Part shown: positions 1 through 31,600 of the stretch, piece after piece | How the letters are laid out: each line of letters starts with the position of its first letter | How positions within the stretch are numbered: the first letter of the stretch is position 1 | Virus record (IMG/VR): IMGVR_UViG_3300021962_000407 | Coordinates: 1-31,600 of that record | Reading direction: 5' to 3' (one strand) | Origin: a virus | Length of the DNA stretch: 31,600 nucleotides | Translations under genes and position numbers: made by a program | The notes under the pieces: generated by a model | What the model was told of the DNA's origin: nothing | The model's input: the letters and a program-made list of their open reading frames with translations, nothing else | The model's database searches: none

Positions 1-119
1 CCTTCCTCCTTACCCTTAACTCCACACTATAGAGGCGCACCTTCCCCTACCACTCCACGCTGTACTTAATCTGCCCCTGTGGGATATCATAGAGCCTTCG
101 GTAATTGATGGAGAGGTAC
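1..119. repeat. Left terminal inverted copy of 23805-23923
   Basis: Read base by base, positions 1-119 are the exact reverse complement of 23805-23923. The match breaks at 120, where this copy reads a and the other would require c. The copied stretch covers the last 23 codons and stop of the large terminase gene (here on the minus strand at 47-118) plus 46 bases downstream. The copy is therefore a gene fragment, not a functional terminase. Together with the right-end copy it implies a second, inverted copy of the terminase/early junction, or a chimeric contig end. Confidence 0.95.
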
Positions 120-335
120 ATGCGTGATTGGTTAGCTTGGTATGAAGATATGTCGCACTGTGTAATGAATACAGACGGCTACCACAATTTTATTCCCTAT
201 AACTTTGTTTTGAGCCAGTATACAAATCAAGCAACAGGATTGGTTTGTTCCCATTGCTTGCAATTAGTCGAAATGAAAGATGTTCAAGAATGCAATAGTC
301 AACTTAGCTCTTTAGATACTTCTGATAATGTTTAA
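120..335 (+). CDS. Uncertain small ORF next to the left repeat junction
   Basis: A 71-residue frame starts with ATG exactly at the first base after the inverted repeat. An in-frame TTG at 105 lies inside the repeat. The product contains a CSHC motif near its middle and is rich in W, Y and N, with no family I recognise. It has no good ribosome binding site and its last 30 bases overlap the end of the lysozyme-like gene on the other strand. If the left end is a chimera, this could be the 3' part of a larger gene cut at 119; it could equally be a chance ORF. Confidence 0.25.
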   Translation: MRDWLAWYEDMSHCVMNTDGYHNFIPYNFVLSQYTNQATGLVCSHCLQLVEMKDVQECNSQLSSLDTSDNV

Positions 336-774
336 TAGACTGTTCTTTCTCGGCCTTTCCCAATGGAGTGTTATAATATTTCTTGTAATACTCCCAGACT
401 GCATCGATGTTTTTATGGTCGGGGATGGGTGCTTTGACTCTACGATAATGCAATCTAGCCATGGCGGTTGCGTACTGTAAGTCATAAATCATACGCTCAG
501 GCAAAGGCATAGATGTTACATTAAAGTTAAGCGCTAACATGTTTACAAGATGCCCTTGGTTTTTAATATAGTTCTGCCAGATGTCGGTGTAAGTATTTGG
601 CTCCATCTGATAAATACCCAATGCCGGCCCTTTGATTTGCTTTAGGTAAGTTCCACCAAGCGATTCACATGCGCAAGTAAAGACGAGCAATTCCTCAGCA
701 TCTATGCTATACATTTGTAACTTATCTAATGATGGTTTAATTATTAACTCTCTGAGTTGTTTAATATCAATCAT
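304..774 (-). CDS. Lysozyme/transglycosylase-like endolysin
   Basis: A 156-residue protein resembling phage lytic transglycosylase-like endolysins. The N-terminal half has the acid-residue motif ACESLGG followed by KGPALGIYQMEP, the pattern expected around a catalytic glutamate and the GxxQ segment of lysozyme-like folds. There is no signal peptide or membrane segment, so release would need a holin, and none is identified with confidence. An AAGGG ribosome binding site lies 7 bases before the ATG. The gene is divergent from the probable small terminase gene, with about 50 bases between the two starts. The catalytic role is inferred from motif resemblance; a virion-borne or regulatory lysozyme-like protein is the alternative. 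Confidence 0.7.
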   Translation of the reverse strand: MIDIKQLRELIIKPSLDKLQMYSIDAEELLVFTCACESLGGTYLKQIKGPALGIYQMEPNTYTDIWQNYIKNQGHLVNMLALNFNVTSMPLPERMIYDLQYATAMARLHYRRVKAPIPDHKNIDAVWEYYKKYYNTPLGKAEKEQSIKHYQKYLKS

Positions 775-803
775 TTGTAACCCTTATAAAATTTAGACAT
801 AAT
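775..803 (+). promoter_or_regulatory. Possible promoter for the late cluster
   Basis: In the short gap between the divergent lysozyme-like and small-terminase genes, TTGTAA (775-780) and CATAAT (798-803) are 17 bases apart, a moderate match to sigma70 boxes. Transcription would start around 810, just before the AAGGAG ribosome binding site of the gene at 826. The match is imperfect and such matches are common in AT-rich DNA. Confidence 0.3.
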
Positions 804-825
804 GATTGTAAAGGAGAATCTAACA

Positions 826-1407
826 ATGACAAAATTAGACCCTAAAAAGATTTACGAACAAGCTAAAAAAAATATATCTGGCAAAATATACGATGAGAAA
901 AAGCATTGCCTGATGGTATTAGATATTATCGGCAATGGTGGCTCTGTTGCTGAGTTTTGTGTTGAAGCTTTAATATCAGACAAAACTTATTATTCATGGA
1001 GAAAACACCACCAAATTTTTGATGAATGCTCACGTATAGCCGTCAATTTTGCCCAAATGTTGTGGGAACGTGAGGGCGAAACTAATGCCGATAACCCAGA
1101 CTTCAATTGGAGATTCTGGGAAGGTATTGGCACATCTAGGTTTTTTTACAATAAACAAGGCCGTGTACGGATTAACGTTGATGAAGATGCAGACCCGCAT
1201 GTTCAATATCAGCAACTAATTAAACAAGCTGCTGAGGGAGATTTGAGCGCATCTGAGATTAAGCAGCTTATGGAATCAATCAACATCGGTATCCGTGCTT
1301 ATGAAAGCTTCAAGTTGCAACAAGAAGTTGATAAGATGAAAGACGATTTAGCAAAAATGAACTTGGAAAATGGCGACAATATTATCTCAACTAAAGACGT
1401 TACGTAA
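826..1407 (+). CDS. Probable terminase small subunit (HTH DNA-binding)
   Basis: 193 residues. The N-terminal third contains a helix-turn-helix-like stretch (GSVAEFCVEA then ISDKTYYSWRKHH), as in phage small terminase subunits that recognise the packaging site. The rest is charged and mostly helical, ending in a coiled-coil-like segment (about residues 150-180) that could oligomerise. I place the start at ATG 826 because AAGGAG lies 8 bases before it; an in-frame ATG at 802 lacks a site. It is the first gene of the late cluster and precedes the connector, a common place for this subunit, but the large subunit gene is more than 20 kb away. The family assignment rests on pattern and position. 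Confidence 0.55.
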   Translation: MTKLDPKKIYEQAKKNISGKIYDEKKHCLMVLDIIGNGGSVAEFCVEALISDKTYYSWRKHHQIFDECSRIAVNFAQMLWEREGETNADNPDFNWRFWEGIGTSRFFYNKQGRVRINVDEDADPHVQYQQLIKQAAEGDLSASEIKQLMESINIGIRAYESFKLQQEVDKMKDDLAKMNLENGDNIISTKDVT

Positions 1408-1504
1408 GCAAATTAAAATCCCGCATCGGATTAAATTTGTTGATAGGGTAATACATCCGTCCGAATTTCAAGAAAAAGTAATTTATGTACACATTTGGAT
1501 ATAG
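1370..1504 (+). CDS. Small basic hypothetical protein
   Basis: A 44-residue frame overlaps the end of the previous gene by 38 bases and stops 9 bases before the next gene, filling an otherwise empty gap in a compact operon. It is basic in its first half (KTLRKQIKIPHRIKF) and ends hydrophobic. The start is ATG 1370 with a weak GGA upstream. I recognise no family. It is supported mainly by its fit to the gap. Confidence 0.4.
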   Translation: MATILSQLKTLRKQIKIPHRIKFVDRVIHPSEFQEKVIYVHIWI

Positions 1505-1513
1505 GGGAATAAT

Positions 1514-1795
1514 ATGAGTTGGTTATCAAAAGGTTTAAAGAAATTAGAAGGCGCAGTGGCAAGTGTTATTCCACATCAAACTGCTGCTGAAAGACGTATG
1601 AAATCAGATGCAATTAGTTCTTACTATGCACAAAAAGATGCTGCTGTTGCTGAGCAAGCACGAATTAGTGGCGAAAAAGAAGCTGAAAGAAAAAGAATTC
1701 AAGAGAAAACAATTCGCTCTATGCGCAGACGTTATCGTTCCGCTGGATTTATGCAACCTATGAGCGACATGGGCACACAAGAAAAATTAGGATAA
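1514..1795 (+). CDS. Small phage protein upstream of the connector
   Basis: 93 residues, strongly charged and probably helical through the middle (about 40-75), with a basic motif RSMRRRYRSAGF near the C-terminus. Short proteins of this composition often sit directly before portal genes in podoviruses, but I know no assigned function. A GGGG ribosome binding site (ataggggaata) precedes the ATG. It ends 3 bases before the connector start, so the two are probably translated together. It could be a minor virion or assembly factor. Confidence 0.7.
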   Translation: MSWLSKGLKKLEGAVASVIPHQTAAERRMKSDAISSYYAQKDAAVAEQARISGEKEAERKRIQEKTIRSMRRRYRSAGFMQPMSDMGTQEKLG

Positions 1796-1798
1796 AAC

Positions 1799-3373
1799 AT
1801 GGCTGACAGACTAGTAGACCAATTTAAGCAGCGCTACGACCGTGCAATGCAGATAAGCTATCTTTGGGCTAGTCTGCATGAAGCATGTTATTTTTACGCT
1901 ATACCCAATCGCAATCGCTTTTGGAGACCTAAAGAACAACAAGGTGAATCAAAAGGAACGCGCGTATACGATACCACCGCTATTGAAGCGACTAAAACTT
2001 TTGTTAGCAAACTTCATACAGCTATGACTCCACCACAGACACAATGGGGATTTTTATCAATAGACCCAGAGTTTGATGAAGATGATGCAGGTATTAGTCG
2101 GGATGATGCTCAACGTATGCTCAATGACTACATGCGCAAACTGTTTGACTACATCCACGATTCTAATTTTGATGTTGTTATAAATGAATGCTATTTTGAT
2201 TTAGCCGTCGGCACATCATGTTTGGTTATTAACCAATACACTGACGAACAACCATTGTTATTTACTTCGATCCCAATGGATAAATTAGCTATTGAAGAAG
2301 CGATGACTGGCAAGATTGAATCATGGTATCGAAACTGGGAAGATGTTAAGGCTAATGAAATTACTGTTCGTTGGTCAAAGGCAGTATTGCCACAAGAACT
2401 GGTCAGAGAAATTAAAAACAATCCAGACTATACTCTCAAGATGGTTTATGAGGGGGTAATGTATAATCCTCAACGTGATAAAAAATACCAATACGTCGTT
2501 TGTTCTGACAATAATATTTTCTATACCGAAGACTTTGAAGTAAATCCCGGTATTGTTTGGCGTTTCCAAAAAACAAATGCTGATACATACGGCCGCGGCC
2601 CCGTAATGGATGCGTTACCCTCTATCATCAGTTTAAACGAATTGGCACGCATTGAACTTGCTGCTGCTAACTTGAATACATTCAAACCGTACATGGCATT
2701 TAACGACGCTACATTTAATCCAAACACTTTTAAATTACAACCAATGACGATTATCCCTATTGCGCCTCTTGGTAGCTCCGGACAACCGCCATTAATCCCT
2801 TTGCCTGATACATCTAATCCTCAGTTTAGCCAACTGACAATCCAAGACTTAAGAATGCAAATTCGGAGCTTGTTGTTTGCAGACTCTTTAATCCCAACTG
2901 ACACCAAACAACCTGTAAGCGCAACCCAAATTATGATTCAAAACCAAACCTTGGCAGAGCGTATCGGGCCTTTATTCAGTCGATTACAACAAGAATTCCT
3001 GTGGCCAGTAATTGAAAGATGCAGTTATATCCTAGATAAAATGGGTTTATTACCCTATCCACAAATTGATAGAAAGATGATATCATTTGTATATCGGTCG
3101 CCTCTTGCTTTAGCGAAAGGACAAGAACAGATTGCTAGGTTTACTCAGTTCTTCCAATTGCTGCAAGGTATAAGCGGTCCGGAAGCTGCTCAAATTTTTA
3201 TTAATCCAATGGAGTACCCATACTTGTTAGCTGATTTAATGCAAATCGATAACAGGCTATTGAATGCCCCAGCAGAGGTTGCGCAGGTCATGCAAGACCA
3301 GCAAAACAAAAGAAATGAACAGCAAATGATGATGGAACAACAGGCTCAACAAGCCCCACTACCACAGGTGTAA
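1799..3373 (+). CDS. Head-tail connector (portal) protein
   Basis: 524 residues, typical of podovirus connectors, which run about 500-560. The N-terminus (RYDRAMQISYLWASLHEACYF, then YDTTAIEATKTF and HTAMTPPQTQW) matches the pattern of the bacteriophage head-to-tail connecting protein family. The C-terminus is a Q- and M-rich tail, as is common there. The protein would form the twelve-subunit ring at one capsid vertex, through which DNA is packaged and on which the tail assembles. An AGGA site precedes ATG 1799. It lies two genes before the scaffold, as expected for T7-like order. Confidence 0.9.
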   Translation: MADRLVDQFKQRYDRAMQISYLWASLHEACYFYAIPNRNRFWRPKEQQGESKGTRVYDTTAIEATKTFVSKLHTAMTPPQTQWGFLSIDPEFDEDDAGISRDDAQRMLNDYMRKLFDYIHDSNFDVVINECYFDLAVGTSCLVINQYTDEQPLLFTSIPMDKLAIEEAMTGKIESWYRNWEDVKANEITVRWSKAVLPQELVREIKNNPDYTLKMVYEGVMYNPQRDKKYQYVVCSDNNIFYTEDFEVNPGIVWRFQKTNADTYGRGPVMDALPSIISLNELARIELAAANLNTFKPYMAFNDATFNPNTFKLQPMTIIPIAPLGSSGQPPLIPLPDTSNPQFSQLTIQDLRMQIRSLLFADSLIPTDTKQPVSATQIMIQNQTLAERIGPLFSRLQQEFLWPVIERCSYILDKMGLLPYPQIDRKMISFVYRSPLALAKGQEQIARFTQFFQLLQGISGPEAAQIFINPMEYPYLLADLMQIDNRLLNAPAEVAQVMQDQQNKRNEQQMMMEQQAQQAPLPQV

Positions 3374-3374
3374 A

Positions 3375-3686
3375 ATGACTGAACATAATCCACATATCGA
3401 ACCACAGAATTATTATGAAAACTATACAACAGCAGAAAGCCAGCAATCAGGAACACCACTTGATGAGCTCTGTTGGAATGTATTCAACACAACTGACGGG
3501 AAAAAACTTTTAGAAATTATCAAAGAAAAATTTTTAATCGCTCCAACACCTGGACCAGTTGATGAAAAATACCCTCACATGTGTGTATTCTATGAAGGTT
3601 ATCGTGAAGCTTTAAGACAGATTCTTGGTAGCGTGCAAAGCTATCAAGCGAGAAAAGACCACGAGGCTAAACAGGCAGGTGTTTGA
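3375..3686 (+). CDS. Bbp19-like head protein
   Basis: 103 residues. The central block (NVFNTTDGKKLLEIIKEKF, then FYEGYREALRQIL) matches the pattern of the Bbp19 family of small proteins found between portal and scaffold genes in Bordetella BPP-1-like and related podoviruses: a short 'F.t.dGk..L' motif and a 'EG.R..l..I' helix. Its precise role is not known to me; position suggests head assembly. It starts 1 base after the connector stop, and its own stop overlaps the scaffold start (TGATG). Confidence 0.7.
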   Translation: MTEHNPHIEPQNYYENYTTAESQQSGTPLDELCWNVFNTTDGKKLLEIIKEKFLIAPTPGPVDEKYPHMCVFYEGYREALRQILGSVQSYQARKDHEAKQAGV

Positions 3687-4387
3687 TGAGTTTCGATACA
3701 ATCTCTGCAACTGTTGAAGATATGGCAGCACAAGATGCTGCTTTATCAAATACTCCAGAACCATCTTGGTGGCTTGACGATAATACCCCCGGTGTTGGAG
3801 AGCGGCCTGATTGGCTTCCAAATCAATTTAAAAAAGCATCTGATGTCGCTAAATCATATGCTGAATTACAAAAAAGATTTGGAGAGGCGCCAAATGAATA
3901 TTCATGGGAAGCGGGAAAAGGATGGGTTGAGCCAGACTACGAGCCTTTTCAAGAGTTAGCGCAATATGCCAAATCAAAGCGTGTCCCACAAGATGTAATG
4001 GATAAAATGCTTACTACTGTTGGCAAGTACCTTGATGAGTTTGGAATTGACTACGAAGCAGAAAAAACAGCTTTGGGTGATAATGCCGACCAACGCCTTG
4101 ATGTTTTAAATAACTGGGCAAAAAGTAATTTATCCGAAAGTTCTTTTCATGCTCTAACAAGCAATTTAAGAACTGCTGATGCAGTAATGGCACTTGAAGA
4201 ATTGAGGTCAAAAATGTTAGGACAAAATACAATGATACCTGGAAATGAGCAATCACAAAGCGATGGCGTTTTCAGTATGGAAGATTTGCACGCTGAACTA
4301 CGTGACAACATGGATAAGTATAAAAAAGATCCACGTTACCGTAAAGAAATCACAGAAAAAATCGAAAGATTGCAAAATAACAAATAA
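3686..4387 (+). CDS. Capsid assembly scaffold protein
   Basis: 233 acidic, charged residues. The N-terminal part has a W-rich region (PEPSWWLDD, then PDWLPNQFKKASDVAKSYAEL) typical of podovirus scaffold proteins, and the C-terminus is a basic-acidic helix (YRKEITEKIERLQ) of the kind that contacts coat protein. Its place directly before the capsid gene supports the call. I use ATG 3686, overlapping the previous stop. Scaffolds diverge rapidly, so gene order carries much of the weight. Confidence 0.8.
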   Translation: MSFDTISATVEDMAAQDAALSNTPEPSWWLDDNTPGVGERPDWLPNQFKKASDVAKSYAELQKRFGEAPNEYSWEAGKGWVEPDYEPFQELAQYAKSKRVPQDVMDKMLTTVGKYLDEFGIDYEAEKTALGDNADQRLDVLNNWAKSNLSESSFHALTSNLRTADAVMALEELRSKMLGQNTMIPGNEQSQSDGVFSMEDLHAELRDNMDKYKKDPRYRKEITEKIERLQNNK

Positions 4388-4397
4388 ATCTTTAATA

Positions 4398-4471
4398 TAA
4401 ATACAAGTGTCCAGTTTTCTGGTAAGTTGGATAACTTGTATTTAACCCGGCCCGAAAGGATAACCAGAAAA
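4398..4471 (+). promoter_or_regulatory. Structured leader before the capsid gene
   Basis: The 143-base gap before the capsid gene holds a perfect 11-base inverted repeat (4398-4408 with 4434-4444) enclosing a smaller hairpin, CCAG TTTT CTGG (4411-4422). A second, exclusive pairing exists: TTTTCTGGT (4415-4423) is fully complementary to ACCAGAAAA (4463-4471). A CCCGAAAGG mini-hairpin (4451-4459) lies between. No U-run follows the large stem, so it is not a standard terminator. It may be a processing site, a stabilising 5' structure or a translational switch; none is demonstrated. Confidence 0.5.
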
Positions 4472-4530
4472 AATTTACAAGCCCAATTTAAAACGAGTTG
4501 TTTTCTTTAACTTTTTTTAAGGGGCATAAA

Positions 4531-5361
4531 ATGTCTACATCTTTAACTAATGTGCAACAGATTGAGTTCGATGCACTTGTAAAAGCAGAATACCATTCAC
4601 AAGGTTTTTTACTCCGTGATTCAGTACGTATGAAATACGACGTAATTGGTGCGCAAGTAGAATTCCGTAAAGTAAACCAAGTAATCTCTGTTCCAACTGC
4701 ATATTTAGCCGCTGTTACAATTCAAGACCCTGGTTACAACAAAGCATTATGTACTTTACAAAAATACACCACACCAACCGCAGTCGACGAAGTGCAAGAA
4801 CTTACTGTTAACTTTGACGCTAAAATGGAAAACGCCATGTTAGTTGCTCAAGCTATGGGTAGACGTTCTGACCAAATCACTATCGATGCAATTACCGCTG
4901 ACGTTGGCGATACCATTCTTAATGGTGGAACTAACTTCAACTACGAAAAATTCACCCAATGTTTAGAGTTTTTTGACAACAACGCTGTTCCTTTAGCAGA
5001 ACGTTTTGTTGCAATGTCTGCTAACAACTTCAAATCATTGATGCAAGATGATCAATTCGTTTCTACGTTCTATACCAAAAATGACGTAATTGACCGTGCT
5101 CGCATTCGTGAATACTTAGGATTTAACGTAGTCGTTATCCCCCAGATGACAGAAGGTGGCTTACAAAAAGTTGGCAACATCCGCACCGCATTAGCATGGC
5201 ACAAAATGTCTACTGGCATGGGTATCGGCATGAACTTCCGCACTGAAATTAACTACATTCCACAGAACACTTCTTACTTAGTAAACGGTGTATTCTCAGC
5301 TGGCGCTGTAGTAATTGATAACCGCGGTACGTTAGCAATCGAATGTGATGAAACAGCCTAA
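4531..5361 (+). CDS. Major capsid protein
   Basis: 276 residues, placed directly after the scaffold as in T7-like phages. I choose ATG 4531 because AAGGGG lies 7 bases upstream; an ATG at 4498 would add 11 residues without a site. It has regular coat-like features: an N-terminal region with LVKAEYHSQG and a loop-like GAQVEFRKVNQ, an acidic middle helix (DQITIDAITADVGD), and a late motif with NFRTEINYIP ahead of GVFSAGAVVIDNRG. It is rather short for a podovirus coat protein. The HK97-type fold is assumed from role and order, not seen. Confidence 0.85.
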   Translation: MSTSLTNVQQIEFDALVKAEYHSQGFLLRDSVRMKYDVIGAQVEFRKVNQVISVPTAYLAAVTIQDPGYNKALCTLQKYTTPTAVDEVQELTVNFDAKMENAMLVAQAMGRRSDQITIDAITADVGDTILNGGTNFNYEKFTQCLEFFDNNAVPLAERFVAMSANNFKSLMQDDQFVSTFYTKNDVIDRARIREYLGFNVVVIPQMTEGGLQKVGNIRTALAWHKMSTGMGIGMNFRTEINYIPQNTSYLVNGVFSAGAVVIDNRGTLAIECDETA

Positions 5362-5375
5362 TAAGGGGAATTAAC

Positions 5376-5657
5376 ATGGCTTTTAATGACAACAGATGGA
5401 CTAGACAAACTCTAGCTTTCAACTCTGGCGCAGTAACCGTTGATGGCCCAGCTATCGAAAACGGCCCTGCTTTATTCACTTACGCTAGTGCAACTGATAA
5501 CGCTGCTGCAATTGCTGCTGCTAATTATTTTGCTCCAGCAGTTTATGATTTAGCAGTTGGCGACATTATCATGACTATCGGAAGCGATGCTAATGCTACA
5601 TTAGTAGTTGCAACTGTAGACCGTGAATTAGCTACTGTAACAACAGCTGCATACTAA
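5376..5657 (+). CDS. Small head protein, possible decoration/cement
   Basis: 93 residues, small and beta-rich in appearance, rich in A, T, V and D with few basic residues. The C-terminal half (YDLAVGDIIM, then ATLVVATVDRELATVTTA) looks like a compact beta-barrel. Short proteins of this type immediately after the coat gene are often capsid decoration or cement proteins, so I propose that role by position and composition. AAGGGG lies 9 bases before the start, 15 bases after the capsid stop. Confidence 0.6.
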   Translation: MAFNDNRWTRQTLAFNSGAVTVDGPAIENGPALFTYASATDNAAAIAAANYFAPAVYDLAVGDIIMTIGSDANATLVVATVDRELATVTTAAY

Positions 5658-5678
5658 GAGGAACAAGCATGGCTTTAA

Positions 5679-6278
5679 CTAGCCATGCTTATCCAAATAT
5701 TTTGCGGCTTTATTTAGTAAAGTTATTGAGTCATTTGCCATGCCAATCAAAACATTGCAATTATGACAAAGCAGTCCTCTAACTTTATTAGTTTTATGGT
5801 TATGATCAACATTGAATGAATTTCTTTTAATTTTTCTTCTTCGATTAATTATTAAAAGATAATCATCGATATGAATGTTACATATTTCGCAACAATGTTT
5901 TTGTGATATTAGTTTTTCATTATATTCGTTAAGACTAATACCATAAACGCATTTTAATAAGCGGTTCTTCCGCTTGTTTAATTGCTCAATTCTTTTAATT
6001 TTGGCTTTTTCTGGGTCATATAAAGAATTAATGTAATTTTTAGTACAATACTTACATAATGGATGTTTTTTATTTTTTACCTTGTGAAAGTATACTTGGT
6101 CAAAATTTAACAACCCATGGGTATTACAACGCTTGAAAGCCCATAAAGGCAGTAATTCTTTATAAGCTTTAACTTTATATCTTGAGCGTTCGTTAATATG
6201 GTATCGACAATAACCGTAAGATTTATTATGGTTAATATATTTAGGTAGATCACAAAATGGTACATTACAGTAGGTCAT
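5679..6278 (-). CDS. Endonuclease VII-type homing endonuclease
   Basis: 199 residues on the strand opposite the virion genes. The C-terminal domain (about 120-195) has the recombination endonuclease VII pattern: C130/C133, DH at 158-159, H161, then RGLLCHNCN with C171/C174 and N175, i.e. a zinc ribbon plus His-Me finger site. The N-terminus carries a separate CX4C (C4, C9) and CX2H (C24, H27) knuckle shared with two other nucleases in the window. The frame is open further upstream, but ATG 6278 starts at the first conserved Cys and keeps the gene off tail tube A. It is more AT-rich than its neighbours. Such free-standing genes usually act as selfish homing elements. Confidence 0.8.
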   Translation of the reverse strand: MTYCNVPFCDLPKYINHNKSYGYCRYHINERSRYKVKAYKELLPLWAFKRCNTHGLLNFDQVYFHKVKNKKHPLCKYCTKNYINSLYDPEKAKIKRIEQLNKRKNRLLKCVYGISLNEYNEKLISQKHCCEICNIHIDDYLLIINRRRKIKRNSFNVDHNHKTNKVRGLLCHNCNVLIGMANDSITLLNKAAKYLDKHG

Positions 6279-6306
6279 ACATAAACTCAATTTTAGTAGG
6301 TGCCAT

Positions 6307-6897
6307 ATGATAACAAAAACTTCCATTATTAGTAATGCTCTTGCGCAGTTGGGCCATGCCCCTGTTGTATCTTTGATTAACCAAGATGAACTTGTTGTCG
6401 CTGCTGAACAAGCTTTTGATATGCTACTGCCTAGCAAACTTGCAGAAGGTAACTGGCGCTTTGCAACCAAGATTGAACAATTATCTCAATTAGTAGAAGT
6501 TGTTCCTCCACCTTACAAAAATGCATTTCAATTACCAAGTGGCTGGCTTAAAGTTCTTAAAGTCTATCCTAATGTTTATGATTGGAATATATTCAATAAC
6601 GACAGAATATATACATTTCAAGAAGGGCCATGGTGGATGGAGTTTATATTTCAGCCAGATGTGTCTCGATTACCAGCGCATTTTGTTAACTACTTTGTTT
6701 ATGAAATTGCAGCTTATTTGTGTATAAGTAATGCTGAAAAAACAGACTATTACCAAGCAATTAAAGCTGAGGCTATTAGACAACAAGGCATGGCATTGGC
6801 AATAGATTGCCAAAACCATCCGCAATTTACTCAGGTCGATTTTCCAGTATTAGGCAACCGTTATATTGGCGGTGTATATCCAAACTCAATTAACTAA
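6307..6897 (+). CDS. Tail tubular protein A (gp11-like adaptor)
   Basis: 196 residues, the usual size for the T7 gp11 type. The N-terminus (SIISNALAQLGHAPVVSL) and the downstream FDMLLPSKLAEGNWRFA are characteristic of this family, as is a late FVNYFVYEIAAYL segment. The protein forms the ring linking the connector to the tail nozzle. A TAGTAGG sequence precedes the ATG. It is separated from the head gene at 5376 by the inverted nuclease gene; in related phages the two late genes would be expected to be closer. Confidence 0.85.
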   Translation: MITKTSIISNALAQLGHAPVVSLINQDELVVAAEQAFDMLLPSKLAEGNWRFATKIEQLSQLVEVVPPPYKNAFQLPSGWLKVLKVYPNVYDWNIFNNDRIYTFQEGPWWMEFIFQPDVSRLPAHFVNYFVYEIAAYLCISNAEKTDYYQAIKAEAIRQQGMALAIDCQNHPQFTQVDFPVLGNRYIGGVYPNSIN

Positions 6898-6905
6898 GGA
6901 TAGCT

Positions 6906-9194
6906 ATGCCAGAAGTCACATGGTCGCAAGATATATTCAGTGCTGGTGAATTAAGCCCTTTAATGTATGGCCGTATTACCGCAGACCAATACTACAAAGG
7001 CGTTAAGAAAGCGCGCAATACAATTACCTACCCCCAAGGCGGGATTGGAAAAAGATTCGGCACAATTTATAGAAACGAAATTATAGGCGTTACGGATTGG
7101 CGAGATATTTTCTTCGAAACATTTCCGTATCTGAATGAATGCGTTTACTTGCTTGCTATTGTTCCCGGGGCAATCGAAATCTATTTAGAGAATGTTTTAG
7201 TTGCAACAGTATCAAGTACGTTACTTACAAGTGACGTTGTTCGCAATGCAGATTGGACGGTTCTTGATAATTTGTTTCGGATAACGGCTGCAACAATCAA
7301 ACCTCAAGATATAGTCCGTAGCTCAACAAATACTACAATTAATACTGGTGCCGGTATTGTAAGCAATCAATTTACATTAACCGCAGCAACAACCCCAAAC
7401 ATTATTTTTCCAGTAAGATTTGCTAATGCAGTAGCTTTAGATTGGCCTTCAACTAGCCCGCAAATAAAAGCCGGAATCACTTATTTTGCACGCTCAGATG
7501 TAACTGGTGCATTAATAAAAGTTTATGCAACAGCAAGCGATGCGGCTAATGATATAAATGCATTTACGTTAAATACAGCAGGCGCTGGAACAACAACCGT
7601 ATTTATCTACAATACATGGACATTAACGCCGGTCGTTTTTGAAAATTTACCTCAATATGACTTTGGCGATGTAGATTATTCTAATAGAGTTTTTGGACTT
7701 GGAAGTGGTACTGTTGGCGCATCTACAACGCTTACCATTACATCTGGCGCTGGGTTTTTTACAACAGCTTATGTTGGGGGTAGTTTTACAGATGGATTCG
7801 GTGTGGCGACTGTTACAGCCTATATATCTGCAACTCAATTAACAGTAACTATTGTTGTATCATTTCCAGCAACATCAAATCTACTTGGCAAACTTTGTTT
7901 GGTTCGAGAACCTGCTTGGAGTGATGCAAGAGGTTGGCCACAGAAATGCTCAAGCTTTCAGAACAGGGCTATCTTCGCTCATACGGACTCTTTAGTTAAT
8001 GGCTTATGGTTATCAGTAATTAATGATTACAATGACTTTAACGAGCTAGAAACTGACGATGATTATGCAATTGCTTACTACCCATCGTCCGATACAGTAA
8101 ACGTCATTAAGTACATTGTTCCATACCGAAGTTTAACCATTCATACTAATACCGGAATCTATAGCACACCCTTATCGTTTGAAAGTGCTTTAACACCTAA
8201 GAACTTTAGTTTACAGCTTCAAGAATCAAACCCAGCAACAGCAATCCAACCACAAGGGATTGATAATCAGATTGTTATTGTTACAGGAAATGATGTTCAT
8301 ACAATGCTTTGGGATGGTATTAACAACGCCTATGCATCTAATATCGTAAGCGTGATTTGTGAACATTTAATAAAAAATCCACATGATGAAATTTCATTTA
8401 TTAACTTTACACAAGCCGGAAGCAGGTACATATTTTTAATTAATGATGATGGTACATTGGTAATATACCAAACATTAATTAATGAAAACGTATCAGGTTT
8501 TACTTATGCTGATACAGTGGATGGTTTATTTAGATGGGGCGCAAGTAGCCCAGATGGTAGAGCATGGTTTGTTATTGAGAGACAAATTGCAAATGAATTA
8601 GTGCCACCATTTACTTATAGTACAAAATATTTTATTGAAGAGCTAAGTTTTGATGTCTTCACCGATTGTAGTTATGTTTATAGCGGGGCAGCTACAAGTA
8701 CAATTAGCGGCCTTCCCAGATTTAATGGTCAAACCGTTTCAATGGTCGGTGACGGTTATGGTTTTACTGACGATGTAGAGAATTCGACAGTTGAATTTAT
8801 TGCTCATGGCCAACCTATTGAAGTTACAAAGGCAAGGATTGGGTTTCCTGTTGAAATGCAAATTGATTTGATGCCAAACAATACTCCAGGACCAGGCGGC
8901 TATAAAGGCGGCGGCCTTGTTTTTCCACAACATATTAGAAATGCTACATTTTTATTTAATAATACAATTGGTGGATTTATTGATGGCCAACCAATTAGTT
9001 TAAAAACTTTAGATCAATTTAACCCGTTAGCTGGCCCATTATCTTTAAATGGTCCTCCAGTCCCGTTAACCGGACTATTTAAGAAATCGTTAATGAAAGG
9101 TTGGAATGAGTTCTTACGTGACCCGATAACAATTACTAGCAGTGACCCATTCGATATTCGATTGATTGGCGTTTATTATAAGATTGAGGAGTAG
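6906..9194 (+). CDS. Tail tubular protein B (gp12-like nozzle)
   Basis: 762 residues, close to the roughly 800 of T7 gp12. The opening SAGELSPLMYGRI, followed by PQGGIGKRFGT, is the hallmark N-terminus of podovirus tail nozzle and stabilisation proteins. The rest is beta-rich and Thr/Ala-rich, with an insert-like Thr-rich stretch around residues 140-320. It builds the distal tail tube through which DNA is ejected and carries fibre attachment sites. AAGGA precedes the ATG, and it is 8 bases from tail tube A. Confidence 0.88.
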   Translation: MPEVTWSQDIFSAGELSPLMYGRITADQYYKGVKKARNTITYPQGGIGKRFGTIYRNEIIGVTDWRDIFFETFPYLNECVYLLAIVPGAIEIYLENVLVATVSSTLLTSDVVRNADWTVLDNLFRITAATIKPQDIVRSSTNTTINTGAGIVSNQFTLTAATTPNIIFPVRFANAVALDWPSTSPQIKAGITYFARSDVTGALIKVYATASDAANDINAFTLNTAGAGTTTVFIYNTWTLTPVVFENLPQYDFGDVDYSNRVFGLGSGTVGASTTLTITSGAGFFTTAYVGGSFTDGFGVATVTAYISATQLTVTIVVSFPATSNLLGKLCLVREPAWSDARGWPQKCSSFQNRAIFAHTDSLVNGLWLSVINDYNDFNELETDDDYAIAYYPSSDTVNVIKYIVPYRSLTIHTNTGIYSTPLSFESALTPKNFSLQLQESNPATAIQPQGIDNQIVIVTGNDVHTMLWDGINNAYASNIVSVICEHLIKNPHDEISFINFTQAGSRYIFLINDDGTLVIYQTLINENVSGFTYADTVDGLFRWGASSPDGRAWFVIERQIANELVPPFTYSTKYFIEELSFDVFTDCSYVYSGAATSTISGLPRFNGQTVSMVGDGYGFTDDVENSTVEFIAHGQPIEVTKARIGFPVEMQIDLMPNNTPGPGGYKGGGLVFPQHIRNATFLFNNTIGGFIDGQPISLKTLDQFNPLAGPLSLNGPPVPLTGLFKKSLMKGWNEFLRDPITITSSDPFDIRLIGVYYKIEE

Positions 9195-9196
9195 AA

Positions 9197-9706
9197 ATGG
9201 ATCCATTAACTGGGATTTTATTAGGTATGCAAGCTGCTGGTATGGTCATGGATTATACATCAACCAGAAGACAGCAAGGACTTATTCAAGCTGGTCGTGA
9301 TATTGAGCAAGCACAATACGAAGCTAATCTTGAAGCCTTAAGAGCGCAATATGCTCAAGACTCATTGCAGTCTATGCGACAACTACGACAAAACATCGGG
9401 ACTCAAATTGCCGTACAAGCAGCTAGAGGAACAAGTTCTGCCGCTGGCACTGCTGTTGCCTTAAGAGGCGCATCAATGCAAGCTTACTCCGCTGATGAGC
9501 AAGTAAGACGAATGAATCAATTGGCTAAAGAAGCTGACCTTAGAGCTGGCAATGCATTATCTGGATTGCATGCTTTATCAAGTCAAACTCAACTTGGCCA
9601 AGCAATGCAGCAAAGATTTTTAAACCTAATACCTTTATCAAGTCTTGCCGGTGGATTAACAAAAAAATCTGGTAAAACATCCTTTGGCATGACGGAGATT
9701 GCATAA
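9197..9706 (+). CDS. Internal virion protein A (gp14-like)
   Basis: 169 residues. A hydrophobic Gly/Met-rich start (ILLGMQAAGMVMD) is followed by a long helical, Gln- and Ala-rich middle containing QAARGTSSAAGTA, a signature of the smallest internal core protein in T7-like virions. Such proteins are ejected ahead of the DNA and are thought to insert in the outer membrane as part of a trans-envelope channel. GAGGAG precedes ATG 9197, 2 bases after tail tube B. Its stop overlaps the next start. Confidence 0.75.
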   Translation: MDPLTGILLGMQAAGMVMDYTSTRRQQGLIQAGRDIEQAQYEANLEALRAQYAQDSLQSMRQLRQNIGTQIAVQAARGTSSAAGTAVALRGASMQAYSADEQVRRMNQLAKEADLRAGNALSGLHALSSQTQLGQAMQQRFLNLIPLSSLAGGLTKKSGKTSFGMTEIA

Positions 9707-12105
9707 TGGCCCAAGAAATTCAAACGCTACAACCTCAAGAACGCTTAGATATTACACAAAAACAAGGTGGCTGGTTAAATGCCATGACAGAACTTGCTAC
9801 TACGCCAAATGCTTTAGCTAATTTTGGTGTGCAAATGGCGAGTAATGCGTCTCAAGCTTATCAAATGATGCGTGGGATTGAAGCTGGAAAAAATCCTAGT
9901 AATACCTTGCTGCCACCAGTTACTAAAGCAGATGAAGCATTTGTCCAAGGATATAGCGCACAAGCAGAGCAAACACTTGGCTTACAAGCGGAGCAACTTA
10001 TTAATCAAGCGCAATTAGATTTAAATAAATCATATAGATTAAGTAATGGCCAAATACAATCCTATCAAGAAAATGTAGCTCAAGGATTGCAGCAAATTAT
10101 TGAACAAGCACCATACACAATTAGAAGTAAACTTGCTAATCAATATACAGAGGGTTTGCAAACCCAAGTTTTCAAATTAAACAATCAATTACTTAGCCAA
10201 CAAAAAACGGAAGCTAAAGAAAATGCCGGGTTGTATGTAAAAAATCAGATGAATCAATTAACTGATTCCATTATGTCTGGTCAAGGTAATCCTGCTACTG
10301 TTTATCAAAATAGCCTTGATTATATCAATAGTAAACAAGCAAGTGGTATGTGGTCTCCAAATGAAGCTGAGACGCAACGCCAAGCTTTAAAACAAATGTA
10401 TTTAAATAGCTCACTTGCTAAAAATGCAGTTGATGCTTATCAAAATAAAACTCTTGAGCCATACTTAAATTCACTTACCAATGTTCCAAGCAACTTTAAT
10501 GGCGTAAATATAAGTTACGCAGAATGGGAATCAGCTAGAAATCACGCTTTAAATAGCATTGTAAATTATGAACGTTTTACAAGTAGCGAACAAAATTTGC
10601 TTGTGTCTGATGCTAAAATTAAGTATATGCAAGGGAATTTACCCCAAACTGATATTGATGCGCTTAAACAAGAGTTACAGCCTCAAAAGTTTAATGAGAT
10701 GTATGGCTGGATTTTAAACCAGCAAAATAAAAACCTAGCTAAACAAGAACGTATCACTCAACTACTTGGTAATAACTCAAATCTTGATGTAATGGCTAGG
10801 GCAACGCCAAAAGAAGTTGATGCAACTTACGATGCTACAGTTGCCAAAATTCAAAATGATGCAGCCTATAAAGGCCAACCAATTTCAAATGCTGATGCTC
10901 AATTTCAAGCAATCTCTACAATCCCAAGAGCAATACCAGCCGTTAACAAAATGCTGGCAAATCAGTTAATCAATGGTGATGCTACAACCGCAATACAAGC
11001 AGCTTCTCAAATTAAACGCATTGAAGATGCTGATTTATCTGGTCGACTAGATGCAACCTTTTCAAGCACATCAAGCCCTGCATCAATCATGGCCCACACC
11101 ATAAACGAACTTTTACCATTTTCTGCAAGCCCAGACCAAGCGGTTGCAATGGCAAGACAAATTGCATTCCCTACTGATGAACAAAAAAATGCATCATTAA
11201 AACTTTCACAAGATTTTCAAAAAGGGCATGGTACTGCTGCAAAAAAAATATCTTTTGCGAAAGGCATGGTTGATGTTCCAAGTAAATCTCAAGTTATAGA
11301 TAAATCTAATTTTTATATTAGCGTCGCTGATGCCTATACAGATGCTTTAAAAGTATTTGGGAATGAAACGCTTGCTAAGTCATGGGTTCAAAAAGGCATT
11401 AACCAGAACTATGGCACAACAACTGTTAACGGCACAGAGCAATTTACATTTATGCCTATTGAAAAACTACTTGGCATGGACAAAAAATCTGTACCTGTTA
11501 TTCAACAAAATATTTACGATGATGTTAGTAAATATGTAGCTAACATGAAAGCTATTTATGATAGCAATCCGAATCTTGGATTCTATTATGAGTTAGCGCC
11601 TAGAAAAGATTACAATGAATTTGCACAAGCTGTTTTAGACCCTAAATCACCAAATGCCAAAGAAACAATGAATGAGTTTCTTGAAGCTAAGCCAATACAA
11701 ATTACCAAAGTATACCGAAGAACCGGAGAACAAGTAGATTACACGCTTGAAGTTCGTTCAGGCCCATTTGCATCCTTAGGAACTCGTCAAGACATTATGG
11801 CATCTGGATATGATTATATCTTACGCAACAAAGAAGGTTCCATTGAATCATTCCATGGCACATTTGGCAATCAGGGCAGGATTCCATTTTATTCGCCAAA
11901 TGCTAAATATATCAAAGACGCAACAATGACAATTCAGCAAGCCACTAAACAAAACTGGGATTTACGACTCAAACAATATTTAGAAGAAAGCAAAGGTTTA
12001 GGTGAAAGATTTAGAGAAATTGGCTTAAAAAGAGGTGAGGGCCTAACTGGGCTTAGAGGCATAGCTAGTCGCGATGAAATGATGTTGCAAAATCTTGGGG
12101 AATAA
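9706..12105 (+). CDS. Internal virion protein B (gp15-like)
   Basis: 799 residues, close in size to T7 gp15 (about 750). The protein is Gln- and Asn-rich, soluble and apparently all-helical, with many QA/LNQ stretches and no membrane segment or recognised enzymatic motif. Its place between the gp14-like and gp16-like genes gives the role: the second component of the ejected core complex that helps DNA enter the cell. The start ATG 9706 overlaps the preceding stop (TAATG). The assignment rests mostly on order, size and composition. Confidence 0.72.
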   Translation: MAQEIQTLQPQERLDITQKQGGWLNAMTELATTPNALANFGVQMASNASQAYQMMRGIEAGKNPSNTLLPPVTKADEAFVQGYSAQAEQTLGLQAEQLINQAQLDLNKSYRLSNGQIQSYQENVAQGLQQIIEQAPYTIRSKLANQYTEGLQTQVFKLNNQLLSQQKTEAKENAGLYVKNQMNQLTDSIMSGQGNPATVYQNSLDYINSKQASGMWSPNEAETQRQALKQMYLNSSLAKNAVDAYQNKTLEPYLNSLTNVPSNFNGVNISYAEWESARNHALNSIVNYERFTSSEQNLLVSDAKIKYMQGNLPQTDIDALKQELQPQKFNEMYGWILNQQNKNLAKQERITQLLGNNSNLDVMARATPKEVDATYDATVAKIQNDAAYKGQPISNADAQFQAISTIPRAIPAVNKMLANQLINGDATTAIQAASQIKRIEDADLSGRLDATFSSTSSPASIMAHTINELLPFSASPDQAVAMARQIAFPTDEQKNASLKLSQDFQKGHGTAAKKISFAKGMVDVPSKSQVIDKSNFYISVADAYTDALKVFGNETLAKSWVQKGINQNYGTTTVNGTEQFTFMPIEKLLGMDKKSVPVIQQNIYDDVSKYVANMKAIYDSNPNLGFYYELAPRKDYNEFAQAVLDPKSPNAKETMNEFLEAKPIQITKVYRRTGEQVDYTLEVRSGPFASLGTRQDIMASGYDYILRNKEGSIESFHGTFGNQGRIPFYSPNAKYIKDATMTIQQATKQNWDLRLKQYLEESKGLGERFREIGLKRGEGLTGLRGIASRDEMMLQNLGE

Positions 12106-12106
12106 G

Positions 12107-15100
12107 ATGGATAACTTACAAAGTAATGAAGAAAATAACGATACCGCAATTCCATTTGCATTAGCTAGGCCTTTGAATCAGTTACCGTATGACCTAACTA
12201 ATGAAGGCATGGGTTCAGTTTTTGGCGGCTGGCCAGAACAAAAAACCATGCAAGATGCAGAAAAAACTCCCGCCTTTAAAACTGCTTTACTAGAGGCTGA
12301 AAAACAATCAGTTATTTATAATGCTGAACAAACAGGGTCTAGTGTACTTCAATCTGAATATAATTTCTTATTTGATAACGTTGATGAAAGCTTTAACACA
12401 AACAATCCTGATTTGTACAAAGATATCCCAGAAATTTATTGGCCAACTATCCGAAACGCAACCTCTCCAAGCGACCTAAAGCGCAGACAAAATATCGTTT
12501 TTGAAGAAATAGAAAATGAAAAACTTTTAGCAAATGGTGGTTTTTGGCCAAAACTAATCGGTGGCGGTCTTGGTATGACAATTGGCTCTGGGCCTCTGGG
12601 ATTATCAAAATGGGTTCTGCCAGCAATTGCAGAATCACGAGCCGGTACATTTACAATTGACGCATTAATGAATACAGCTAAAGCTACACCCGGTATTGCG
12701 CTTAATGCTTTTAGCTACGAATCAGCATTAGATTTATCCAAGGGGCGATATGATTTAGAAGATGTTGCTATACGCAGTTTAGAGGATTCAGCATTTGGTT
12801 TTGCATTAGGCGCTGTTGGCAAAACACTAAGATATGGCAATGATGGCTTAAAAGTATGGAATGGAAGAAAGTTAGTGGGTGCAATCTACCATGACGCTAA
12901 GTTAGAACCTGTCTTCAAAGGCGATAAACTTGTTGATTTGCAGTACACGCCTCCAATCAAAGAAGCAATGTCTGCTCAAAGACATGCAGAAATTGAAGGT
13001 GATTTGAGAAGTATTGTGGCTGAAACTGGATTTTATGGCGTGCCTTTTTTAGGTAAAGCTCTCAAAGAAACAACAAAATTTATTAATCCAGCATTTAGAA
13101 TGCTATCAAGTCCATTTGATGATGCTAGAAACTTCTTCTCAGCTATGGCGAATACTGGAATCCGTACCAAAGGAGAATTAGAGGGGACTGCAAGAGTTAG
13201 AAGCGCAGAAGAATATTATGGCTACTATAGAGCCATGGGCACAAAACATCGCATGGAATACAACAAAGATTACTATGCTGCAAATGGTTTAACAAGCTCA
13301 AGTCAAACCGTAAACGCATTCAAAAATCTTATGCAAACTGTTACAGAAGGGAAAAATATATCTTGGGATGATTTTGGTAAAAGAGTTCGCAATGTTATCG
13401 CTACAGGCATTGAAGACGATAATCCTCATATAAATCGCTCTGCCAAACGTATGACCGATATTTTAGAAGACGTAAATCGTCAGTACGCAGAAGCACATGG
13501 AATAGATCAATTTGTAAGTCCACCAAATACGGTTAATTATATTTTCCAAAATTGGAATATAAATAAATTAAATTATGAGCCAGATGACTTTTTTACAATT
13601 GGCATGAAATGGATGAATGACCAAACAGATAAAATATCTGATATTATGCGTCCATTAACTGAAATTGACGAAAGAATCAAACTAGCACCAGAAACTGAAA
13701 AAATTGCTTTGCGAGAACGTAGAGCAGAAATAGAGCAAAAAATCCATGATGAATTAACTGATAACGAAGAAAACCACTTTTTATTGAAAGATAGGGTAGT
13801 GCTCAATTCAAAAGATAGGGCAGAGCTAAAAAAACTACTTGATGATTCAGGTATAACTAAGCTTAATGAAGAAATAAAAGATGCAAAACTTAAAAAAGAA
13901 GCTTCAAAAAATAAAGATGAAATATCTACACTAAATAAAAAAATTAAAGAACTTCAAGATCAAAGAAAAAGTGCTAGAGAAAAATTAGATTTAGATGCAC
14001 GTATGGGGCGTATCAATAAAAAACTTTATTTTAAAAAAGAAGGTAAAATAAAGTTCAGGGACCCTAATAAATTGCCTGACTTTATTGAAGCCTATAAAAC
14101 AAAACAAGGACAAATAAACTATTTAAAGCGCATCCAAGCTAAAGTTACTGGTACAGATGCGACAAATTTACTTGATGAAATATTAGGCCACGGAATTAAA
14201 AGTGATGGCAGAGTTGCATATACTAAAGAACGTAGTTTTTTAATACCACAAGAGTTGCTTAATAATGCTTGGTACCTAGATAATGATTTAGCTGCTGCCA
14301 TGGAAAATTATCTTGGCTCTATGGGGAGAAGAATTGGTTTAAAGCGTGCATTTGGCGAGGTTTATGGTGAAGATGGATTAAAAGATATCTTTGAAAACAT
14401 GTCTAACCAATACCGTGCAAAAATGGATGTTTACGGAAAAATTACAGATAAAAAATTAAGAGAAAAAAAGCAAAAAAAATTAACCAAAGATTTTGAATCA
14501 GCAAAAGCAGACATGGCAGCAATGTATGATATTTATCATGGTAGATTTAGAAATGAAAACTTGCATAATGATTTAACAGGTTCTTTGCAAGTTTTACGCA
14601 ACATGGTTTATGCTACAAGATTGGGATTATTGCAGATTGCACAGCTAACTGACTCAACGGCTGTAGTACTTAGAACTGGAATTGTTCCTTGGTTATTTGG
14701 TGGAATAATGCCACATTTGCGTGGGTTGAAAGATAAATTTCAAGGAAACAAAACAGAAATGCAGGAAGCTGCTGCTGTAAATTTGTTAGGTGTAAATCAT
14801 GTTATCGGTGGTGCTCAATATGATTTTTTCTCAAAAGGCACGCATAATTATGACACGGTGCTCGGAAAAACAAAAAAAATAACTCAGGCGGTTGCTGGTG
14901 TTTCCCAAAACTTAACATTCGCCAACTACTTTGAAAACCTTAACGAATCCATTGCTGAACGAACATTTCAAAACAACATAGTAAAAGCAAGCCAGAAATT
15001 TCTGGATGGCACAATAACAAAATCTGAAAGCGTTCAAATGGCAAGAATAGGTTTAGATTTAGCAGAGGATGCTAGGCAAATTGTAGACCAATTCAATAAA

Positions 15101-15814
15101 TACGGTGAAACGCATTATAATGGCCTAGCACGCAATTCAAATTATCAAAACTGGGATAATGCAGACATCCAAGAAAAAATGATTATGGCAGTTCGTAGTG
15201 GCGTTTCTGATGTGATTGTTAAAGGGCAAATGTTTACCTCGCCATTAATGGCAAAAGACCCTATTATTGGAACATTATTGATGTTTACGAGTTGGGCATT
15301 TGCAGCGACAGAAAGGTATTTATTGCCTTCATTACAATATGCTGATGCCAATACCCTACAAGGAATTATAGCTATGTCGGTTATGTCATCCGTACAAGAT
15401 CCACTTAGACGAATGGCATCTGGAAAACCACCATTTGAAGACGAAGCATCCGTTAAAGATATTATTCTAAACTCAATTATGCAAAATGGTTTTTTAGGTG
15501 TTTTGCCGAATGCTATTGAAATTCTAAACTTAGTATCTCACAATGACTTATTAGGCAAAGCTCAAGGGTTCCGTTACAAAGATAGAAGCACCTTGGGAGG
15601 CCCTGCTTGGGATTACGCTTGGGATGCTTTGGGGGCTGGATATATGCTTGCATCTGGAAAAATAAATAGAACAGGCGTTAAAAAAGCAATCAATTTATTG
15701 CCAATGTCTGGTAATGTTTATACAAGAGGATTATTGAACGCTTGGCAAGAAGGTTTAGATATTCCAGAAACATTTGCTGATGCTGAACCTTATAAAATCT
15801 TTCAAAAGGACTAA
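12107..15814 (+). CDS. Internal virion protein C (gp16-like)
   Basis: 1235 residues from ATG 12107, with GGGG 8 bases upstream. T7 gp16 is about 1300. The C-terminal part has TSWAFAATERYLLPSLQ and, further on, DPLRRMASGKPPFED, the segment I associate with large podovirus ejection proteins. A lysine-rich coiled-coil region lies around residues 600-650. Unlike T7 gp16, I see no lytic transglycosylase domain at the N-terminus; the separate lysozyme-like gene at 304-774 could supply that activity, though this is inference. It starts 1 base after the gp15-like stop and would be ejected into the cell with the other core proteins. Confidence 0.75.
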   Translation: MDNLQSNEENNDTAIPFALARPLNQLPYDLTNEGMGSVFGGWPEQKTMQDAEKTPAFKTALLEAEKQSVIYNAEQTGSSVLQSEYNFLFDNVDESFNTNNPDLYKDIPEIYWPTIRNATSPSDLKRRQNIVFEEIENEKLLANGGFWPKLIGGGLGMTIGSGPLGLSKWVLPAIAESRAGTFTIDALMNTAKATPGIALNAFSYESALDLSKGRYDLEDVAIRSLEDSAFGFALGAVGKTLRYGNDGLKVWNGRKLVGAIYHDAKLEPVFKGDKLVDLQYTPPIKEAMSAQRHAEIEGDLRSIVAETGFYGVPFLGKALKETTKFINPAFRMLSSPFDDARNFFSAMANTGIRTKGELEGTARVRSAEEYYGYYRAMGTKHRMEYNKDYYAANGLTSSSQTVNAFKNLMQTVTEGKNISWDDFGKRVRNVIATGIEDDNPHINRSAKRMTDILEDVNRQYAEAHGIDQFVSPPNTVNYIFQNWNINKLNYEPDDFFTIGMKWMNDQTDKISDIMRPLTEIDERIKLAPETEKIALRERRAEIEQKIHDELTDNEENHFLLKDRVVLNSKDRAELKKLLDDSGITKLNEEIKDAKLKKEASKNKDEISTLNKKIKELQDQRKSAREKLDLDARMGRINKKLYFKKEGKIKFRDPNKLPDFIEAYKTKQGQINYLKRIQAKVTGTDATNLLDEILGHGIKSDGRVAYTKERSFLIPQELLNNAWYLDNDLAAAMENYLGSMGRRIGLKRAFGEVYGEDGLKDIFENMSNQYRAKMDVYGKITDKKLREKKQKKLTKDFESAKADMAAMYDIYHGRFRNENLHNDLTGSLQVLRNMVYATRLGLLQIAQLTDSTAVVLRTGIVPWLFGGIMPHLRGLKDKFQGNKTEMQEAAAVNLLGVNHVIGGAQYDFFSKGTHNYDTVLGKTKKITQAVAGVSQNLTFANYFENLNESIAERTFQNNIVKASQKFLDGTITKSESVQMARIGLDLAEDARQIVDQFNKYGETHYNGLARNSNYQNWDNADIQEKMIMAVRSGVSDVIVKGQMFTSPLMAKDPIIGTLLMFTSWAFAATERYLLPSLQYADANTLQGIIAMSVMSSVQDPLRRMASGKPPFEDEASVKDIILNSIMQNGFLGVLPNAIEILNLVSHNDLLGKAQGFRYKDRSTLGGPAWDYAWDALGAGYMLASGKINRTGVKKAINLLPMSGNVYTRGLLNAWQEGLDIPETFADAEPYKIFQKD

Positions 15815-15817
15815 CCC

Positions 15818-17425
15818 ATGTCTACTCAAGTACAAATTAATGATGTACCACCAAAAACCCAGATAACCGCTACGGCCGGCCAAACAGTATTTACCACTAA
15901 CTGGACTGCTAATGCCGCATCTGATGTCGTAGTATATGCCAGAACTTCAGCTCAAGAACCAGATGACTTAACTCAATTAGTGAGTAATGTTGATTACACA
16001 GTTGCTTTTATTGGCGGCTCTGAGATTGTAGAAGTAACTTTTTTGGTTGCTCGCGCTGCTAATGACGTGATTACAATCACACGAGATACCCCCGCAGATA
16101 GATTAAACCTTTATACTAATAATAATTTTACGCCAAGCATGCTTAATCAAGATGTCGGTATATTAACATTAGTCGATCAACAAGCTCAGTTATATAATAC
16201 ACAAGTAGCGCCTCACTATAACGTGTCTGCCACACCAGATTTGGGCGACCCAATATCTGGAGAAGGCGGTGATATATATTTGCCAACTTTAGGAGCAAAC
16301 CAGTTCTGGGTAAAAAACGCCGGTAATACAGAGATTATTGCTACAGATTTGCCATCTGGCGGAGGTCAATTACCGGTTGCCTTGCCTCTAGTTACTTACA
16401 CAAATACACCTTATCTAACCGCAGAAGCTAATCTTGGCGCATTATCTACTGGCGTGCTATATCAAACAGTTGCTGCTGGTGTTGCTACACTTTTAAGCAA
16501 ATCAACAACCGGAACAGGTGATGTTGTTTTAGACAATTCACCCACTATCACAACACCGTCCATTGACCAAATTAATGATGCCAATGGGAATGCAAATTTA
16601 CTAATTCATGCTACTGCAAGTGCAGTTAATTATATGATAAGCACAAATTCAGCAACTGGCGGTTTTACAGGATTTGAAGTGGCTGGCTCTGATACTAATG
16701 CTAAGGCTTTCATAAAAGCAAAAGGCGATGCAGGTGTTGCAGTAATTACATCAGCCGTAAGCGCAGTACCTTTTGCAATTTATTCTGGCACTGCACAGCA
16801 ACATGTAACCACCTTTAGTTTTAGTAATACTAATGCTACAAGAGCGGTTACATTCCAAGACGCTGATGGCACTGTAGCTTATTTAAGTGATATAACTGGT
16901 GCTGCTGGATGGGTTTTAATAAGCACTGGAACGGCAAATAATAGCACATCCATAGATTTTACTGGGCTTTCAACAACTTACAGCGCGTATAAAATTGTAT
17001 ATTATAATGTTTACCCAGCAAACAATTCAACGACTCTGTTGTACAGGGTTTCAACAGATAATGGCTCAACATTTGAAACCACAGCTTATATGTATTCTGG
17101 AATGGCGCAAAGCACTGGCTCATATATAGCAGTATCATCAACAAGTGATGGAAGTGTTCCAATTACAGCCGGGGGCGGCATGACTAATCTTGGTGTTCAG
17201 TATACAAGCTCTGGAGAAGTAACTATATTTAATCCCGCAGGCACGCAACAACCACATGCAATGCTTTGGAGTACATCATATAGATCACCAACAGCTCGAA
17301 ACCCTGTTTTTAGCACAGGCCAAGGATACTGGAATTCGTCAACTGCGGTAAATGCTATTAGATTTTTATTTGACTCGGGAAATATAACAGGCGGAACCTT
17401 CAAACTTTATGGGATATTGGCATGA
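15818..17425 (+). CDS. Tail fibre protein
   Basis: 535 residues. The N-terminal 150 residues, with TRDTPADRLNLYTNN and MLNQDVGILTLVDQQ, match the virion-anchoring head domain of podovirus fibres. The middle is Thr/Ser/Asn-rich low-complexity beta (GVATLLSKSTTGTGDVVLDNSP). The C-terminal 165 residues form a beta-rich module ending in a Gly/Thr-rich strand pair (about 365-535), probably the receptor-binding tip. AAAGGA precedes the ATG. The next gene overlaps its last codon, consistent with a fibre-assembly partner. Confidence 0.82.
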   Translation: MSTQVQINDVPPKTQITATAGQTVFTTNWTANAASDVVVYARTSAQEPDDLTQLVSNVDYTVAFIGGSEIVEVTFLVARAANDVITITRDTPADRLNLYTNNNFTPSMLNQDVGILTLVDQQAQLYNTQVAPHYNVSATPDLGDPISGEGGDIYLPTLGANQFWVKNAGNTEIIATDLPSGGGQLPVALPLVTYTNTPYLTAEANLGALSTGVLYQTVAAGVATLLSKSTTGTGDVVLDNSPTITTPSIDQINDANGNANLLIHATASAVNYMISTNSATGGFTGFEVAGSDTNAKAFIKAKGDAGVAVITSAVSAVPFAIYSGTAQQHVTTFSFSNTNATRAVTFQDADGTVAYLSDITGAAGWVLISTGTANNSTSIDFTGLSTTYSAYKIVYYNVYPANNSTTLLYRVSTDNGSTFETTAYMYSGMAQSTGSYIAVSSTSDGSVPITAGGGMTNLGVQYTSSGEVTIFNPAGTQQPHAMLWSTSYRSPTARNPVFSTGQGYWNSSTAVNAIRFLFDSGNITGGTFKLYGILA

Positions 17426-17661
17426 AAAAAATTGTTAATGGTATTGAAGTTGATTTAACTGCGGAAGAGATATTGGAAAAAGAGTCTCAAGATGCCGCTG
17501 CTTTATTAGAAATACAAAAAATTCAATTTAAAATTGATAGGCAATTGGCTTATCCTAGTCTTGCTGAGCAAATGGACATTTTATATCACGAAGGTTTTGA
17601 TGCTTGGAAAAGCGTTATTAAAGAAATAAAAGATAAATATCCAAAGCCAGAAGGAGTTTAA
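17422..17661 (+). CDS. Small fibre-associated protein (XkdW-like)
   Basis: 79 residues. The block IDRQLAYPSLAEQMDILYHEGFDAWK resembles a widespread short phage domain found just after tail fibre genes, sometimes annotated XkdW-like or tail assembly chaperone-like. The N-terminus (IVNGIEVDLTAEE) also resembles the start of fibre assembly proteins. It overlaps the fibre gene by ATGA, implying translational coupling. A chaperone for fibre trimerisation is plausible but not proven. Confidence 0.65.
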   Translation: MKKIVNGIEVDLTAEEILEKESQDAAALLEIQKIQFKIDRQLAYPSLAEQMDILYHEGFDAWKSVIKEIKDKYPKPEGV

Positions 17662-17821
17662 AATATTGCAAGGATTCGCATTGTAATCACGTATGCGTTT
17701 GCTTGTTGTTTTTATTAGCTCTTTACCGAAAATAGCGTGACCATAAAAATTAAACAATATTGATAGCGCGCCATCGATAACTGAACTAAAATTAATTTAT
17801 GACTTGTTATAAGGAAATATT

Positions 17822-18169
17822 ATGACCGTAGCTCTAAAATTTGGACGCGATGCAAATTCATTTAATGCCTATGCGCCAAAACCCTCTGATATTAAATACA
17901 GCGCAACTTTAGCCGTTGGGGTAGCTGCTAGCATAACCCTTCCCGGAACAGATGAAGTTTATTGCGTATCATTTCGTTATCAACCAGGAAGTTCGGTGTT
18001 TGTAGATACCACTGGTGCTGTAGCTTCTGTTCCAGCAGGTGGCACATTGGCTTCAACTACAAGCGAATTAAATCCCGCCTCTTTAACATTGAGTGCGGGT
18101 GATTCTATTTCTATGATTACAGATTTTGATGTGGCACAAGTAAGCATAGTGGCATGGAGGATTGCTTGA
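17822..18169 (+). CDS. Small beta-rich structural protein
   Basis: 115 residues, Ala/Thr/Ser/Val-rich and apparently all-beta, with few charges, resembling small capsid or fibre decoration proteins. I recognise no specific family. It follows a 160-base gap and has a clear AAGGA ribosome binding site, so it may begin a separate transcript. Its stop overlaps the next start (TGATG). Receptor-tip or virion-surface roles are guesses from composition and position among fibre genes. Confidence 0.55.
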   Translation: MTVALKFGRDANSFNAYAPKPSDIKYSATLAVGVAASITLPGTDEVYCVSFRYQPGSSVFVDTTGAVASVPAGGTLASTTSELNPASLTLSAGDSISMITDFDVAQVSIVAWRIA

Positions 18170-18345
18170 TGGATACATTTAGCCCACTAGGTTTCGATAG
18201 CAATTTTTCTTTTGGGCAGCAAAGTGTATTCACTGTTGTTGAAAAACAATGGCAAGTATTTGTTGGGCCTAAATTAGAAATGATTACCGAATCCGGTGAT
18301 TTAATGGTCACAGAAGTTGCATTAGACGAAATGATAACGGAGTAA
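18169..18345 (+). CDS. Small hypothetical protein between fibre genes
   Basis: 58 residues, acidic, with a C-terminus of repeated short beta-like units (MITESGDLMVTEVALDEMITE). The start is ATG 18169 because GGAGG (18157-18161) is correctly spaced; an in-frame ATG at 18154 precedes that site. It is coupled to both neighbours and has no recognised family. Confidence 0.6.
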   Translation: MDTFSPLGFDSNFSFGQQSVFTVVEKQWQVFVGPKLEMITESGDLMVTEVALDEMITE

Positions 18346-18348
18346 AAA

Positions 18349-19713
18349 ATGCCTAAAGTTAAATGGAGTAGTTTTACAAACGTTGGAAATCTTACAACTA
18401 GCGATGTGGTTGTTGGATTAAGAAGTGGTAATAACGTTAGATTTAATCCTCTTGCTTACAATGTTGATATTGCTGTTAATGGTGTAAATATTGGTAAAGG
18501 CGCTGGTAGTATTGCAACCAACACTAGAATCGGTGTTAGTTCCCTTGCTGCTAATACGACAGGAGCAAATAATTCCGCATCTGGAAACCAATCGCTTTTA
18601 GCAAATACCACAGGCTCTAATAATGCTGCTGTCGGTTCTCAAGCGTTATATACAAATTCGACAGGCGGAAATAACGTAGGTGTTGGCTATCAAGCATTAT
18701 ATTTAACAACAGCATCTAATAATATCGGTATTGGTAGTTTTGCATTATTTGCAAACTCAAGTGGGTCAAGCAATACAGCGGTAGGTTTTGCTGCATTAAC
18801 AAATAGCACAACAGCTACTGGACTGACGGCTGTAGGTGAATCTGCATTAAGATTAAATACAACGGGGGCCAGAAATGTTGGATTAGGCTATCAAGCGGCT
18901 TACACAGGCACAACTGCTAGTGACGTTACAGCTTTAGGTTATCAGGCCTTGAACTTAAGCACCGTTTCTGACAACACCGCAGTAGGCTCTGGAGCTATGG
19001 ATGCGTGCACAACAGGGACTGGGGTCGCAGTAGGTAAAAATGCTCTTGGCGCATTGACTAGTGGAACAGGAAATACTGCCGTAGGAACCGCAGCGTTGCC
19101 AGTAACGACCGTAGGGGCATCAAACACAGCAGTTGGTTTTACTGCAGGCGCTAGCCTTAGTGCTTCAGATTGTTGTTTCATAGGATTTCAATCTGGCTAT
19201 AACGCTACATCAGGTAATTATAACACTGCAATTGGAATGGGTTCTGGTCGTGCTATTCGAAATGGAGATTCTAATACCGCTGTTGGTCAAAATGCTTTGG
19301 GATTACTCGGGACATCTTCAGTTGCTTTTACAACATTTATAGGTACATTTTCCGGATATTATTGTACAGGTAATAATAATACTGCTCTTGGATATTTTTC
19401 TGCAACATCTGGTGCAACAGGTGCGGTAAATCTAACAACCGGAACTAGCAATACAATGCTTGGTTATCGTTCATGCCCTAATGCAGCAGACGCAATAGGG
19501 ACTATTGGTATCGGTGCTGATTCAGTAGCAGAAAAAGCGACAGGTGCAACCAGTGCAGATAACGGCCCAGGGATTGCAATTGGTAGCGCGGCGTTTAAAG
19601 TTGGATTTAGAGGTGACGGTACGATTTATGCAGCAGCAGGTGCTAGTGCTGGATACTGGCGTGTTAAAGTTAATGGTACATTTTTTAAAATACAACTTTA
19701 TGCTGACAGCTAA
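18349..19713 (+). CDS. Repeat-rich tail fibre/adhesin-like protein
   Basis: 454 residues. After a 55-residue N-terminal region come more than ten degenerate repeats of about 20-24 residues built on 'N(N/T)xAVGxxAL' (for example NNAAVGSQALYTN, NTAVGQNALG). This pattern is seen in trimeric adhesin heads and some phage fibres, where it forms left-handed beta rolls. The last 45 residues (KVGFRGDGTIY to the end) look like a separate tip. It is preceded by CGGAG and sits with the other fibre genes. A second receptor-binding fibre is the likely role. Repeat homology also gives scope for length variation by recombination. Confidence 0.7.
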   Translation: MPKVKWSSFTNVGNLTTSDVVVGLRSGNNVRFNPLAYNVDIAVNGVNIGKGAGSIATNTRIGVSSLAANTTGANNSASGNQSLLANTTGSNNAAVGSQALYTNSTGGNNVGVGYQALYLTTASNNIGIGSFALFANSSGSSNTAVGFAALTNSTTATGLTAVGESALRLNTTGARNVGLGYQAAYTGTTASDVTALGYQALNLSTVSDNTAVGSGAMDACTTGTGVAVGKNALGALTSGTGNTAVGTAALPVTTVGASNTAVGFTAGASLSASDCCFIGFQSGYNATSGNYNTAIGMGSGRAIRNGDSNTAVGQNALGLLGTSSVAFTTFIGTFSGYYCTGNNNTALGYFSATSGATGAVNLTTGTSNTMLGYRSCPNAADAIGTIGIGADSVAEKATGATSADNGPGIAIGSAAFKVGFRGDGTIYAAAGASAGYWRVKVNGTFFKIQLYADS

Positions 19714-19730
19714 TGCATTTATAATATAAT
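19703..19730 (+). promoter_or_regulatory. Promoter for the second homing nuclease
   Basis: CTGACA (19703-19708) and TATAAT (19725-19730) are separated by 16 bases, a near-consensus sigma70 promoter overlapping the 3' end of the fibre gene. Transcription would begin about 17 bases before the nuclease start. That gene lacks a clear ribosome binding site, so its expression may depend on this short leader. A promoter of its own fits an independently mobile gene. Confidence 0.5.
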
Positions 19731-19753
19731 TTCGTTAATTAAATGAAATTTAT

Positions 19754-20398
19754 ATGAAAGCCTGTAAAGTTTCTGGATGCAACAAAATTCCAACAAAAGG
19801 AAATAAAGAGTGTCCAATGCATAAATATAGAATTTGGCGGTATGGTAGTTATGACTTGCCGCCAAAAATAGAAAAAAAGAAAAAAGATTTGCCAATTGGT
19901 GTAGAAAAAATTTGTAGAATACATGGTTTTTTAACAAAAGATGATGTCAGTTACGTGCAAATTACAAAAAATCGTCATAAAAATCCTTATGATGCAATAT
20001 ACGTAAAATGCAAAAAATGTCATGTAGAAAATGTTAGAAATTACCAAAGAAAAAATCCAACAAAAATTCTTGAATGGGAAGAAAAAAGAAAAAATTCTGA
20101 ACACAGAAAAAAAACAATTAGAGTTAGGAATTTAAAAAAATTTGGTTTAACTTTAGAAAAGTATGAAGAGAAATTATTAAATCAAAATGGCTTGTGCGCA
20201 ATTTGCAAACAACCAGAAACTGCCATTAGAAATAATAAATTAAAAAATTTAGCAGTTGACCATTGTCATAAAAAAAATCAAATTCGAGGCTTGCTGTGCG
20301 GAAAATGCAATCCTTTGATTGGTTATGCAAACGATGATATTAATATTTTATATAACGCTATAGAATATTTACAACAATATAAAATTGCAGACGTATAG
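19754..20398 (+). CDS. Endonuclease VII-type homing endonuclease
   Basis: 214 residues. The N-terminus has the CX4C (C4, C9) and CX2H (C20, H23) knuckle followed by a YGSYDLP motif. A middle segment with CRIHGFL and VKCKKC resembles the nuclease at 5679. The C-terminal domain has LCAICKQ (C148, C151), DH at 169-170, H172, and RGLLCGKCN (C182, C185, N186), the endonuclease VII zinc and His-Me site. It is very lysine-rich and AT-rich compared with flanking genes. No ribosome binding site is seen before ATG 19754. Most likely a free-standing homing endonuclease between late genes. Confidence 0.82.
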   Translation: MKACKVSGCNKIPTKGNKECPMHKYRIWRYGSYDLPPKIEKKKKDLPIGVEKICRIHGFLTKDDVSYVQITKNRHKNPYDAIYVKCKKCHVENVRNYQRKNPTKILEWEEKRKNSEHRKKTIRVRNLKKFGLTLEKYEEKLLNQNGLCAICKQPETAIRNNKLKNLAVDHCHKKNQIRGLLCGKCNPLIGYANDDINILYNAIEYLQQYKIADV

Positions 20399-20407
20399 GA
20401 GATTAAA

Positions 20408-20635
20408 ATGGATAGAGACGTACAACAAGATATTAAAGCAATGTTCGATTCAGTTCACTTAATTGATGGGCTAATTTCTGCAGATACTCACGATGCTGAA
20501 AAAGACGATTGTGTAAGACGCAATTACCAGCACTTAGAAATCATGATGGGCAAAGATTGGATTAAGGACAGCGGTGAAGATTTACAACCGTTTGTTGATT
20601 GCGTTGCTCGTGCTAAAGCTTGGTTAGGAGAGTAA
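20408..20635 (+). CDS. Hypothetical acidic protein
   Basis: 75 residues, acidic and helical in appearance, ending in FVDCVARAKAWLGE. I recognise no domain. A good AGGAG site precedes ATG 20408. The next ORF starts 1 base after its stop, so it belongs to the small-gene operon that ends at the terminator at 21346. Confidence 0.65.
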   Translation: MDRDVQQDIKAMFDSVHLIDGLISADTHDAEKDDCVRRNYQHLEIMMGKDWIKDSGEDLQPFVDCVARAKAWLGE

Positions 20636-20636
20636 T

Positions 20637-20789
20637 ATGGAATTCAAAGTTAAAGAAGATGTATTGAATTCAGTATTAGCTTATTTAGCCACAAAGCCAT
20701 TTCAAGAGGTTGCAGGGTTGATTAAACTTGTGCATGAAAACGTTGAAGTAATCGGAGAAATTATTCATGAAGACGACAAAGAAATCTAA
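20637..20789 (+). CDS. Small acidic hypothetical protein
   Basis: 50 residues, acidic at the C-terminus (HEDDKEI) with a helical middle (LAYLATKPFQEVAGLI). AGGAGAG lies just upstream of ATG 20637. Its last 23 bases overlap the start of the following lysine-rich gene in another frame. No family is recognised. Confidence 0.55.
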   Translation: MEFKVKEDVLNSVLAYLATKPFQEVAGLIKLVHENVEVIGEIIHEDDKEI

Positions 20790-20973
20790 CTGGATAAAAT
20801 CTGCTATTAAACGTCCAGGGGCACTTAGCAAAAAGCTAGGTGTTCCTCAGGAAAAAAACATACCAATGACAAAGTTAAAAAAAGCTGCTAAATCTAGTAA
20901 TAAGACCACTGCACGTCAAGCACGCCTTGCTATGACGTTGAAGAAAATTTCAGCAAAACGTAAAGGAAAATAA
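20767..20973 (+). CDS. Lysine-rich small phage protein 1
   Basis: 68 residues, very basic, beginning KTTKKSNWIKSAIKRPGAL and continuing with KKAAKSSNKTTARQARLAMTLKK. Short proteins of this kind are frequent in podovirus late regions. CGGAG sits 8 bases before ATG 20767, inside the overlapping previous gene. It is the first of a series of lysine-rich proteins and may bind nucleic acid or be a minor virion component; neither is shown. Confidence 0.65.
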   Translation: MKTTKKSNWIKSAIKRPGALSKKLGVPQEKNIPMTKLKKAAKSSNKTTARQARLAMTLKKISAKRKGK

Positions 20974-20974
20974 C

Positions 20975-21196
20975 ATGAAACAAGTTAAGCGTGAAATGAA
21001 AAAAGGAATGCTGGTAAAAGGTAAAGCTGCTGCAACTAAAAAAGGCATGAAGCAGAATGTCAAAGTAATGGAAAAAGCTGGCTATTCTAAAAAACGTGCT
21101 GTTGGCACAGCTTATGGCGAGGTTGGCATGGAAAAGAAAGCTAGACGCGCTGAATCAAAAGGCATGAAAAAAGCTATGAGCAAGAGAGGTAAATAA
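20975..21196 (+). CDS. Lysine-rich small phage protein 2
   Basis: 73 residues, about one third K or R, with spaced Gly and Met. The middle motif VMEKAGYSKKRAVGTAYGE resembles the 'QAVAIAL-type' helix seen in the next gene. It starts 1 base after its neighbour's stop and its stop overlaps the next start (TAATG), so translation is coupled. No function is known to me; DNA or RNA binding is plausible from charge. Confidence 0.6.
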   Translation: MKQVKREMKKGMLVKGKAAATKKGMKQNVKVMEKAGYSKKRAVGTAYGEVGMEKKARRAESKGMKKAMSKRGK

Positions 21197-21342
21197 TGCC
21201 ATTAAAGTCTGGCAAATCTAAGGCCGTCATAAGTTCCAATATTAGAACTGAAATAGCCTCAGGAAAAAGTCAAAAGCAAGCAGTGGCTATCGCTCTTAGC
21301 AAAGCCGGAAAATTCAAACCAAAAAAGAAAAAAAAGAAATGA
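21196..21342 (+). CDS. Lysine-rich small phage protein 3
   Basis: 48 residues: MPLKSGKSKAVISSNIRTE, then GKSQKQAVAIALSKAGKF and a C-terminal poly-lysine run. I know this layout ('LKSGKSK...QKQAVAIALSKAG') as a very common orphan phage protein without assigned function. It is the last gene before a strong intrinsic terminator and is coupled to the preceding gene by TAATG. Confidence 0.7.
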   Translation: MPLKSGKSKAVISSNIRTEIASGKSQKQAVAIALSKAGKFKPKKKKKK

Positions 21343-21345
21343 TAT

Positions 21346-21371
21346 AATCCCCTTAATTGGGGATTTTTTTT
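21346..21371 (+). terminator. Intrinsic terminator of the late cluster
   Basis: A perfect 7-base stem AATCCCC/GGGGATT with a TTAATT loop is followed by an 8-base T-run beginning inside the 3' arm. It lies 3 bases after the last lysine-rich gene, so it should end the long rightward virion transcript. Confidence 0.85.
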
Positions 21372-21403
21372 AACTGTATGAAAATTTCAAGGAGAAATAT
21401 TTC

Positions 21404-21559
21404 ATGATTTGTCACGCCTTAAATAAATTAATATCTAAAAAGAAAGCATATTGTTTATTTGGAATGCTAGTTTTTCATGCTTGTTGGGTGACAATGGTTA
21501 CAGAAGTTAAAATAATTGGCAAAGGGTATAGACGAAACCCATTTTCTTTGCAAAGATAG
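21404..21559 (+). CDS. Small possible membrane protein
   Basis: 51 residues with a short hydrophobic stretch (AYCLFGMLVFHACWVTMV, about 15-32) flanked by basic residues on both sides, suggesting one membrane segment. AAGGAG lies 11 bases before ATG 21404. Located after the late terminator and ahead of a lipoprotein-like gene and the terminase. A holin-like role would fit the missing lysis partner, but the segment is short and contains Cys and His, so this is a weak guess. Confidence 0.4.
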   Translation: MICHALNKLISKKKAYCLFGMLVFHACWVTMVTEVKIIGKGYRRNPFSLQR

Positions 21560-21579
21560 ATTGTTACCGGAGATCCAGA

Positions 21580-21630
21580 ATGAAAATGAAAAAGAAAGGC
21601 AAAAGTGGCCGTGGCAAAGGTTGCAAATAA
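21580..21630 (+). CDS. Tiny lysine/glycine-rich ORF
   Basis: A 16-codon frame (MKMKKKGKSGRGKGCK) with GGAG 8 bases upstream. The composition echoes the lysine-rich proteins upstream. It may encode a real micro-protein, or be a remnant. There is too little sequence to judge. Confidence 0.3.
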   Translation: MKMKKKGKSGRGKGCK

Positions 21631-21682
21631 ATGCACTCTAGTATTTATTCCGATTAGGCGCTGTCTTTTCGGTTCTATTGCC

Positions 21683-21719
21683 TACCCCCGTTTTACAGCT
21701 CCTTGTTTTCTCGGGGGTA
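21683..21719 (+). promoter_or_regulatory. Hairpin covering the start region of the DUF1353 gene
   Basis: TACCCCCG (21683-21690) pairs perfectly with CGGGGGTA (21712-21719) across a 21-base loop. The 3' arm holds the GGGGG that serves as ribosome binding site for TTG 21724, so the stem would hide it. No T-run follows, arguing against a terminator. Confidence 0.5.
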
Positions 21720-21723
21720 TTAT

Positions 21724-22203
21724 TTGAAGAATGTTATTTTAGTTACCTTATTAATATTCTCTGCTTGTTTCTTGAGCACTTGCACACCTAAAGAAAATGT
21801 TTCGTTTATCAGTAAAGTTGAAGTTACTCCAATTGATAATGGCGTTTTCCAGCTTAATGAGCGAATAGTTGTTGATGTAGATGGCAAACTAATAACAATT
21901 CCTTCTGGCTTTGTAACCGACTTTGCATCAATCCCAAGAGTCTTTTGGGCTGTTGATTCTCCATTTGATATTAAAACAATTACCCCGTCAATTTTGCATG
22001 ATTACATGTACGACTGCCCTAATGGTTTATCCAGAGAAAAAATAGATAGCATTTTTCATTCAGCATTGATTGACAATTTAGTTAATCCTGTTAAAGCTTA
22101 CGCATATTGGTTAGCCGTAAGAATCGGTGGTCATAGTCATTTTAACAAGGATAATCATTGTGCAGTTGAGAGCAAAGAGTACAGTCAAAAAGTTTCACCT
22201 TAA
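21724..22203 (+). CDS. DUF1353 protein with signal peptide
   Basis: 159 residues from TTG 21724. The N-terminus is a signal or lipoprotein-type segment (KNVILVTLLIFSACFLSTC) with Cys residues near the expected cleavage site. The body matches the DUF1353 pattern: ITIPSGFVTDFASIPRVFW, then ILHDYMY with a conserved His-Asp, and a late AYWLAVRIGG. Genes of this family are frequent near phage lysis and packaging genes. Its biochemical role is not known to me. The start is chosen for GGGGG spacing; a TTG at 21703 is an alternative. It overlaps the next gene. Confidence 0.72.
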   Translation: MKNVILVTLLIFSACFLSTCTPKENVSFISKVEVTPIDNGVFQLNERIVVDVDGKLITIPSGFVTDFASIPRVFWAVDSPFDIKTITPSILHDYMYDCPNGLSREKIDSIFHSALIDNLVNPVKAYAYWLAVRIGGHSHFNKDNHCAVESKEYSQKVSP

Positions 22204-22570
22204 ACCAGAAGACAAAACACAAATGGCAATTTTAGATTATTGCAGATTGCGTTATCCTGAATTAGCAGAGTGTGTAATAAAAATTCATAATGAGGGGCAA
22301 AGAAGCCGTTCAACCAATAAAATACTACCAAGGCTTGGATTACGCCCGGGTGCTTCTGACTTGTTTTTTGCGTTCCCAACATCTAAATACCACGGTTTGT
22401 TTATCGAGGTGAAGAAAGATGGATGGAAGCCAACAGCAGCCCAAAAAGAACATTTAGCCAGGCAACAGGCTTTTATAGACCAAATGAAATCAAGAGGCTA
22501 CATGGCGGAGTGGGGAATTGGTACTGACTTAGGTATTGCGATTATTGATGCGTACATGAGGACGGTTTAA
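22160..22570 (+). CDS. VRR-NUC domain nuclease
   Basis: 136 residues from GTG 22160, with AAGGA about 10 bases upstream; an in-frame ATG at 22127 would add 11 residues. The body follows the VRR-NUC (PD-(D/E)XK) pattern: an E in LAECVIKIHNEG, then GLRPGASDLFF (the G.pD motif) and FIEVKKDGWKPTAAQ with the E-x-K pair. Such stand-alone nucleases in phages may process branched or concatemeric DNA before packaging. Its stop overlaps the terminase start (TAATG), which supports a packaging link. Confidence 0.8.
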   Translation: MQLRAKSTVKKFHLKPEDKTQMAILDYCRLRYPELAECVIKIHNEGQRSRSTNKILPRLGLRPGASDLFFAFPTSKYHGLFIEVKKDGWKPTAAQKEHLARQQAFIDQMKSRGYMAEWGIGTDLGIAIIDAYMRTV

Positions 22571-23877
22571 TGTATATAAGACTGCCCTCAATTAATCCAT
22601 TCCCGCACCAAGAAAGAATGTTTAAAGCCGTAAATGAAGGTAAGCATATTTTAGCGGTAATACATCGCAGGGCAGGGAAAGATATTGCCTGCCTTCAAAT
22701 GTGGCTTCTAAGAGCTCTACAGAGGGTTGGGACGCATGTTTATTTGTTCCCTCTCTTGCAGCAGGCTCGTAGTGTTATTTGGTCTGGCATGGACTTTGAT
22801 GGTAAACCATTCTTGAGTAATATCCCTGAATGTTTAATTGAATACAAAAATGATGCACGAATGGAAATCAGGCTGATTAACGGTAGCCGTTTGGTATTGG
22901 CTGGAAGTAACAACCTCACTGGTTTAATCGGAACTAACCCTGTTACAATTATTTACTCTGAGTTTGCGTTACACAATCCAAATGCTAGGCAATACTTAAA
23001 CCCTATTATTGTGCAGAATAAAGGCATTGAGATTATACAAAGCACGCCTAGAGGAAAGAATCACCTCTGGGAATTATTTGAAACGGTAAAAGATAATCCC
23101 AAGTACCATGTTGAACATCTTGGTATCGATAAGACCTCTAAAGCTGACGGAAGTCCTATCATTACACAAGAGGACATTGAAGATATTAAAAAGCGCGGTA
23201 TGTCGGATGAAATGATTGCTCAAGAGTTTTATTGTCAATTCAATGTAGGTAACCAAGGCGCTTACTTTACTAGAGAAATGCATGATATGGATATTGAGGG
23301 CAGGTTATTGCCAATTAGAGCTAATCCAAACTTGCCGTTGCACAGCGTTTGGGATTTAGGGGGTACAGATGCGACAGCAGGATGGTTGTTTCAGGTTGAA
23401 GGTAATTACATTAATTTATTGGCTCTGTTACACGACACTGGTCATGGTCTTAAGTATTTTCTTGACTGGGCTAACAAGCTTAAAGAACAATGGGGTTGCC
23501 AGTGGGGTAATCACTTTGGACCGCATGATATTAGCCAAAAACATCAAGGATGGGAACAAGCTGAGTCCAGACTTATGCAAGCAAGACGAGCAGGATGGAA
23601 TTTTCAGATTACGCCTAAACTTAGTTTAGAAGATGGCATTGAAGCGCTAAGGTGTATGCTGCCAAAAGTTCGCATTAACACGACAGAATGCAACCTTGGT
23701 ATCAGGGCATTACGTGAGTATCAAAGAGAGTACGACGAGGCTAACGCTTGCTTTGCAACGAAGCCACTGCATAACTGGGCATCACATATAGTCGATAGTT
23801 TGCGGTACCTCTCCATCAATTACCGAAGGCTCTATGATATCCCACAGGGGCAGATTAAGTACAGCGTGGAGTGGTAG
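22570..23877 (+). CDS. Terminase large subunit
   Basis: 435 residues: an ATPase followed by an RNase H-like nuclease, which pumps DNA through the connector and cuts concatemers. Walker A is HRRAGKD at 32-38. The Walker B-like strand is VTIIYSE at 125-131, with Ser in place of the usual Asp before Glu131. The coupling motif is STPRGK near 158-163. The nuclease half has WDLGGTDAT (D262, D268) and a late acidic residue in HIVDSLRYL (D409). Full length for this family. It is translationally coupled to the VRR-NUC gene and is the last rightward gene before the non-coding region. Its final 23 codons are repeated in inverted form at the window's left end. Confidence 0.92.
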   Translation: MYIRLPSINPFPHQERMFKAVNEGKHILAVIHRRAGKDIACLQMWLLRALQRVGTHVYLFPLLQQARSVIWSGMDFDGKPFLSNIPECLIEYKNDARMEIRLINGSRLVLAGSNNLTGLIGTNPVTIIYSEFALHNPNARQYLNPIIVQNKGIEIIQSTPRGKNHLWELFETVKDNPKYHVEHLGIDKTSKADGSPIITQEDIEDIKKRGMSDEMIAQEFYCQFNVGNQGAYFTREMHDMDIEGRLLPIRANPNLPLHSVWDLGGTDATAGWLFQVEGNYINLLALLHDTGHGLKYFLDWANKLKEQWGCQWGNHFGPHDISQKHQGWEQAESRLMQARRAGWNFQITPKLSLEDGIEALRCMLPKVRINTTECNLGIRALREYQREYDEANACFATKPLHNWASHIVDSLRYLSINYRRLYDIPQGQIKYSVEW

Positions 23878-23923
23878 GGGAAGGTGCGCCTCTATAGTGT
23901 GGAGTTAAGGGTAAGGAGGAAGG
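23805..23923. repeat. Internal partner of the left terminal inverted repeat
   Basis: Exact reverse complement of 1-119. It covers the 3' end of the terminase gene and 46 bases beyond. This copy sits in an intact gene and intact context, so it appears to be the original. Confidence 0.95.
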
Positions 23924-24237
23924 GGTAATGGGGGGGTATTCCTCAATTAACAGTTACTTGCTTAATTACTGCGCAGCCTAAAAGGGGACTGGCAAGGCGA
24001 TGCTCAGACTTCTGAGACTCCAGACTCCCACTCACCCGCGAAAAACCTGAACCCTCCCTATCTCCCCACGGATTTTTTAGTTTTTGGTTTTCGGGAATAT
24101 ATATTTCAAGGCTCCATCCCTACTATACTCCTCCTATTGACATCTGTCACATAACTGATATAATGGCGTCTGATTATTTGCGGGAGGATGGTCATAAGTT
24201 CCATTTTGGAACATAGCCACACATAAGGGGGGGAGGG
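23878..24237. other. Non-coding terminase/early junction, candidate packaging terminus
   Basis: About 360 bases without a credible ORF. The first half is visibly richer in G and C than the genome, with purine-rich and pyrimidine-rich runs, a hairpin CTCAG-ACTT-CTGAG (24003-24016) and a neighbouring short direct repeat GACTCC. The second half is AT-rich and ends in a consensus promoter. In T7-like phages the terminal repeat lies between the last late genes and the early promoters, so this is where the genome end or packaging site would be expected. That is inference from position; read-end data would be needed to prove it. Confidence 0.5.
24137..24164 (+). promoter_or_regulatory. Consensus sigma70 early promoter
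   Basis: TTGACA (24137-24142) and TATAAT (24159-24164) are both perfect, separated by 16 bases, with a TGA just before the -10 box (extended -10). This is the strongest promoter in the window. It drives rightward transcription into 24238 onward and is read by host polymerase, consistent with an early promoter. Confidence 0.85.
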
Positions 24238-24291
24238 ATGCTAACAATCCAACGCAAAAAATGGTGGGAGAAATTTCAAGATGGTGAGCGT
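24215..24291. repeat. Internal partner of the right terminal inverted repeat
   Basis: Exact reverse complement of 31524-31600 over 77 bases. It contains the ribosome binding site and first 18 codons of the gene at 24238. Confidence 0.95.
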
Positions 24292-24540
24292 CCAGAATTG
24301 TTAGAAGCATATGAAAAAATCAGGGATAGTGAGCTAGAAAGAATGAGCGCCCAAGTTGAAAAGCTGGCAGAATATGCTTTGAATCTTGAGCGCAAGCTTA
24401 AATGCAGCGACCATGAATTAACCTTATGTTCTGTATGCAACCAACCAGTAACAAGCCCACACTACGAATGTGCACACGATGAAAGTAATAGTTTAATAAA
24501 TCAAGCTTTAAGGGCTTGGAAAACAGGAGAAAAGAAATGA
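24238..24540 (+). CDS. Early protein with Cys/His cluster
   Basis: 100 residues. The first 55 are charged and helical, with a coiled-coil-like segment (ERMSAQVEKLAEYALNLERKL). Then comes a Cys/His cluster: C74 and C77 in LCSVCNQP, followed by H86, C89 and H91 in PHYECAH, which could bind one zinc ion. The purine-rich GGGGGGGAGGG directly before the ATG gives a strong ribosome binding site. First gene after the consensus promoter, so probably expressed immediately after infection. No family is recognised; host-takeover or regulatory function is a guess. Confidence 0.65.
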   Translation: MLTIQRKKWWEKFQDGERPELLEAYEKIRDSELERMSAQVEKLAEYALNLERKLKCSDHELTLCSVCNQPVTSPHYECAHDESNSLINQALRAWKTGEKK

Positions 24541-24668
24541 AAAAGATAATTTTAATTAGTTTGTTATTAGTTGGTGTGGCTCATGCAAGCCAACATTGTA
24601 AAACTTATTGTAGTGAAGACGCATTTGGTAACGGTCAAACATGCGATACTCAATGTTATGACTATTAA
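24537..24668 (+). CDS. Small secreted cysteine-rich protein
   Basis: 43 residues: a clean signal peptide (KKIILISLLLVGVAHA, predicted cut before Ser18) followed by only 26 residues containing four cysteines as CX3C-X10-CX3C (C21, C25, C36, C40). This spacing fits a helical hairpin closed by two disulfides in the periplasm. AGGAG precedes ATG 24537, which overlaps the previous stop (ATGA). I know no matching family. Early expression and export suggest action at the cell envelope, for example against superinfection, but this is inference. Confidence 0.65.
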   Translation: MKKIILISLLLVGVAHASQHCKTYCSEDAFGNGQTCDTQCYDY

Positions 24669-24709
24669 ATTTTAAAAATAAATATATAATTTGGGTTTTA
24701 GGTGAAAAC

Positions 24710-24955
24710 ATGATAGCTGAAATCCCATTTGATATATTTAGAGACAAACGTTTAGGGCGTACTGATTACAAGGCCTACGCCTTTTTTTATTTAAATCAAG
24801 GCAAGCCAATTCCCACGGGCATATCAATATCAAAAGAAATTGGTTCAAATCCTGACGCAACATATGATGCAATTAGCAGACTTGAGGGTTTTGGTTATAT
24901 TGAAAAGGTAACAGTTGGTAGTGAAAAACACGTCAAGTTATTAAAGCATCATTGA
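24710..24955 (+). CDS. Small winged-helix DNA-binding protein
   Basis: 81 residues. After an N-terminal strand and helix (IPFDIFRDKRLGRTDYKAYAFF), a helix-turn-helix stretch reads GISISKEIGSNPDATYDAISRLEGFGYIEK, followed by a short beta wing. This matches small HTH_36-type modules found in phage and plasmid replication or regulatory proteins. AGGTG precedes ATG 24710. Just downstream lies a promoter with a palindrome at its start site, an obvious candidate target, though binding is not shown. Confidence 0.65.
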   Translation: MIAEIPFDIFRDKRLGRTDYKAYAFFYLNQGKPIPTGISISKEIGSNPDATYDAISRLEGFGYIEKVTVGSEKHVKLLKHH

Positions 24956-24980
24956 CAGTACGCTAAAACTATAGTACTAT
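24952..24980 (+). promoter_or_regulatory. Strong sigma70 promoter before a terminator
   Basis: TTGACA (24952-24957) and TACTAT (24975-24980) are 17 bases apart: a perfect -35 box, optimal spacing and a -10 box with one mismatch. It overlaps the last codon and stop of the winged-helix gene. Transcription would start near 24987, within a palindrome, and meet a terminator about 50 bases later. Confidence 0.8.
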
Positions 24981-24985
24981 TAAAC

Positions 24986-24998
24986 AGTGGTTACCACT
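24986..24998. promoter_or_regulatory. Palindromic operator candidate at the start site
   Basis: AGTGGTTACCACT is a perfect inverted repeat (6 + 1 + 6) centred a few bases downstream of the promoter's -10 box. The half-site ACCACT is partly repeated directly after it (TCCACT). Its position would let a bound repressor block transcription initiation. Confidence 0.5.
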
Positions 24999-25012
24999 TC
25001 CACTTCGATAAG

Positions 25013-25040
25013 GCCTTCTTGATTTTAAGAGGGCTTTTTT
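25013..25040 (+). terminator. Intrinsic terminator 50 bases after a promoter
   Basis: GCCTTCTT pairs with AAGAGGGC (one G-T pair) across a 6-base loop, and six T residues follow. It is a convincing Rho-independent terminator. No start codon lies between the promoter start site near 24987 and this element. Confidence 0.8.
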
Positions 25041-25061
25041 ACAGGAGAAAAGATTAAAAAG

Positions 25062-25115
25062 TTTTCCACAGAATTTGTTAGTAAACCTGTGGAAATGCTA
25101 TTAATTTAATCCACA
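25062..25115. promoter_or_regulatory. Cluster of DnaA-box-like sites
   Basis: Three 9-mers resembling the DnaA box (TTWTNCACA) lie within 54 bases: TTTTCCACA at 25062-25070, a full match to the relaxed consensus; ATTTCCACA on the minus strand at 25088-25096, one mismatch; TAATCCACA at 25107-25115, one mismatch. The surroundings are AT-rich. They lie in the leader between the terminator and the SSB gene, so they may act in replication or in control of SSB. Confidence 0.5.
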
Positions 25116-25174
25116 AAATGCGGAATCTCTTGATTAAATAACTATAATAATAACTCATACAAGGAGTATAAAAA

Positions 25175-25606
25175 ATGAAAACATTGGCTAGGGTTATCCT
25201 ATTGGGAATTGTCGGTAAAGACCCGGAACTTAAAGTCACAAAGTCAGGTATGCAGATTGCTACGTTTCCAGTTGCAACAATGGTTAAAAAGAAAGATCCA
25301 AACGGCGCATATTTTGAATCAACACTTTGGCACAATCTAGTATCGTTTGGAAAGTTAGCCGAGAATATCGAAAAAACCGTTAAAAAAGGCTCTAAAATCT
25401 ATGTTGACGGCACTATTGATTATCAAGAGTACGTTGATAGCGCTGGCAGCCAAAAACTCTCTACAAAGATTATAATCAATGATTTTAGTGTAATCAGTAA
25501 AAGTGAATATCAGCAATTAAGAGATAGCCTGGAATCCGTTGGTAACAAAAAGAAAGCTGACTTTGATAAACCCTTGTTTGAAACTGATGATGGCATTCCA
25601 TTTTAA
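25175..25606 (+). CDS. ssb: Single-stranded DNA-binding protein (SSB)
   Basis: 143 residues. An OB-fold SSB with the usual start (LARVILLGIVGKDPELK), VATMVKKKD, the LWHNLVSFGKLAENI block and KGSKIYVDGTIDYQEYVD. The C-terminus ends DDGIPF, the acidic tip that recruits replication and repair proteins. It coats single-stranded DNA during phage replication and recombination. AAGGAG lies 8 bases before ATG 25175. It heads a short operon with two small membrane proteins. Confidence 0.92.
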   Translation: MKTLARVILLGIVGKDPELKVTKSGMQIATFPVATMVKKKDPNGAYFESTLWHNLVSFGKLAENIEKTVKKGSKIYVDGTIDYQEYVDSAGSQKLSTKIIINDFSVISKSEYQQLRDSLESVGNKKKADFDKPLFETDDGIPF

Positions 25607-25614
25607 GGATTAAT

Positions 25615-25779
25615 ATGAGCTATTTATTGATTATTATTACAAACGTAGTGTCTGGGTATTTCTTATTTCAAATCGTTAAGAATGGCAAAGAACGTTTTCG
25701 TGAACAAGATGAGCGTATGAAACTACTTGAGAATGAATTTTTATCACTCTACAAAAAAATGAAGTTAAAAAATGATTGA
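25615..25779 (+). CDS. Small single-pass membrane protein 1
   Basis: 54 residues: a hydrophobic N-terminal segment (YLLIIITNVVSGYFLFQIV, about 3-21) then a charged helix with KERFREQDERMKLLENEF that could form a coiled coil. AAGGAT lies just upstream. Its stop overlaps the next gene. The topology resembles small phage membrane proteins such as spanin-like or holin-like factors, but no family is recognised. Confidence 0.6.
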   Translation: MSYLLIIITNVVSGYFLFQIVKNGKERFREQDERMKLLENEFLSLYKKMKLKND

Positions 25780-25984
25780 TTTATACCTGATTTATGGGGG
25801 TATGCTGCTATTGACTATCATGCAGATAGCGGCGTATTGGGAAATTAACAAACTATGGAGAGATAAAAAAAATGTGCGTGGCACAAAGAATAAGATATGC
25901 AAATTTCGACTTTTTCGACATGGCAATGAATGCAAAACAAGTAAGCAAAAGAAAGATAAAGCATCAAACAAAGTCGGGTCTTAG
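25772..25984 (+). CDS. Small membrane protein 2 with basic tail
   Basis: 70 residues: a hydrophobic segment (LYLIYGGMLLLTIMQIAAYW, about 4-23) and a long lysine-rich tail ending KKDKASNKVGS. It overlaps the preceding small membrane protein by 8 bases. An alternative frame at 25872-26078 overlaps its second half; its N-terminal ATG has no clear ribosome binding site, so I prefer this frame, though the true C-terminus could involve a frameshift. Confidence 0.5.
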   Translation: MIDLYLIYGGMLLLTIMQIAAYWEINKLWRDKKNVRGTKNKICKFRLFRHGNECKTSKQKKDKASNKVGS

Positions 25985-26080
25985 CACCTACTTTTGTTTT
26001 ATCTTTAGCGATTATTCCCGGCTAACATTTAAACAAACGTCAAGTGAGTTTTTCTTGATGAGCTGGTTTTACACTTAAGT

Positions 26081-26100
26081 AAAAGCCCCTTTTCAGGGGC
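26081..26100 (-). terminator. Terminator for the leftward initiator operon
   Basis: GCCCC and GGGGC form a hairpin (26085-26100) with a six-base loop. On the minus strand it is followed by TTTT (26081-26084), giving a short T-run. It lies about 50 bases beyond the end of the leftward initiator gene, between convergent transcripts. A second bulged stem (CACGtgCGG with CCGCGTG, about 26122-26143) lies between it and the gene end. Confidence 0.6.
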
Positions 26101-26152
26101 AGGGTGTAAATGCTGAAGTTCACACGTGCGGATAAACCGCGTGGTGAGTATA

Positions 26153-27127
26153 TCAGGTTTGATAAATTTTTTTAAGCGCATCTTTCATTTGTGTAATTGA
26201 ATTTTTGCTTGTTTCCGTATGAACAACCTTTTTTAAATGCTGAAACGCTAAAGCGTCTTTAGAATGCTCTTGGCGTTTTTTTTCTTGTACCTGCTTGTCT
26301 GATATTCCCATATGATATAAATCGCTTGTAGGTGCTTTATTTTTCGTTTTAGAGGCATTCCTATTGTGAATCCATTCTGCTTTTAATCCTTGCCACGAAT
26401 TTATGATAGCTTCATCGATGCAATCTTGTGCCACATAACCCATATCTACTGCTTTTTGAATTTCTTTTAAAATCAATTTCCATGCTTGTTCCGTCAATGG
26501 CTTCTTGATCGCCTTACGCATATCCGAGTAACCCTTCAATGTCTCATCATTAAAACCGAACGGGTTGTGATCGTAAATAGAAAATTTGGTGGTGCGCGGT
26601 GTGTGACTACACACACTATTAATTTCTTTATTTATTATTTCTTTATTTATGTCTCTCTCCAGAGATACCCCCCCTCTCTCTGTAGAGATACCCCCCTCTC
26701 TCTGTAGAGATACCCCTAGGTGACATGAATGTCCCTCCGGTATAATTTTTGTACTATTTATGTGAATAACTTTTTCTTCCGACATGTTGTCTTCAATTTC
26801 AACATGATTCAAGGCAGGTACAATATATCTTTTGTTATTTTTATATATTCGCTTCATTACATTATGTTTTTCAAAAAATTGAAAAGCTTTATTAATTCTT
26901 GAGTCTGATTCAATTCCAGTTCTTTCTTTAATTACTGAATTGCTCAGAAAACAACTTTTGCCCTTATTCCAAAATTGAAATATGGTTTCGAAGAAATCAA
27001 GAAATGTTAAAGTCATGCCTTTAAGTTGTCGGATATATCGAGGGATTATGTAAAATGTATCTTGATAATTTATAGTAACTTCTTGATTATTTGATATAAC
27101 TTTTTTGTTGCTATTTTGACCATTCAT
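26153..27127 (-). CDS. Replication initiator protein (O-like)
   Basis: 324 residues. The N-terminal 110 form a winged-helix-like domain (YIIPRYIRQLKGMTLTFLDF, then NSVIKERTGIESDSRINKAFQFFEK), as in phage O-type and plasmid Rep initiators. A low-complexity linker (about 135-175) follows, then a C-terminal domain (DETLKGYSDMRKAIKKPL onward) resembling helicase-loading partners. The linker DNA holds three iterons and an AT-rich repeat, matching the lambda O arrangement with the origin inside the gene. GAAGGAA precedes ATG 27127. The enzyme itself would bind iterons and load the host helicase; this is inferred. Confidence 0.7.
   Translation of the reverse strand: MNGQNSNKKVISNNQEVTINYQDTFYIIPRYIRQLKGMTLTFLDFFETIFQFWNKGKSCFLSNSVIKERTGIESDSRINKAFQFFEKHNVMKRIYKNNKRYIVPALNHVEIEDNMSEEKVIHINSTKIIPEGHSCHLGVSLQREGGISTERGGVSLERDINKEIINKEINSVCSHTPRTTKFSIYDHNPFGFNDETLKGYSDMRKAIKKPLTEQAWKLILKEIQKAVDMGYVAQDCIDEAIINSWQGLKAEWIHNRNASKTKNKAPTSDLYHMGISDKQVQEKKRQEHSKDALAFQHLKKVVHTETSKNSITQMKDALKKIYQT
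26599..26716. other. Candidate replication origin inside the initiator gene
   Basis: Three copies of a 22-23 base unit, CTCTCTCYRYAGAGATACCCC, have their AGAGATA cores at 26661, 26684 and 26706. Each contains the inverted element CTCTC..AGAGA. Beside them is a 15-base AT-rich tandem duplication (26622-26651, ATTTCTTTATTTAT twice), then a perfect 7-base inverted repeat GTGTGTG-ACTA-CACACAC (26599-26616). Iterons next to an AT-rich unwinding element within an initiator gene is the lambda origin layout. Confidence 0.65.
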
Positions 27128-27137
27128 TGGTAAAATT

Positions 27138-27356
27138 TCCTTCGGTTTTGATTATTGTTTTTATTAACCGTTTCGGTCAATTCCTTTCGGTTTTGATTGT
27201 TTTTGTTATTAATCTTATTGGTCAATTCCTTTTGGTATTTGGTTGTAATTTAACCATTACAGCTAAATTCCTTCGGTTTTTATTATTATTTTTGACTTCA
27301 ACTATTAAATCCTTCTGGGTTTTAATTTTTGTTTTGATTGTGGTAATGAACTCCTT
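27138..27356. repeat. Six degenerate repeats of about 42 bp upstream of the initiator
   Basis: The core TCCTT (within AATTCCTTTCGG-like blocks) recurs at 27138, 27182, 27227, 27269, 27310 and 27352, with spacings of 44, 45, 42, 41 and 42 bases. The units also share a preceding TTATTAA...GGTCAATT-type stretch in the first copies and T-rich linkers. On the minus strand each reads like a ribosome binding site (AAGGAATT), the one nearest the gene being the real one. The spacing is about four DNA turns, so bound proteins would sit on one face. Could be initiator-binding, copy-control or leader repeats. Confidence 0.7.
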
Positions 27357-27402
27357 AGTGGTTAATGATTAAATGTTATTGTTATTATTGTTTCTAAAGT
27401 CC

Positions 27403-27440
27403 AACTACGTAGTTTTTAGCACGCCCGACGGCAATCGGGC
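27403..27440. promoter_or_regulatory. Palindrome and hairpin in the initiator leader
   Basis: A perfect 12-base palindrome AACTACGTAGTT (27403-27414) is followed by a 6-base stem GCCCGA/TCGGGC with loop CGGCAA (27423-27440). They lie between two leftward genes. No proper T-run follows on either strand, so an attenuator, operator or processing site is as likely as a terminator. Confidence 0.4.
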
Positions 27441-27455
27441 AATGCATGGATGTTT

Positions 27456-27659
27456 TTAAATCAAATCTTTACTATGCAAATCACGGCCAATGTTAGCAAT
27501 TTCTATCGCTACCATTTGAACTGTTTTTTGCCACATTTTATCTTCGGGATGACAGTATACCCCCATGAAATCTTTGATTTGTTGTTTAATAAGAGGATGT
27601 AAAATAGACTTAATCTTTTGTTCCATGTCCTGAATCTCCTTTAATGTAATTACTTCCAT
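27456..27659 (-). CDS. Hypothetical small protein
   Basis: 67 residues, with a helical charged N-terminal half (EVITLKEIQDMEQKIKSIL) and a C-terminal helix (VQMVAIEIANIGRDLHSKDLI). I recognise no family. The start ATG 27659 overlaps the preceding gene's stop, so it is coupled in a leftward operon of small early genes between the Cro-like gene and the initiator. Confidence 0.6.
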   Translation of the reverse strand: MEVITLKEIQDMEQKIKSILHPLIKQQIKDFMGVYCHPEDKMWQKTVQMVAIEIANIGRDLHSKDLI

Positions 27660-27856
27660 TATTCAGACTCCACCACGTTAGTATTAATTAATGCTTGAGC
27701 TATCTCATCCTGAAAATAAGTGCCCTTTAACTCGACAACTATTTTATCAGGATTAAATATTTTATGCATGAGGTATGTTGATGATGTGATTGTAAAAAGA
27801 GTAAGGCTAATTAGAAAAGCCACGCCACATATTTTAAGTATGTCGTTATGGTTCAT
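27659..27856 (-). CDS. Small membrane protein
   Basis: 65 residues from ATG 27856, chosen because GGAG lies 8 bases upstream; an earlier in-frame start at 27871 has none. A clear hydrophobic segment (ILKICGVAFLISLTLFTITSS, about 6-26) is followed by a polar C-terminal region (KIVVELKGTYFQDEIAQAL). One membrane pass with the tail outside or inside cannot be decided. It overlaps both neighbours. Confidence 0.6.
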   Translation of the reverse strand: MNHNDILKICGVAFLISLTLFTITSSTYLMHKIFNPDKIVVELKGTYFQDEIAQALINTNVVESE

Positions 27857-28007
27857 TGAGTAACTCCGCAATTATAATTGTTATGATGTCTTGCGCGAAA
27901 TGCTTAGTGATTTCATCGATTTTATAACTGCATATACCAGCACTCAAAAGGTTGGCTTTTATGCAGTTATTTAATTTAATTTCAAACTCCGTTTGTTTCT
28001 TGTCCAT
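27846..28007 (-). CDS. Small hypothetical protein
   Basis: 53 residues, starting MDKKQTEFEIKLNN and ending with a hydrophobic-acidic helix (DIITIIIAELLNEP). AAGGA lies 6 bases before ATG 28007, and the gene starts 9 bases after the Cro-like stop and overlaps the next gene by 11 bases. The fit into a compact leftward operon supports it. No family is recognised. Confidence 0.6.
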   Translation of the reverse strand: MDKKQTEFEIKLNNCIKANLLSAGICSYKIDEITKHFAQDIITIIIAELLNEP

Positions 28008-28015
28008 GTTATTCC

Positions 28016-28231
28016 TTAGTTTGGGATTCCCATCGGTTTATCATAAGCCGGGTCATGTTGAAAATCAGCTTTCAAAACATCATTGGTTACTTCTTGAATA
28101 TGTAATTGATGCTTCATCGGGATACCACCCTTCTTCCTCCAATCTCTAAGGGTTGTAATACTATAGCCTGTAGCTTTTTGCACATCATTCCATACCTTAT
28201 AATAGTGCACCCATACTTCTTCGATCGTCAT
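28016..28231 (-). CDS. Cro-like repressor
   Basis: 71 residues. The segment VWNDVQKATGYSITTLRDWRKKGGIPMKHQLHIQEVT follows the pattern of small Cro/YdaS-type DNA-binding proteins: a short helix-turn-helix (about 15-35), then GGIP and a helix leading to the vT..vl.ad sequence (here VTNDVLKADF). First gene of the leftward operon and divergent from the recombination operon, with a perfect inverted repeat between them. AAGGAAA precedes ATG 28231. It probably controls one or both divergent transcripts. No CI-type partner was found. Confidence 0.75.
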   Translation of the reverse strand: MTIEEVWVHYYKVWNDVQKATGYSITTLRDWRKKGGIPMKHQLHIQEVTNDVLKADFQHDPAYDKPMGIPN

Positions 28232-28247
28232 ATATAATTTCCTTTGT

Positions 28248-28275
28248 TAAAATGAAGCTTTATGTTATCATTTTA
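28248..28275. promoter_or_regulatory. Operator candidate in the divergent Cro/exonuclease gap
   Basis: A perfect 8-base inverted repeat, TAAAATGA (28248-28255) and TCATTTTA (28268-28275), has a 12-base spacer. It lies midway between the Cro-like and exonuclease starts. An outer pair, CCTTTGTT (28241-28248) and AACAAAGG (28285-28292), is largely explained by the two ribosome binding sites. A weak promoter TTGTTA-16-TATCAT (28244-28271) overlaps it. Confidence 0.5.
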
Positions 28276-28304
28276 CTGTTAAAAAACAAAGGAGAAAATA
28301 ATAA

Positions 28305-29099
28305 ATGATTGTAGATATTTCAAACGAAGAGTATCATGCGAGCGAAGGTTATTCAAAAAGTGCTTTAATGCTTTTTAAGCAATCACCGATTAAGTTTTAT
28401 TACGAATACGTTTTAGACAACAAAGAAGAAAAACAAAGTGATGATATGCTTCTTGGGACGCTAGTGCATACAATGACACTAGAGCCAGAGAACATTGCTC
28501 AATATATCCCCAGACCTAAAATCAACAGACAAACAAAAGCAGGTAAGGAAGAGTTTGCGAAGTTCAACGAATACGCAACAGAAAACAAACTAACTGCTAT
28601 TGATATCGAGGTTTACGAACAAGCTAAAGCAATGAGTGATTGCGTATTAAGCAACTCCATCGCTAAAAGCATTATCGACAAGGCAGCCAAAGAAAAGTCA
28701 TTGTACTGGTTTGATGAATTGACTGGACTTACTTTTAAAAGTAGACCGGACTTACTTGATGCTAAAATATCAGGCGACCTAAAAACATGCCGTGACATTA
28801 CTAATATTGGCTTTAGCCGTGCTTGTGTTGACCATGGATACTATTTGCAAGCTGCCATGTGTAAATTAGCAATGCAAGCCAACGACCTAGACTTTGAGCG
28901 TTTTGTGTTTATTTGTGTGAGCAAGTCTGAGCCCTACCAAGTAGTTAATTTTGTTCTTGACGAACAAGCCATAGAGTATGGCATTAATCAATTTAAATGG
29001 TGGTCGATGAAATTAGCCGAAGAATTAGAAAAAAATGATTGGCTAAGACCTCGTGTTGAAACTTTAAGTGTACCTAAATGGGTGGAGTGGAACCAATGA
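28305..29099 (+). CDS. RecE-like exonuclease (PD-(D/E)XK)
   Basis: 264 residues. The start (DISNEEYHASEGYSKSALMLFKQSPIKFYYEYV) and the LLGTLVHTMTLEP block are typical of the exodeoxyribonuclease VIII/RecE-type phage nucleases. The active site reads FKSRPDLLDAKISGDLKTC, i.e. a PD plus D-L-K, followed by a late YLQAAMCKLAM helix with the conserved Gln. The enzyme would resect double-stranded ends to feed a strand-annealing partner. AAGGAG precedes ATG 28305, and the gene overlaps the next one (ATGA). Confidence 0.88.
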   Translation: MIVDISNEEYHASEGYSKSALMLFKQSPIKFYYEYVLDNKEEKQSDDMLLGTLVHTMTLEPENIAQYIPRPKINRQTKAGKEEFAKFNEYATENKLTAIDIEVYEQAKAMSDCVLSNSIAKSIIDKAAKEKSLYWFDELTGLTFKSRPDLLDAKISGDLKTCRDITNIGFSRACVDHGYYLQAAMCKLAMQANDLDFERFVFICVSKSEPYQVVNFVLDEQAIEYGINQFKWWSMKLAEELEKNDWLRPRVETLSVPKWVEWNQ

Positions 29100-29341
29100 A
29101 CGATTTAGAAATAATGGATAGACAAGCGAAGTTAATTGAACATCAAAGACGACTGTTTATAAATACTGCTGAACAGTTTAAAAAAGACGTTGTTTATTTA
29201 AAAGGTTGCGTACGTGTGTTGATGGAAATGTGTGATGATACTGACCCAATTATTAACGGTTTACCACACGTTATAGACCACATTTTGGAAATGGAATCTA
29301 TGTTAAATAATTTTGATGCAAGGATGAAAGATTATGACTGA
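29096..29341 (+). CDS. Hypothetical protein in the recombination operon
   Basis: 81 residues, helical, acidic C-terminus, containing a coiled-coil-like stretch (MDRQAKLIEHQRRLFINTAEQF) and a double Cys spacing (KGCVRVLMEMCDD). I use ATG 29096, which overlaps the exonuclease stop and has GGAG upstream; an in-frame GTG at 29078 is less likely. It overlaps the next small ORF. No family is recognised. Confidence 0.65.
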   Translation: MNDLEIMDRQAKLIEHQRRLFINTAEQFKKDVVYLKGCVRVLMEMCDDTDPIINGLPHVIDHILEMESMLNNFDARMKDYD

Positions 29342-29447
29342 AATTAAAACATACTCACCCGAATACACTAACGGCGAATTTGGACTAGGATTTGAAAGTG
29401 GCTCTACTGTACAACAACAACGAGATACAAACTATGGCTATTGGTGA
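29334..29447 (+). CDS. Short ORF ending at the third homing nuclease
   Basis: 37 residues: MTEIKTYSPEYTNGEFGLG, then ESGSTVQQQRDTNYGYW. It overlaps the previous gene by ATGAC-type coupling and runs 14 bases into the nuclease gene in another frame. Its Gln-rich end resembles the Gln-rich start of the recombination protein downstream (QNNNQQQALSSAN). It could be a genuine small gene or the displaced 5' end of the gene at 29999, cut by insertion of the nuclease. I cannot decide. Confidence 0.4.
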   Translation: MTEIKTYSPEYTNGEFGLGFESGSTVQQQRDTNYGYW

Positions 29448-30006
29448 TGTTTGCAAAATTAAAACTTGTAAAAATTTAGTTACGCAAAATGGCGCAATTT
29501 GCAACCACCACAGGCACTTAAAGTCATATTATGGTTCATACGATGCTATACCAGAAAGTAAATTATCAAGAATTGAATTTTTCAATGCAAATATAAAAAA
29601 AAGTGAAGTTTCAGATTGTATTTTATGGTGCGGAAGAATTGATAAACTTGGTTATGGGATGATTTGGAATGGACAAAAAGCTGTTAAAGCACATAGGTTT
29701 TCTTGGGAACTTGTAAATGGGAAAATACCTGATGGGATTAATTGTTTACATAAATGTGACATTAGAAATTGTGTTAATGTGGAACATCTATTTCTTGGAA
29801 GTCAGCAAGACAATATAAAAGACATGGTTAATAAAAAAAGGAATGTTTTAGGCTGGCAAAAATTAAATCCATTGCAAGTTAAATTAATAAAAAAACTGAT
29901 TTCTTGTGGCTGTCATGATGTTGATATTGCAACCGCATTCAATGTTCATAGAGACACAATAAGATGCATAAGAAACGGTAAAAACTGGAGCCATATAAGT
30001 GAATAG
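29434..30006 (+). CDS. HNH_3-type homing endonuclease
   Basis: 190 residues. The N-terminus carries the CX4C (C7, C12) and Cys/His (C23, H25/H26) knuckle plus YGSYDAIP, very like the nuclease at 19754. The nuclease domain is of the HNH_3 type: KAHRFSWELVNGKIPDG, then CLHKCDIRNCVNVEHLFLGS, with H87, H106 and N115 as likely active-site or structural residues. A C-terminal helix-turn-helix (about 145-185, with DVDIATAFNVHRDTIRCIRNG) probably reads the target DNA. It lies between the short ORF at 29334 and the recombination gene, overlapping both. ATG 29434 has only a weak site. No group I intron space exists around it. Confidence 0.82.
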   Translation: MAIGDVCKIKTCKNLVTQNGAICNHHRHLKSYYGSYDAIPESKLSRIEFFNANIKKSEVSDCILWCGRIDKLGYGMIWNGQKAVKAHRFSWELVNGKIPDGINCLHKCDIRNCVNVEHLFLGSQQDNIKDMVNKKRNVLGWQKLNPLQVKLIKKLISCGCHDVDIATAFNVHRDTIRCIRNGKNWSHISE

Positions 30007-30874
30007 TATATTAGATGAAAAAACAGGTGCAAGAAATTATCCGAACAGCCATACATATGGTGATTTTGATTTGGTAATGCAGAATAATAATCAACAACAA
30101 GCTTTATCATCGGCGAATACGCAACAAGAAAAGGGCGTAGCTGAAATACAAGCTTCTTACGTGATAGCAAAGAAGTTTCCCAGAAACGAAAACCAATGCT
30201 ATATGCAGATAATCGAAAGCTGCAAACGTCATACTTTAAGTGAGCAAGCTTTATACGCATATCCTAGAGGTGGTCAAATGGTTACAGGGCCCAGTATTAG
30301 ACTTGCGGAAACATTGGCTAGGCATTGGGGAAACTGCAAAGTAGGCATTGAAATACTTTCTCAAACTGATGATAAAACAGAGGCTAAAGCTTTTGCTCTA
30401 GACCTTGAAAACAATTACTTGGTTGAATCTTGTTTTACTGTTAAACATCAGCGCACAACAAAAAAGGGTGTAAATCGTTTATCAGATGAGCGAGATATTA
30501 GAGAACTAATTGCTAATATTGGATCACGTCATTTAAGAGGTTGCATTCTTAGAGTAATACCAGGCGACATCACAGAATCAGCAATCGAACAATGTAAGCG
30601 TACACTTGAGACTAGCGAAATCCCAATGACAGAACAAATTAAACGTTTAGTCATGGCATTTGATGAGATTGGCGTGAAGGTAGAGCACTTAGAGACGCGT
30701 TTAGGGCATAACTTAGATGCTACTATTCCTCAAGAACTTGTGACGCTTAGAAGTATTTACAAGTCGATTAAAGACGGTATGGCGGGGCGTGAAGAATTCT
30801 TCGATGCGTTCAAGAAACAAGAGAAGAAACCAGCCGAGCAAGCTAAATCTGATCTCGAGGAGTTACTCAAATGA
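29999..30874 (+). CDS. Recombination-associated protein, possible annealing protein
   Basis: 291 residues from GTG 29999; ATG 30078 is an alternative start with a slightly better setting. The core matches a widespread phage protein that accompanies RecE-like nucleases: KFPRNENQCYMQIIESCKRHTLSEQALYAYPRGG, then MVTGPSIRLAETLARHWGN, LSDERDIRELIANIGSRHLRGCIL, and VIPGDITESAIEQC. I know it as a family of uncharacterised function near recombination genes; its placement suggests single-strand annealing, which I infer. The C-terminal 90 residues are charged and more variable. Its stop overlaps the next gene (ATGA). The N-terminus may have been altered by the nuclease insertion. Confidence 0.65.
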   Translation: MNSILDEKTGARNYPNSHTYGDFDLVMQNNNQQQALSSANTQQEKGVAEIQASYVIAKKFPRNENQCYMQIIESCKRHTLSEQALYAYPRGGQMVTGPSIRLAETLARHWGNCKVGIEILSQTDDKTEAKAFALDLENNYLVESCFTVKHQRTTKKGVNRLSDERDIRELIANIGSRHLRGCILRVIPGDITESAIEQCKRTLETSEIPMTEQIKRLVMAFDEIGVKVEHLETRLGHNLDATIPQELVTLRSIYKSIKDGMAGREEFFDAFKKQEKKPAEQAKSDLEELLK

Positions 30875-31161
30875 TAGTTGTTAAATTTGATTCAGAGCAT
30901 GACGAGTTCTTACAACCAACATTGCAAAATATTCTTATAAATTTAACTGGGCACCTTAAAAAGTATGAATCTGGATTTGATAAAAATGTAGCTGCCATGG
31001 AAATGGCGGTTAACTTATCTATCGCTTTAATCTTAAATGTGACGGCCACTACTGTTAAGCAAGAAGGTATGGCCGAGGTACTGCAAGATGTTCTTGATGA
31101 AATTGAGGATAACTTTAATAAATTGATTAATGCTGACTTACAACAAGTTACCGTTAATTAA
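30871..31161 (+). CDS. Hypothetical protein ending the recombination operon
   Basis: 96 residues, helical, acidic in the C-terminal third (VLQDVLDEIEDNFNKLI). No recognised domain. The start overlaps the previous stop by ATGA, so it is coupled to the recombination gene. Its stop overlaps the convergent gene on the other strand by 4 bases. Confidence 0.65.
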   Translation: MIVVKFDSEHDEFLQPTLQNILINLTGHLKKYESGFDKNVAAMEMAVNLSIALILNVTATTVKQEGMAEVLQDVLDEIEDNFNKLINADLQQVTVN

Positions 31162-31352
31162 CTAGGAGTTTTGCTAATTTCTGATGGCTCTAATTCAGGT
31201 TTCTTCGGAGATGGATTGGGGTCAACCACATCCTTTTCACTGGTTCGCATACAATTAAAAAAGCACATATACCTTTTAGCATCCGCCCCAACATTAATTG
31301 TCGTGTTGGTTGCTGTATGCGTAACTTTTTCTTTTTTGTTATGCTTATCCAT
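31158..31352 (-). CDS. Hypothetical basic/Pro-rich protein, leftward
   Basis: 64 residues from ATG 31352, which has a GAGGGGG ribosome binding site; an in-frame ATG at 31382 lacks one. The N-terminal half is polar and Lys/Thr-rich (MDKHNKKEKVTHTATN), the middle has MCFFNCMR with two cysteines, and the C-terminal part is Pro/Glu-rich (NPSPKKPELEPSEISKTP). No family is recognised; a membrane or lipoprotein role is not supported because there is no hydrophobic segment. Convergent with the recombination operon. Confidence 0.5.
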   Translation of the reverse strand: MDKHNKKEKVTHTATNTTINVGADAKRYMCFFNCMRTSEKDVVDPNPSPKKPELEPSEISKTPS

Positions 31353-31511
31353 GATTACCCCCTCTGAATTAGTATTACACACCTAATTAATGGAAAGCAA
31401 CGCACCTAACATGTCCACCAACCACAATCCCACCAACACATTCCCTTAACATGTCGTTAGCGTGTGCGCTTAGAACTTCGCCCTAATTTATTGGTAATAA
31501 TTCTCTTTGAT

Positions 31512-31577
31512 TTAAAAAACAAAACGCTCACCATCTTGAAATTTCTCCCACCATTTTTTGCGTTGGATTGTTAGCAT
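31512..31577 (-). pseudogene. Truncated inverted copy of the gene at 24238
   Basis: The inverted repeat carries the ribosome binding site and first 18 codons of the early gene at 24238. Just past the repeat the frame reads F-V-F and stops, giving a 21-residue peptide (MLTIQRKKWWEKFQDGER then FVF). If the repeat extends past the window as inferred, the early promoter would lie just outside and fire leftward into it. Confidence 0.7.
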
Positions 31578-31600
31578 CCCTCCCCCCCTTATGTGTGGCT
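31524..31600. repeat. Right terminal inverted copy of 24215-24291
   Basis: The last 77 bases of the window are the exact reverse complement of 24215-24291. The match ends at 31524, where the flanking DNA diverges. If the window's ends join, this and the left terminal copy would be pieces of a second inverted copy of 23805-24291, with 291 bases missing from the window. Confidence 0.95.

Follow-up and report, generated by a model that had tools for sequence, protein, structure and literature searches.

Two inverted copies of a terL-proximal control region in an uncultured tailed phage lineage and the probable inversion of the early segment between them

The DNA considered here, called the window, is a whole stretch of 31,600 nucleotides with a G + C content of 37%, positions 1 to 31,600 of the virus record IMGVR_UViG_3300021962_000407, which IMG/VR lists as 'linear' and 31,600 bp long. 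By profile matches it belongs to a tailed phage with a T7-like portal or head-tail connector, and it also carries an O-like replication gene, a single-strand DNA-binding protein (SSB) and an exonuclease VIII-like nuclease. Both of its ends are inverted copies of parts of one internal locus at the end of terL, the gene for the large terminase subunit, and the question is whether the phage genome holds a second copy of this locus and what the two copies do to the DNA between them.

On self-comparison, positions 1-119 are the exact reverse complement of 23805-23923, the match stopping precisely at 119, and positions 31524-31600 are that of 24215-24291, the match stopping precisely at 77 bases. 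An exact match of 119 bases is far beyond chance, and the window holds no other inverted match of at least 20 bases; the sole direct match of at least that length is a short tandem at 26669. When the end of the window is joined to its start, the two pieces form an inverted second copy of 23805-24291 minus 291 bases (487 minus 119 minus 77), and the closed circle is 31,891 bp (about 31.9 kb). The preliminary description had read the ends in the same way, as exact inverted copies of one internal locus and, once joined, as a second 487-bp copy lacking 291 bases in a circle of about 31.9 kb; the first statement is confirmed by the matches above and the second also by related contigs described below. 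A direct terminal repeat of the T7 type is absent from the window, the ends of which match internal DNA in inverted orientation only, and the window is not a linear genome with terminal inverted repeats of the phi29 or PRD1 type, as distinct unique sequence lies beyond the repeat on both sides. The features of the window are the following, IRa and IRb being the two copies of the inverted repeat (IR).

1-119 (- strand): late-side part of IRb, an inverted copy of 23805-23923, in which the last 24 codons of terL form a non-functional tail
120-335 (+ strand): first late-segment gene, small, with its ATG at base 120 directly at the IR limit and its ribosome-binding site GGAGAGG (110-116) within the IR, antisense to terL codons
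304-774 (- strand): lysozyme-like gene of family phrog_3108 (function not annotated), the landmark at the left of the late segment
120-23804: late unique segment, 23.7 kb, with structural and packaging genes
22570-23877 (+ strand): terL, large terminase subunit (phrog_2 and phrog_2472), its 3' end being the late-side limit of IRa
23805-24291 (+ strand): IRa, the complete copy of the IR, with the terL tail (23805-23877, the final 24 codons including the stop), an intergenic part (23878-24237) that holds the conserved core and the early promoter, and the start of the first early ORF
23988-24064 (+ strand): conserved core of the IR, about 80 bp, a diverged copy in the window, placed by a gapless stack of 22 contigs
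24137-24164 (+ strand): early-facing sigma70-type promoter, TTGACA-N16-TATAAT, 12/12 consensus matches
24238-24540 (+ strand): first early ORF, 100 aa, its first 18 codons (24238-24291) inside the IR
24292-31523: early unique segment, 7.2 kb
25175-25606 (+ strand): SSB (PF00436, phrog_44)
28305-29099 (+ strand): exonuclease VIII-like nuclease, candidate recombination enzyme (phrog_412, PF12684 and an NF007259 fragment match below the curated cut-off)
29999-30874 (+ strand): conserved early protein phrog_3657, used as an orientation landmark
31512-31577 (- strand): truncated copy of the first early ORF at IRb, MLTIQRKKWWEKFQDGERFVF, then a stop, read from the sequence
31524-31600 (- strand): early-side part of IRb, an inverted copy of 24215-24291; the window assembly lacks the 291 bp that separate it from the late-side part

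Some of these genes deserve separate remarks. The phrog_3657 protein gave no fold match in a profile search or with AlphaFold and Foldseek, so its candidacy as an annealing recombinase was dropped, and a search with its exact peptides found no relatives. Two larger and apparently unrelated contigs, L065 and L066 (45 and 65 kb), encode proteins distantly homologous (44%) to the lysozyme-like one of phrog_3108, and the repeat and the core are absent from the stretches of them that were searched. In addition, the window has three HNH or endonuclease VII-like genes, at 5679-6470 (- strand; PF02945), 19754-20398 (+ strand; similar residues) and 29392-30006 (+ strand; phrog_59). The first of them looks like a mobile endonuclease insertion, because the stretch 5627-6306 fails to align with the relatives L058 and L059.

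Self-comparison showed that, besides the window, 29 related IMG/VR contigs, which derive from 27 metagenomes, have an inverted repeat at the orthologous position: one copy at or after the 3' end of terL and the other, inverted, on the left side of the lysozyme-like gene (phrog_3108) with which the late segment opens. The full plan comprises the late segment, the IR, the early segment and both contig ends re-entering the second copy, and it is seen in seven contigs, namely the window, G007, G024, G037, G048, G058 and G063. Their repeats are 487-1193 bp long, and closure by arithmetic gives genomes of about 31.9-36.4 kb, no single contig holding both copies complete and the middle of IRb in the window being unread. 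The plan is quadripartite: two unique segments are parted by two inverted copies of one sequence. Of the 25 measurable contigs, 20 have the repeat beginning 42-95 nt ahead of the terL stop; it extends deeper into terL in five others (about 100 residues in G018) and begins past terL in five (G005, G009, G016, G047 and G052), G009, with only 25 bp seen, being the weakest case among the relatives. At the other copy a small gene often begins within a few bases of the repeat limit. A tRNA-Gln gene begins exactly at the late-side IR limit in G041 (L147:103-173), and tRNA-like sequence also adjoins the IR limit in G016 and G018, where ARAGORN made no call. The terL match is reported with one in-frame TAA in G048:C1:29-1330 and G056:C1:20548-21801. 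A search for hosts or prophages gave only distant MAG relatives, with 29-35% TerL identity.

Most TerL relatives in IMG/VR have their ends at the terL end or close to it: 44 of 63 terL-bearing contigs end between -450 and +250 nt from the terL stop, and many have a length of 22-25 kb, roughly that of the late segment of the window. Terminal inverted overlaps of 123, 127, 120, 99 or 71 bases occur in such late-only relatives, and from the lengths 123, 127, 99 and 71 it follows that these contig ends come from assembly graphs. Contigs, including the window, end inside the IR because short-read assemblers cannot reliably pass two identical copies. The repeat itself has two different unique flanks on each side, species after species, and therefore represents two real copies. 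Furthermore, G003, with 93% TerL identity to the window, spans the junction that the window lacks and carries the early end, IRb and the late-left region contiguously: its bases 1-1600 run from the early end of the window (equivalent to 31430-31472) through a short variable stretch into an IR with the promoter and the terL tail copy, and then into the late-left region of the window. The contigs L058 and L060 run into the IR from the late segment, and the late-side arrangement of IRb in the window recurs in all three. As they are independent assemblies, they support the ring made by joining the window ends.

The two IR copies within one genome are 97.7-100% identical (0-2.3% different), small differences being found in G003, G005, G011, G047 and G058, whereas the IRs of the closest species are 77-94% identical (6-23% different) and both copies of a genome are about equally distant from those of other species. 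Since identity within genomes exceeds that between the closest species, the copies by this measure evolve in concert, a pattern from which we infer recombination between them.

Most of the relatives' IRs carry an early-facing promoter and a terL tail. The promoter matches the consensus at 12/12 positions in the window, G003, G023 and G037 and at 11/12 in G058; it is weaker elsewhere, and weak or unclear in G007, G024, G048 and G063. Moreover, most contigs that cross the middle of the IR have one core of about 80 bp in a fixed register, with the consensus CTGGtga..ca.tt.agAGAGTTgTGgGgCACCGGAatc followed by C-rich blocks. Its information content reaches 1.0-1.4 bits per base at the heart, falls to about 0.5-0.65 across the C-rich part and is at background outside, and the core is kept gapless between phages whose TerL identity is only about 61-67%. 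A recognisable core is absent in G006, G016, G032, G044 and G052, though these contigs reach well past terL. No real match to it was found in the phage collection, in six phage records or in distant contigs. The core as a known RNA was rejected, since Rfam gave no match at E<=1 and RNAalifold shows constant CTGG/CCGG pairing only. From its gapless spacing, its CTGG...CCGG dyad and its location between the terminase genes, the core looks like a DNA site bound by protein; it probably acts at the DNA level and is a candidate site, most likely for packaging or replication.

The orientation of the early segment was scored by the direction from exonuclease VIII to phrog_3657, with other early genes as guide for G010, G012, G040 and G063, and every call depends on an assembler join across the 487-1193 bp repeat. 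The segment is oriented as in the window in G037, G014, G024, G048, G052, G065, G010 and G040 and opposite to it in G038, G007, G047, G058, G063 and G012. In five species pairs, G058/G048, G007/G048, G014/G058, G047/G052 and G061/G063 (the last from a single 160-bp early match), the early segment is inverted and the late segment collinear at the nucleotide level. G037 and G038, which come from different samples, are 100% identical over 10.8 kb of late DNA and over 4.2 kb of IR plus early DNA, and the same early end passes through the full 817-bp IR to the lysozyme side in G037 and to terL in G038. L190 and L191, 99.95% identical over 9.6 kb, have one late-left region and two different early flanks, which suggests isomers, and a different early module there is also possible; scans for the reciprocal junctions recovered L190 and L191 themselves only. 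Small early genes inside the IR of these two contigs (L190:2364-2914 and L191:4522-4890) are preceded by near-identical ribosome-binding blocks, CTAAGAGAGGACTAGAGATGA, at which the contigs differ by one cassette of about 150 bp, as if recombination had gained or lost small genes. The mixture of orientations matches what free isomerisation would predict; we only infer the physical isomers, because the assemblers may have chosen their paths arbitrarily.

The most probable explanation, held with fair though not full confidence, is a quadripartite phage genome of about 31.9 kb in which recombination between the IRs keeps the copies identical and flips the early segment, both isomers being viable. 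The genome would be circular or circularly permuted, with the late segment of 23.7 kb and the early segment of 7.2 kb parted by the inverted 487-bp control regions IRa and IRb. Homologous recombination between these could proceed via the phage exonuclease VIII-like nuclease and SSB, the genes of which may be parts of such a system, or via host RecA; acting on inverted copies, it would both homogenise them and flip the early segment between them. The flip would be silent, since the inward-facing promoter and the core are the same in both IRs, so that expression and cis signals would be unchanged and both isomers could persist. Among the options listed in the preliminary description, an early segment invertible between inverted repeats with inward-facing early promoters is the best supported, a duplicated physical terminus being a weaker candidate.

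An unlikely alternative, yet the strongest of the rivals, is that the IR and the quadripartite plan are real and the early orientation is fixed in each phage, the mixture being produced by arbitrary assembler paths and rare inversions between species. The dependence of each call on an assembler join would allow this, and the window and four close-clade contigs agree with each other while one differs: G003, G037, L196 and L198 share the orientation of the window and G038 does not. However, the completely identical G037 and G038 are joined both ways, and concerted evolution requires frequent recombination between the copies, which also yields inversion.

It is rather improbable that the IR is a terminal structure, that is, that linear virion DNA ends in the IR (with cos or pac in the core), the early and late parts possibly being packaged separately. 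The sharply conserved core lies between terL and the genes preceding the putative small terminase, and late-only contigs are very common, as such packaging would have it; but contigs such as the window, G003 and G037 run through the IR on both sides, so that, in replicating or pooled DNA at any rate, the early and late parts are connected, and contig ends follow k-mer lengths, not one shared position.

Site-specific inversion, in which a serine invertase of the Gin/Hin type would act on sites inside the repeats as happens with the Mu G and P1 C segments, is more improbable still. Searches covered the window and 15 relatives: tyrosine recombinase (PF00589, a profile that may miss FLP-like enzymes) was found in none of these 16 genomes, and serine recombinase (PF00239) only in G047 and G052, the window and 13 other genomes, including G037 and G038, having none. 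The two exceptions differ in early orientation, as an invertase would predict, and each encodes a serine recombinase of about 190 aa in the early segment (G047:C1:6745-7149 and G052:C1:1981-2385; L089:14161-14727 and L126:1828-2391). Nevertheless, the repeat is long and identical throughout, and the segment holds early genes and not alternative tail fibres. As recombinase families occur in only two of the 15 relatives searched, invertase-driven inversion was rejected and homologous recombination is favoured.

An assembly or amplification artefact, meaning fold-back chimeras or graph tips with no second copy in phage DNA, is scarcely credible even though contig-end overlaps often equal assembler k-mer sizes (123, 127, 99), as relative after relative has the repeat at the orthologous site between different stretches of unique DNA, the junction is continuous in G003 and the IR copies differ in some genomes. 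The preliminary description had favoured an assembly-graph cause on the ground that 119 and 77 are both k-mer sizes in common use; this fits the contig ends and not the repeat, which is real in 29 relatives, and its further option of a one-off fold-back or displacement-amplification chimera is refuted by the same recurrence.

A broader proposal than early-segment inversion by homologous recombination may be put forward tentatively, although it is not expected to hold: throughout the lineage a packaging or replication signal and an early promoter would be kept in two inverted copies that divide the genome, and IR recombination, by flipping or by 2-micron-like fork inversion giving concatemers, would be an obligatory part of the life cycle.

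If the quadripartite reading is true, a plastid- or herpes-like genome plan exists in a lineage of 32-36 kb tailed phages found widely in metagenomes, for which the collections searched contain no close cultured member. The layout would also explain why catalogues enter the relatives as 'linear' and as incomplete late fragments of 22-25 kb, since short reads cannot cross two IR copies and the early parts are likely filed apart. In addition, the core of about 80 bp would be a previously unannotated cis element and a direct target for studies of packaging or replication.

Among known phages, Alteromonas phage ZP6, Pelagibacter phage HTVC010P, Methylophilales phage MEP301 and the environmental phage MW202510 share 30-37% TerL identity and/or T7-like portal, head and tail genes with the window, and they have no inverted repeat of at least 30 bp and no core; the layout is absent from all six phage records examined. 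In ZP6, MW202510 and HTVC010P terL is situated near the portal gene, whereas here it lies at the far end of the late segment. Phages Mu (G segment) and P1 (C segment) have segments between inverted repeats, several hundred bases long in P1, where a serine invertase switches tail-fibre genes; in the window the segment concerned is the early region, and no gene for a serine invertase was found. In halovirus phiH an invertible L-region of about 11 kb has the insertion sequence ISH1.8 at one end or at both, and it can be released as a plasmid (PMC6210493). It is the nearest precedent among tailed viruses found in a literature search that lay mostly outside subscription papers. Both are tailed viruses with a segment that inverts, or here probably inverts, between flanking repeats, but the flanks in phiH are insertion sequences and the repeat here is a native control region conserved across the lineage. 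Plastids, the L and S components of herpesviruses and the yeast 2-micron plasmid are quadripartite genomes with large inverted repeats. Unlike the 2-micron plasmid, the window shows no dedicated recombinase such as FLP, and its isomers are putative. With all three systems it shares two unique segments and two inverted copies that are kept identical, and probably orientation isomers too; what differs is that the plan occurs here in a tailed bacterial virus of 32-36 kb, with a short repeat of 0.5-1.2 kb that carries an early promoter and the conserved core.

Follow-up and report, generated by a model that had tools for sequence, protein, structure and literature searches.

The window, by which we mean the whole stretch of DNA analysed, spans the 31.6 kb of an IMG/VR virus record. 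Its gene content resembles that of a podovirus and includes a head-tail adaptor, terminase, SSB, an O-like initiator, a Cro-like regulator and exonuclease VIII. The Cro-like label of the regulator gene (28016) comes from a weak Pfam hit, and the phage collection that we searched held no near relative of the window. The region of interest, 24952-25040, lies between two plus-strand genes, which the first-pass annotation had described as a winged-helix protein gene upstream and SSB downstream. The SSB assignment stands (25175..25606; Pfam SSB 2.3e-24, phrog_44 8e-30), and the gene is conserved downstream of the region. For the 81-aa gene upstream (24710..24955), the only backing for the winged-helix label is a Pfam hit below threshold (TrmB, E 0.096), so we treat it as a possible winged helix. 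Searches of viral_contigs with this 81-aa gene returned L002/L004 and a distant 36% match, L003, and nothing else; there were no matches in genome_contigs or in the phages collection. The SSB search of genome_contigs likewise gave no matches. Between the region and SSB are three DnaA-box-like sites (25062..25115, plus strand), of which the one at 25062 is an exact TTWTNCACA and those at 25088 (minus strand) and 25107 have one mismatch each.

A promoter followed closely by a terminator-like stem

A predicted sigma-70-type promoter, TTGACA-17-TACTAT (10/12), occupies 24952..24980 on the plus strand. Its -35 element (24952-24957) overlaps the stop codon of the 24710 gene, and its -10 element is at 24975-24980. 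Downstream, the sequence reads AGTGGTTACCACTTCCACTTCGAT, a 12-bp stem, six T and then ACAGGAGAAAAGA. On reading 24952-25040, we found no plausible open reading frame between promoter and terminator; the only early start codon is a GTG at 24988, which opens about 11 codons and has no ribosome-binding site. The promoter, start-site palindrome, terminator and ORF-free stretch of the first-pass annotation are thus all where it had placed them.

We asked how unusual this arrangement is. Matches to the promoter hexamers are by themselves not above chance, with 48 promoter-like sites found in a scan of the window versus 56 expected, and a simple feature scan reports the promoter and misses the terminator. 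The combination is unusual in the window: a promoter of at least 10/12 with a terminator of -11 kcal/mol or better within 75 nt occurred once, versus a mean of 0.05 per shuffle, and at least once in 5 of 100 shuffles. The promoter is also kept in relatives. In L004 both hexamers are identical, as are 26 of the 29 promoter bases, and L024/L025 carry TTGACT-16-TATAAT (11/12) at the same place. No obvious promoter was seen by reading between the terminator and SSB, where a TATAAT at 25143 lacks a good -35 element.

Other control-like sequences occur elsewhere in the window. A 12/12 promoter, TTGACA-16-TATAAT, lies at 24137-24164, and a perfect palindrome, TGACATCTGTCA, overlaps its -35 element; no other such palindrome occurs in the window. 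Promoters of 12/12 are also present in L030, L031, L032 and L033. Between the terminase gene and the 24137 promoter is an odd stretch, first G-rich and then C-rich (23890-24130), and in L025 a similar C-rich stretch precedes the early promoter. Finally, a long inverted repeat, ATACAAGTGTCCAG..TTGGATAACTTGTAT (4398-4445), follows a TTGCAA/TATAAA-like promoter and precedes the ORF at 4498. Comparable promoter-plus-hairpin sequences were seen in L029, L031, L032 and L033, and the repeat is possibly the structured leader of a capsid gene.

Two hairpins shared with relatives

Relatives were collected through three SSB-based scans and two 81-aa-gene scans of viral_contigs. Five contigs carried close SSB relatives (L004, 87% identical; L025, 71%; L022, L023 and L024, 61-62%). 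L022 starts inside the ribosome-binding site and was excluded from the leader comparison. In all four contigs that reach the site (L004, L023, L024 and L025), SSB is preceded by a promoter, two hairpins, the first of them at the predicted 5' end, and ACAGGAGAAAAGA; the arrangement, for which the first-pass annotation had proposed conservation as a test, is thus shared by them. The four contigs amount to three distinct leaders, L023 and L024 being identical over this part, and two of the three are nearly identical. Overall, the element is real and conserved in position, and its stems partly covary.

Other searches added no relatives. Scanning viral_contigs for the promoter plus AGTGG..CCACT gave 11 stretches, of which only L014, the same contig as L004, was related; L010, L012 and L019 had the same sequence at the match. 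The pattern AGTGGTT(N)CCACTTCCACTT found only L014 in viral_contigs. In L014 (IMGVR_UViG_3300008450_009607), the 114 bases at the start are exactly reverse-complementary to the 114 at the end, which may be an assembly artefact. A nucleotide search with the region of the window yielded no phage match and six plasmid records with short weak matches (E 0.04-0.5); with the L024 region it yielded 14 phage records, with short weak matches only. In the distant SSB relatives L005-L008 (33-44%), of which L005 and L006 carry an identical stretch, we did not see by eye a two-hairpin leader directly before SSB.

Hairpin I (24986..25004, plus strand) consists of AGTGG (24986-24990), the loop TTACCACTT and CCACT (25000-25004), and lies at the predicted 5' end of the RNA. 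It overlaps the 13-nt palindrome AGTGGTTACCACT of the first-pass annotation (24986-24998), which has an alternative first arm at 24994-24998. The folding energy in the window does not discriminate between these arms; the relatives support the AGTGG/CCACT hairpin better than the palindrome, which has lost its centre base in L004 and is absent from L023-L025. The hairpin reads AGTGG-TTCCACTT-CCACT in L004 and GTTGG-TTCCCACT-CCAAC in L024/L025, two pairs being changed on both sides in the latter relative to window and L004. Across the leaders the loops stay TTACCACTT, TTCCACTT or TTCCCACT, so that TT(A/C)CCACT is near-constant while the stem pairs vary. Because MAFFT did not align the hairpins of the two subgroups correctly, hairpin I was compared through a hand alignment, which leans towards the structure. 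A hairpin of the same size and place arises in 328 of 20,000 random 60-mers of the window. The covariation of hairpin I is weak by itself, since all five pairs were kept in 22.5% of the trials in which the four differing arm bases were randomised. We also considered whether the ribosome-binding site is masked by pairing of its GGAG with CU(U)CC of hairpin I; this pairing was weak and inconsistent between leaders and was rejected.

Hairpin II (25010..25040, plus strand) has a 12-bp stem (25010-25021/25026-25037) and a T-run at 25035-25040, as in an intrinsic terminator or attenuator. The segment 25000-25040 folds into this stem at -14.3 kcal/mol, versus -6.55 +/- 2.25 for shuffles. A G+C-rich stem followed by a U-tract is present in the window and L004 and not in L024/L025, whose hairpin II is built on another stem (GGAGGC../..GCCTCC) and continues into GTTTAATT or GCTTAATTTT with no good U-tract. 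Approximate terminator scores are positive for the window (4.6) and L004 (4.4) and are -26 and -40 for L024/L025. Among these leaders, predicted termination at hairpin II is thus confined to the window and L004.

The window and L004 differ at 10 of the 27 positions of hairpin II (17/27 identical), and 10 of its 12 pairs are nevertheless held; three pairs changed on both sides, one changed on one side, and the two outer pairs are lost. With the partners slid by 1-3 columns, 0 or 1 pair changed on both sides, and 64 of 500 shuffles reached the observed covariation value, which comes from two sequences only. The covariation controls are therefore weak for both stems. By contrast with hairpin II, which drifted in sequence, hairpin I with the discriminator (22/24 identical) and the tail with the ribosome-binding site (25038-25053; 16/16) did not; for comparison, third codon positions of the neighbouring genes were identical at 54/81 and 15/28. 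Folding of successively longer prefixes of all four leaders formed hairpin I first, and showed no stable pairing of the terminator 5' arm of window or L004 with upstream sequence.

What follows the hairpins differs between the lineages. The ribosome-binding site ACAGGAGAAAAGA (25041..25053, plus strand) is orphaned in the window, where it is followed by TTA. An identical string in L024/L025 runs on into AATG and a gene; in the window and L004, ATT or ATA stands in for the start codon. In the lineage of the window and L004, hairpin II is terminator-like, the first gene is missing and ACAGGAGAAAAG is left without its gene, whereas in L023-L025 the leader is followed directly by the ribosome-binding site and ATG start of a gene that precedes SSB. 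In L024 this gene encodes 83 aa (phrog_3199, unknown function) and is followed by one for a regulator-like protein of 103 aa and then by SSB; in L025, by reading, its place is taken by a 34-codon frame. The L025 contig also has, at 1484-2202, a C-terminal piece of a terminase-like frame near a lysozyme-like gene, with a head-tail adaptor frame on the other strand (labels by eye). Its gene order there differs from that of the window, through rearrangement or assembly.

A probable attenuated promoter for the SSB operon

Since the leader continues into a gene in L023-L025 and lies before SSB in all four contigs that reach the site, we regard it as the 5' leader of the SSB operon. Judging from the sequence comparison, 24952-25040 is probably a default-terminating, that is attenuated, promoter with this leader, the RNA of about 50 nt being a by-product (probability about 0.58). 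Transcription would start at about 24986-24987, and the 5' end of the RNA would fold immediately to give hairpin I. By default, hairpin II of the window and L004 would stop its own transcript, at about 50 nt, as well as polymerases reading through from the genes upstream. Expression of SSB and the genes that follow would then depend on those polymerases that pass hairpin II, through either leaky or factor-aided read-through, and the leader would thereby attenuate SSB. We infer default termination and dependence of SSB on read-through because nothing in the prefix folds holds the terminator 5' arm and there is no plausible frame for translation coupling. Hairpin I may protect the 5' end or serve as a binding site for a factor. 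In the more distant relatives, the same leader would be the 5' UTR of the gene that is missing from the window. SSB could instead be expressed from a non-consensus promoter.

The first-pass annotation had offered a small RNA or an attenuator controlling SSB. The attenuator gains from the position of the leader before SSB in 4/4 contigs and from the U-tract in window and L004, and the separate small-RNA unit has lost ground. A hairpin followed by a terminator is a typical small-RNA shape, and in the window and L004 the first gene of the leader is missing and predicted termination is good, all of which would suit a regulatory RNA of about 50 nt, with a 5' hairpin and terminator, acting in trans on phage or host RNA. 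Nevertheless, we consider such an RNA unlikely, because the same leader continues into a gene in L023-L025, and Rfam gave no matches in the window at gathering and none at E up to 1 for L001, L004, L024 and L025. No antisense target stood out in the phage itself, and that reading was set aside: 20 shuffled queries gave -21.1 to -30.2, a range that includes the best duplex with its own sequence (-25.3). The suggestion that the palindrome binds the 24710 protein is not supported by the comparison. As a DNA operator for that protein or for the Cro-like regulator at 28016, AGTGGTTACCACT would benefit from covering the predicted start site with a possible winged-helix gene just upstream. Against this, the palindrome decays in the relatives as described above and is not repeated at other control sites. 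Neither the other strong promoter (24137) nor the 28231-28305 gap contains a copy, and the 11 copies with up to three mismatches in the window compare with 6.4 expected, a number reached by 8 of 100 shuffles. Moreover, the 24710 gene was found in G005 (L004) only and not in G001-G004, and the leader persists in G002-G004. This makes an operator very improbable. We give even less credence to the leader as part of a replication origin, in which transcription from the promoter would activate the downstream DnaA-box-like sites. Such sites do precede SSB in 5/5 contigs examined (window 25062-25115, L004 992-1045, L022 44-78, L024 1030-1064, L025 2870-2904), but in L024 about 500 bp and two genes separate them from the leader, and the O-like gene contains iteron-like repeats beside an AT-rich stretch (26622-26718).

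The position of the DnaA-box-like sites before SSB is independent of their distance to the leader. A lambda-type origin is expected inside the O-like gene, and the repeats at 26622-26718, three in tandem, TCTCTCTSYAGAGATACCCC-like, of 22-23 nt and each partly palindromic, are a candidate for such an origin with iterons.

Relation to known leaders and antitermination

In attenuators of the trp and riboswitch types, the first gene is separated from its promoter by a 5' leader that contains a terminator. Unlike these, the present leader has no leader peptide, and the prefix folds of the four leaders revealed no antiterminator helix competing with the terminator, so an attenuator working as an RNA switch was rejected. 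The lambda OOP RNA and the lambda PR' transcript are short terminated phage RNAs; here, by contrast, there are relatives with the same leader, where it forms the 5' UTR of a gene.

The remaining alternative, also raised in the first-pass annotation, is antitermination. A phage or host factor at the promoter or hairpin I would let polymerase pass hairpin II, as with Q or AlpA, or the leader RNA would itself modify polymerase, as with put of HK022, which antiterminates directly by contacting the beta' zinc-binding domain. The layout is suggestive. At the attenuated promoters of AlpA and Q (P. aeruginosa alpB; phage 21 PR'), a sigma-70 promoter is followed tens of nucleotides on by an intrinsic terminator, before the genes (PMC7969949, PMC6606751), and at the AlpA target tB begins 54 nt from the start site (PMC7969949). 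HK022 putL has two stem-loops just after an early promoter in a region of about 70 nt (PMC9378689), a likeness to the present leader in form only. The near-constant loop TT(A/C)CCACT beside changing stem pairs would also fit recognition by a factor. However, PF06530 and PF03589 had no match in 6/6 records, a result that covers these two antiterminator families only and that others would escape. The ACTAT direct repeats seen by eye in the spacer of the window (8 bp apart) and of L004 are absent from L024/L025, and by eye the spacer shows no conserved repeats; hairpin II of L024/L025 would leave little to antiterminate. The leader further differs from AlpA and Q targets in serving the SSB operon rather than lysis or late genes and in a terminator character that not all relatives share, and from HK022 put in its short, simple stems and in a hairpin II that has a U-tract and is terminator-like. 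We regard the antitermination site of the first-pass annotation as rather unlikely. On our analysis, the resemblances to AlpA and putL are of layout only and do not indicate membership. Among the papers listed by library searches on put and antitermination, attenuation in SSB leaders, Q-type antitermination and small RNAs encoded by phages, we recognised no description of this leader element. At long odds, the two-hairpin leader may represent a novel phage RNA element in which a phage or host factor reads the near-constant 5' loop UU(A/C)CCACU and carries polymerase past hairpin II. The SSB operon would then be timed by a form of processive antitermination that relies on none of N, Q and put.

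Once relatives are compared, then, the supposed small-RNA gene of one phage appears as the 5' leader of a replication operon, as the attenuated-promoter reading proposes. If hairpin I does load a factor, a phage group known here only from uncultured virus contigs would have a compact antitermination element in this leader.
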